Below are positions 1 through 64,000 of a stretch of 64,000 nucleotides of DNA, piece by piece. Each line of letters begins with the position of its first letter. The stretch's first letter is position 1. The position numbers and the translations under genes are program-made. The notes below the pieces were generated by a model. That model searched no databases. It worked only from the letters and a program-made list of their open reading frames with translations, and had not been told where the DNA came from. Source of the stretch: Rhizophagus irregularis (lineage: Eukaryota; Glomeromycota; Glomeromycetes; Glomerales; Glomeraceae); NCBI RefSeq assembly GCF_026210795.1, contig NC_089447.1:2854501-2918500 (forward strand). Direction: 5' to 3'.

Positions 1-1675
1 TAGTTTTAGGATTTGTTATATCCGAATTTTTTGTTCCTTGTTCAATAATTTTTTCTTCCGATTGTATTTTTTGACTTTCATCACCATGTAATTTGTTATT
101 TGCCTCATCTATTAAATCTAAAGCAGAAAAATAATCTCCCTGCCCCAGTAACACTTGTATCATCGGTTGAGTAGATCTGATTTCGGAAACCATTCTTAAT
201 CCTTCATAAAGTCTTCCCATATTTATTCGACGTCTTTTTAATCTAACAACTTCAAGTCCTTTTTTTGCTTGAGCATTATCTACTTCATCTAATTTTTCTC
301 TTAAATTATTAATTTGCGAAATACATTCTAATGTTTCAGAATGTAAGGCTTGAAGATTTGATAAAGCGGCAAAAAATGATGATGATCTTAATGAAATTTC
401 TTTAACTAAATGAACTTCAACCGTATCAAGATAGTGTGAAAGTTTTTCTTGTAAAATTGCGTTTGTTGAAATTGTAGGATTTTTAGGATTGCCCCCTATA
501 ATATCTGTTTGTTCACAAACAATATCAAAAGTTCGAGGATTTTCTAAATTAAACTCGGGATCAAAAAATATTGAAGGAACTGTCTCTAATAATGGAAGTT
601 CTATGACAGGTTCTGGTGTTTGATCATCTCCCGGTGAAGGAAGAGGTAAATGAACTGTATAAGGGTTTCGTGTACTGGCAAGTCGATGAACTGGAATCTG
701 ATTTTCTGCCTCTTTAGAGGCTTGTAAATCCTCAAGATTGTTCGCCAATAAATTAGTTACGGATGCAACCGGAGATTCTGTTAAGGGTAATGTGGATTTT
801 CTTGATTGTAATCCTTCAGCATCAAGTTCTTTATTATGACTGTACCTTTCAAATACAGGAGTAATCTGTTTTATATAACTACTAAAATCGGATGGTTTAA
901 CTTTCCTTATATTAACGTGAGGCACTGTTGGAATATCGTTCTTCGAAGGTCTTACACTGTTAGGTGATTTCGTGTTTGGGTTATTTAACACTCCAGAAAT
1001 CGCTAACAATTATAATAATTTTTTATCAAATCAGACCATGAATTTTAAAATCGAATTACAAACCAATTTAAAATATCCCAACCCAATAAAATGAAAAATA
1101 CCGTTGAAACCGATATCCTTTTTAGTAAAATAAATTTTTTTTTAGAAAAAAGAATAAAGAAATATTATATTAATGAAATACAAAAAAATTCTTGATTCAA
1201 TTCTTTTCAGCTTCATAACTATATTAAAAAAAAAACATAAAATTATCATATAATAAGCATGATATTAAGAATCTCCGAAATTCTCTAAAACTCACAAATC
1301 GGTTAAAGAAATATCATGCAGATTAATATGAATCAATGAAATTACCTTGGTAGTCCAAGGAAGTGAAGTCTCTGACATTGTGCTAAAATTTGATATCGAT
1401 GAATTCATTGAGACACGACGAGCAAGACCTCGACTATAACCCCTATTATAAAAAGACATTGCTGAAGAAACTCGTTGATTTTTAAGTGTAGTATTATAGT
1501 AATCGCTATTATCAAAGCTACGAGCCGAAGAGGAGGAGAAACGACGAGGAGTTTGTGGTGGTGTAGCATCCGAACCTTGAGTTTTTGAGGACTTCGGTGA
1601 GATAGAATCCGAACGTCCAGCTACTGAAGATTCAGCGCCTACAGTAGGCGATTTTGAATTCTCGCTTCTATCCAT
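1..1675 (-). CDS. VPS54: VPS54-like GARP tethering-complex subunit, 5' part (runs off left edge)
   Basis: Read on the minus strand, 1002-1 is one open coding exon. It holds a helical block typical of the Vps54 N-terminal region: a segment reading SHYLDTVEVHLVKEISLRSS, then AKKGLEVVRLKRRRINMGRL, then STQPMIQVLLGQGDYFSALD. In the family this is the coiled-coil part that assembles with Vps51-53 to tether endosome-derived vesicles at the trans-Golgi. The first exon starts with ATG at 1675 and is Ser/Thr/Arg-rich, as expected of a disordered N terminus. Its likely donor is AAG|GTAATT at 1346/1345; a second strong donor, GTGAGT, lies at 1295. The clear acceptor TTAG precedes 1002. Neither donor gives a matching phase with that acceptor, so a small extra exon within 1003-1345 or a different junction is likely. 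The gene continues beyond base 1. Family call fairly sure; 5' splicing unresolved. Confidence 0.8.
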
Positions 1676-2592
1676 TTTTTAAGTTTACCACCCAAAAACT
1701 AATTTCAATTTATATTTATAAAAATCGTGGCTGATCTTGTTTCACAGCCACAACAGTGCGCGTAAAACCAGAAATTTGGTAAACCAATTTTTCCTACAAG
1801 ATTTTCGCGTAAATGGTGTAGGTGTAGGTAGTTATGCTGAGATGCATGGTAAAAATTGGTGCCGAGACAAGAAATAATGTTCGGTATTTTTATATCAATT
1901 AATTTTATATGCTATGATACGTTGTGAAAATTTTATTTAAAAGTACACTAGACATTTAATAAATGGTATAAGCTGATGTTTTCAAGATTGAGAATATTCT
2001 CATCGATACTTCCATCAAAAAAGATCACGACCACAGATTACAGTAAATTTTGTGGAATTAAAATCCAATACATAATAAAAATGATAAAACAGAAAGTGTA
2101 ATTGTGATTTTTTGGTGGCGCTAGGTTAAGATCAACAGAAAAATTTCCGCAAATCATATCATTTTAACAAAGATATAAAATTAGAATTACTCGCAAAACT
2201 AAAACCTTATTTCATTTTCATTTAGCATATCAACAATATTATAACTTTACTTAAAAAGATTATAAAGATTATCTAAAAAATATTTAATTTATTTTATATA
2301 TATTAATATATATATACAAGAACAATTTGGGATAAATTTTAATAAAGAAATAATCCTAAAAATAGGTTTGGTAAAAGGGTATAAATTATGGTAATATATT
2401 TAATACAATTCTCACCCTCCATGATATGGCTATGGAAAGTGCTCCTGCAACTATTAGGCAAAATGTAAAACTACAGAAGTTTGTAATGGAATAAAAAGCG
2501 ATCAACGCTTTCGTGAATCAATAGAATTCACTAAAAAATCCCAATGAAAACATTAAAAAGTATATACAAATAAAAAAATTTTGCTTTTAAAA
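1676..2592. other. intergenic region between VPS54 and the tau-like gene
   Basis: No convincing coding potential on either strand. It holds the upstream region of the minus-strand VPS54-like gene and the downstream region of the tau-like gene. The centre (about 2280-2340) is TA-rich. No RNA gene seen. Confidence 0.5.
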
Positions 2593-4749
2593 CTATATCC
2601 AAGATTCATCATAAGCACGTTGTTGAACGATAGTTAATTCAGGTTCTTCAGGTAATTCGCTCTCATTTTCAGGAGGAATTTCAAATTCCTTAAGTGGTTT
2701 AGGATTTATATCTTCAACGGTAGAATTCCTTTCAGTAATATTAGATAATAAAGTTGATTTTCTTAAAACATTAACTTCAAAAGATAAATCAGTATCATTC
2801 AAAGAAGATTCATTCATGGTAAATATAGTAGATTCTCTATATGTAAATTCGTCGTCGTTATCATGATCATCATTTTCGTAAATTTCTTCCGCTTCTTCCT
2901 CATATACGATTTCATGTTGTTGATTATATGTTTCGTTAACAGAAAAGTTTTGATCTTGATAATTTAAATTAGTTTCTTTTCCAGAATAAAATTCAGTATG
3001 CTTGTTTGTCTCTTCATTTGGGACTTTTCTCTGTTGAAAAGAATCATGGACTTCAAATGAAAGTTCAGCTTCAGTCATATAAACAGGAATTGATGATTCT
3101 TCTTCTACTTCTTCTTCATATTCTTCTTCAATACCAAAATTTTCCATAATAGGAGATAAAACATCAACACTAGGAGATTGAATAGCGCATTGTTCCTGCG
3201 GAGGATCATTAACTTCTTGTGGGGGATCATTAGGATCATTAACTTCTTCAGGAGCCTCATCCAAAGCAAGAGAAGATACAGGACTATAAGCAAGACTTGA
3301 TCTATCATCATCAGCAATAAACGAAGAACTATTACTAGAAGCCGAAGAACGAGTAATAATTTTTGGAGCAGCATATTCCTTAAATTTTAATTTTTGATTA
3401 TATATTCTAATATCACCACCCTTTGGAGTATGATTAATATTATCCAAAGAGCCAACTTTAGGTTTTACTTCGGGAAGTTGTAGTTTACTGTCAAATATTA
3501 CTATATCACCACCCTTTCGAGTATGATTGATATTATCTAAAGAGCCAACACGAGATTTTACTTCGGTAAGTTGTAATTTACTATCAAATATTACTATATC
3601 ACCACCCTTTGGAGTATAATTAATATTATCTAAAGAGCCAACACGAGATTTCGCATTGGAGAAATTTAATTTGTCATTAAATATTGTCTTATCACCACCT
3701 TTTGGAACATAGTCAATATTATCCAAAGAACCAACACGTGAATGCACATTTTTAAAATCGGGTTTGCTGGAAAAAATTTTAACATTACCACCTAATGATA
3801 CATAATTAATAATTAGTTAGTAAAATGATTTTAGATCGAGAATAAGTATAAGATAAATTGTTTTTTTCATTTCACCTTTTATTTCGTGTTTAAAATTGTC
3901 AAATGAACCGACACGTGACTTCGCCTTTGAAAAATCTGTCTTTATGGAAAATATTTTGACTTCCCCTCCCTTTGGTGTATGATTTACATTTTCTAGTGAG
4001 GCTATACGCGATTTCACATTGGAAAAATCCTTTTTTTCTGAACATATTTTTACATCGCCACTTTTTGGCTTGTGTTTTATATTCTCCAATGAACCTACAC
4101 GTGATCTTACATTAGAAAACTTTGCAGACTTGTTATCACCAGTACTATTGGAAGAATTATTACTGCTAGTTTGAGATGAAGTATCACTTATATCGGAAGT
4201 GTCTTGCGTCGTCGCTGTTGCAGAAGGGCTATTCACTATTCTCTTTGTTGTGGGAGAACTATTCACTATTCTTGTTGCTGCGGGAGGGTCATTCACTATT
4301 TTTGTTGCTGCGGGGGGACCATTCACTATTCTCTTTGCTGCGGGAGGGCCATTCACTATTTTTGTTGCTGCGGGAGGGCCATTCACTATTCTTGTTGCGA
4401 CAGGTGGACCATTCACTGTTTTTGTTAATGCAGGGGGATTAGATATTTTTGTGGTTTGAGTTGTCTGAGTTATTTGAGTTATTTGTGTTGTCTGGGGTGA
4501 AGTAGTTCTATATGATGATGATGGTTTCTTTAATAGAGATTTTGATTGAGTTTTAAGCGCTTCTTGTTCTGTTGGTTGTGTTGGTTTCAGAGAAGGCGCA
4601 GTTTGTGAAGTTTTAGTAGTGGGGCGTGAAATAATGGAAGTTATGGAAGTTGGTTTACGAAGTTTCGTTGTAATATTTGGTTTAGTAGTTTCTTTTTCGG
4701 TTACTTTAAGTGACGGAGGCGCCGGTAATCTTGATTGAATAGCTGCCAT
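2593..4749 (-). CDS. tau/MAP2/MAP4-type microtubule-associated protein with seven tubulin-binding repeats
   Basis: Two exons, 4749-3876 and 3791-2593, encode 690 aa. The junction is phase-consistent (AAA G|GTGAAA ... TACTAAC ... CATTAG|GT GGT) and repairs an interrupted repeat. Residues about 214-431 hold seven tandem 31-aa repeats of the form SRVGSLDNINHTPKGGD followed by a xIFxxKLxF segment. This is the tubulin-binding repeat of animal tau, MAP2 and MAP4, with its K/R-x-GS-x-x-N and PGGG-like core; here the core reads PKGG. Upstream is a basic, Ser/Thr/Pro/Lys-rich N terminus with a decapeptide array. Downstream is a long acidic Glu/Asp/Ser-rich tail, so the layout resembles tau: a proline-rich basic region, then repeats. 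By family it should bind and stabilise the microtubule lattice; that is inferred. No transmembrane or catalytic segment is visible. Most tau proteins have three to five repeats, so seven is unusual. Confidence 0.88.
3372..4110 (-). repeat. seven tandem tau-type repeats (93 bp unit), split by an intron
   Basis: Seven 31-codon units, beginning SRVGSLEN, SRIASLEN, SRVGSFDN, SRVGSLDN, SRVGSLDN, SRVGSLDN and PKVGSLDN. The third is interrupted by the intron at 3875-3792. Units 4-7 are closest to one another at the DNA level (around 'ccaccctttggagtat...attatctaaagagccaacacgagattt'), which suggests recent unit duplication. The first two units are more diverged. Confidence 0.9.
4225..4440 (-). repeat. 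30-bp tandem repeat encoding NGPPAATKIV decapeptides
   Basis: About seven consecutive 10-residue units around the core IVNGPPAATK/R lie just N-terminal to the microtubule-binding repeats. The DNA unit on the plus strand is close to 'gggccattcactatt' plus 'cttgttgctgcggga'. The encoded stretch is basic and proline-rich, in the position of tau's proline-rich flank. The later units drift to NDPP, NSSP and NSPS. Confidence 0.85.
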
Positions 4750-6108
4750 TATATTTTCGAAACAGAAATTAGCTAATATTAATCCTCGAACAAATTTTCA
4801 AAAAGTATTTCTGACAAAAAAACTACATATATATATCAGATTTTATTTATATGTAGAATAGTATAAAGTAAAAAAAGTATTTATTTGATGCAAAATACTG
4901 CAATAAAAAGTTATGATGCATAAGATGCATGCATAAACAAGAAAAAAGCTTTTAAAAATTACAAAAGCCTTCGTTATAATATGTGGTAATTATAACATAT
5001 AAAGGATTTTTTTTTTGTTTTTTTCTTTCTTTTTTTTTTAAACCGACGTTTTGTTTCGTTTTGTTTGAAAAATAAAATAATTAATTATTTGAGGAAAAAA
5101 AAAAATAGTTTGAAAAAAAATGTGAAAAAAAGAATCAGTATATTTCTGTTTTGTGAGTGGCTGGCCTTTTTGAAAATATTTTCCCGAAATTGAAATTTTC
5201 TCAACCCCTGGTGAGTACTGATATGATGATATATTAATTTAAAATATAAATTTATGTTGTGTTACAAGAAAATTAGATTGAAGTTTGATTTTATTCCGTT
5301 TGTTCAACAATAAAATTCTTTAATTCTGTTGAAAGAATTTTAAAAAGGATGGAATTTTCGGAATTTTCCCTTTGTTTAAAACCAATTTTTCTTTTTATTT
5401 TATTTTATTTTATGAGTTGAGTTTTGAGATTGGTTTTTGATATATTAAAGATAATTTTTGATATTATAGTTTGCGGGGAAGAATTTAGTTTCAAAAAAAA
5501 AAATTGACAGCAAACAATGATATTTATATAATAAACACATCTAAGGAATTATTATTCATCGCATAATAGGCTAATTTTTTTTTATGCGAATTCTTATGAA
5601 ATCAAATGGGTAAAATAAATATAATCAAAATTTTAATGCCGTAATTGTATAAGTAGCCTTGGAATTGTTTACCAATCTATTCCATAATTAGATATAATTA
5701 GATAAATTGCATTTAAGATATGCATTATCTTGTTGGACCTCCTTTTTTGTTTTCGTAACTTTAAAAATTTTTTTCATTTATGTTTCATATTTCCTAGAAT
5801 TCTCCGAGCCAATCAGAACGATTTTCTATCCAGCCGGACCAACTAAGCAATGAGCTCCGATTTCCGAGATTTTCCGAAAATCTCTGTCGTTGGAACTAAG
5901 TTAATATGGAAATTGATAAAAAAAAACCTTTATTAATAAAAAATTTCGCGTTAAGAAATATTTTAAATCGTGTAAAATTTACAATGGATGAGATGAATAA
6001 ATTAAATTAATTAATAAACTATTATATAAATAAAAAAATCAGTGATGTTATTATTTGATAAAACCATCCGTCCCATTCCGCCATTTTAAATTGTGGATTA
6101 AATAATAA
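4750..6108. other. intergenic region, AT-rich, no gene seen
   Basis: Holds the upstream region of the tau-like gene and the downstream region of the MscS-type gene. Long A and T homopolymers and pyrimidine tracts occur near 5009-5040 and 5090-5130. No ORF, tRNA or repeat family was recognised. Confidence 0.5.
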
Positions 6109-7603
6109 TTATTCTTTTTCTTGAAAAATATGATGTTTCTTTTCGTTAATATTATTCTCTAAACTTGCTTCCTCCATTTTTGTAACTATCCTTCCCATAC
6201 TATCTATACCGCTACGTTTCTCTACCGTTTGTCCACGTGAACGCGGTAAATATTCTGGAAGTGTTGTAATAACATAATCCATCTATTAAATTAACCAAAT
6301 TAACCGAAAGGGAGAAGGAAAAAAAAAAAAATGTCAAAAATTTATAATAAAAAAATTATATATACATGTATATATTAAAAAATTCATTTTACCAATTTTT
6401 CACAAACTTCATTTTTTAATTCATGAGCTAATTTAACATTCGAAGCTACAATAATAAAAGTTAAATAAGTAATGTAATTTCACAAGAAACAAACAAATAA
6501 AAAAAAACAATAATATATATATATATACCAGTCATAAAAGCTCTTAATTTTAAACAATCCTCTTTACATTCTTCAATAGATAAACTACCATTACGGTGAT
6601 CCCAATTTTTAGATTTTTTTAAAATACTATTCATGAAATATTGTTTTAGATCTTCCAAGGGTACACCAAAATCGACAAAAAAATCAAAATAAATTCCTAT
6701 ATTCTCTTCAGTTTTTGTCCAATTTTCAAATGTACCATTAATAATACGAGATAAAGGAATTATGATACGTCGTTGATCATATGTTCTAACTACAATAAAT
6801 TGAGCTTCAATTTCTTCTACAACACCTTGATAACCATCAATCACAATATAATCATCAAGCAAGAGAGGTTGTGTTAAAGCAATTTGTAAAGAAGCAATTA
6901 AATTTTCCATCGAAGGTTTAGCAGCAAAACCAACTAATAGTGCCGCTACGCTTGCACTTGCTAATATGCTCACTCCAATTTCCCATGCTCTGGGAAATGT
7001 TAAAAGAATTGCGGCCGCAGCTACCCAAAATATCATACCATAAATTATCCTTGTTGCAACTATTAATTGAGTATGTAATTTACGTGATTGTAAACTATTT
7101 GTCGATTTAATATAATCATTATTTTGTGATATCGCTACTGAAGCTGCTTTAGTGAATCCTACCGCTGACCATGATGTAAATATTATTAATAATATTTCAA
7201 ATGCGTGTCTTATTGGGTCCATTATCGCTATATCTATATCTGGTATAAACGATAATGTTACTAATACTGATATTAATGGAAATATAAAAAATGATGGCAG
7301 TGCACTATTGAATGGAAGTTAAAAAAAAAATGAAAAATGAAAATTTCAATCACCAAAAGGTTAATTTAATTACAATAAAGTTTAAGATAATTACCAATGT
7401 TTTACTACTTCTTTATCAAATGCCCATCCCGTTTTCTTTGCAATTTGCTTGAGTATAAATGTGATAAATAAATGAACCAACATTGATCCAATCGCAATTC
7501 CTCCAATAATTACTAAAGGAATCGTTCTATTTCCATTAGAAAATGTTAATACATTAGTATTATTATTGGGTAATGATCCATTATATGTCTCGGGTGTGGC
7601 CAT
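6109..7603 (-). CDS. MscS-type small-conductance mechanosensitive ion channel
   Basis: Four exons, 7603-7395, 7304-6529, 6445-6393 and 6282-6109, join in phase to give 403 aa. An upstream in-frame ATG exists at 7858, but MATPETYN at 7603 is preferred because the 85 residues before it look non-coding. The N terminus has an N-glycosylation-like Asn-rich start, then several hydrophobic segments. The pore-lining helix ends LASASVAALLVGFAA and is followed by the MscS beta-domain signature: LIASLQIALTQPLLLDDYIV, a G-x-x-G-V-V-E-E-I motif and RIIIPLSRIINGTFENWTKT. Such channels open under membrane tension and release osmolytes. The architecture is the compact bacterial type; no EF-hand of the fungal Msy1/Msy2 type was seen. 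The last exon encodes a short charged tail. It is divergent from the DUF7721-like gene, with about 470 bp between starts. Confidence 0.85.
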
Positions 7604-8075
7604 AGTTAAAAAGTATCGTTGACTTAAAAAGATAAGATCGTAAGATCGTATGAATTTATGATTTTCTTTTCTCCTATTTATATGTTCATTATACGTTGCA
7701 CGAAAATAAATGAAATCTCCCAAATTTGTATTACCTAGGGGTGGGGGTATTACCATATACCAGGTTTTTTCTGTAACTCTAATACTTACAATATTTGTGG
7801 ATAAAAAAAGAAAACATGAAACTGTAATACAAATTCTAACTATTAGTAGATAATTCACCCCAGCCTATAATTAAACTTTATCAAGATTATAAGGGTTTAC
7901 GGTTATGAATATAAAAATTCTTTTTTCGTGAATCTTTTCCTTGTATTGATTAATTAATGTTTATCGTAACATTCTAAAAGAATTTATTAAAAATGGTCTC
8001 CTCAACGATGAACCCCTTTGATTTTTTAATTTTATTTTTTTTGTCTTTATTCTCCTGAATATATTTTTTAAAAAA

Positions 8076-8995
8076 ATGTCTTTTTTAGATAGTTTAAAAA
8101 AGAAGATTCATCTTGATGATGATGATGAAGGAGGTAATTATATTCCAACTTGATTTAAACTTAAACAGGAAAGAAAATCATTATTAATATTTTCTTCTTA
8201 ATATGTGTAGGTTCATTTACAGATAAATTTAAACAATTTGGTCATTCGGATGATGATGCTGGTAAGCAAATATTTTTTAAATATTTATCAAAAATTTTAT
8301 TAATTAATTTTACGTGATATATATAACACACAATATAGCCTTAGTCCAAAATGCTGCTAAGAAAGCTCAACAAAATGTAGACGACGACGACGATGATGAT
8401 GATGATGACGATCTCACAAATGCTCAGAATGCTCATAGAAAAGTTTATGATCATGTAATATAAATTAAACATAATTTTTTTTTTGTTTTTAATAAGAAAA
8501 AATATAATATATTTTTTATAATTGAAGGATGACGATGATGACGATGATGCAACATTAGGCAAAGCAGCGGCATTTGAAGCATTAAAAAAATATTATTCAG
8601 GCAAAAAAGATGAAAAAGATAAAAAGGAATTACAAAAGCATTTTGTGGCTATGGCAATGTCTGAAGGTTTAGAAATTTGGAAAAAGAAAAACTCTGAAAA
8701 AGGTGAAGCTGGTGAAGTTGCTGCCGGTAAAAAAGGTAAGATAATTAAGAAAATATAGATTTAAATTGATAAATCATTCTTTCATTTCCTAATTATAATA
8801 AATAATATATTTATAGAGAAAGTTATGGAACAAGCGGCAAAATCGGCTATAAAAATGTTAGCAAAGAGTGAAAAAAGTGAAAAAAAGACTGAAAGTAAAA
8901 CGGAAAGTAAAACGGAAAGTAAAACTGAAAGTAAAACTGAGGAAAAAAGTAGTCATAGTAGTAAATTGACTGATTTTGCAAAGAAATTCTTTTGA
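8076..8995 (+). CDS. small acidic DUF7721-like protein with poly-Asp tracts
   Basis: Five exons (8076-8133, 8211-8261, 8339-8454, 8528-8735, 8817-8995) join in phase to about 203 aa. The protein starts MSFLDSLKKKIHLDDDDEG. It has three Asp runs (near residues 14, 32 and 50-60, and again at the exon 3/4 junction), then an alanine-rich helical core reading TLGKAAAFEALKKYYSG, then HFVAMAMSEGLEIW and EQAAKSAIKMLA. This order (AH-x-V-Y, AAA-x-x-AL, MAMxEA, A-x-x-ALKM) is like small fungal DUF7721-type proteins of unknown function. A lysine/glutamate repeat (KTES units) and a Ser/His segment form the tail. No signal peptide or membrane segment. Function unknown; the family link rests on motif spacing and is only moderately sure. 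Confidence 0.7.
8900..8942 (+). repeat. 12-bp tandem repeat encoding KTES units
   Basis: Short direct repeat 'gtaaaacggaaa' in the last exon of the DUF7721-like gene, encoding a run of Ser-Lys-Thr-Glu units. Confidence 0.7.
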
Positions 8996-9092
8996 TTAAT
9001 TGTTTTATTATTCAATAAATTATGAATTTTACTATTTACAAATTAATGTCGTTAAATTTCATTGAATTTATATAATAAAAATTTAAAATTTC

Positions 9093-10195
9093 TTATTGCT
9101 GATTCTTTTGTTGTGGAGCTTTAGCTTTCCTCCGATTCTTTTGTTCTTCCTTAAATTTAATTAATTTTTCTCTGTACTTTCGTTCTTGACGTTCTAAAAT
9201 TTTAGATTTTGGAATAAATTTTGACTTTATAATTCTACGAATAGATTCTGGTGAAATTTTAAAATGTTTTGAGAGTTTTTCAGCATTATATTCTTCCGGT
9301 AACTACAATATTAAAAATTAATTAATACATAGTTTGATTCTTAAATATTAAGATTATAAAATTTTTTTTTTTTACCTGGTTATGTAACCAACGAATTTTA
9401 TCCATAACTTCCCTATTAACTTTTTTGTGTGGTTTCCAATATTTAAATCCTATTCTTTCTTTCATAGCAAATCTATGTCTTAACCATCCAGGAAGATTTT
9501 CATTTTCACGCCAATTTGGATCATAATTTATAGTTTTATTATCATTAGATAACAAAGATGATGATATCTCTTCTGGATTTATTTTTTTTTTTCGAGTTAA
9601 AGGAGTATTTGTTAAAGATAAATTAGGATTACATTTTCTATTAATCATTTGAAGTAAAAAAGTTTTTTTGTTTAATCTTGAAGTTTGATGTAATCGAATC
9701 TGCCTAATTAAATCTCGTTTATATTTAACTTGTTTCTTTTCTTCAATTTTACAAAGCTCTGCTTTATGCTTTAGCATGAATGAAACGTTAAAAGTGATAA
9801 TATATTTAAATAATAATAATAATAATAAAATAATAAATAGCCTCAAGTACCTTCTCGCTTTCTATTTTCTTAATCGACATATCTTTGTTATTAAATATTA
9901 CTTTCAATTTAGAAATTTTTAATCCGGATTTCTCAACCTTTTGTTTATTAACCTTATTCTTTTCTACCGTATTTTGAACAACCTTTTTCATTTTTTTTTT
10001 CATTCTTTCTTCTTTTTCAGCTATTCTTCGAAGTGCATTAAGTGTACTATGTCGCCAAAAAATATTATGAGTTATTATTATACAAGTACATGGTTTAGAT
10101 ATAAATGAAGAACTAAAAGTATTTTGAGAAAAGGTTAATAGTAATCTACTATTATTAACATTAAAAACATTGCGCATGTTGAAAAAAGAAGCCAT
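9093..10195 (-). CDS. RRG9: Rrg9/neugrin family mitochondrial protein
   Basis: Three exons, 10195-9851, 9768-9376 and 9302-9093, all joining in phase 0, give 315 aa. The first about 30 residues (MASFFNMRNVFNVNNSRLLL...) are basic and Ser/Asn-rich without acidic residues, as in a mitochondrial presequence. The C-terminal third carries the Rrg9/neugrin signature: LPGWLRHRFAMKERIGFKYW, then a VNREVMDKIRWLHNQ motif, then LPEEYNAEKLSKHFKISPES and IRRIIKSKF, a helix-turn-helix-like block. Yeast Rrg9 is needed for respiratory growth and mitochondrial genome maintenance; animal neugrin acts on mitochondrial 16S rRNA. The tail is lysine/glutamine-rich. It is divergently placed from PIF1, which also has mitochondrial roles in yeast; that pairing may be coincidence. 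Confidence 0.85.
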
Positions 10196-10814
10196 CTTGT
10201 TAGTATGAAATTTTTCAAAAATAGATTATCAGATTTTATTTAAAATTTTTGCATCTTACATAATTCCGGCTGGCGACTTAGTGCCGGCCCTGTAGGACAA
10301 AATCTTGTTATATAATGGAGAAGCGGGCCCTATAGTCCTATACGCGAAAGCGAAGCATGGTAGAAGAAGTGGCGCAGCAATCGGCAAGTGTAACGTCATA
10401 TTCAGCAAACTAAAAAATTCGAAAGAATGTATAATAATGACTGATCAATTGAAATCATTTTACCTTCGAAAGGTTTTGCCATGTGTCTAGTTTCCTTTTT
10501 AGTATTTTAACCTCAGATTGGGTACGTATATATATATCTTGATATATACAATGTGTTTTTTTTTTACGCGTAGTTACCATAAATACTTTTGCTCTTTATT
10601 AACGAGTTCTGTTTAAAGTCATTTCGAAGTATAATAAATATTTCTTTCGAAAATTTTTCAAAGAAAAGGTGATCAGGGCTGTTTAATGTTATAAAAGTTG
10701 AAGTAAGCATTTAAAAATTCGCGTATAATATTAGAGAAAATTACACTATCTCTAAAAAAATTTTTTTATTTCTTTATAGGTTTATATAAAAGTCTACTCT
10801 ACCTCTTCTTCGTA
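10196..10814. other. divergent promoter region between RRG9 and PIF1 with a GC-richer island
   Basis: About 620 bp shared upstream region. Bases about 10262-10400 are clearly GC-richer than the surroundings (for example 'ccggctggcgacttagtgcc' and 'gagaagcgggccctatag') and resemble a decayed repeat fragment rather than a promoter. A short ORF here (10305-10490) has no recognisable content. A possible intron in the PIF1 5' leader ends 'tttatag' near 10780. Confidence 0.4.
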
Positions 10815-12785
10815 ATGTCTTATTCTTCAAAGTATTTTCAAGCTCCGGAAAATCCTACAATGATTACAAAAACTCAAAATGACACTAATTCTAATGAAAA
10901 TTCTTCACCCTATACCGAAGCAGATATTGCAAGGTTTAGAAGTGTAGAAAAATCACTCCTTAGCAAAAAAAATACTCATCGTAACACAAAAGCATACAAT
11001 TCTGCTTTCAATTATAAAAATACTACTCGTACTCCTGTCCAGAGTATTTTATCCTTACAAAATAGTTCTTTTTCGCCTGCTCGGAAGAACACTACTTCTA
11101 TTCAGCAGTCTTCTGTTCAGGCTTCTGCTCAGTCTTCCACTCAATCTTCCACTCAATCTTCCACTCAATCTTCTACTCAACCTTCCACTCAATCTTCCAC
11201 TCAACCTTCCACTCAATCTTCCTCTAAATCTTTTCAGATAATTGAGAATATAGAAAAAAAACGAGAATCTTTGAAATCAGAAAAAAGCTTCAGCCCATAC
11301 ACGCAACAAAAAAGAAAAGGTGCAGGTTATGCTTTTGATGATTGGTCAGATGAGGATGATTGGCAACCTGAATCGAAAAAAAGATATTTGAAAAGTGTTG
11401 AAAAAAATCGAAGTGTCTTAAACGAAGTGAGTAACAAAGAAGCAGGTGTGTCAGGTAATGAGGAACTTTCTGAAGAACAGCAGCGCATCTTTAACTTAGT
11501 GGTATTAGACCGAGATAATATCTTCTTCACCGGGTCCGCTGGGACCGGAAAAAGTTTTTTACTTCAGAGGATAATTACATCATTAAAAGCTCGGTACGGT
11601 AGTGAAACAGTGGCAGTTACTGCAACCACCGGCATTGCTGCGGTAAACATAAGCGGTACTACGCTTCATTCTTTTGCAGGAGTGGGACTTGGGAAGGGAT
11701 CTTCAACAGAACTTATCAAGCATGTTCAAAAATCTGTCGCTGCACGTAATAGATGGAAATCTATTGATACTTTGATTATTGACGAAATATCGATGTTGGA
11801 TGCAGATTTATTTGACAAGTTGGAGGTTATAGCCAGAACGATTCGAAATAATAATCGTCCATTTGGTGGTATACAATTAGTTGTAACGGGAGATTTCTTC
11901 CAACTTCCACCTGTTGCAAAAAATAGCAAATTTTGTTTTGAGGCTTTAAAATGGAAAATTTGCCTTAAACATACTATTCAATTAACTAAAATTTATCGAC
12001 AAAAGGATTCTGAACTCATTGAATTACTTAATGAAATGCGTTACGGTGAAGTTTCTGACAAGTCCTTGAAGCTTCTAGATCAGTTGTCAAATGAGCCCAA
12101 CTATCCTAATGACGGGATTAGACCAACAGAATTATATCCGATTAATGATATGGTGAATAAAGCAAATGCTACGGAGTTAGGCAAAATTCCTCATAAATCA
12201 TATATTTACTCTTCTACTGATTGGGAGCCACTCAGGGGTGGACAACTTCATAATCTTATTAAAAATTGTCTCGCACCGGAAAGATTAGAACTCAAACGCG
12301 ATGCACAAGTGATGCTAATTAAGAATTTGTCTAGAGATCTCGTTAACGGAAGTCGAGGGGTCGTTGTCGGATTTCATGATAAAGAAGATGGATCAAGTTA
12401 CTATAATGGAGATGATGAAGGATTGGATAGATTGAAGGGAAAAAAATTAAGTCCCATTGTAAGATTTACAAATTCACTCGAAATGGTTATGGAAGAAGCC
12501 GAATGGACGATAACAAGTCCTGGTGATGTCGTTCTTGCTAGTCGTAAACAAATTCCACTTGTTCTTGCATGGGCAATTAGTATTCATAAAAGTCAAGGGC
12601 AAACGTTAGAAAGAGTAAAAGTTGATCTTAGTAGGGTTTTTGAGAAGGGTCAAGCATATGTAGCCCTTTCCCGTGCTACATCAGTTCACTCTCTTCAAAT
12701 TAATGGGTTTAGGAAAGATAAAGTTATGTGTCATGAGAAAGTAAAGAGGTTTTATGATTCCCTAACTACTATTTTTAGCATTTAA
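10815..12785 (+). CDS. PIF1: PIF1-family 5'-3' DNA helicase
   Basis: Single uninterrupted ORF of 656 aa. Residues 1 to about 210 are Ser/Gln/Thr-rich and disordered, including a run of SSTQ/PSTQ tetrapeptides. The superfamily 1B helicase core begins around residue 215 (LSEEQQRIFNLV). Walker A GSAGTGKS lies near residue 240. It is followed by the VTATTGIAAVNISGTTLHSF motif, Walker B IDEISML, VVTGDFFQLPPV, and the C-terminal WAISIHKSQGQTLERVKVDL and YVALSRAT motifs. All catalytic motifs look intact. PIF1 enzymes unwind G-quadruplexes and limit telomerase, and in yeast also maintain mitochondrial DNA. Residue-level features do not settle nuclear versus mitochondrial targeting. It has no introns in an intron-rich region, though no sign of transfer beyond that was seen. 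Confidence 0.93.
   Translation: MSYSSKYFQAPENPTMITKTQNDTNSNENSSPYTEADIARFRSVEKSLLSKKNTHRNTKAYNSAFNYKNTTRTPVQSILSLQNSSFSPARKNTTSIQQSSVQASAQSSTQSSTQSSTQSSTQPSTQSSTQPSTQSSSKSFQIIENIEKKRESLKSEKSFSPYTQQKRKGAGYAFDDWSDEDDWQPESKKRYLKSVEKNRSVLNEVSNKEAGVSGNEELSEEQQRIFNLVVLDRDNIFFTGSAGTGKSFLLQRIITSLKARYGSETVAVTATTGIAAVNISGTTLHSFAGVGLGKGSSTELIKHVQKSVAARNRWKSIDTLIIDEISMLDADLFDKLEVIARTIRNNNRPFGGIQLVVTGDFFQLPPVAKNSKFCFEALKWKICLKHTIQLTKIYRQKDSELIELLNEMRYGEVSDKSLKLLDQLSNEPNYPNDGIRPTELYPINDMVNKANATELGKIPHKSYIYSSTDWEPLRGGQLHNLIKNCLAPERLELKRDAQVMLIKNLSRDLVNGSRGVVVGFHDKEDGSSYYNGDDEGLDRLKGKKLSPIVRFTNSLEMVMEEAEWTITSPGDVVLASRKQIPLVLAWAISIHKSQGQTLERVKVDLSRVFEKGQAYVALSRATSVHSLQINGFRKDKVMCHEKVKRFYDSLTTIFSI
11139..11221 (+). 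repeat. 12-bp tandem repeat encoding (S/P)STQ units in PIF1
   Basis: Repeated 'tcttccactcaa' with variants 'tcttctactcaa' and 'ccttccactcaa', encoding consecutive SSTQ or PSTQ units in the disordered N-terminal region of the helicase. In frame, so copy-number changes would not disrupt the protein. Confidence 0.85.
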
Positions 12786-13148
12786 TATACATTTATTATT
12801 GATGTATGAGATAAATGTCAGATGATAGGTTCATAATTAGTTTAAAAAGAAATTGTTATTTTTTAGAAATTAATAATCGGCTTTTTTTTAATTGATGTTA
12901 ATAATTCCCAAACTCTTTTTTGAGTCTATTATTAAAAATTATTAAAATTTAATAAATAAAATTTTTTCCCGCAATAATTTCAAATCTACCGAATAATTAT
13001 CCGAAAACATCATTTTACATCACGTGAATTATAAGCTTACGTGTATAGTGATTCACTACTAAATAGCCACAAAAATTATATAATTTAAGCATTTCTGTTT
13101 GTAACTACCTCGTTAAAGTTTATTTTGTTTTTTTCTTAAAAACTCAAA
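12786..13148. other. PIF1-DSK2 intergenic region
   Basis: AT-rich spacer holding the PIF1 3' end and the DSK2 promoter. A palindromic TCACGTGA site lies at 13020-13027. A pyrimidine-rich stretch precedes the DSK2 start. No gene seen. Confidence 0.5.
13020..13027. promoter_or_regulatory. TCACGTGA palindrome upstream of DSK2
   Basis: Perfect 8-bp palindrome with a CACGTG E-box core, about 120 bp upstream of the DSK2 start codon. bHLH factors (Cbf1-type in fungi) bind such cores; binding here is inferred. Confidence 0.45.
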
Positions 13149-14561
13149 ATGCCAGAAATAACTGTTAATGTTAAAAGTTCTAATGATCAAAAATATAGTA
13201 TAACGATAGATACTTCAAAAACAGTTTTAGAATTCAAGAAGGCAATTGCTGAGAAATGTGATACCGCAGCAGAAAGACAGAGGTTGATATACGCTGGTAA
13301 GGTTTTGAAAGATAATGATACACTTGAAACTTATAAAATCGCAGAAGGTAACACTGTTCATATGGTGAAGGGAGCTGTACCAGCTGGTATGTTTTATTTT
13401 ATTTTATTTTATTTTCTTGTTTTTTTTTTTTTGTCAAATATTTAAAAGGAGTTGTTGTTTCAAAGAAATATTAAAAAAAGGGACAATTTCTGTTTTATGA
13501 ATGAGTTTCAAATTAATTAAGACGCACATATTGTGTTAATTTATATTACTAATATTTTTTTCTTTTAGTAATTAGATTTTATTTTGTTATATTTTATTTT
13601 ATTTTATTTATTTATTTATTTTATTTTATTATTATTATTATTATTTTTTTTTTTTTTATATTTTTCAATCAATTATATTAATCAAATTAATTTGATATTA
13701 TGAACAATAAAAAAAATTGAAGGTACATCACAATCATCGCAACAAGAAACACGACCCCCAACTACACCAGCTACTACTACTACTCCACCAACCACACAAT
13801 CTACTGTTCCTCCTGTGCAACCAAATCCATTGGAAGCATTTGGAGGATTAGGTGGATTAGGTGGATTGGGTGGATTGGGTGGATTAGGTGCTATGGGAGG
13901 AGGACTTAATAATCCATACGAAGGAAATACAAATACTGCACATGCATTTGAACAATTTCTTAACAATCCCGCAATGATGCAATACATATCGACATTGTTG
14001 CAAGATCCTCAATTTATGGAAAATATGGCCGCTTTGAATCCTCAAATCGCACAACTCGCACCAATGATGCAAGATCCAGAATTTCAAGCTCTCTTATCAA
14101 ATCCTGAAGCTCTTAGAGGCATGGCATCACTTATGACACCAGGACCTTTTACTGGAGGTAATGCTTTTGGTGGATTTGGAGGGCAAACCACCAGACCTAA
14201 TACTGCAACGACTACACAACCTTCTACAACCAATACAACCACCAATCAATCAGCCACAACAACAACAACAACAACGGGTACAACACCCAACAACACAGCC
14301 CCTAATTTAATTAATACAACTAATACAACACCACCATTTAATCCTCTTTTAAGTCTTCTTGCCGGTGCAGGTAATCCGAATTCTACACTTTGGGAAACTC
14401 CAGCTGCGCCACAGCAACCTCCTGAAGAAAGATTTCAAGTTCAACTTCAACAATTGAATGAGATGGGATTTTGGGATGCACAGAAAAATATTAGGGCATT
14501 ATTGGCTTGCGGGGGAAATGTACAAGCTGCTATTGAATATCTATTGTCTGGTAATCTTTAA
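13149..14561 (+). CDS. DSK2: Dsk2/ubiquilin ubiquitin receptor
   Basis: Two exons (13149-13386 and 13723-14561) join in phase (G|GTATGT ... GAAG|GT) to 358 aa. Residues 1-77 are a ubiquitin-like domain ([43 protein letters not shown]). A Thr/Pro-rich linker and a GGL repeat follow. A central STI1-type block has the methionine-rich repeats [23 protein letters not shown] and [21 protein letters not shown] Thr/Asn-rich linker leads to a C-terminal UBA domain ([20 protein letters not shown] then [19 protein letters not shown]). The family shuttles ubiquitinated clients to the proteasome, binding the proteasome by Ubl and ubiquitin by UBA. Length matches yeast Dsk2. The intron falls just after the Ubl domain. 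High confidence. Confidence 0.95.
13847..13889 (+). repeat. 9-bp repeat encoding GGL units in DSK2
   Basis: Repeated 'ggattaggt/ggattgggt' encodes about five Gly-Gly-Leu/Leu-Gly-Gly units between the Ubl and STI1 regions. Confidence 0.75.
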
Positions 14562-15183
14562 CTGAATGGGAAAATAATATATATATATATATATATTTTT
14601 TTTTTTTAATATCATTGTCTTAATTTTTCATTGTAATAATTGATGCTTTTTTTTTTCGAGGTATTTAAATATATATATATATATAATTCTTAAATATATA
14701 AAATTTTCCAAAATATATTGTTTGTCAAAAATATATATATATGTATATTGATATATATTTTTTATTATTATTATTATTATTATCATTAACGGGTTAACAA
14801 TTTTTTTTTTTTAATATTGTTAAGATGATTAGAATAAAAAAAAAAAACTATTGTTTTTAATATGGAAAAAAAAAATTTGCTTAGAAAAATCACGTGACAA
14901 ACTTGTTATTATATCCTAATCGGGATTCTATGGAAAATCATCAAGAAGATCGGCACGTATAAAATTTTTTACACATTAACGCTTTTAGTAAATAATGCAA
15001 TTGCAGAGCTCGTGTAAATATAAATAATGATATAAATAACAAGTTGGATATTCATTTTTTTCCATGAAAAATTTCTCCTTTCATCCACAAAAAAAAATTT
15101 TTTTTTTTATATTAATTTATGATAAAATAATAATATATATATATATATATATATTTTTTTTTTTTTTATGATTTTTTAAAAAA
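14562..15183. other. DSK2-HMG intergenic region, TA microsatellites
   Basis: Several (TA)n and (TTA)n tracts (14578-14595, 14670-14690, 14735-14780, 15132-15155) and homopolymers. A TCACGTGA site lies at 14890-14897. No gene seen. Confidence 0.5.
14890..14897. promoter_or_regulatory. TCACGTGA palindrome upstream of the HMG-box gene
   Basis: Perfect palindrome with a CACGTG core about 290 bp upstream of the HMG-box start codon and about 330 bp downstream of DSK2. Confidence 0.35.
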
Positions 15184-16149
15184 ATGACATTATATTGGTT
15201 TGAAACAAGGTTTGATAAAAAATTATCACCATATCCATCGGCGAAATTAAGTCAAAATCCAAAAAAAACTGACAAAGAACAAGATCCCAAATTATCACAA
15301 GCTGAAATGGTAGAAAATATTATAAAGACCAATATTGATTCAACTACATTAAATAAAATAGAACAATATATTTCTATACCCTTAAAAACATTAATCACTC
15401 CTAGAACATCAAATCGACGTAAAACATGTAATAATATACCAAGACCACAAAATAATTTTGTCTTGTATAGAAGAAATTTACATGCTATTATTGCAAGAGA
15501 ACAAGGAAGTGCTACAGCTAAAAATTTTAAATTAGTATCAAATTTAGCAGCAAAAAAATGGGCGGATGAATCAAATGAAATTAAACAATTATTTGAAATT
15601 ATTGCAGATTGTGCAAAAAAAGTTCACGATTATACATATCCTGAATACGTTTATCAACCTAGAATTCATGGTAAAACTACTATGAAATTTAGACCTATGA
15701 ATATGGATGAAAGCGTTTTTGAAGAATCTACTAAAGGAGGAGGAGGAAAAGTTCGTGAACCAAAATCTGTAGTTCCTTCACTTTTACTTACTACTTTTTC
15801 TTTGACTGAACCTACAACAGAAGCTACTCTTGAAAAAGTAATGAACAGGTCAAATGAAAAATCAGAAACGAAACCAAACGAATCACAAAAACAACAACAA
15901 TCTAGAACAAATACGAATAATACAAATCAATTCCAACATCAGCAACATCAGCAACATCAGCAACATCAACAACAACAACAACAGCAACAGCAACATCAAC
16001 AGCAACATCTACAGCAACATCAACAGCAACATCAACAACAACAACAACAACAATCTTTTATAGGTTATCTTCAACCCGTTGACGTCCCGATCAATTCTAA
16101 TTCTATGATTTCTCCTTATGATAAACATATATTAAATTTGTTTAAATAG
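15184..16149 (+). CDS. MATA-type HMG-box DNA-binding protein
   Basis: Single-exon ORF of 321 aa. Residues about 85-160 form an HMG box of the fungal MATA type: IPRPQNNFVLYRRNLHAIIA, then KLVSNLAAKKWADESNEIKQ and LFEIIADCAKKVHDYTYPEY. The expected conserved Pro, Phe, Tyr/Arg, Trp and the closing aromatic run followed by Y-x-Y-x-P-R are present. Such proteins bend AT-rich DNA; in fungi they include mating-type regulators, but Glomeromycotina carry many MATA-HMG paralogues, so a mating role cannot be inferred. The C terminus holds a long Gln/His-rich tract (about residues 245-290) of a kind common in transcriptional activators. The start is fixed by a preceding AT-rich leader with no upstream in-frame Met. 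Confidence 0.9.
   Translation: MTLYWFETRFDKKLSPYPSAKLSQNPKKTDKEQDPKLSQAEMVENIIKTNIDSTTLNKIEQYISIPLKTLITPRTSNRRKTCNNIPRPQNNFVLYRRNLHAIIAREQGSATAKNFKLVSNLAAKKWADESNEIKQLFEIIADCAKKVHDYTYPEYVYQPRIHGKTTMKFRPMNMDESVFEESTKGGGGKVREPKSVVPSLLLTTFSLTEPTTEATLEKVMNRSNEKSETKPNESQKQQQSRTNTNNTNQFQHQQHQQHQQHQQQQQQQQQHQQQHLQQHQQQHQQQQQQQSFIGYLQPVDVPINSNSMISPYDKHILNLFK
15935..16050 (+). repeat. CAA/CAG/CAT trinucleotide tract (poly-Gln/His)
   Basis: Imperfect 'caacat/cagcaa' repeat in frame, encoding mixed Gln and His. Typical of a slippage-prone tract in transcription factors. Confidence 0.9.
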
Positions 16150-16890
16150 TTTTTTTTTTTAAAAAAAAAAGAAAAAAAAGAGTCTAAGATATCGTTTAGT
16201 TTTTGTTAGTAAAAAAAATTTTTTTTTTCTTTTTTTTTTTTTGAGGGAGGCGGAGGGGAAAAAATGGAAAAAAAAAAAATTTCTATTAATTAATATAACA
16301 TAAAAAAAAAAATTATTCATATTATATATATATATATATATTATTATTATTATTCAACTTTCTTCTTCTTTTCTTTCTTCTTTACATATAAAAAAAATTT
16401 TTTTTGGTATTTTTTTTTTTATTCGGGACGGCTCACATTACTTTTTTCTTTCTTCTTTGTATTATGTTATTATGGGGTATTTTTTTTCCTTTAGAAAAAA
16501 ATTTTTTATATATAATTGGATGAGGATTTAAAAGTAAGGTTTTTTTTCTTTTTTTTTCTTTTTAGCTTAAAGGCGTAAAGTCTTGTTTCATAAAAAAAAA
16601 AAATAATAAAATCATCCAAATTTAGTTAAAATATATAAAAATGTAGTGTTCGGTGTAATGCTTATTGCTTATATGATTCATCATTTTATGGATATTATAA
16701 TCCATATATCGTAAGTAAAATCAAAGCGAAAGCAAACTTTTTTAAGAAAAAAAAAAAAAAGAAAATAAAAAAAGAAAAAAGGAAGGTAAAAAAGAAAAGT
16801 GCAAAGCCAAAAAAATAACAACAATAAAAAAAAAAAACGGGAAAAAATCGGGAAAAAAGGATCGAACATATCTAACCTAATAAAAAAAAT

Positions 16891-16925
<35 letters not shown>

Positions 16926-17576
16926 AAAGGTACTACAGTTAACAGTTCTACAAAAAAAATTACAATAGTTGTAAATGGTTGTTACAATATGTACAATATG
17001 AACATGAACCGAACATGAACCGAATCACATCTTTGACCCTCAACCACTGTCAAATCATCAATTTGAATTTTTTTTTTTGATCAATCAAACAAAAATCGTT
17101 AAAATTGTTAAAAAATCGGTAAGATTGTTAAAAAATTTAAAAAATTGTTGTTTTAATAAATAAATAATTTACATTAATTATTATCATTATTTTAAAATGG
17201 AAAAAAGTTCTTTAATAACGGTTAAGGGTAAAATATATGATTTTCGTTTTAAAAAAAAATAATATTTTTGGATAATTTTCGATTTATGAATATAAAACGC
17301 ATGATAGAACGTATTTAATTTTGATTGGAAGTTTTATCGGAACGATTTATATCCCTTTTTGTTTTATTAATTTATAATAACTTTCCTTATATATATAATA
17401 TATATTATCCTTTATAACAATTAACAAATTAGCATTATCAGGTTGTTTATTGATTTTCAATCAATGATGTAATTTAGTGAATATGAAAGCCACTTCATTT
17501 CTTAACGTATTTATAATGATTGAATGATTAAAACGAGTATATTTTTAATTGATTGAAAATATATAAATATGTATAA

Positions 17577-17712
17577 TATGTATACGTATATATATATATA
17601 TGTGTGTATGTATGTATATATATATATGTGTATGTGTATGTTGTATATATATATATGTGTATGTGTATGTTGTATATATATATATATATTATATATAATA
17701 TATATATATATT
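17577..17712. repeat. TA/TATG/TGTA microsatellite with a duplicated internal block
   Basis: Alternating 'tatatata' and 'tgtgtatgtgtatg' segments. The segment 'tatgtgtatgtgtatgttg' occurs twice in direct succession, separated by (TA)n. Confidence 0.85.
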
Positions 17713-19514
17713 TTTTTTATGTACATTATGTATATGTCATTAATGAGGTCTTTTGACCAACTTCTTATGCAATATATTGTTTAAAACGATTATGTAAATA
17801 GTGAAAACGATCCTCGTTAATTTAAGTGTTATTAAAAATGTAGTGAAACATAAACCTAACTAATAACGATTAGATCAACCAACGACAATATTATGAATTC
17901 TCTAGAAAAACGCCAAAAATATATTACGACAAACAATATTTTTATTTTCATAAAAAAAAGTATCACGCGGTAAAGATTTTTATCGCCCCAACTAAATTTT
18001 AAAATTTGTCAACTATAACAATAAAGGTAAGTGATTACCATTAGTTTGAAATATTATTATAATTATTTTTTCCCAGTTACGTGACACTTTATTTTATCGC
18101 GATTATTTTATGAATCGCGCTAATTTTTTTAAAAAAATTGTGTCATCGGTCGGTATAAAAAACTTTGTTAGGTATAGATAATGATTGAAAATGGATTGCT
18201 TATTTTTTTTTTTTAGTAATATAAAGTTTTTAAACTCTGTTGGAAAGACAAGGAAAATCTGATGTTAACATCCTGATGTAACTTAAAAGAAAAAGACCGC
18301 CAACTCCCAGACCGACGAGATAAAATGCCTAAACAAGAATTGAACTAATTAAGAATTATCTTTTTTTTTCGCGTCTTTTAGATTAAAATAATTTTTCTCC
18401 CGTTTCACGACGTACAAATTATGTATGATGATATATTAATGCTTTTTCATTCTGTGAGAATGATCATTGTTGATTGAACTTTATGTTGTGTTTTTACGCA
18501 TGACTCTCACATAATTTATTATGTCGCCATTTTTTCAAAAAAAAAAAATGTATGTGTATAATATGTGTAATATAATATATAATATATAATATATAATATA
18601 TGTATATAATAATTATTAGGAATTATTAGAATGAATGAATGAATGAAAATAAAAAAAAATAAAAAAAAATAAAATAAAATAAAAAGAAAAAAAAAAAAAA
18701 TAATGAATAAATAAATAAATAAATATTCCCTCACTTTCCAGAACAACTTTCCAGAGAAGGGTAATCTATGAGAGTACAAACAAAAAGTAATTTCAGTTGA
18801 AAATTGTAATGTAGGTTGTCGGTACTTTGCGTGACAATATGTAAATATTTTTATATATTTTTATATATTTCTTATGGAAGATATGATAATTAAGGTTAGT
18901 TCAAGTGATACAATAATGATTATTCCCCACGCACGCGCTATATATAAATTTTTTATTAAACTTGTTGTCCCCATTTCGTGTAATTATTTATTGTTGGTTT
19001 CCTGTTGACCCTGGGAAAAAAAAATACCTTATCTTTTGTTTTAATAAAAAGTCACAATATCGTGTCAAAAAAAGGGAAAACGCGAATTTCAAAATAAATT
19101 CCTTTCCTGTTTATGGAACTATTTTAATTTAAAAAAATGAAATTTTTAACCATTTATCATCTTCAAAGAAAATAAAAAATTATATATTATTTTCTTTATA
19201 GATTTTCCCGATCTATTTTTTTTGATAAAATGATCTGTAATAAATACAAGGTTAGATTTTTATTTTATGAATCAAATCTGAAATGATTTGTTACAAGCAT
19301 GATAATGATATTCATTTAAGAATATTTGTTAATCATTTTATCACACAACTAATAAAGGTAAAGCAAGATGTTTCAATTACTTTATTTGGTATTTTTTTTG
19401 TTTAACTATATGCTCAAATATGTTATTTAATAAGTTTTGTAGTAGTTTGTAGTAGTTACATATTTTGATACTATTTTGGCTGTGCAATTAAAAACAATGT
19501 CTCAGTATTGTACC

Positions 19515-19570
19515 GTATATAATATAATATAATATAATATAATATAATATAATATAATATAATATAATAA
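19515..19570. repeat. (AATAT)n pentanucleotide microsatellite
   Basis: About eleven near-perfect 5-bp units 'aatat' in uninterrupted tandem. Confidence 0.9.
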
Positions 19571-21473
19571 ATAATATTAGAATTTATACATACATAAAAT
19601 ATAAATAAAAAATTTATTTATTATAAAAATTTTTTTTAATTTTAGTAAAAAAATATATCGTACCACATGATTGTTGGCGCGCGTGGTAAAGATTATTATA
19701 GTGCAATTAGTGCAATTTATACATGTCCTAAAATACTTCCTTTTAAATATTAGTGACTTGTTTCTTATTTCTCCTTATTATTTGTCTTTAATATTTATTG
19801 TATAAACAGAAAATGTTGTGTGTTGTTTTAATTCAGCCCTTTTGCTTTACTTTCTTTTTTTCTTACCATTTTTTTGTTTCCTTTGATTTTCTTTGAAATT
19901 CTTTAACAAACTAAGTTTTGTATTCCTTATCTAACTCCTAATTATCTCATTTATTTTCTGATTGGCTGAAATCGTTATATCCTTTTTTTTAATAAATAGG
20001 AGTGTCCTTCCTTGGATTCAGTTGGTTTCTCTCCAATCAAATTTACGTCTTTGATTCTTGAGGGACCAAAGCAAAAAAAAAAATAAAGAGCTCACACAGC
20101 TAACTTATTGCCCTTCCGTTTGTTGTGTGTCGCTTACCGCCTTGTCCTCTCTCCCATTCGACCTCCATAAAAAAAACCAACAAAAAAAACAAAAAAAAAA
20201 ATTTATTATAAAGTTAACTTTCTTTCTTCGCTTCCTTTTATTTTTTTTATTCCTTTTAAAAAAGCACTTGGCCAAAAAACTTTTTTGAGTGTTTTTAACT
20301 CTTTGATATTATTTATTCATTCAAGCTTTCAGTTTTGTCGGTAATTTATCTATTTTTTTTTCTTTCTTTTTCTATTTTTTTTTTTTTTTGGTAGTTATAT
20401 TAGTAGTAGTTCTTTGAAGAGCTTTAATTATTATATACTGTATAATGATATTATTTGGAAAGTCACGTCATTGTATTTGTGTACCCTATTAGTTATTTTG
20501 TGATTATTAAAATACTATATATATAGTGACGCGTCAGCCACTGAGGCTCAGATGAACATTTAGTCTAATTTATATTTATTTTATTTTATTTATTTTATTT
20601 CATTTTATTTCATTTTATTTTTAATCTCATTATCTCATTACTAATGTTATATTCTTACTTCTATTTATCTTTGCACTCTGCTTTCTACTTTACTGGTTTC
20701 TTTCCTGTGGTTTTCCAATTGTCCTAATTGTCACGCTTATTTCAATAAACCTTGTTATTGTTAAACGCGTGTTCAATATAAAAAATAGCGCCTCGGACGG
20801 AACACCTGACCAAAAGCAGCGACTAGCAAGTGATATAAAAAAAAGCACTCTTCCCAAGGATAATTCGTCCCCTCACTCCTTTGGTCGACACTTTCTGTGA
20901 GCAGTCAAATTAAGTTTGCGGAGTTCCTATTTTCTGAAACGTGCTGACGATTAACAGGAAATATATTTTTATATATATATATAATATTTATATATATATA
21001 AAATCGCAACTAAGGACTTGGTTTCAAACTTTTTAATTATTTTTATTAAAAAAAAAACTTTCCCTTGTTTTGTGTTTTTCAACTTTTTTGATTTGCTTTT
21101 TTAGCAACAAACTTATAATGTTCTAAAGTCTTACCGCATTCCCAAAATTATCTCACATATTTCGAGTTGCTCTGTTTAACAGTTCAACAAGAAACTGAGT
21201 GCCAAACCTTTTAATAAGTTATGCAAGCAAACTTCACTCCTTTCGAAAAAACAAATATTTGATTGATATTGGTATCGTGCGTGAAAAAAAAAAATTCAAA
21301 CAAAAACCAACAAAACCAACAAAAAACAAACAAAAAAAAAATATATATAATTTTTTTTTTATTATTATTTTTCATTCCAAATCACGATCACTAATTCAAA
21401 ATTTTATTATTTTTAATTTTTATTTTTTTTTACCGTTTGCATTATCAACTATTTCCTGTATCATCTAATCTCC

Positions 21474-21490
21474 CCCCCCCCCCCCCTTCA
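21474..21490. repeat. C homopolymer run
   Basis: Seventeen consecutive C residues in an otherwise AT-rich region, the only long G/C homopolymer in the window. Confidence 0.85.
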
Positions 21491-22216
21491 TTCTTTCCAA
21501 TCCTTAAGAGATTCAATTAAATAATAATTGCTTCTTTTAAATTGTAATATAATCATTTTTATACATAATATACATATTCCTTTATTATATATATTTTTTT
21601 TCTTATTTTTTTTTTATCCAACAACCCATTTATTTCAAAAGTTAACTGGCTATTGTCGGTATGGCGTATTAAAAAGAGGATTCTAAACAAAAAGATGAAC
21701 ATATTATTTTTACTCAACAACAACAACACATATTTCTTATCCATCGCGTTATCAACGTATTTGGACTTTAATTTTCTAATTGATCAGATCAAGCACTCTT
21801 CTTCAATCAACAAAACAACAAACCACATTTTTTCTTACTTACCTGCTTCACATCTCTACCCCACATCGACGACGTAAAGTCTGTCGAAAATCATTATCTA
21901 TCTATCTATCTTGAGTTTAATTTTTTTTATCGGCCGAAATACTTCCGGAATTTGATCTCCTCATCTGTACCAAGAAAAAAAAACAATATTTAATATATAT
22001 ACACTATATATTAAAACTCAAGCCGGTTCTTGAAGCAAAAAAAAATACTTTAAAAATCCCTTTGAAAATCAAAAAAAAAGAAAAAAAACAGTTTAAAAAA
22101 AACCCGCAATTATAGTTAGTTATCCAATTATCTAAAAGTGTAAAATTTGTCATATATTTCTTTCTTTCTACTTCTTTCCTTTATTTTAAAAAAAGAAAAA
22201 AGGTTACGTAATAACT

Positions 22217-24405
22217 ATGATGTTTAAAAGATCAACGTCAACTCCAATAAGGCCTGTTGCTCCTGTAATAGAAGAGCCAATTGCTCGGTATCAACAACAA
22301 TTACGACCTGGACCTTTGTCATCACCAAGTATATTACCTTTTAATCTTGGATCAACTATTGCAAACCCCGTAGATGGTTCAGAATATCATTTGATCCAAC
22401 CTCTTGGTAATGGTTCATACGCCGTTGTATATATGGCGCAAGAAAAAAATACCGGCAAATTTTACGCTCTTAAATGTTTATCAAAGGCTAATTTATCAGA
22501 TTATCATTTAGAGATACAACATAATGAGGTAAAATATTTCATCATTGTTTATACAATTATACAATTTTGAAATATTTTAATTTTTAATAAAATAAATTGT
22601 AATTTTAGGTACGTATTCACGAGCGACTGTCACATCCTAATATAGTGAAGCTTGATCATTATTTCGAAACACCTGATTGGCTCTTCCTTGTACTTGAATA
22701 TTGTGAAGGTCAAGATTTATATTATTGGCTAACACAAAATAATGATGCCAAAGATCCAATTACTGGTAAACTGTTGTCGGAAAAAGAACGTATGGCAATG
22801 GTGAAGGATGTCTTTCTACAAATATTAGATGCGGTTGGTTATTGTCATAAAAAAGGTGTGGCTCATAGAGATTTAAAACCCGAGAATTTTATTGTCATGA
22901 TCAAGAATGATAGTGAATTTAAAGGCATTCAAGTTAAGCTAACGGATTTCGGTTTAGCTACTGATGAAGAAGAGTCAGTTGATTTTGATTGTGGATCTAA
23001 GCCTTATATGAGTTATGGTTAGTTGAGATATTTATATATTTATATATATATTTTTATATAGAAAAAAGGTTAATATTTAACTAAATTGAATTTAAATTTA
23101 TTAGAATGTCGAAATTCTACAAATGGTACATATAATCCACGCCTAGCTGATATATGGTCATTAGGAATCATATTACTTAACATGTTATATCATCGTTCAC
23201 CATGGGCTGATCCTAACCCTGAAGAATGTAAAGCATTCACTATGTTTCAACTCGACAAGTCCAACTTCTTGATGGATAAGTTTTTAACCATGCCAAGAAA
23301 TGTCGCTCGATTTTTTGCTTTTCGCGTGTTTTGTAACGCAGAAGAGGGTCGAATTAGTATCAAAGAATGGAGGAATTGGCTCGATAAATTTGTAGAGAGA
23401 ATATCAGATGATAATATCGAACTTGATGATGTGTTTGATGATATGTCTCAAGGATTTACTAGTTCATTATCATCAATTTCAAAAGAGAGTACTTCCTTTT
23501 CTCAGAGACAACGTGGACATGATCGTCAACAATCATGGTCAGATGTGGTTGGAGAATTTGAAAGTGAAATGACTAATAATCGTTACTCATCTAAAAAAAC
23601 TTCACAAAATGTTAACCCGGTTGAAGCTAATGTAAAACTCACTAAGAAAGATAGAGATGATGAAAGTCAAGTAGAAAGTGCCAATAATAGTGACGCCGAT
23701 TCTGGTTTTGGTACAGATGAAGAAGTTAATAATAATATTATAAAGAGACTTAAAGAACATGGAGGAGCGATGAGCGGAAGTTCAAATCCTATATCTGTAT
23801 CTCCACCAAAAATTATCTATTGTAAACCTAAACCGTGGGGCGATTATAGATCTCGCGGACATCAACGAGAAAATTCAATAGAAAATGGTTCAACGATTTC
23901 TAATACAACAAATAATAACCATTGGACTTCTTATAATCAACGTCGTGAGCGCTTGGAACAAAGACGTAAAGAAAAACAGGAACAGACATTAAATTCTTTG
24001 GGAGCTTACAGACGTCGTGGATCATTGAGTACAGATGTTAATGACTCTAATCGTCCCTCTATTGATAATGTTACTCCTCGTAGAAGACCTCAGCGGCCTT
24101 CAAATCTGGGTCAAGAAAGTATTTATACTGCTCCTCAAAGAAGAAATGTACAAACATCTAGATCACCACCTCGTAAGCAATCGATTAATGATCTTCCTTT
24201 TACCCCTTCCCCTCCTCCTACATCTTCTAATTCTACTGAAACGATTGATACATCAAAACAACGTTCTTTGAGGTCTTATGATAAAACTCCAAAAAAAGTT
24301 GGAAAGTCCACCAAGAATCATTTGGGTAAAATGTTAGCAGGAGTAGTTATGTTTAATCGTGGTGTTAAAGTTGGCGGACAAATTGTCAATGAAAATGATG
24401 AATAA
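22217..24405 (+). CDS. Ran1/Ksp1/Sks1-like serine/threonine protein kinase
   Basis: Three exons (22217-22528, 22609-23017, 23105-24405) join in phase to 673 aa. The kinase domain spans about residues 54-310. It has a glycine loop LGNGSYAVVY, catalytic Lys in YALKCLSK, LFLVLEYCEGQDLYYWL, HRDLKPENF, LTDFGLAT and an activation segment ending CGSKPYMSYECRN, then DIWSLGIILLNMLYHRSPW. The CGSKPYMS-x-EC activation segment is typical of the fungal Ran1/Ksp1/Sks1/Vhs1 group, which links nutrient state to growth, meiosis and autophagy. All catalytic residues are present. The about 360-residue tail is Ser/Arg/Asn-rich and disordered with many potential phosphosites, and ends in a conserved-looking basic KNHLGKMLAGVVMFNRGVKV motif. 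The exon 2/3 junction rebuilds the SYEC motif, supporting the splice model. The very long upstream region suggests extensive transcriptional control. Confidence 0.88.
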
Positions 24406-25264
24406 TGAACAATTTGAACTTTTTACCTATTGTGCTTTTTCATTGGATCTGATTATTTTTTTTTTTTTTTTTAAGAATTATTTAAAAACGACATTGTATA
24501 TAGTCCTTGGATTTTCTGATTGTTTCTTCACATATTATTAAAAGACCATTGAAATCATACTTTTACATATTAATGTTGGTAGATTCTTACTTGATGAAAA
24601 TAAAAATCTGCTTTGACATTAATATGTCCAGGTTTTTTAGGTTTCTTAGGTTTCATTTGTTATATTTTTTTTTCCTTTTCCTTTATTTTTCAGATAGTAG
24701 ATAAAACATTTTTTTCTTTCATTAGTTGTCCAAAAAGTGCTTTAAAAAAAAAAATTAGCAAAATTAAAAAAAAAAATTATACATATACTTTATGTTTGCT
24801 TTGTTCAGTTAAATTATATTAAAAAAAAAAATGACTCAAAATTTTAATCTATTTATACATAATTTATTGTGTTCCTACTTTCTAATATATTTCTAGTGTA
24901 AAAAGGAAAAAAAAAGGTACTGGATACCAAAAAAAAAAAAAAACCAACAAAAAAAAGCGAATTTCTTTTCTTTGAATAAATGTTGAACATATGAAATATT
25001 ATATTCAAATATATATATATTAATATTATATATTTTGACCTTTATAATAGGGAGATTTTTTTTTTTCTCGTAAAAGATGTTATAAAATGTTATAAATTAA
25101 TGATTAATAATGATTAATCTTAAATTTTAACCTTAATACAAGATCTAAAAATTTGACATCACGTGATATATGATAATAATGTCACTGTGCTACCATAATA
25201 TCACTTTTATTTTGATGTCGTTGATGTCTACAAAAAAAAAGAAAAGAAATTGCGTTTTATTATT
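24406..25264. other. kinase-DDX59 intergenic region
   Basis: AT-rich spacer with homopolymers; a TCACGTGA site lies at 25159-25166. Short ORFs here have no protein-like composition. Confidence 0.5.
25159..25166. promoter_or_regulatory. TCACGTGA palindrome upstream of the DDX59-like gene
   Basis: Perfect palindrome with a CACGTG core, about 100 bp upstream of the start codon at 25265. Confidence 0.45.
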
Positions 25265-27628
25265 ATGTTTGTTCCTCGAGCTGTTAAAAGACCTGGGCCA
25301 ATTTCTATAAATCGGAATAAAAAACCAAAAACGGTAATTTCGTCTTCGGAAGTTCCTTCAACAACTTCCACTTCTTCGATTTCTAAAAAGGACACAGAAG
25401 AAAATTTAAATATCAGTAATCAAGTAACTGAAAAATTGGACCTCGACAAGCAAAGCAATATTACTGTAGATTTAAAAACTAAACATATAAATCACGACAA
25501 AAAAGACAAGATAACGACATGTATAGATTTAATGGCCAATGATAAACAAAACGAACCAGGCCTGAAACTTATAAATGAGCAAAATCGGCTTACAGCTCAA
25601 CAAATAATTTCAGCAGAAGTTGATTGGCACATGGAAGATAACTCTGAACAAAATGTAGTCCAACAGAATGTAATTCAACAGAATGTAGTCCAACAGAATG
25701 TAATTCAACAGAATGTAAACCAACAGAATGTCGTCGAACAGAATGTAGTCGAACAGAATGTAGTCGAACAGAATGTATTCGAACAGAATGTTGTCGAACA
25801 GAGTGTAGTCGAACAGAATGTATTCGAACAGAATGTAGTCGAACAGAATGTCGTCGAACAGAATGTTGTCGTACATCAAGAAATCAAGAATCAATTAGAA
25901 AAAGTGCCTGAAGTGGATGCACAAGATTCAGGTTCACAAGAAGAAGAACCGGTGAAAGAGTATAATTATCAACAACGAGTAGCTTCTTCTGGAGAACCAA
26001 TTTGCGTGATATGTGGAAAATATGGCGAATATATTTGTGATCAAACAGAACATGATGTTTGTAGTTTGGAATGTAAGAAAATAGATATTGGACGTGTAAA
26101 AAGGACATATTCTAAAATTACAGTACAAACACCAATTTCAGATTCATTTCATGTGAATCTTACAGGCTATATACCAGATGCAATTATAGGTTCTTTGGCA
26201 GATATTCAAGTACAATCAATTTTAACAAGAAATCGAATTAGTGTTCAAGGAAAAAATATTCCTAGACCAATATTAAGTTTTACGCAATGTAAGTTACCAA
26301 CGAAAATGATGGAAAATTTACAAACAGAGGGGTATACACAACCGACATCAATTCAAATGCAAGCAATTCCTACGGCATTAGTCGGACGTGATATATTAGC
26401 AAGTGGACAAACTGGATCAGGAAAAACTGCAAGTTTTTTAATTCCAATAATTTCACATTGTCATTCGTTATCACAATGTTATGAAGGAAAAAATGGTCCT
26501 TATGCAATTATACTTGCACCAACAAGAGAACTTTGTTCTCAAATTGAAAATTTAGCAAAAAGTTTAATTAAAGGATTATTGAATATGAAGACTGCATTAT
26601 TAGTTGGAGGTTTGCCTATGCCAAATCAAGTTCATCGATTAAAACAAGGAATACAAATTGCATTTGCAACACCGGGAAGGCTTATCGATATATTGAATCA
26701 ACATAATAAAGAACTATCGATGAATAATATTCATATGTTTGTACTAGATGAAGTTGACATGATGTTTAAAATGGGATTTGAGAATCAGGTTAAAGAAATT
26801 ATAAATAAATTACCTTTACCAGCTACAAGTTTACAGCGTCAAACTCTGATGTTTTCTGCCACGATTCCGGAAAATATTGAAAAACTCGCAAAATCTTTAC
26901 TTAAAGATTATATTAGAATTATCGTAGGAGTTCAACAATATAAAAATGAAAATTTAGATAGTTCACTTTCGAATTTCATTCCGAATATTCCTGTTAAACA
27001 GACTATTCTTTGGGTGGAAAATAAGTCTAAAAAGAAACAATTATTTTCACTCTTGAATGATCCGAAATATTATAAACCACCTATAGTTATATTTGTAGAA
27101 TCCAAGCTGGGAGCAGATTTATTATCGCAAGCTATTGAAAAGAAATGCAACGCAAGAAGTGTAAGTATACATGGTGACAAATCACAAGAAGAAAGGATGA
27201 TGATTTTGCAATCATTTCTTAATGGAGAATATGAGATTATAGTATCGACAGGAGTGTTAAGTAGAGGATTAAATTTTCCTAATGTTGAAATGGTAATAAA
27301 TTTTGATATGGCTACATCTGTCGATGAATATATTCATCAAGTTGGAAGAGCTGCTGGAAATGACAGTCTTAGAAACTCTGAACTTTCTTCTGGTTGGAGT
27401 ATCACATTCATTAATGAGGTATGTTCATTTGAGCTAACATAATGGGATTATATAATAAATAATTAAAAATTTTTCTTTTTCTTTAAGGACCACAAACATC
27501 TGTTTAAAAAATTTGTTAGTATGTTAAAAGCACAACCAGCCGGAAGGGTGACACCATTACCAACAAAATTACTTGGACATGGATACACGTTATATGGAAA
27601 TAACAAGTCATTGTCATCTAGAAAATGA
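25265..27628 (+). CDS. DDX59: DDX59-like DEAD-box RNA helicase with HIT-type zinc finger
   Basis: Two exons (25265-27418 and 27488-27628) join in phase 0 to 764 aa. The start at 25265 is chosen over 25250 because MFVPR matches the N terminus of animal DDX59. After a disordered region and a 15-unit pentapeptide array comes a zf-HIT finger (ICVICGKYGEYICDQTEHDV then CSLEC). The RecA core has the Q-motif, GQTGSGKT, PTRELCSQ, TPGR, DEVD in place of DEAD, SAT, and VSTGVLSRGLNFPNVEMVIN. Motif VI reads HQVGRAAGND rather than the usual H-R-x-G-R-x-G-R, so its last arginine is missing. The second exon supplies the expected C-terminal end. Vertebrate DDX59 is a nuclear RNA helicase linked to ciliopathy; a role in this organism is unknown. 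Confidence 0.9.
25646..25870 (+). repeat. 15-bp tandem repeat, 15 copies, encoding (E/Q)QNV(V/I/F/N)
   Basis: Units such as 'gaacagaatgtagtc' and 'caacagaatgtaatt' repeat fifteen times in frame. The first part uses CAA (Gln) and the later part GAA (Glu) at position one, suggesting two expansion phases. Confidence 0.92.
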
Positions 27629-27842
27629 AGATATATCCTTTTATGTATATGATTTGTAGTCATGATTGTTATAAGTTACTGTAACATTGTTATCTGTATC
27701 ATCATTTATTGTAATTTTTTTTTTAGAGTATAGGTGTTGTCGAATAAAATTAATAAATAAGGAGATTATATAATATATATATAATTTTTTTTATTTAAAT
27801 TTACGTATCAATTTCAGAATAATAATTCTTCCCATAAATCAT

Positions 27843-30800
27843 TTAATCTTGAATTGGATCAATGAGTATATCTTTTTTACCACCACCAGCAACTAATTTA
27901 ATTTTAGTATGTAAATTAAAAGGGTTACCATCGTAAGCGACAAAATTAGCAATATTACCTACATGTAAACCCTGTTTGTTTAATTTATTTCTATTTAAAT
28001 TGAAAAATTTTTCTAAGTTCCAAGAAACTAAAGCAACAGCATCTTTTTCAGATAAAGCTCCCTTTGAATTATGAAGAATCCAACCAGCATCCCAAGCTAA
28101 ATTTCTTGTCCAAGCAGTGTTGGAAACACCAAGAGCAATTTTAACTTTATGTTTTACAAGTATTTCTGCACCAGTAATATTTGTTAAAGGAGAACCTGTC
28201 AAAACATTTTTAGCAGTCCATAAGTCCGGTACAGGTCTTGAAGGTCTTAATACGACTGAAATATTATATTGTGATAATTGTTCAGCTAATAAATGAGCTT
28301 CTGCACCCCCAATTATAATAATTTGTAAATCGCCCCCATGAACAGATATTTGTTTTTTCAAATTAATTAAGGATGCGATTTCATCTTTAGAGTGAGTATG
28401 AACTGCTAATGGAACTAATCCTTTCGCAACCTTATTATAAATGTTTCTTAATGGGGATTTAAATAAAGCATGAATTAATATCCTACGCAATAACCCAATT
28501 TGACTTGATACCGATGGTATATAATCTAAATATTAGAATTATGATTAATATCAAATTTTTTTTAAATATTTAAATATAAAAATTATTATAATTACCATTT
28601 TTGTAAGGAGTACCAATTCTTACATGTAGAGCAGCTTCTTTTTCAATTATAGTCTCATCACTATCAATAACGGTTTGAGAACCAGTTTTAAAAGCAACAG
28701 AAATACCACTTATTACAGCTGATGATAATGGAGCCGTAATAGAAGTAAGCACACCAGCTTTATAAGCAACATTTAAATGTTTACTATCAAGTTTTAGTCC
28801 ATCTATAGCTTTTATTACTCTATGTTCACTGTCTAGATCAACTATAATTGGAGCAAATCCATCTGTCGTTATCGCTTCTTGATCAATTTCAACTAATCCT
28901 AATGGTGTACCAACCGCAATCATTCCTGGAAGTATATATCCTCCATTTAAGTCAATAACTTCCGGTGAATTACTTGTAACGATATCAATAGTATTTGTGC
29001 AATTGGTGCCAATGCACTCTACCAAACCATCTTTAACTATTATGCTAATATTTTTACCATTTAACGATGAATTAGATTCAATAATAGTATCTTCATCTAT
29101 AAAGACTTTTCCAATATTCTTTATAATAACGGATGATGCTGTTCTTTCCTTTGTATTATCTGTATTTTCATTATTAACATTCTTCATAGAAGAATGATTC
29201 TTTTTAGTAGAATTTGTAAGAACAGAAACAGGCGTATCAAATTGGGGAATACCGTCGATATAAACTTCTAATGGAGTAGCCCCCAAATCAAGTGGATGAG
29301 AATCCCACAAAACAATATCAGCATCATAACCAACTGTAATTTGTCCAATACGATGATTTAATCCAATTGCATTAGCTGGTACTGAGGTAACTGATGCTAT
29401 AGCTAATTTCTCATCAAGTCCATAATGATGTGCTTTTGCTGCCTCAAATGCTAAATATTGTGCATTTGTTACTGGATGATCTGACTTTATTGCTACAGGT
29501 ATACCAGCGTCTGCTAATATTTTCGGTGAACGCGTACTTGCTTGAAATGCTTCTTTTTTATATCCCCATAAATCTGAAAATGTTGCTATGGTAATCTGCG
29601 AACTTGCTCTTTTTATTACGTCTGTGATACGATATGCATCTAATGCATGGTGAAATGCTGTTATTGTAAAATTAAATTCTAATGAATGTCTTATCATAGT
29701 TTCGATATCAAACGTCTAAAATCAAAAAGGGAACAAGTTTTTTTAGCAACTTCACACAATATTTACACGATAAAAAAAAAGTTCACACATAAATCACCTC
29801 ATAGCAATGAATATTTAATCTAGCATCGCCTCTAAATAAAGCAATTAGACTGTCATATTGTAAATCTTCGGGAAATGGGCTACTTAATTGTTCAATAGAA
29901 GATAATCTACTAGCAAAATCGCACCAATCATTTTGTTTTCTAAAAAGATTTTTTGCTTCTTCAAATTTTTTTCTAAACAACCATGCTTCTCCAAGACGTG
30001 TAGTTGGCATGCGATTTTGATACCAGTAAACTTTCTTTGGATTTTCTCCACATGCCATTTTTAACCATCTCCATTCCTTTTCTTCTTCAGGATTAATACC
30101 ATAATTTATTCCCATATCTTCTACTGATAATGTTGAAACTGGTCGCATTTTTATTACATATCCCTCTCCTCCCATTAAATTTCCACTTCCTGGTAATATT
30201 AATGATGTTGTTATTCCCCCTGATGATATTATTCTAATTGCTATCATACCACATGAAAAAAGTTAATAATATGAATGTTGTTTTAGATAAAGAAAAAAAC
30301 ACTATTAAAGAAATTTTACCAGGGTCACTTGGATTTATCGCATCCTTTGCACGAACCTATTAAATAAAAAATTCTGATCAATTTTGTTTTTGGTTTTTTT
30401 TTTAAAAAAAAAGAAAAATAATTTAATTTAAAAAAGGAAATGATTTAATTTAATTTAATACTAACGAATGGTGTAAGTGGATCTGTTTCTTCGTTAACAT
30501 CACTTGTACCTCTTAAATCTGGCCATGAGAACACTCCTGCATGACTAAAATATTTTTTAAAAAAAATTGTTTTTTTAGAAAAAATATTTTAAATAAATTA
30601 TATAATACCTGTGCATATCAATTAACCCGGGAGTAACAAATTTTTTCTTTAAATCAATAATGACAGTATCATCAGTTACATTAATCCTTCTCTTCTCATC
30701 ATAATCTCCTTCAAACTTAGCAATGTTACTAATGATACCATCTTTTAATAATAGATCACCGATAAAATCTCCACCAATGCCATCCAATATTCTAGCATTT

Positions 30801-31120
30801 TTTAGTAAAACATTTTTAGTTCCAGGAACAAATCTAGGATTTGTTTTCCTATTCTGGATATGATTGTTATCGGGTTTAATCCTTTTTATTTCTTCACATT
30901 TTGATATCCCATATTTATATGTTTCGTATGATATACCACTTGAATATTGTGTAGATTTATATGAAAACGAAGTATAATGAACATTATATATTGTATACAA
31001 TAAATTAAATATTACCAATGCTAAAAAAATGGTAGAATATTTTTTCAGATTTGGTATTTTTTTATTAAAATCATTTTTAACTTGTTGGTTAACATTATTA
31101 TCATTATTATATTTTGTCAT
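27843..31120 (-). CDS. membrane-anchored two-module amidohydrolase (imidazolonepropionase-like)
   Basis: Six exons (31120-30609, 30544-30466, 30356-30320, 30240-29798, 29715-28596, 28525-27843) join in phase to 957 aa. A single hydrophobic segment near residues 25-45 follows a basic N terminus, so a type II membrane anchor is likely. The start at 31120 is preferred to 31186, because the extra 22 residues are poly-Lys/Phe encoded by homopolymers. The first amidohydrolase module has KNVLLKNARILDGIG, VTPGLIDMHSH (metal-binding H-x-H restored across an intron), ITAFHHALDAY, IKSDHPVTNAQYLAFEAAKA and GYDADIVLWDSHPLDLG. The second half repeats the fold (DLNGGYILPGMI, NIANFVAYDGNPFNL) but has GTPLG where the H-x-H should be. 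Large two-module amidohydrolases of this kind occur in fungi; the substrate is not known. High confidence in family, low in reaction. Confidence 0.85.
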
Positions 31121-31905
31121 TATCCCAGATTTTTTTTTTTTTAAAAAAAAACGAAAGGATATTTTTTTTTTTTCATCTTGATTCAACCTTAATTACAAAG
31201 TCTGTACCCCATATACAGTAGATATGATGTATAGATGATCAACATATCTGATATGCATTTATTTTAATCTTTGATCTTTTTATTAATATTTTGTAAATTA
31301 TAGCGATCCACAATTTATATGAATTATTAATGCAAGTAGTTAATAATAATAATTAATAAAGAAAATACCACTATATATTGATAGCATTTTTAAATAATTG
31401 TCTGGAGCAAAGCGAAGGATTGATTACAGGATATAATCAAACAATTGATCTATTTCTTACGATCTTGGTGAAAAACGATCAACAAGTAATAATTACGGAT
31501 ACATCGACAAGAAGCTGAAAAAAAAAAGAATCCGCGAACCACGAAAGATCAGTCACTTTTTAATATTACTAATATTACTACGGAAAACCGTTATGAGTCC
31601 AGAGCGATAAAATTTGTATCTTGTTTATTTACGTATCACAAATTTTATTCTATTTTTATCTTGTTTATATTTAAAAAAACGCGTTTAACTAGATAAACAT
31701 TTTTTTTGTTTATCGAATTTTCAGTGACGCGACGCGTGCGGACAAACGTCTTCGCCACGTGATCCAATATGTGATAAACATATATATAGTCGTGTAAAAA
31801 CATTATGAACACTAGTGTCCTGCTTGACATAAAATAAAATAAACATTATGAACACTAACATTATGAACACTAGTCTTGACATAAAATAAATAAACATTAT
31901 GAACA
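31121..31905. other. intergenic region upstream of the amidohydrolase, with tandem repeats at its end
   Basis: No gene seen. The segment near 31720-31760 is CpG-rich ('gtgacgcgacgcgtgcgg') with a CACGTGA core at 31757. From about 31797 tandem repeats begin. Confidence 0.45.
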
Positions 31906-31945
31906 CTAGTCTTGAAATAAATAAACATTATGAACACTAGTTTTT
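31797..31945. repeat. imperfect tandem repeat around 'aaacattatgaacactagt'
   Basis: Five copies of a 'acattatgaacacta' core separated by 'gtcttgacataaaataaata'-like spacers of varying length. The array replaces the expected 3' end of the SRPBCC gene. Confidence 0.85.
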
Positions 31946-32605
31946 TCAGTAACGGTAACTCTTGTAGAGTTTCCGCTTATTTCTTCAAGTTCAATCGTCC
32001 AACTGCCGCTAAAATGAACACCTTCCTCGCGACAATCTAATTAACAAATATAAAAAAAAATAGTTCGAGTTAATGAAAAATATAAAAGATCGAACAAAAT
32101 TACAACAGTACCTCTCTTCTTCCTAACGCTCTACAATACGAAACTTTATGTTGCCGAGTGGTGTGAATTCCCTAAACCACTCGAAACCATCGGGTGGAAT
32201 ATGTCCTGGTGGGTTAATTTCAACTTTTATAACGTTGGATCTCCATTGTGGGTAAGCTCCAAATTTTACTAGTGTATTCCAAATTTTATTCTGCGGCTGA
32301 GAATATTCCGCGGTTCGGCTACACACACGGTCTTTAGGTATCAGAAAAATGCCTAAAATATTACAAGAGTAACTACTCTCGTAAGAAAGAATAGTTTGTT
32401 CTAAAGAGATAGATAAAGTGTCGGAAAGACAACTTGTTAAAGTAGTTGGAAAATCTGACAGTGAAAACATTTGCCTAAAATAATTACAAGAGTAACTACT
32501 CTCGTAAGGAACAAAAGAATAGTTGGTTCTAAAGTATGTATTTATACTGGGGGGGAGGAAAAATGTCAGCAAGACAACTTACTAAAGTAGACAGTGAAAA
32601 CATTT
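31906..32605 (-). pseudogene. broken SRPBCC (START-like) domain gene
   Basis: The minus-strand exon at about 32355-32123 encodes a typical SRPBCC start: YSQPQNKIWNTLVKFGAYPQ followed by WRSNVIKVEINPPG, then FEWFREFTPLGNIKFRIVER. It then meets an in-frame TAG. The next exon, 32036-31906 after a TTAG acceptor, carries the next strands (HFSGSWTIELEEISGNSTRV then TVTEKT) and runs into the tandem-repeat array, with a stop at 31906-31908 in place of the usual C-terminal helix. The phase between the two exons is also off by one, so a single extra base near the TAG explains both faults. The 5' part is duplicated (see repeat entry). SRPBCC proteins bind hydrophobic ligands; this copy is probably non-functional. 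Confidence 0.75.
32350..32605 (-). repeat. tandem duplication of the SRPBCC gene's 5' end (~120-133 bp units)
   Basis: Two direct copies, about 32350-32471 and 32473-32605. Each contains the block 'acaagagtaactactctcgtaag', a 'ttctaaag' segment and 'agacagtgaaaacattt', which encodes an ATG-TTT-TCA-CTG start on the minus strand. The outer copy keeps a strong GTAAGT donor; the inner copy has lost it. Confidence 0.85.
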
Positions 32606-33233
32606 TGTACGTGTAAACAAAAAAAAAAAAATTGTCTTAAAAACATAAAGGATATGACGTAATGTAATAAATTATACATTATCATAACACTAGTAAATTA
32701 CTTCTATGTATATTTTTAAATCTGTAATATAAAATTTAATATTAGTTATTCTTTATTTTATAAATTAAACAAAATTTACAATATAAAGACTTGAAACCGT
32801 GACCGTGACCTTTTATCGGTTTTAAGAAATGAATTGTTCAAAATATATTATTCTATGTAAGTGATTTTATGTGATTCAATTCATTTAAGATAAAGCAAAT
32901 AAATATTCCGCTCATGAAAGTATAAATACTTTATTAGTTGGATAATTTAAAATAATTATCGTAATATAGTTGGATTAAGTATATTGCAAATTTTTAACCA
33001 TTCAGCGGTATGATATCAATTTACAAAATGCCTGTTCACATGACCATTAACCAAAACTATTTATGTAAAAGAACAGGGATTACATGAAAAGGAAAATATA
33101 TTTAAAAAGAAAAATAAATTACAAGCTAGTAAAATTAATATATCCATTATTGGTTATATTAAATAAAGATGTTAAACAATTAAAGAGAAAAAATACACAA
33201 ACTAATTAAGAGTCAGTTGTAATTCGTTTTTTT
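32606..33233. other. intergenic region downstream of XRN1
   Basis: AT-rich, no gene seen; holds the XRN1 3' region. Confidence 0.5.
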
Positions 33234-36200
33234 TTATGTTTTACCATCTCCTCTTCCGCGTCCTCGTGAAATTCCATTACCACCATAATGTATTCCACGA
33301 CTTCCATTGCCTCTACCGGGTAAAAAACTATTCCCATTTGACCTTGGACGATAAGAATGATGCGTTTGATTTTGTACACCATATTTTGTAGCACCTGAAG
33401 ATGCTTGTGATTGTGAAATTGGTCGTGCATGTAATTGTGATTGTTGTATGTAACCATTTGATCCACTTGCGCCCCGAGAACGATTAGGAGGTCTTTGATG
33501 GGAACCATTTGGAATAATAGATCCCCAGCCTCTATTACTACGACCCGAATAGCCATTATTATAATAATAAGGGTATGCATTAGAATTATAATATTGTTGT
33601 CCATTCTGTAGCGCCTCTTGATAACGAGATTGATAATTAATATTTGTTCCATGCCTTGATCTACCATTTCCGGTATTCGAACGACGAACAGGAAGCTGTG
33701 GTCGTGTCAAGTTAAGCAAAGAGTTGGCAAGAACGGTCATTCCGCGATAATTTGAGCATCTTGAAATAAATTCATTTAACGATTTATATTAACATAGTAC
33801 TTTCGTAAGATAATGATAAGAATAGCACACAACTTACCTATCGCCCAATGTAGATCCGCCCATAAATGTACAATCGAATACTACATCAATATTATTTTTT
33901 TCAATACCAACGATCGTACCTTTAGATGCAATTGGTACGTTTCCTGAATCTTTAACAAAAACAACTCGATCGCCAAGGTTGAATTTTTGGTTTTGTAAAA
34001 GTGTTGATGCGTGCGACGGCTTTAACAATTGCTTTTTAAAACAAATTTACTCATCAATTTAATTGTCATTATCTAGGAAAAATATTAATAATGAAATTAT
34101 CTTACATATCGCGCCAAATTTTTAAATTCTTCTTGATCGGTAACCATATTTTTAAGGAAATCGTCGGCAGCTTCTTCTATTTCTTGTATTGCTTCCTATA
34201 TCATAAAAAAAACAAAGAATTTCAACGTAAAACCCAAAAAGTGAATAGTTGTTAAAAAGGCGTATTTACTTTATCTAATTGCTCTGCTTCTAATGGAACC
34301 TTCTCGAAATCCCTCACTTCAACGGTTTTAAGCCAATCCTTAATAGCATTGATTTTAGACACGGCCTCTTCTTTCGGATAAAAATCTTCTGCAGTATATA
34401 TTTCTATGTAAACATATTATGTTAGAAGGGTATAATAACATTTATAATTTTCTTTATCACGTTAAAAAATATCCACAGAACAATTACCCTCTTTATCATG
34501 CTTATTCTCTAAACCTTGAATAAATTCTGGGAATTTTTCCTACATATCGTACAAAAATATTTAGTTTAATTATTAATGCCATAATAAAATATTGGAAATG
34601 CTGAAACCAACTTTATATTCTGCCAAAATTTGTATTGCTTTTTCACTGTATTCCCAACCATCCTTATCCTTAATCTTAGCCTTCCTGGTATATCCCAATA
34701 CTTTTTGTTTCTTTGCCTCGAATTTTAAATTGAGACCAAGATTGACTCGTTGATCGGTTGATTTTTGTTCATTTGAATTTGATTTACAAATAACATGTAA
34801 ACTAGCAGTTAACTTGCTTAAAGTTAAACCACTTATACTCAATCTTTTAGCAACAGCAAATGAAGGAGAATATTTAATTCTTGCAGCAAAAGCTTTTGCA
34901 ACTTCTGAACCAAATTCAGGTTCATTCGAGTTATTTTTGTCAATGATCTGAAAAGATTACAAGAGGTAAGAAAAAAATAATCATTGATTAAAATTATAAG
35001 GATCTAATACAAGATAATTACCGCTTTCACAGCCAGATTCTCTTCTGTGTTAGAAGAAACTCTCCCAGGACATCCATAATGGTTATTACCCAAATAGAAT
35101 ACTTCGGTAGCTAACGGAAACTCCTCAGCTAATGGAGCAGCAGGTTTTTCTTCGTACCTAGAATCTTCACATTCAACACTATCGACTGTTATTTGTATTG
35201 CATATTCCTGTTCCTCTTCGAGGAATTCTCTAACTAGAGCGCCATCTTGCTCTTGTTTCATACCTTTTTATTTCCGAAATTATTATTAATATATTCAATA
35301 TTACGTAGAAGTAATTAAGTAATCGTATATGTACCTTTAAGAACCAGAACATGTGCAAAAACATTTACTTTTCCAATTATTGTTCCATATCTTTTACTGT
35401 TATCTTGTTCAAATTTATCGGCCTTCCGTCGCCACTTTTCAGTTATTTCCTGTTTATGTGGAATTTTATTAATTTGCCCGTTATTAAATTCATATCTAAA
35501 TTGTTCATCAGATATAGCTGTTACTTTTCCTTCTTGAAGGAAAGGCCAACCTAACAACATATAAATTATTTGTAAGAATTATTTTAAAGTGAATACTAAA
35601 TTTTCATAATTTAGACGTACCGACAAATATTCTTTCACCAACTTTTTCACGTGCTATATCTATATTTTTCATATCCTTAAATTGGTCAACTATTGAAATA
35701 ACCATAGTTTCATTTCTAAATAAACGTTTAATCTTATTAAATACTAGTTTATAAATAAAATTAAAACCAAGTCGAAATTTTAGAACCTGAAACATACTTG
35801 CTCTCCGAATTAAAAACATTAACCCCATGCTGTAAAAGCTTCGCAGTATGTTTAAGTGTTTGTAATGATGGAAAACCAGGCATGGCTTTAATCCCCAATT
35901 GAACTCCGTCACAAAGCCCTTTTATAATAAATTTTGGACCTTCCAAAGTTGGGACATGATAAACTTCAGTACGACACAAACAATATGGGATATCTAAATT
36001 ATGGATAGGACAATTTATAATTGTTATTGTGAATCTAATAAAAATTTTAAATAGGTTAATGCAAATAATGAGGCTTCACCTGGAAAAAAACCTGGTAATG
36101 ATGAAGGATATAGTTCTTTATAATCTGGATCATACGTAAACAAAAAACTATCACCAAAAGTATCCCTTTTTTTTTCTTCTTCGGTTAATTGATCTTTCCT

Positions 36201-39004
36201 ATCTAATGGATAAGACAATATAAATTATTATGTTTAAGTATAAATTAAGAAATTTTTTCACTTTAAACTCACCCTTCAAAGCATTGATTAACCTTTTTTG
36301 ATTAATGAATGGGATATTAACTATTGCTTCCCATTCTTGCTTTTTACCATTCAAGTCTGTTGTGAAATCTTTTGGATAGAAATCTATTATTGGAGAGTTA
36401 GGATCGGACAATAAATCCTATCAAAAAAGGAGATAAAAGTAATTAAATATTTCAGTTTTTAAAGAGTAAATCATATTTATTGTCGAAAATTTTCAAAACC
36501 ACCACCTGATATGCTTTAGGCAAAAATTTTTTACTCCCTTCGGGCAAAACACCCATTAATTGCTCAAACGGTGTGAATGGTCTTTCCTTGCTGCTAAAAA
36601 ACGAAATATCGATCTTATCTAAATCATACAAATCTGAAATTTTCGGTGAATAGTGGTATGGATAAAACCACCCCCAAGATGCTACACCAAAGTAGTAATA
36701 CCATAGAACCCATTGCAGTCCTTCAATATATGAACCAACTATTTTATCCATGCTCTCCTGATTGTCATAATCAATCTGCAGTTTTTCCCTATAATATTTT
36801 CTTTTCCATTCAATAAATGCCTCATCATCTTTCTTTCTTTCCTTTTCTTGATATGTTTCAGTATCATCCTCTTCAATTACTTCTGCAGCTTCATATTTTT
36901 TATAAACTTCCTCTCTTGTTTCTCCACTTGACTCTTCTTCAGAGTCATATTCAACGAACAAATGTTTGTTTTCTCCATCTTCAAGTACTGATTGATGAAT
37001 TTTCAATTCTTCAGCAAGTTTTTTTATAAAAGCGCGATCACGTGCAGGATAATCAGCCGGAAAATGATGTTTTGTGCGTGTTTTAATCAATTCTTTGATC
37101 TGATTATATATTTCTCGTTGTTTTGGTGTTAGAACTATTGTTTTTTTTTAAAAAAAAATAATAAAAGGTTTCAATATAATAAAGCTTTCACTATTTAGAA
37201 ATGTATAATATTCATACCTAATTTCTCTTTTCTCTTCTTCTCTTCCATCATTTCTAAATGTTTCTTCTGCTTTCCTTTAAACCATTTTAAATCTACAAAT
37301 TCACCTTCGTAAACATCTCTTTCAAAAATTGTTAATTCTCTAAATATCATCTCAAGTCTTTTCACATCTAATAATCCTCCGTCATTAATATAACCGCCTT
37401 TAAATAAAAATAATTAAAATAATAACTAGGAATATATAAATCAATAAAGTTAATTATTACTCACCAGCAGCCGGTAAAACTTTTTTGTATACGTGAAACA
37501 TCAATCCAAGTGCCCCTTCAGCTATATGAAGGTTGGGCAAATGTGGTAAAAAATCGTTACCAATAAATAATGCCAACAAAATGAAATCGTCTATTATTCT
37601 TTCGAGATTATATTCAAAAGAAAGTGTTTCCTTAAGTATTGAAAATTCAAGATCCAAATATTCACGCAATAATGATAAATGCATGAGAAAAAAATTTTGA
37701 GATTCGACACGTCTGATATGAATCATAAAGAAAATTAAATCTAAGGAATTAAATAATATATTAACTTCTCGACTTATCTTATTTAACCTACCCTTGTTTT
37801 TTCTTTTTACTTGATCCAAAAGTAACCTCTTCTCTGAGTAAAGCAAAATGTGGATCATGACTTAAAAGTCCAAGCATAATTAAATCTGCATCTAATCCAT
37901 ATAAACAATGTCTGACATTTGGATTATAATCTACTTGGGCTTTTGTGTTACGAATATATTCCATGATTTTATGTTCTCCTTCACCTGGTACTTCGTGGCC
38001 TGATAATACTACTTTAATATTTCTCCAATTTGAGTCTTCTGTCACTTTCTTATTTATAAAATATTTGAGTTGATGTGAAAGTTTTGTCATAAATTCGGTG
38101 CCTAGCGAGTATTATATAACAATGGTTTTATTGAGTGTACAAGAAAAGAAAAGAAGATTTTAACGGTTGAAATTATGAAAGTCAAACCTGGTGTAATACA
38201 ATTACTATCAAAAGGTGCCTCCTGAGATGATTCTTCACCTCTAGATTCGGCTTTTTTAGCGGCTTCAGCAGCAGTTCTGAATCGTCTAGCACGTTGTTGA
38301 TTCATTTTAGCCCTTGGGGCAACGCCTACGTGAATATCCAATTCGATTTGCAATTTATTAATTATAATGTTAAATGTATTGTACATTGTTCAAATAAATA
38401 CCATCAACGGCCATAAAAAATAGTTGTTTCGGTTTTATTTTGGTAAATAAATGATCGATATAATTAAATATTTCTATGAAAATTTTGTCTTCGGAAACAC
38501 GGTTATGAACATCCATATCATTATTCGAATGAGAACAGTTGTGAATAATGCCATTCATATCAAGGTATAAATTATCTACAAATATTTATGGTAATAATAT
38601 TTTGGACGATAAAAATTATTGAATTGTTAAAAAAGAAAAAAAAATATTTCTTTAAAGCTAACAATGACAACGAAACAAAAACATACCGAATTCTGGGATC
38701 CTAAAACCCCACCCGAAAAAAATGTAAAAAGAATATAAAATTATTAATGATACAAAAGTTAGAACTATATTCATAAATATATACAAATTGTCATTTCTCA
38801 ACAATTTTTTTTGTTAGAAGAATAAAAAAGGTCAATTTGCCTATTCTCGGTAATCAGCTGGCTGCACAACGGATATCTTTCACTATGAAATTACAAAAGA
38901 TGTGTAGCAATGTAGTAAAATATTTTAAAAAATTTTAATATATACAAATTTAATTTTAAATGGTAAAGTTACCTCATCCATCGAAAGAACTTTGGAATCC
39001 CCAT
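33234..39004 (-). CDS. XRN1: XRN1/Kem1 cytoplasmic 5'-3' exoribonuclease
   Basis: Twenty-one exons join in phase to 1384 aa: 39004-38973, 38882-38841, 38700-38687, 38575-38402, 38325-38188, 38101-37792, 37712-37465, 37397-37218, 37134-36506, 36417-36273, 36202-36080, 35993-35787, 35743-35621, 35550-35335, 35263-35022, 34947-34612, 34539-34488, 34403-34270, 34195-34106, 34031-33838, 33759-33234. The N terminus MGIPKFFRWMSERYPLCSQL and LYLDMNGIIHNC match the XRN nuclease. Catalytic acidic motifs are present (GHEVPGEGEHKIMEYIR, YGLDADLIMLGL, GNDFLPHLP). A Xrn1-specific middle follows (ASWGWFYPYHYSP, then PFTPFEQLMGVLPEGSKKFL), then the SH3-like region and an RG/Gln/Asn-rich tail. XRN1 degrades decapped mRNA in the cytoplasm. 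Exon 3 is only 14 nt, and intron 2 begins with GC, not GT. Somewhat shorter than yeast Xrn1 (1528 aa). Confidence 0.95.
38687..38700 (-). other. 14-nt microexon of XRN1
   Basis: The exon G-ATC-CCA-GAA-TTC-G encodes the IPEF of the conserved N-terminal stretch and is flanked by a TTTTAG acceptor and a GTATGT donor. Skipping it would shift the frame. Confidence 0.82.
38701..38840 (-). other. GC-AG intron (XRN1 intron 2)
   Basis: The only junction that keeps the conserved ENRIPEFDNLYLDMNG reading ends exon 2 at GAGAATAG and begins the intron GCAAAT; the acceptor is TTTTAG. A GC donor after AG is the usual form of non-canonical GC-AG introns. Confidence 0.8.
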
Positions 39005-40775
39005 TTTTCAGTTTTGTGATAAATGTTACAACTAAATACTATTTAAATTCGTCGGATCGTGTGCTTTTGTAGCTTCTCACTTAAACCTTTCTATACTCCA
39101 AATCGCTATTCTAAATCCGAAATCAAGACAACGTCTCTCTCTTGCTCTTCACAGGTTTTAATAAAACTTGGGAAATTGGCATAACTTAAGCTCAAATAAC
39201 GTGTTCACCGTTTGTTTTATTTCATAATGTCTGCATCTAAATTTCAAATACTAAATAAATTATGCAATAATGATCGGCTTTAACAATATATTTTATGAAG
39301 AAATGCTATATGATTTATGTATATACCTTATGATTTAAAAGGAATATGTATTAATTTTTTTATATTATATTTACAAATTTACAATTACAATAATTACAAT
39401 GATAATAATAGATGACAAAATTTAATTAAAAAAGTAATTAACAAATGATGATTATGAAAAAAAAAATATTTCTTTCTTCAGAGAACGATAGCTGTTTTTT
39501 TTTCCAAGAGAAAGTTCCAAAAATTAAACACCATCATGTTGGTTATGAAGGTTAGAATATATTTTATTTGATAATAGGAATGGATCTCCTCATGAGCAAT
39601 TCAAAATAATGAAAAAATCCGAATTACCTTTATAATAAATCCTTCCGTTTAGACAGGTAATCGTCGACTACCGTAAATACTACAAATAATTATTGAAAAT
39701 CCCAATCTATCGCACTTATCTCACCAAATTACAAACATAGTTATTATTTGATAATGCTGCGGAATTATTCTAATTGTATAATACAGAATAGAAAGAATGT
39801 TTGGTAATAATATTGTAATAATTAATTAATCAAATTATCAAAATTAAATGGTAACTACTATTTTTGGGATAGTCACTAGATTATTATGCAAATTCTAATA
39901 TGTAATTTGGAACTTTTATTACGTAGACTGTTATCAGCTATCAGGCTATGACATGAGGGCTTAAACAACCACAGGAAAAAAACTGGTTGAGGGAAAGGGT
40001 GAAAAGGGAGAAATTTGTGAAAAAATCATTAAATGTAATACCTATTCACGTGAGAGAGTATTATATAATAATTAATGTTTCATGTGCAAAAATGAATGGG
40101 CCACAATTTCACATAATCTTCACATTCCGACTCAAAAACATAATCGTGTTGCAGTACAAAAGGAACACAAATGTTGGAACTTGCTATTTTGATTCTCCAT
40201 TTAGATTGGGAAAGTTAAAAATCTACAAAATCAAATGTGATCCTTATCAAGTTAACGGAAATGATCATAAAGTAGACAGGATAAAAAAGGATTAATGTCA
40301 GATGGCCTTTATGTAAATTTGAATTTTTAGCTAAAAATCAAAATAAACAAAGTGTCAACTTTATACTGATTGTGTTACCTAAATTGTCGCACTTTTATAT
40401 AAACTTTTGACCTTATATATCTCCACTTCCGTAATCTCCCCTAAACCACACCTTCGAGACAAGTACTGCAATCCCGTTAATCCTTTTTCCATTAGCTTGT
40501 AATCTTTCTTTATATTCGCAAAGCATAAAATAATATCAAACTCATCATATTAACCTCCTACCAAAATCTTGTCTCCCGTTTTCCGATTATTAATTGTTTA
40601 TTTCTCCTACTTATTTCTCTATTTAGGATACTCTACCAACTTAAGATCTTTAATAAAAATTTTAATTAATTCTTACAAATAGTTTATACGTGTATTTAAA
40701 AGAGGTACTTCCAGTGAATGTCTAAGGGTATTATATAATTAACTCTTAATAAAGATCTGAAAAGGAGAGAAACTG
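39005..40775. other. divergent intergenic region between XRN1 and the coiled-coil gene
   Basis: About 1.8 kb with no convincing gene. An ORF at 39987-40295 has no recognisable content. A TCACGTGA site lies at 40046-40053. Pyrimidine tracts near 40410-40620 fit a promoter or leader of the downstream gene. Confidence 0.45.
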
Positions 40776-42948
40776 ATGATGAATCGTGATCGTAGTTCAA
40801 ACTCTGTCAAAGTTCGTGGTCCACGAGTTAAAACAAATATTAGTAGCTCTAAACTCGATATTCCGACACAGCCACCTCCACTTGTGCGCAGCAACACTTT
40901 ACCTCCCAATCACACAAGCGTTCCTCGCGTTCCTCGAAGTCCTCGCAGTAGTTCAATAGGATTGTCGGATAAAGAGAAAGCTAGGTCTGATGATGGCTTC
41001 CATTCTGATTCCGATAAAGATAGTAACCAATCAGCAAATTCGAGTATAAGCATACATAGTAGTAAAGGATATCTTACTAAATCTCCCTCAATCAAGTCTA
41101 ATGTTGTCGCAAAAGTACGCCCAAAATCCTCTCTTGGAACTATGTCGGATAATTCATCATCAGATAAATCAAAAGTAGAACTTGATATTGCTACTTTAAA
41201 TCGTCAATTTAAAGCCGATAAACAAGCAGAAGAAGCAAAGAAAAATAGAAAGGTGAGTAAATGGTGTATAATGTGACTGATAAAATAATGCAATGCTGAT
41301 CGTCAACAAAATTGCTGTTTAGGTTTCTCTATTTTTTCCGATATATTTTTGTATGCACATAATCATTGAACTTCTTTCAATCTAGCTACTATTTTCTTGA
41401 TTTACCTGCTGCTTTGATTTTTATAATGTATATAATATATTTAATTTAAATATGATAATTAATTGGGTCGATAGGTCAAGAAAACAGTAGCAAATTGGTT
41501 TCTTATAGATTTATTTCAAAAAGATATACGTGTGTATAAAAAAGAGACTAATAAAAAATATTCTTCTATTGATTTATCTCTTTCAGATTCAAGATTTGGA
41601 AATATCAATACAAACATTGACGAAATTTAATGCTGAATTGGAAGCTACTAATAAAAAACAAGCTGCAGAAATTCAAGAATTGAAAAGAAAACTTAATATG
41701 TATGTAGGTTATATATTTAGTACGAGAGAAAGAACCTGAATTTATATATACATATTTTTTATTAAACTTTTTAGTAATGACTCATTCATGTCAATATATG
41801 AATCCGATGACGATGACGAAGTATCAACAGAGGTACGGTTTTATTATATATTATCTAATTTCAGAAAATGCTAGAAATTTGTTCATAATATAAAAACCAT
41901 CCCTTCGATAAGACTGATTTAGTAGAAATTGGAAAAGATAATGACGCTCGATACCGTCAAATATGTATGATGATAGATGAGCTAATTCAGAAGGCAAATG
42001 ATGCTATTGCATATAAGTCAAAAATAGGGGGAGGTAGTAAAGTTCTGACAAATGCTCAATTAGGTTCGTTATAATTTTTTTGAAAGTTCATGCAATATTT
42101 TCAGATTTTTTTTTTTACAAATATATTTTATTTCCATTAATTCTCTGTTATTATTTTGACTAGATTCTGATATCGTGAAGTTTCAAAATCCTTACACGGA
42201 TGAATCACCTAAAAGCTTAGAAGTTATAAAAGAATCGGATTTCAATTCAGAAGAGAAAATTAACATTTGTACAAAATCGAATTCGAGTGTAGTTAATGAA
42301 CAAACATTTGTAAATGATCCGAAGATAACAATCGAAAATGACAATGCAAATTCTACGGTTCAACCAAATAATTTATTTTTGGCTGAACATGAAGAAAAAA
42401 ATCAATCATTGCAGGCTAATATAGAACGTGCTCGTACAGTAGCAAATGAACTTTTGTCTCTTGAAAAACAAGATAATAATGTAAATAATACTCCACATAA
42501 TTCCGAGCGTAAAGGTCTTGGAATACTACTAAATGGGCATTCGCTACATAAAACTCCTAGTTCTATTAACGGTAGTGATTCGTCACAACCTTCTCCTAGG
42601 ATGCTCCTCTTATATGAACTTCAAGAGTCATTGGGAATTGGTGATGCGGAATCTTCGAAATATTTGAAAGAGAATCGTAGAAGTTTACCAGTGATGTCAT
42701 CAAGTAAAATTAACTTTATCATTTCACCTTCTGAAGAGGAAGCTGTTTCAAGACCGTCGTCACGAAGTCAAACTCAATCTAATAAACCGAATGTTTATCG
42801 TCGTCGATCTTCACCTAATTTTAGAACTCAATCAATGTCGAACATATCAATTATAAAGGAGAATGATTCGATCTTGAATTCTCTTCCACATGGTTCTGAT
42901 GTTGAGAAACGTTCAATATGGACTTTTTTCTATAAAAAAACCTTTTAA
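40776..42948 (+). CDS. Ser-rich coiled-coil protein of unknown function
   Basis: Five exons (40776-41252, 41587-41699, 41775-41832, 41913-42063, 42164-42948) join in phase to 527 aa. The start is the first of an in-frame Met-Met pair. Residues 1-120 are basic, Ser/Pro-rich and disordered. A short coiled coil covers about residues 135-195 (LNRQFKADKQAEEAKKNRK, then LEISIQTLTKFNAELEATNK and AAEIQELKRKL). It is followed by an acidic patch SIYESDDDDEVSTE and a helical segment RYRQICMMIDELIQKANDAI. The rest is Ser/Asn-rich with a final RRRSSPNFRTQSMS-like basic patch. No enzyme motif, signal peptide or membrane segment. The layout suits a cytoskeletal or cortical scaffold, but no family was recognised, so no function is assigned. 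The exon 4 acceptor (ATAAG|ACT) is the only phase-compatible choice and is weaker than the others. Confidence 0.75.
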
Positions 42949-44759
42949 TTTTTACTTTAATATGGCTTTTTAAAAGAACATTTAAGAGCAAGGTATAATA
43001 TATCGATATTTTTGATGCTGGTACTTTTATCCTCTTAATTTTGAAAAGTTTGGATATTATAAATATATGCATATTCTTTAATTATAGAGTTGCTTTCCGT
43101 GACATATAGAACAAAAAAAAACAATTAAATAATAAAAAAGTGTAATTAATTGGCGGGAAAAAAATTTAAGGGTTTATTTATATTGCATTTATTTAGATGC
43201 TTAATAATTCTTTTTTTTTTAATATTCTTTTTATATTAATGATGTTTGTAACAATTTGTTGAATTCTGTATGGTAAGAAAAAATTATCCTATTAAAACTC
43301 CTCTTTATTAATTTATAATTGTATTTCATTTAAAGATTGATCATTTGCCCTTTTACGTGGTTCGTTATTATCATAAAAATGGAACAAGCACGAGCATAAT
43401 AAGTTGATTAATTGTTATAACCCAAATTATAATTAATAAATTTAATTTGATTACGTAAGATAAATAATATTAATGGTTTAGTTTAACTTTCCTAAATTAG
43501 ATTAGATCAATCAGATCTATTGGTAGTACAAGATCTCGGGTTTGTGATATAAGCTTCTGTAAATTTCAAAAAAAAAAATTGTATTATATTACCTACCATA
43601 TATAACAAGTTATTAAGAAATGAGAATGTGTTTTTAAAGAGCAAATGTCAACTATAGAATAAGCAAGAAGGTGCAGAAATGACACGTTTTATGCCAAATA
43701 GGTGAACATCCAATGGCACATGTAATAGCCACTTGGGACACCCTGATAATTTCCGATAACTCTATTTTTTAATCCTGATTTAGATGTTTATTAAACATAA
43801 AAGTATTAAATAAGAATTTTTCACATTAACCGTTAAAAAATAAAGTTCTTATAATTTACTAATAATATAAATTTCACATGATAATTTAACGCCTTTGATA
43901 TGATTATGTGACATCATTGAAGAATTTGTAAAAGTAGAAAGGCGGAGAAATAAAACAGATGCACAGATGCACTCTGTGGGAAATCAACATAACCAACTTT
44001 AAAAAGCTCCTTTTAGATCAAATGATTTGTAGAAAATATCTCAATTTGTACAGAATTGGACATATGAAAATCTACAAATTCAATTAGTTGAATAAAATTG
44101 AAATATGGCGCAGTTAATAAACTTAATAAATTTACTAACCTAAAAAGCGGGCCCAAGCCCCAGGTTAATAAAAAAATTGATCATATGTGGGTATTTTATT
44201 AGATATTAACAAATTTAACATATTAAATTTATCAATAGCATTGACTTATAATTTCTGACTAACTTCTTAAATTTTTGTTGCTGGCTGTCAAATTTTTTTT
44301 TTAAAAAAAAGGAGAAATTCCTTCCTTTACGGTGTATCCCCCCGTAAAGTTCCTCACCTAGCGTTACCTTTTTTGAAATTTTTTTATATCACAGACTGGT
44401 ACTTACCGGTATTATAATTTTATTATCACAACATAGAAATTTATAAAGCATTTGATTAACTTTACTCTCCTTTTCTAAAGAGACGAACTATTTTTTTTTT
44501 ATTTTCCTCCCCGACTTGACCAAAAAAAAATTTTTTTTTCCGAGGTTATTAATTAGCTGTTAAGCACGCTATTTATTGAATAAAAAGATAAATTACTACT
44601 TCGCGTTTTGCGCGTCATCTAACCAAAGGAATTTAATATAAAAAAGACCATTTAACCTTTTTAAAAAGAAAAATCAGCTGTTTTGAACTCAACCTTTTTA
44701 CATTAAGTTATTTATATTATAACAACTTAATTTAGTATATAAGTTTTTCTTTTACAAGG
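42949..44759. other. intergenic region upstream of PKA
   Basis: 1.8 kb, AT-rich, no gene seen. A small GC-richer hairpin-forming stretch lies at about 44137-44168 ('taacct...aggtta' arms around 'gcgggcccaagcccc'). Homopolymer and pyrimidine tracts precede the PKA start. Confidence 0.45.
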
Positions 44760-46545
44760 ATGACCTCCCTCTTTCCAAACAAAAAGAAAGATAAGACGGT
44801 TAACGGCAACAATACTAATGAGACTGTCAATGGACCAAGTTCTGAGACTGCAAACTTTCCTAATACTTTGTCAAACGGCAACCATCAAACATATCAAAGT
44901 GAAGGAAATGATAATGATAGCGGAACTCAGCAACCATTAACAGTACGACAGCCGACTTCACCTAGACAGCCGCAAACTACACAAACGCAGCCTAGTTATA
45001 TCCAAAGACCTTCATTTGGCCTGATCGATTTTATGTTATTAGAAACTTTAGGTAAATGCTCTAAAAGAATTTTTAATACCTTTAATCTGATTTAATTAAA
45101 TAGTCAATAAACTTTTTATTGAGAATTAAAAAGAAAAAAAATATGATTTAATTGCATCAACATTGGTAGTTATAAGTGAATGTTCATTTAGTTACTTTAT
45201 TTCAATTGTGATACATTGATTGATTAGCAAATTAATTAAATTAATTTTTTGGATACTTTATAGTGATTAGTGATTATCAACATATCCATCTATTTAATTA
45301 TTAATAATTTTGTAATTAAATAATAGGAACTGGAACCTTTGGTCGTGTGTTTTTGACCAAATTTAAACACACAGAAAATTATTATGCAATGAAAGTATTG
45401 AAAAAAGTTGAAGTTGTACGGCTCAAGCAAGTTGAACACATTAATTCTGAAAAGTCAATTCTTAGTCAAGTTCATCATCCGTTCATTGTGAATTTGTGAG
45501 TTAATCATAAATATTTCGTTAGTGTCAACTTTCATTAATTACTATTAATAAAAATCAAATGACATAAACTGACAAAATTTTTTCGTATTATTCCGAAGAT
45601 TTTGCACATTTCAGGATGATCGAAATTTATATATGCTATTGGAATATGTCATTGGTGGAGAGCTTTTCTCTCACCTGCGGAAAGCTGGGAGATTTACGAA
45701 TGATATGACCAGATTCTATGCAGCAGAAATTGTTCTTGCTATTGAGTACTTACATTCTAACGATATTATCTATCGAGACCTTAAACCCGAAAATCTGTTA
45801 TTAGATTCAAGAGGTCATGTTAAGATAACTGATTTTGGATTTGCAAAGAGAGTCGAGGATCGGTGAGTTAAAAATTATCGAATAATAATTATTAAGACAA
45901 ATTTATTTATTTACGAGTATATAAACAATAAATAAATAGTACCTGGACATTATGTGGAACACCTGAATATCTAGCACCAGAAATTATTCAAAGTAAAGGC
46001 CACGGAAAGCCTGTGGATTGGTGGGCACTAGGGATCTTAATATTTGAAATGCTAGCAGGGTAAAATTTATTTATTTATTTTTATTCTGTTTGTATAAAAA
46101 TTATAAATTTTCCATTTTTTAATGTTTACTTATTTTTCTTTAAAAAATTGTAATTTTGGCAATTGTTTATAGATATCCACCATTTTTTGATGATAATCCA
46201 TTTGGTATTTATGAAAAAATCCTTGCGGGCAAAATACAATTCCCATCACATTTTGACCCAAATGCAAAAGATCTTATTAAACGTCTCTTAACATCTGATC
46301 GTACAAAACGTCTTGGTAATCTCCGCGGAGGAAGTGAGGATGTAAAGAAACACAAGTGGTTCCGAGGTGTTGATTGGCAAGGCTTGTATGACAGACGTGT
46401 AACAGCTCCAATTGTTCCACCATATCAACATCCCGGTGATACTGGTAACTTTGAAAAATATCCAGAACCTACAGAAGATATCGGTGATCTTGGTAGAGCT
46501 ACGTCAGGTGCTGATCCATATCGGCATTACTTTACAAATTTTTAA
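44760..46545 (+). CDS. cAMP-dependent protein kinase (PKA) catalytic subunit
   Basis: Five exons (44760-45051, 45327-45495, 45599-45862, 45940-46059, 46173-46545) join in phase to 405 aa. A variable Thr/Gln/Asn-rich N terminus of about 85 residues precedes the AGC kinase core: [11 protein letters not shown] (glycine loop), YYAMKVLKK (catalytic Lys), [21 protein letters not shown], activation loop [17 protein letters not shown] with its phosphorylatable Thr, and [20 protein letters not shown]. The AGC tail ends in FTNF, the hydrophobic motif that closes PKA catalytic subunits (mammalian FTEF), with [11 protein letters not shown] before it. It phosphorylates R-R-x-S/T targets when cAMP releases the regulatory subunit. 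Codons split by introns rebuild conserved residues, which supports the model. Confidence 0.95.
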
Positions 46546-47717
46546 TTTACTTTTAGAGATGTAAAATAATACGACATTTTTTAATGAGAGAAAGACTGAA
46601 ACGAAAATATAAGCATACAAAGGCAATAGCTATGTTGCGTATATGAAAATTTTATTATTTTATTTTACAAATATTTTTTTATGGTATTTACTCAGCATCC
46701 TATTATTTTGTCTTGTTTATTCCCCATTAGTTTCTCTTAATGGAATGTTCGTATATTATATCTCCATTTAGTTAATTTAGTTATAATATAAATTGATCAA
46801 CTTTGATTCTTACTACTTTTATTATTGATAACTTTATCCAATAATGTTAATCATTTTGTTATATTACTTAAATGGGCAACTTTTTTTCTTGTGAAGATTT
46901 TTTCCTTAGTAAATATTTTAATATTTAGTTTTTTTTTATTTTCAATTAAAATATTCATAATTTTTTTTTTTTGTGGGTGGATTCTTTTTTTCACAAAACC
47001 AGTAAATGTGAAATTTTTGTGTTATTATCTTTAATCTAAATTGAATGAAATGAATGAAAAAAAAATTTTTTGATTTTATGAATATCAACTATAATAATAT
47101 TGTGTAATTAATTTTTTAATTATTTAGTAAATTAGATTATATTAACCTGATAAATTTTATTACAAATAAAAATTATTTATATTTAATTAAATACAATAAG
47201 CAATTTAAATATTTAATTAGTATGATTAGTTTTAATTAAGTAAAACTGCTCTGTCTAAATTAGATATAGTAACATTTTAAAATATTATTAAACTATTTTT
47301 GCAGTTTTGATATTTGTTATATAATATAAATATAGTTTATTGGTAATTAATAATATTAGATATATTAATAATATATTATGATTTAGAATTTAATTCTTGC
47401 ATAATATAAGTAGAGCTTTTATATAAATTCTATATTTACATATAATTTTGCAATTATTTAATAAAGCAATTGAATTAAAAAAAAATTTAGAATTTAATTA
47501 TAACATTTAATTTATTTAAAAGTATAATTTACTATTTATATTAAAAAGTGATTTGCAAATTATATTTTCTTTTTTTAATATTTTTATAATAATGGTATAA
47601 TAAAAATTAAACTTGGCAAAAAGTATCAGAATAAATAATAATAATATTTTATTTATAGTATTATTTTATTTTCACATTTTATTAAAATAGAATTTTATAT
47701 ATATATAATTTTTACTA
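46546..47717. other. AT-rich region downstream of PKA, no gene seen
   Basis: 1.2 kb of very A+T-rich sequence with no ORF of protein-like composition. It ends at the target-site duplication of the retroposon. Confidence 0.5.
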
Positions 47718-47733
47718 AAAATGTACAAATAAT
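47718..47733. repeat. left copy of 16-bp target-site duplication
   Basis: AAAATGTACAAATAAT, identical to 48813-48828, directly adjoining the T run (poly(A) on the minus strand). Confidence 0.9.
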
Positions 47734-48714
47734 TTTTTTTTTTTTTTTTTATGTTTTAGGAGACATCAGCATAGCCGGCTCACCAAAGCTACGTGGAGGG
47801 AGCATTACAACGTCAGTTGCAGTAACATACTCCTACCATTGAGCAACAGATAACCAAGCAACCTACTCTAATTATTAGAAGTAACCAGATGTTCATCCCC
47901 CTACTCCCTATATACCACACTGGGAAGACGGTACCCAAGTTTAAACCCAACATGGATCGTAGTGTAGCAGGGTTTCTGACACAGTTATACTACCCACTAG
48001 CACCCATCAGAAGTGAGCAACCATCCACGTACGGCAGATATAACGGAGCAGACATCTGTAAGTCCTTCCATGATGGTTAGCTTAGAGGTACTGCAATACT
48101 AAGACTACTAATATGGCCTCACTCAAAGCCCACTACAGGCCGCGATTACCATACCAGCCCACCATAGTTGTAAATCCCCCAGTAGTAATAGTAGTGACTA
48201 CCAGGGACAGTAAGCTGCTAAGGGTACTGGGGATCACCCCTTTATTATAAGTAACCAACCCGCTACCTAAGCTGGGATTACCCACCAGTATGTCAAATTC
48301 ACTGAGGAATCGAACCTCACCTTAGAACCTTATATACCTGTAAGCCCACGAACGTCTCCAATCAGCCTAAACCTATTAGAAGGTAAACTACTGCTAAGAC
48401 ATTGCACTTGAGATTTTACCATCTATGAGGATTATCTAGCGTAGTAAACCCCACAGTAAAGTTTACCACACCCTTAGTGGTATTGTAGAGTGACCACCAA
48501 GACAAGAGCTCACCCAGATGGTATGCAAGCAGTGACCATCCAGACAGGACAATAGGCTTCCCAATGGCCTCATAGGGAACGCTAGAGGACACCACGACCC
48601 TTGTTAAATATGCCGCCGACCGGTATATACTAATTCACCATGATGCAGTCCAGCCTACATTAATCCCTGTACCTTTACACTATTGGTAGTAGTGTCCGCA
48701 GTAAAATTCTTTTA

Positions 48715-48812
48715 ATTTCTGTGATCGGCGGAATCGAACCTGCAACCTCATCATACTCAGGCTTCACAAGGGGATTCACGGACTAACCAATAAGCCAAGG
48801 GTGATCAACCCC
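48715..48812 (-). promoter_or_regulatory. Pol III-type A/B box region (tRNA-like head of the retroposon)
   Basis: Minus-strand reading gives TTGGCTTATTGGTTAGTCCG (A-box-like) and GCAGGTTCGATTCCGCC (B box with T-loop). The T-stem is imperfect and the acceptor arms do not pair cleanly, so this is a tRNA-derived promoter module rather than a functional tRNA gene. Confidence 0.7.
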
Positions 48813-48828
48813 AAAATGTACAAATAAT
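48813..48828. repeat. right copy of 16-bp target-site duplication
   Basis: AAAATGTACAAATAAT, identical to 47718-47733, marks the 5' end of the minus-strand element. Confidence 0.9.
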
Positions 48829-48857
48829 AGTTGAATAAAATTATATATATAGTATAT

Positions 48858-49171
48858 ACCGTATATAGCGGGCCACAGTACCCCGGGTATCTTGCAAAAA
48901 TCGGGAGTTTGACCCTGTACCCCCGGGTACTAAACAAAGCCTAAAAATTCCGTTTTTTGCGAATATCTCACGATCTACCAGTCCAATTTGAACGATCTAT
49001 TTTTTATTTTGAAGAGCTCAATGAGAGCTATCAAACAAAAAAATGATGGCTCAAATCTGATCACTAGATCACGAGATAATTGTAAAATATCCCCCGGGTA
49101 CTATACAATTCTATGAAATTTTTCAAGGGGGTACTATGCATAGGGGGGTACTATGGCCCGTGATATACGGT
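48858..49171. mobile_element. 314-bp MITE-like element with terminal inverted repeats
   Basis: The left end starts ACCGTATATAGCGGGCCACA. The reverse complement of the right end starts ACCGTATATCACGGGCCATA. The arms match at 24 of the first 27 positions. The motif (G)TACCCCC/GGGGGTAC recurs several times inside, near both ends, resembling subterminal transposase-binding repeats. No coding capacity. The target duplication is not clear because the flanks are TA-rich; TA or ATA is possible. It sits only 29 bp from the retroposon's right target-site copy. Confidence 0.75.
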
Positions 49172-49945
49172 AATATAATTTATAAAAATATTGTAATAAA
49201 TTTTTATTTATTATATTATATATATATATTTGTAAATTAATATTTAAAAATATAATTTATTCTAATATTTAACTATTTGGCTGAGATTAACTAAGACCCT
49301 GAATAATACTAAAAAAATTCAGTCCTAATTTTATATAACCTATAATAAATTTTGTTTTCAAATGTAAAATTATATTAACTTTTTAGCTATTTTGAGAACT
49401 AGTGATTGGATTTAATAATTTTAAGCTTGTTAGATTTATCTTGTTAAGATAAATATTTGATATATATTTTATTTCTGTAGGTGCAATATATTGACTAAGA
49501 TATTTTATTTTAAATTTTGTTATACAGATTAGAATGAATTTAAAGAAAAAATATAATTAACTCTATAAATACATCCAAAAAAAGCATGCAATTATAAAGG
49601 ATATATATTTATAGAGTAAATAATTAGAGGTCATATATACTTGGAATTGAACTAAAGTATGCATTTAGGAAGGAAATGCACTTATAAGTGGTGCATTATA
49701 AGGAGTTAACTGTATATAATACATGTTAGAGAAAAATATATAGTGCATGCATTTAAAAAGTGTGCACTTAAAAGAGTTGAATGTATCTTTGTATGTAAAG
49801 AAACAAACCTAAATGAACTATATGTAATTCAACAATAAATTTAATGATAATAAAATCATTATATTAAAAATTGCTTTTTATAGTTAAAAAATACAATCTA
49901 TTACTATTATTATTATTGTAATTTAATTAATGATTTCATTCTAAT
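49172..49945. other. AT-rich region between the MITE and ICP55
   Basis: No gene seen; AT-rich, including the 3' region of ICP55. Short, loose repeats of 'gcatgcatttaaaa' and 'gtgcacttaaaa' type occur near 49660-49780. Confidence 0.45.
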
Positions 49946-52532
49946 TTAATTTTCCATACAATATTCAATATCAACAATTTCTTTTGGTGCAATTGAACTT
50001 AATACGTATGGATCAGTTTCACCAACTAATACATCATCTTCTATACGAATTCCCATGCCATGAAAGTGTTTTGGATAAGCATCATTAGGAGGAATATAAA
50101 CGCCTGGTTCTAAAATAATTTGAAATTTAAAATTAAAATAATTAAAACAAAATAAAAATTGATAATGATATATCACATTACCTATTGTTATCACCATTCC
50201 ACTTTTTAGAATTCGTGAACGTTCTAGGTCATGCGTATCATGAACATCTAATCCAAGATAATGTCCAACGTGATGAGGATATAATACTCGGTCCACGTCC
50301 TAATCATAAAAAAACGGTAAGTAATATGAAAAAAATAGTGGAAATATAGTTGAATTCATACTCCTTCAACAAGATCAAATCCAAGACTTGACAATCCCTC
50401 TTTTATAAATTGAACAGATTTTTCATGTATTTTATTGAGTGAAATATTTTTTTTTTCAGTACAAAGCTAAATTATATTATAACATCGTTAATCATAAAGA
50501 AAGTATAACACAACAATTTCAAACAAATTCTTTACCTTGATGCATTGTCTGTTGGCATTTAACACCACCTCATAAAGATCACGTTGAGCTGGCGAAAATT
50601 TACCATTTATTGGCCAGGTTCGCGTAATATCACTAGCATAACCATGGTATTCCTATCAGCAATAATAAAAACAATTAAATAATAAAATTCCACGTTAGTT
50701 ATGCAAAGGTAAAATACTCACACTACCCGCGTCTACTAATACCAAGTCACCATTTCTAATATATATGATAGAGATAATAATTAATAAAAAGTCTTTCTAG
50801 CCCGTATCAAATATCAAAATAAATGACCTACTGTAATGGCATATCGTTCCTTACATAGTGCAATGTTAAAGCATTAATTCCTCCTGCCACCACTGGTACA
50901 TATGCAAGATACTGCGCCCCACGAATCCGGCATTCAAAATCTACTTTTGCATATAAGTCATGTTCAGTAAATCCGAGGTTTGTAAACTTAATTGTCTATT
51001 TAAAGATTAAACAAACGTAAATCATTTATATATAATAATAAAATACGAAATCAGGGAATCAGAAAAATATACCTCAATGAATGCTTTACCAGTGATTTGT
51101 CCGGCCACTTTCATTAACGCAATTTCACTATCACTTTTAATAAGTCTCAATTCCTGAATTATACGACTTAACGGTTTTACTTGAGAGCCAAACATAGTTG
51201 AGATAGAGGAGAAACGATGAGGGCGTATTAATCTATCGAGGTGATCTCGACAATAATTAAACCAATAAGAAAATGTATGAAATGAGGGAATACCATAAGC
51301 TCGGCTGGTACTTTTATAAATACTATCACTTGAAAGAATATTTGTTTTTGCAGGGAGATCTATGTATATATCTTTGTAATTTTTTACGATTTCCTTGATT
51401 TTTGAGTTGAATCTTGTCGATTCTATAGCCTATCATTGCGGAAGAATGTGGCAATTCATCATATGTACGCGTAAATCACTTAATTTTTATGGCAAATATT
51501 ATACCTCGTCTGCGCCAAATATTTCTACTGCACCCAATACTCCAGTTCTAGAACCATCCCACATTTCAACACTTGTATTTTTTGGCGGCACAAACATTGT
51601 CATTTTATATCCCTTTCGAGTATTATTCTTTTCTTACATTTATACGATGGAAAAAAATAAATATAATTCATCTAATGCATAATATACTTTCAAAAAAAAT
51701 AAAAATAAAATATTTTGAGTATAAACAAGTAAAATCATTAAATACCCAAAACTATAGCCGCGTCTGGTTCATTAAAACCTAGGCGTAATAAAAGTAATAT
51801 GAATTTATTAAATTACATTAATTTATTAGTTACGTAATAATCATATTGCTCATACCGCATAAATAAAAGAAGTCGGTATTTTGATGGAACGGATAACTAT
51901 AAATATAAAAAAAAAGATGAAATCATGAGAATTTTCATTTTTATCTCTAAAAATAATTATAAAAAAAATTTTAAATTATGCTTTGTACTGCATAAATTGT
52001 AAATTTTATGATATATATCTGTAAATAAACATAAATTTGTTACAAAAATAAAAGTTGATATTCTCTTGATATAAATTTTATTAAAATATACGAACAATAC
52101 TTTGTTTGACATATATCTTGTTCGATACCCTAATGCGATTGCAACACTATTTTCTGGAAGCATATTCATCAACCTTGCTCTTCTAAACTCGTATTCGGTA
52201 GCTGTTATTCCTGGTGTTACTTTCAATTTGATATAAGAAAAAGCGAAAATTGGCATAAGAAAATTATCGAATATAATTCATAAAAAATACTTGCTTACCT
52301 TCTCCCGGTTTCATCAAATGTGGGTGAGTTTTCGCTGTTGGCTGACCATATAATCGTGGTTTGGCAGGCGTAAGTGCAGAGGCACTTAATGAGCGAATAT
52401 TAGTCCCAAAACCTAATTATAAGCCGTAACCACAATTTGTCTGTGTCAAAAGTTTTATTTGTAATTACCAAATGAACAAGGAAATAACCTAAAGTAAAGC
52501 GCGACAACATACGTTGCCATATAAACGAACAT
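49946..52532 (-). CDS. ICP55: Icp55/XPNPEP3-type mitochondrial Xaa-Pro aminopeptidase
   Basis: Thirteen exons join in phase to 520 aa: 52532-52469, 52412-52299, 52219-52096, 51896-51856, 51778-51746, 51632-51505, 51429-51073, 50995-50832, 50755-50722, 50652-50536, 50466-50362, 50299-50182, 50109-49946. The N terminus ([20 protein letters not shown]...) has Arg and hydroxyl residues and no acidic residues for about 50 positions, fitting a presequence. The aminopeptidase-P N-domain follows ([20 protein letters not shown], then [20 protein letters not shown]). The pita-bread domain has its metal ligands: [37 protein letters not shown] and [10 protein letters not shown]. Yeast Icp55 trims one residue from proteins already cut by MPP, stabilising them under the N-end rule. 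The length agrees with yeast Icp55 (511 aa). The frame is open a short way upstream of the chosen Met. Confidence 0.92.
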
Positions 52533-52934
52533 TGGCGTATTGGACGCGAAAGCTTGTATTTCATCTTTATTCAGAACTGTATACGTGGTAGCTAAGAAAA
52601 GAGGACAACCTGCTTTTAAAAAAAAAAAATCCTTTGATTAGATTGATACTTTATCAACGTTTACCCCCTGTCCAATTCTACGTAACCGTGAAAAGTATTT
52701 ACAGCACTCATATTTGTCATCGTGCAGGGGATAGTTTTTCATTCTTATCTCGATATTGATGAATTGACGCGACAACCAATTATATTGTTTAGTTGCATTT
52801 TACCGACCGGTGATTTATACGAACGATTTGTGAAGCCCTGAACTTTCCGAACTAAAAAATTTATAACTCGATTTCGAGAGATCATGTTGATCATTTTGGA
52901 ACTTGTTCATTTTACGCTTTATTCACACGGTATA
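52533..52934. other. divergent promoter region, ICP55 / polyol dehydrogenase
   Basis: 400 bp between divergent starts. It contains a 'ccaattatattg' segment and a short A run. No gene seen. Confidence 0.4.
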
Positions 52935-54277
52935 ATGCCAGAAAACTCGAATATTTCATGGGTTCTTAAGCGCATTGGCGATATTCAGGCCGAAAATCGC
53001 CCAAGACCATCACCAAAACCAAACGAAGTTGAAATTGCTGTCAAAGTAACTGGAATTTGTGGCTCTGACGGTAATGATAAAGCTTTATTTCGTATATACT
53101 TTATATTAAAAGTACATTATAAAGTAAACAAATTTAATTTTATTTATTATTATTTCACATTTTAATATCTTTTATTTCCAAGTTCATTATTGGGTTCAAG
53201 GCCATATCGGTGACTTTATAGTTAAGGAACCAATGGTTTTAGGTCATGAATCCTCTGGCATTGTGACAAACATTGGAAGAGATTGTAAAATCTTGAAGGT
53301 TGGCGATCAAGTCGCAATTGAACCTGGTATACCTTGTTATATTTGTCATTTTTGTAAAAATGGTCAATATAACTTGTGTAAAGATATGAAATTCGCGGCA
53401 ACTCCACCAATTAATGGTTCTTATTTTAATATACTTCATTATTAACATTAAAATATCATAATTAATTTTTGTAAATGATATAAATTATAAGGTACACTTT
53501 GTCAATATTATTGTTGTCCAGAGGATTTTTGTGTAAAATTACCGGATAATTTTCCATCACTCGAAGAAGCAGCATTAATTGAACCACTATCAGTTGGAAT
53601 TCATTCATGTAAATTAGCAGACCTTAGAGCAGGTCAAACTGTAATAATATTTGGAGCTGGACCAGTTGGATTGTTGGCGGGAGCTGCAGCAAAAGCATCA
53701 GGTGCTGTTAAAATTACTATGGTAGATATTAATCAATCGAGATTAGATTTTGCGAAAAATTATGTGGCTAATGAGGTTGTATTAGCGGAAAGAGAGATTC
53801 CTCAAGGTTTAAGTTCAGTCAATTTCGCTAAAAGATTTTCACAAAAGTTATTGGAATCTGGCGTTGAACAAGCTGATGTTATATTAGAATGCTCTGGTGT
53901 TGAAACTTGTATCCAAACTGGTATTTATGTAAGTGCGAATAAATTTGTTTAGAAGAACTGAACTATTTAAATTAATATATATTTTGTATTAGATGACTAA
54001 GTCTAAAGGAACATTTGTGCAAGTAGGGATGGGTATGGAAGTTGTACCAATTCCAATAGCTGATATCGGAGTTCGTGAGATTAAATTTATGGGGTCTTTC
54101 CGTTATTGCAATACCTATAAACAAGCTGTACAGCTAGTTAGTGCCGGATTTATTAATTTAAAACCTCTTATAACCCATAGGTTTAAATTTCAAGATGCTG
54201 TGAAAGCTTTTGAAACAGTTAAAGAAAGAAAAGATAACGTTATCAAAGCATTGATTTTAGGAACGGATACTAATTAG
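52935..54277 (+). CDS. zinc-dependent sorbitol/L-arabinitol-type dehydrogenase (MDR family)
   Basis: Four exons (52935-53070, 53183-53416, 53492-53928, 53993-54277) join in phase to 363 aa. The start MPENSN is preferred over an in-frame Met at 52884, giving the usual family length. Catalytic zinc ligands appear in TGICGSDVHYW and VLGHESSG. The four-cysteine structural zinc lobe is intact (CYICHFCKNGQYNLC). The Rossmann motif is GAGPVGLLAG, with an acidic residue at the end of the next strand (TMVDINQSR), pointing to NAD rather than NADP. Members oxidise polyols such as sorbitol, xylitol or L-arabinitol to ketoses. The exact polyol cannot be read from sequence alone. The exon 3 codon NG|T rebuilds the PPINGTLCQYY motif, supporting the model. 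Confidence 0.9.
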
Positions 54278-54291
54278 ATAATCAACCGTCG

Positions 54292-54299
54292 TCACGTGA
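54292..54299. promoter_or_regulatory. TCACGTGA palindrome upstream of the METTL6-like gene
   Basis: Perfect palindrome with a CACGTG core, about 80 bp upstream of the start at 54379 and just after the dehydrogenase stop codon. Confidence 0.45.
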
Positions 54300-54378
54300 A
54301 AATTAAATTGTGTTACTCAATGTCCCATCAAAATTGATTGTTATTATTAAGGAAATATAATTAAGAATAAAATCAAAA

Positions 54379-55475
54379 ATGAATACTGTTGATATGACTG
54401 ATAATAATGACAGTAAACAGGCATGTCCTGAAATCAAGACAATAGAGTTAAAAATTGATTATGAAAAAATCGAAGAATTATTAAAGAATGATAAAAAATT
54501 ATTACCACAATTTTGGGCGAATAAATATAAAAACGATGCGTCAAAAAATTGGCATGTTATATATAACTTATTTATTTATTTTTTTTTAAAAAAAAAAATT
54601 ACATTTTTTTTTAATTATTTGCAAATTTAATTAGGGATTTATTTTATAAGCGCAATACTACAAAATTTTTTAAGAATAGACATTGGATTGGAAGAGAATT
54701 TAATGAACTTTCTTTCAATAATAATGAACAAGACTCAGAATTAAATAATAAAAAAATTGTGTTAGAATTGGGTTGTGGTGTAGGAAATTTTATATTTCCA
54801 GTTTTAGAATCAAATCCTTTATTATTTATCTATGCTTGTGACTTCTCAAAAAGGGCTATTGAATTTGTAAAGGTATCTATCTCATAATACTATTTTTTCA
54901 CAATAAATTATATACTTAACCTTCTCTTCTTTTTTTAGAATCATTTTCAATACGATGAGAAGAGATGCAATGCATTTGTTTGTGATTTAACGGAAGATAA
55001 TTTACCAGATTTCATATCATCAAATGATAAGGTAAATATTGTTTCATCAATATTTGTATTATCCGCTATTCCACCAGAGAAACATTTAAACGTTATAAGA
55101 AATATATCAAAGGTAAATGCAATTATATTTATTTAAATGTGCTGAAATTCTGGTAAACATAAAAATAGTAACTAAAAATTTTATTAGGTAACAAAACAAG
55201 GTTCTATAATTTGTTTCCGTGATTATGCAATTTATGATGAAACTCAATTAAAATTTTCTAGTGATGGCGCACATAAACTTGATGAAAATCTTTATGTAAG
55301 ACAAGATGGCACTATGTCATATTTTTTTACCATTGAATATTTAAAAGACTTATTTGAAAAAGATGGTTTATTTCAAATGATTAATGGTGAATATGTTGAA
55401 AAAGAAACTATAAATAGAGCTAAAGAATTACGCGTGGACAGAAGATTTTTACAAGCAAAATTTATTAGATTATAA
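54379..55475 (+). CDS. METTL6: METTL2/METTL6/Trm140-type tRNA 3-methylcytidine methyltransferase
   Basis: Four exons (54379-54551, 54635-54872, 54939-55112, 55188-55475) give 290 aa, close to METTL6. The N-terminal region [19 protein letters not shown] leads, across an intron, into [20 protein letters not shown], matching the family's NWDLFYKRN motif. The SAM-binding loop is [16 protein letters not shown], followed by [52 protein letters not shown] and the C-terminal [20 protein letters not shown] and [17 protein letters not shown]. Enzymes of this family put m3C at position 32 of tRNA-Ser or tRNA-Thr. Only a GC donor for intron 1 (TTG|GCATGT, 54552) restores the Trp-Asp of the motif in frame; a GT three bases later does not. 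The short N terminus argues for the METTL6 (tRNA-Ser) branch, by inference. Confidence 0.88.
54552..54634 (+). other. GC-AG intron (METTL6-like intron 1)
   Basis: Begins GCATGT after AATTG and ends AATTAG. The neighbouring GT at 54556 would give a phase mismatch with the acceptor, while the GC donor rebuilds the conserved NWDLFYKR. Confidence 0.72.
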
Positions 55476-55479
55476 TAAA

Positions 55480-56410
55480 TTATTTTTTATTTGATGATAA
55501 TAGAGCTAGTTCTTTCTCTACATCTGAAAATATACTTATTCCTGATTCTAATGCATCAATCAATATTTCCAATTTATTTGAACCAAGATTTACTTCCTAT
55601 AATTTATTTAATTGAAATAAAATTAACAAATTATTTATCTGTCAAGTCTATTATAAGTATAACTAACTTTACCTTCTTTCTTAATTTGTCCAAATCTTCA
55701 CCAAATGCCTTAGTAATTTGATTCATATAAAAATCACGAAATTGTTTTTCAGCTTGCGGACGTGCTAATAAAGGTGTTGGAATTAGATCTTTTTCCTATA
55801 AAAAAAAACATAAATATTCATAAATTTACACTAATTTCAAAATATTATTGATATAAAGGAAAAATGTTACTTCTGTAGTTTCTTTGCTCGTATTTTTATC
55901 TTGACTTTTTATTTCTTCTTTTTCTTTTGTTTTTTTCTTTAAAGAAATTTTTGTTGTATCTTCTACAATTTCATCCATCTCATCATCCTCATCATCTGTC
56001 TTATCACTCAATTCTTTTTCATCCATATTTTCTACATTTGAATTCTCTTCTTCCGATTCTTCCGATTCTTCACTATAATTTATTTTTTTCATATTTTCAT
56101 TATCTGAACTATCCTCCTCTTCCGATGATGTTGATTCAACATTTTGCATTATAATATCTTCGTCTTTGTCTCCTGATTCATCTTTATTAAATTTAAGTTC
56201 TTCATTTTCATTATCATTCGAATTTGAACTTATAACTTTATCTTCAAATAACGAATTAGTGTTATTTAATTTCATCGTATTTTTATAATTCGTCGATTTT
56301 GGCGTTTTCTCATTTTGTACTTTTTTAAGTGCTGAAGTTTTTTGTTGAGAAGAATTAAAAAGAGGTTGTTTACCTTTCTTTGAGAATTTTTGTGATATTT
56401 TCTTTGGCAT
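55480..56410 (-). CDS. RSA3: Rsa3-like ribosome assembly protein
   Basis: Three exons (56410-55871, 55795-55673, 55596-55480) join in phase 0 to 259 aa. The first about 180 residues are disordered: a Lys-rich start MPKKISQKFSKKGKQ, then long Glu/Asp/Ser tracts (STSSEEEDSSDNEN, EESEESEEENSN), as in many nucleolar assembly factors. The C-terminal domain reads AEKQFRDFYMNQITKAFGED then LDKLRK, then NKLEILIDALESGISIFSD, matching the Rsa3 domain (FY-x-x-x-x-T-x-x-F-x-x-DLDKLR ... L-x-x-LI-x-AL-x-x-G). Yeast Rsa3 works in early 60S subunit assembly. Its stop codon lies 4 bp from the stop of the convergent METTL6-like gene, so the 3' untranslated regions must overlap. Confidence 0.8.
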
Positions 56411-56630
56411 ATTTTAGGAAAATGATAAATTGAGTCAAATAATCAAAATGATTGACTACAATGAAATAAAAAAAAAAATTTATTTAAAAGTATAACTTGC
56501 AAACAGGTTATTTTTACGTAATTTTTCCGAAACATTATAAAATAATGCAAATTGTATATGTAAATAGTAATCGGATTCTATTCTTTTTATTAACAAAGAA
56601 GTTAAACTTATAGTCTTATACTATTTATAT

Positions 56631-58113
56631 TTATTGATTTCCTTCATTAAATTGAATAACTGCGTATTTTCCAGAATACATCCAATCTGCTTCTAAAGCG
56701 GATAACCTTTCTTCAATTCCTTCGGGTAACCCGACAATAACATCCGCTTTACTAGTACGAAGTGCTAAAATAGGCGGAGCAGATTTTTCAGTAGCAAAAA
56801 GTCCAATCGCTTCTTTGAATGGAGTGGTAGTTGGCCATTTACAATCATAAACTAATTTACGGTAATTTAAATCACCCTTAAAAATTACTAATGAAGATTT
56901 GGAAATATCAGTAAATAATTCAGGCGCTTGTTCTTTAAGATGCCAATAAGAATAAGGAGATGTCCAGAAATAATCTGATTTAAGAATCCATTTATTATTT
57001 TCAATATATTCTTGCCATCTTTTTGCTAATTTTTCAAGATATATCTTTTCATCGGAGGATGCAGATAAAGAACCATTTTTTAATGAACTAAGTAACAAAT
57101 TAAAATCATTTGACGTTGTATCTGAAACAAACCATGGAATTGCTTTGATATGCAAGTAAATTTCGGATGCATAACCAACTTGAATTAACCAATCAGCAAA
57201 TATCAAATCTCCGTATAATTCAAATCCTACATACAAAAGATAAATTAAAAGGATTTTCTTAAAATGAAGGTTTAATAAAGTAAGTAATTTCATACCAGCA
57301 TTGTCAAGAACAAAATCAATTCTCTTTTGTTGATAATGAGAGAGCTTATTCCATAATTTTTCCAAATCATTCACTAAAATTTTATTTTCTGATTGTTCCA
57401 ATGCTTTAGCATCGATACTTTGTAATTTATTTATATCATTATAATTTAGATTAGTTAATAATGATAAATCAGTAGCATTTCCCCATAAGCTTATTTGAGC
57501 TAATTCATGAAATAATATCTTTTTGTCATGATTTTGATTAGAAATTAATTCATCAATACGTTTTGCAAGCTCAATTATAGCTGCAAAAGATGCTTTAATT
57601 ATTTCTTCCTTTTGTCGAAAAAAAGGATCATAATTACGCCAATACTTAGTTTTTGCCAATATGGAACGAATCCTACGATATAAATAACATTCAGTGAAAA
57701 GCCATGAAGCTGAATACCAATTTTCTTCTTTGAAATATCTAGTAAACACTTCATTATATGTATTAATATCTGGTTCCCCATCATCTTCGATTGGTCTAAT
57801 CATTAGAGGAAAAAAATCGAATTAAAGAAATTTATGGTGTTAGATAAAAAAAATTTTTAACATACGTTAATTGCCTCTTTCGTTGCATTTCGTATTTTAA
57901 TAAAGCTATAGAATCCATGATATCTTTCCCTTCTTTCGCTTTTTCGGGTTCTTTTGAAGTATCAATATCATGACGGGTTTTGTAGATATCGTCAATAGCT
58001 TTTGTAATAATAATTGGCCACCTATAAGTTGTACTTGTAAAAGCAAAACTTTTTTCGTCTGTGGCTTTAAGAGCTGGACGAGGAGGATTTGCCGGAGTTA
58101 TTGGTGAAGTCAT
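56631..58113 (-). CDS. ARMT1: DUF89 / ARMT1-type damage-control phosphatase
   Basis: Three exons (58113-57866, 57795-57296, 57226-56631) join in phase to 447 aa, the usual length of subfamily III DUF89 proteins. Recognisable blocks are TYRWPIIITKAIDDIYKTRH, ENWYSASWLFTECYLYRRIR, the metal-site motif DFVLDNAGFELYGDLIFADW with its Asp-Asn pair (rebuilt across intron 2), WTSPYSYWHLKEQAPELF, FKGDLNYRKLVYDCKWP and LALRTSKADVIVGL. Family members are metal-dependent phosphatases acting on reactive sugar phosphates such as fructose-1-phosphate. The human homologue ARMT1 was also reported to methylate PCNA carboxyls. All expected metal ligands are present, so the enzyme looks active. Confidence 0.92.
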
Positions 58114-58929
58114 AAAGTTTTTAGAAAAAATCGAGTTATGTTACATGTGATAATTATGCGATTAGATTCTGATAAAAAAAATTAAGGTTAGAGGGGACAA
58201 TAAGATAAATGAAATGTGACAAAAGTGAAATGTCCGCTTTCTCTGTTTTTTAACTATTTAATCATTTTAAAGTAGTAACTTTTATAATAGGCGACCCGTT
58301 ACAGGATCAGTAACAGCGAAAAAAGGTTAGAATACATGGTAAAATATGTATATCACACAGGAACGAATCAGCTTGTTTAGCACGTGATAGAAAGGCAGTT
58401 CCTTGTATGAAATCAATCTTTTTCATGGCGTAATCAATATAAATCAGTTTGATGACCCAAAAAAAAAATGAATTAGTGTAATTTCTTAGTAATAAAACCA
58501 TTTCTTTATTTGGTATAATCAAGTTTTCTTCTCACGGATGAACTTGATATACGACAATATTATTTAAATAATACAGCGAAATTTATATCATTGTTTGAAA
58601 GGGAAAAAAATTATACGGTAGAATTTTACCCGCAACGGAATTTTTTGCAAAGTGACATCACGTTTATACCTTATTAGACGAGGGTTATTCATTAAATCAG
58701 GACTAAACCGATTAATAGATCTACATAATTTTTTTTCCTATTTATATTCAACTCGATTTGAACTCTTTCTTCTATGGCGTTTTGCTCGTTAACTGACTAT
58801 AAATTATAAAAACTTTTCTTAAAATAAGATAATGCATTATATATAACAGATAATAAATAATAATTCACATAAAAAAACAAACCAAATAATAATAGAAAAA
58901 TAAATAAAAGGAACAATTAATTTATTATT
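58114..58929. other. divergent promoter region, ARMT1 / AUR1
   Basis: About 800 bp. A GCACGTGA site lies at 58379-58386 and a small hairpin 'gttac-aggatca-gtaac' near 58297-58313. No gene seen. Confidence 0.45.
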
Positions 58930-60156
58930 ATGCCAGTTTTCTTTATCGAAGCAAGTTTCCTTAAGAACTTACAATGGAAATCTTTTTGGTTACGTTTTAC
59001 AAAACGATTTATTCCACCAAGATTACATTATTATTCATGGACAATTTATGACATTCAATACGTATTTTTATTAATTTTAGGGGTATTTCTTTTTTATATA
59101 ATTGGAACTCCAGGAATTTTCTTGAAGCTTTTAATAGTTTGTATTTTTGCAATTGGACTTTATTTTCCAGTTCCCCGAAAATTTTTTTTGCCTTTTCTTC
59201 CTATAGCAAGTTGGTTAGTATTATTTTATTCATGTAGATTTATTCCGGGAGCAAATAGACCTCATATTTATGTTTCGGTTTTGCCAGCATTAGAAAATAT
59301 TTTATATGGAGATAATTTATCAGTTATTATAGCTAAACATACTAACACTGTTAAAGATTTACTAGCATGGTTACCTTATGGAGTAATACATTTTACATTA
59401 CCGTTCTTAACAAGTGCAGGATTATGGTGGTATGGACCACCAGGTATTTTACCAGTATTTTCAAAATCGTTTGGATATATGAATCTTGCAGGAGTTTTAA
59501 CACAATTAGTTTTTCCATGTTCTCCTCCATGGTATGAATATACGTATGGAATGAACACACCAGCAGAATATACAATGCCTGGTCATCCAGGCGGATTGGC
59601 TCGTATAGATAAATTATTCGGAACAGACACTTATACAAAGACATTTAGTGGATCTCCAATGGTATTTGGAGCATTTCCATCACTTCATTCTGGATGTGCG
59701 ATAATCCAAGCATTGTTTATTTCACACGTTATTCCAAAGTCTAAACCGTTTGGCTTTGCTTATGTCATGTGGATATGGTGGGCTTGTATGTATTTAACTC
59801 ACCATTACATGGTTGATTTAGTTGGTGGTGGTTTTTATGCTGTCGTTGCATTTTGGTGTGCATGGGATTATTTACCTTCTGTGAACAAACATTGTAGGAA
59901 TCGTTGGGATTATATCAAAGAAAAGAATAGTGTTTTATTAACTACTGATAATATTAATGATAATGATAATTTACTATTTGATTCATCTAAATTTAATAAT
60001 AACGATGAATATGAAATAGAAATAGCAACTACTATTAGCGAAGGGACTGATTTAGCTGCTTTAACAAATAGTGAAAGTTCATCTAAAAGTAATACTTCAA
60101 TAGATACAATAGGTCAATCTTTTCATGAGATAAAACTTCATTCTTCTAATTTATAA
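58930..60156 (+). CDS. AUR1: inositol phosphorylceramide synthase catalytic subunit (Aur1)
   Basis: Single-exon ORF of 408 aa with at least six hydrophobic segments. It opens with a cytosolic stretch (FWLRFTKRFIPPRLHYYSWT) and has the Aur1 blocks SCRFIPGANRPHIYVSVLPA, LENILYGDNL, and GYMNLAGVLTQLVFPCSPPW followed by YEYTYG. The PAP2-type catalytic motifs are PSLHSG at residues 250-255 and HHYMVDLVGG at 291-300, giving the His-His-Asp triad. The enzyme transfers phosphoinositol from phosphatidylinositol to ceramide in the Golgi, an essential fungal sphingolipid step and the target of aureobasidin A. The C-terminal tail after residue about 320 is Asn/Asp/Ser-rich and disordered. An intact, conserved copy, and good evidence for a fungal host. 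Confidence 0.96.
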   Translation: MPVFFIEASFLKNLQWKSFWLRFTKRFIPPRLHYYSWTIYDIQYVFLLILGVFLFYIIGTPGIFLKLLIVCIFAIGLYFPVPRKFFLPFLPIASWLVLFYSCRFIPGANRPHIYVSVLPALENILYGDNLSVIIAKHTNTVKDLLAWLPYGVIHFTLPFLTSAGLWWYGPPGILPVFSKSFGYMNLAGVLTQLVFPCSPPWYEYTYGMNTPAEYTMPGHPGGLARIDKLFGTDTYTKTFSGSPMVFGAFPSLHSGCAIIQALFISHVIPKSKPFGFAYVMWIWWACMYLTHHYMVDLVGGGFYAVVAFWCAWDYLPSVNKHCRNRWDYIKEKNSVLLTTDNINDNDNLLFDSSKFNNNDEYEIEIATTISEGTDLAALTNSESSSKSNTSIDTIGQSFHEIKLHSSNL

Positions 60157-60280
60157 TAAATAATAATAATTGTATTTCTATGTATGTATAAATATATATT
60201 GAAAAAAAATTAAATAAATAAATAAACAAATAAATAAATAAATAAATAAATATATTTTATATTATTTATATTATTACAAA
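60157..60280. repeat. (AAAT)n tract between convergent AUR1 and BEACH genes
   Basis: 'aaataaataaataaa' repeats at about 60210-60252 lie in the 124-bp gap between the two convergent stop codons. Confidence 0.8.

Positions 60281-64000
<3,720 letters not shown>

Follow-up and report, generated by a model that had tools for sequence, protein, structure and literature searches.

A tau/MAP2/MAP4-family gene with seven repeats and a conserved acidic tail in the fungus Rhizophagus irregularis

Tau has been studied almost solely in neurons, and we know of no established ancestral job for it. A gene in a 64,000-nucleotide stretch of the Rhizophagus irregularis genome (contig NC_089447.1, positions 2,854,501 to 2,918,500; hereafter the window), for which a preliminary description proposed a tau/MAP2/MAP4-type protein, raises the question of whether a fungus carries a true member of this family, by which route it was acquired, and what it might do there. 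A single-copy family member in an organism free of neurons would make the ancestral job of tau testable.

Gene structure and family membership

Splicing out positions 3875..3792 yields an unbroken 690-aa frame from ATG to TAG, and removal of these 84 nt restores the third repeat (R3) to its full 31 aa; furthermore, the R. clarus homologue (P0001) shows no alignment gap at the exon junction. Ten donor/acceptor pairs were tried, and three alternative splice choices that also leave the frame open (667, 677, and 679 aa) were rejected, each of them shortening R3. The intact gene with an in-phase intron of the preliminary description was recovered exactly at 2593-4749, with an uninterrupted product of 690 aa and the following features.

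2593..4749, minus strand: whole tau/MAP-family gene, 690 aa, two exons (spliced translation; PF00418, E 1.5e-78)
3876..4749, minus strand: exon 1, ATG at 4749, with the N-terminal region, R1, R2, and most of R3 (spliced translation)
3792..3875, minus strand: intron, 84 nt, GT...AG, phase 1, within R3 (spliced translation; gap-free R. clarus alignment)
2593..3791, minus strand: exon 2, with the remainder of R3, R4-R7, array-end flank, acidic tail, and stop TAG (spliced translation)
4144..4749, minus strand: residues 1-202, basic Thr/Pro-rich region, net +17, including a 30-nt tandem array (TRF 4225-4426)
4051..4143, minus strand: repeat R1, residues 203-233 (PF00418, own-repeat profile, six-frame genome search)
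3958..4050, minus strand: repeat R2, residues 234-264 (same three sources as R1)
3781..3957, minus strand: repeat R3, residues 265-295, split by the intron (spliced translation, PF00418, own-repeat profile)
3688..3780, minus strand: repeat R4, residues 296-326 (as R1)
3595..3687, minus strand: repeat R5, residues 327-357 (as R1)
3502..3594, minus strand: repeat R6, residues 358-388 (as R1)
3409..3501, minus strand: repeat R7, residues 389-419, last of the array (as R1)
3355..3408, minus strand: array-end flank RIYNQKLKFKEYAAPKII, residues 420-437, like the stretch after the last repeat of tau, KLTFRENAKAK (sequence comparison)
2596..3354, minus strand: acidic tail, residues 438-690 (residues 434-690, net charge -50)
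2596..2808, minus strand: C-terminal module conserved in Glomeromycotina, residues 620-690, LNDTDLSFEVNVLRKSTLL ... EIPP ... ELTIVQQRAYDESWI-COOH (alignment)
6124..7600, minus strand: upstream neighbor, MscS-type mechanosensitive channel (PF00924; tblastn of Acaulospora P0018)

The Pfam search for PF00418, by which the preliminary description proposed to check its reading, matched the 690-aa product far above the cut-off of 27 bits (E 1.5e-78, 258.7 bits) in seven stretches, and in a six-frame search of the genome all seven repeats individually exceeded the curated cut-off. The seven consecutive 31-aa repeats were found as described, spanning residues 203-419 at a spacing of exactly 31 aa. Among sequences of solved structures, the 49 matched at E<=1e-3 are every one named tau; the best was 6cvn_D (E 9.3e-33), a chain of near-identical repeats per the alignment, followed by 7pqc_O (E 7.1e-32), where the alignment covers R1-R4 of tau. 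The protein genuinely belongs to the tau/MAP2/MAP4 repeat family (PF00418), and the profile search of the 146.7-Mb, 32-contig genome matched only the seven repeats of this gene, with no second PF00418 gene.

The hallmark core attributed to the repeats is present in all seven in the form [KR][VI][GA]S[LF][DE]N, but the motif is not uniform: xxGS occurs in six of seven (R2 reads RIAS), the basic core residue is Arg in six and Lys only in R7, Tyr replaces His in R4 and R5, and P-K-G-G occurs in four. PGGG, found in 0/7 repeats here, is present in other fungal members (e.g., Helicostylum, Pilobolus, and Geosiphon). Counts of amyloid hexapeptides across groups were discarded, since GG and GGG repeats put them out of register. 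At the DNA level, a 93-nt period with 85% matches spans 3402-3738, comprising R5-R7 and part of R4, and part of the array has therefore been homogenized or duplicated fairly recently; the R. clarus array, however, also has seven repeats, which align one-to-one with those of R. irregularis.

The word tau is loose for this gene, although the repeat family is right. Since the split of MAPT, MAP2, and MAP4 is placed in early vertebrates in excerpts of Sundermann et al. (2016; PMC4815063), the fungal gene can only be co-orthologous to the three jointly. Moreover, the strict vertebrate layout, in which an acidic projection domain forms the N-terminus and the repeats lie close to the C-terminal end, does not describe the fungal protein (N-terminus +17, C-terminus -50, repeats at residues 203-419 of 690).

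Occurrence in fungi, genomic setting, and descent

The family, introduced in the preliminary description as known from animals, is not restricted to them: members from two chytrids, Calcarisporiella, Lobosporangium, Mucorales, and Glomeromycotina were named in the first search alone; and the gene, whose absence from related fungi would have pointed to an artefact, was found across three protein searches in at least 25 named fungal genera. These include at least nine genera of Glomeromycotina (Rhizophagus, Racocetra, Gigaspora, Funneliformis, Paraglomus, Cetraspora, Acaulospora, Geosiphon, and Ambispora), at least seven of Mucorales (Helicostylum, Rhizopus, Pilobolus, Benjaminiella, Mycotypha, Syncephalastrum, and Cokeromyces), and at least seven of chytrids (Irineochytrium, Rhizophlyctis, Geranomyces, Powellomyces, Phlyctochytrium, Spizellomyces, and Thoreauomyces), with Lobosporangium and Calcarisporiella in addition. 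No Dikarya appeared among the organism-named matches listed (74 at E<=1e-3, from 7993 best candidates scored; the best 120 of 973; the best 120 of 3940), many of the matches being nameless, and choanoflagellates, filastereans, more fungi, and Dikarya could lie beyond the matches listed.

Nor was the family without a record in fungi, as the preliminary description had supposed: excerpts of Sundermann et al. (2016; PMC4815063) present a Rhizopus delemar MAP homologue as an outgroup with a 'distinct' architecture. Databases automatically label several fungal members, a Gigaspora protein being named 'microtubule-associated protein tau-like'. Among the papers listed in a literature search that leaves aside most subscription journals and all preprints, R. 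delemar was the sole source of a fungal tau-family member, and the listed titles and abstracts gave no paper identifiable as describing one from an arbuscular mycorrhizal fungus. Seven repeats had also been seen as exceeding the usual animal three to five. By a profile made from the repeats of the R. irregularis gene, which favors close relatives, the first-search proteins carry 2 to 10 repeats in named fungi and likewise 2 to 10 in named animals (10 in the mollusc Nucella, 9 in Mercenaria, 5-7 in fish proteins), and seven repeats are ordinary for the family.

As stated in the preliminary description, the gene lies among ordinary genes. Nine of the ten other ORFs scanned in the 64-kb window match ordinary Pfam families at E<=1e-5 and one matches none, the families being PIF1 helicase, UBA/ubiquilin, HMG box, DEAD-box with zf-HIT, amidohydrolase, XRN, PAP2, ARMT1-like, and zinc dehydrogenase. 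The DEAD-box helicase with a HIT zinc finger (25199-27439, plus strand), which is probably DDX59-like, has a QQNVVEQNV-type repeat near its N-terminus; and an ORF leaving the window edge (2-1009, minus strand) resembles the GARP subunit Vps54. The upstream same-strand neighbor is the MscS-type channel (PF00924, E 9.3e-15). In this context, the 860-aa model P0018 of Acaulospora morrowiae matched by tblastn both the channel (7600-6124), with pieces within residues 3-396 (main piece 44% identical, E 2.8e-96), and the tau-family gene, with pieces within residues 443-860; the simplest reading of this one comparison is a prediction that fuses two adjacent genes, the order of which would be common to both fungi. 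Another fused gene model is presumably Rhizophlyctis rosea P0047, whose N-terminus resembles the end of a Nudix hydrolase.

Behind the last repeat, some fungal members carry a flank, KLKFKEYAAPKI in R. irregularis, KLRFRDIASPRIDAG in Pilobolus, KLKFRETAAPKIDAG in Geosiphon, and EKLTFKDTASSRIDA in chytrid P0086, and the corresponding animal array ends read KLTFRENAKAKTDHG (Galemys tau), KLNFREHAKARVDHG (chicken MAP2), and KLVFKDTASPRTDTG (Asterias). A flank pattern drawn up post hoc from these sequences matched 8/31 fungal proteins, 62/141 other proteins, most of these 62 being non-independent vertebrate tau/MAP2 isoforms, and 0/8700 shuffled sequences. The R. irregularis flank, without the DxG end, lies outside the full pattern, as does P0086; the latter shares 29/49 residues with Asterias over last repeat and flank, and the other nine of ten chytrid proteins have a different array end. 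The flank occupies the position of the R' pseudo-repeat of tau (a term used in excerpts of PMC13224075). These similarities suggest that the array end, and not the repeat unit alone, is common to some fungi and animals, and that the array with its R' end may predate the animal/fungus split.

Nothing was found in favor of animal-DNA contamination or a chance low-complexity match beyond the tandem nature of the repeats and the minisatellite-like array in the region ahead of them. Against both stand the location of the gene in a 4.16-Mb contig of the 32-contig, 146.7-Mb assembly, the R. clarus homologue (88% identity over 95% of the repeat region, 76% over the whole length), the MscS neighbor also present in Acaulospora, and a PF00418 score of 258.7 bits against a cut-off of 27. 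Both explanations were rejected, their probability being negligible in our judgment, in line with the earlier opinion that contamination was unlikely. The R. clarus protein is the best named homologue, and a further database protein reaches 99% identity over 59% of the repeat region.

A rival reading is horizontal transfer of an animal tau-family gene early in fungal history, once or more. The occurrence of such genes in many early-branching fungi makes it probable that the tau family arose before animals did, and we favor vertical inheritance from an ancestor common to both kingdoms, on the basis of distribution and not of a tree. The repeats themselves are as close to animals as to other Mucoromycota, with best identities of 15-16/24 to 24 animal proteins and 13-15/24 to eight proteins of Mucorales, Lobosporangium, and Calcarisporiella, with animals scoring above these fungi in four of seven repeats; all seven, however, have their best match outside R. 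clarus in another Glomeromycotina. An array-end tree of 24 rows (14 fungi and 10 animals) and 49 columns, which holds too little signal to separate descent from transfer, gathered 13 of its 14 fungal rows into a single starred group (95/90) and placed chytrid P0086 among animals at an unresolved fork; a branch dividing fungi from animals was present in 0% of 200 bootstrap trees, as transfer would allow, but a constraint holding all 14 together was not rejected (p-AU 0.124). The 14 fungal rows were picked out of 32 named fungal proteins, the R. irregularis one included, for a recognizable flank, seen in only one of ten chytrid proteins; of 13 animals offered, Mercenaria, Mya, and Dreissena gave no match in extraction and were dropped, and Batillaria stands out among the rows by its very long branch and its odd composition. 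With a tree of 49 columns, the case against transfer rests mainly on distribution, namely the presence of the family in Glomeromycotina, Mucorales, Lobosporangium, Calcarisporiella, and at least seven chytrid genera, and transfer appears improbable to us.

The acidic tail and its C-terminal module

The basic proline-rich region reported ahead of the repeats was confirmed, residues 1-202 having a net charge of +17 with 25 Pro and 38 Thr, as was the acidic tail behind them (residues 434-690, net -50). The 30-nt tandem array in the former (4225-4426, in frame, 6.7 copies, 82% matches) encodes VNGPPAATKI-like 10-aa units, which are fewer in the R. clarus protein. The charge order of the R. irregularis protein, +17 in the N-terminus, +17 in the repeats, and -50 in the C-terminal region, is shared by its relatives: all 13 named Glomeromycotina proteins compared, including this one, have PF00418, a positive N-terminal part (in Acaulospora, with the fused channel counted in), a positive array, and a C-terminal region of -16 to -50. 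The C-terminal region measures -2 to +6 in six Mucorales (Rhizopus P0022 being a run-on model) and -2 to +2 in nine chytrid proteins, where it is only 3 to 79 residues long. Four of seven animals were measurable, giving +15, +1, -1, and +2 for the C-terminal region and -32, -49, +20, and +10 for the N-terminal part; as far as these four show, animals do not all have an acidic N-terminus. P0071, P0072, and P0039 stood outside the charge comparison with too few core matches, and since P0071, from Lobosporangium, seems by eye to have an acidic tail, this feature may extend beyond Glomeromycotina.

The tail ends in a module, ...FxVNxxRKxxL...YxxS(W), conserved in 13/13 named Glomeromycotina proteins, with L627, F629, V631, N632, R635, K636, L639, P665, Y685, and S688 invariant in the alignment. 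The SW(I/L) terminus is present in all 12 complete ends, the partial Racocetra model halting just short of it. By eye, the module was absent from the C-termini of seven other fungal proteins (five Mucorales, Lobosporangium, and Calcarisporiella). A search of the R. irregularis genome with the last 75 residues returned the gene itself and then one match at E 2.97, taken as noise, and scanning the 13 Glomeromycotina proteins gave no Pfam match for the module. Two other Pfam matches in these 13 proteins were judged spurious: PF12488 (DUF3704) in eight (best E 3.8e-07; 19.5 against a cut-off of 21.9 in the R. irregularis protein) and PF10267 in two, which also matches an Anolis tau isoform. A narrow tail-end pattern, [FY]D[ED][SA][WY], searched in the last 60 residues, found 6 of 173 proteins, four of them named Glomeromycotina and the others P0006 and P0007; it is too narrow, and misses other module-bearing Glomeromycotina.

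The family and one fungal member were already in print. What looks new is the unusual architecture, with a conserved acidic tail, not found in the few animal relatives measured, that ends in the module. The C-terminal module is the least explained and most novel part of the protein and, as a defined lineage-specific peptide, could be used as bait for partners.

Probable microtubule binding, proposed cellular role, and known systems

As described in excerpts of two papers on tau, Glu434 of alpha-tubulin is contacted by Ser262, which lies in the IGSTEN motif, and binding becomes weaker when MARK phosphorylates this serine (PMC13224075; PMC7604284). Equivalents of Ser262 and of Asn265 are present in all seven fungal repeats, and the alpha-tubulin of the genome (contig C31, mostly one 419-aa frame) retains Glu434 and the acidic tail, as judged from a gap-free alignment with residues 404-450 of an alpha-tubulin of solved structure. 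Conserved Glu434 carries little weight, since alpha-tubulin is almost invariant among eukaryotes. Because the Ser and Asn recur in every repeat and Glu434 is present on the tubulin side, the repeats very likely bind the microtubule lattice. Elsewhere in the genome, tubulin-domain matches were weak or fragmentary: one (L012, C30:357996-358214) looks like a divergent tubulin, perhaps gamma, and another (L017, C6:5359424-5359507) resembles a beta-tubulin fragment followed by Pro-rich low-complexity sequence.

The most likely role, as far as sequence can indicate it, is that of a tau-like lattice binder presenting an acidic tail. The protein is probably mostly disordered, and its seven repeats would lie end to end on a protofilament, each [KR]xGS-xxN core at the C-terminal region of alpha-tubulin, with the basic Thr/Pro-rich N-terminal region reinforcing the binding through acidic tubulin tails. 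A MARK-type kinase, in fungi presumably Kin1, could phosphorylate the repeat serines and weaken binding. What the tail does is a guess: it may project off the lattice or fold back onto the repeats, and its conserved last ~70 residues could act as a docking peptide that a partner recognizes. Acidic tails can also inhibit binding. In the cell, such a protein might stabilize and space the long microtubule tracks of aseptate hyphae. As a whole, this explanation, namely a vertically inherited fungal MAP2/MAP4/tau member, mostly disordered, binding the lattice, docking through its tail, and stabilizing hyphal tracks, is one in which we have considerable confidence.

A relative of tau by descent could also work mainly in the mitotic spindle and in nuclear positioning, as a MAP4-like protein, and not as a stabilizer of the interphase hyphal lattice. 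MAP4 is the widely expressed member in vertebrates, multinucleate hyphae are generally understood to require spindle and nuclear control, and no sequence feature distinguishes spindle from interphase use; we consider this use rather unlikely, and prefer hyphal-track stabilization. More speculatively, and with somewhat more doubt than belief, tau may predate animals and have been retained by early-branching fungi as a general microtubule protein of hyphae (and zoospores), with arbuscular mycorrhizal fungi having evolved a distinct 'reversed' tau, in which the conserved acidic tail and the YxxSW(I/L) peptide at the C-terminus would dock a fungus-specific partner to cargo tracks in aseptate hyphae, and Dikarya having lost the family.

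Compared with known systems, the protein shares with vertebrate MAPT, MAP2, and MAP4 the tandem 31-aa repeats, the [KR]xGS core with Asn three residues past the serine, and the basic Pro-rich region ahead of the repeats; the flank behind its last repeat resembles their KLxFRExA type. It differs from them in having its seven repeats mid-protein, followed by a 257-aa acidic C-terminal region with a conserved end. At the sites of Lys and PGGG in tau, its repeats usually show Arg and PKGG, and its N-terminus is basic and its C-terminus acidic, whereas the N-terminus of tau is acidic in excerpts of PMC7604284.

Invertebrate MAP/tau-like proteins (e.g., of Nucella, Mercenaria, and Asterias) belong to the same Pfam family and have up to 10 repeats; unlike the fungal protein, their C-terminal region is non-acidic in the four measured (+15, +1, -1, and +2), and the charge of the N-terminal part differs among them (two molluscs, -32 and -49; Aedes, +20; Caenorhabditis, +10). 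Among fungi, Rhizopus arrhizus P0022, a relative of the R. delemar homologue and compared here as a stand-in for its sequence, has 10 repeats and by eye neither the acidic tail nor the FEVNV...YDxSWI module, its model continuing into other domains. Among the other Glomeromycotina proteins, Gigaspora margarita P0005 ('microtubule-associated protein tau-like isoform X1') is a direct homologue with the repeats, the acidic C-terminal region, and the module, and differs in having eight repeats and 565 aa.
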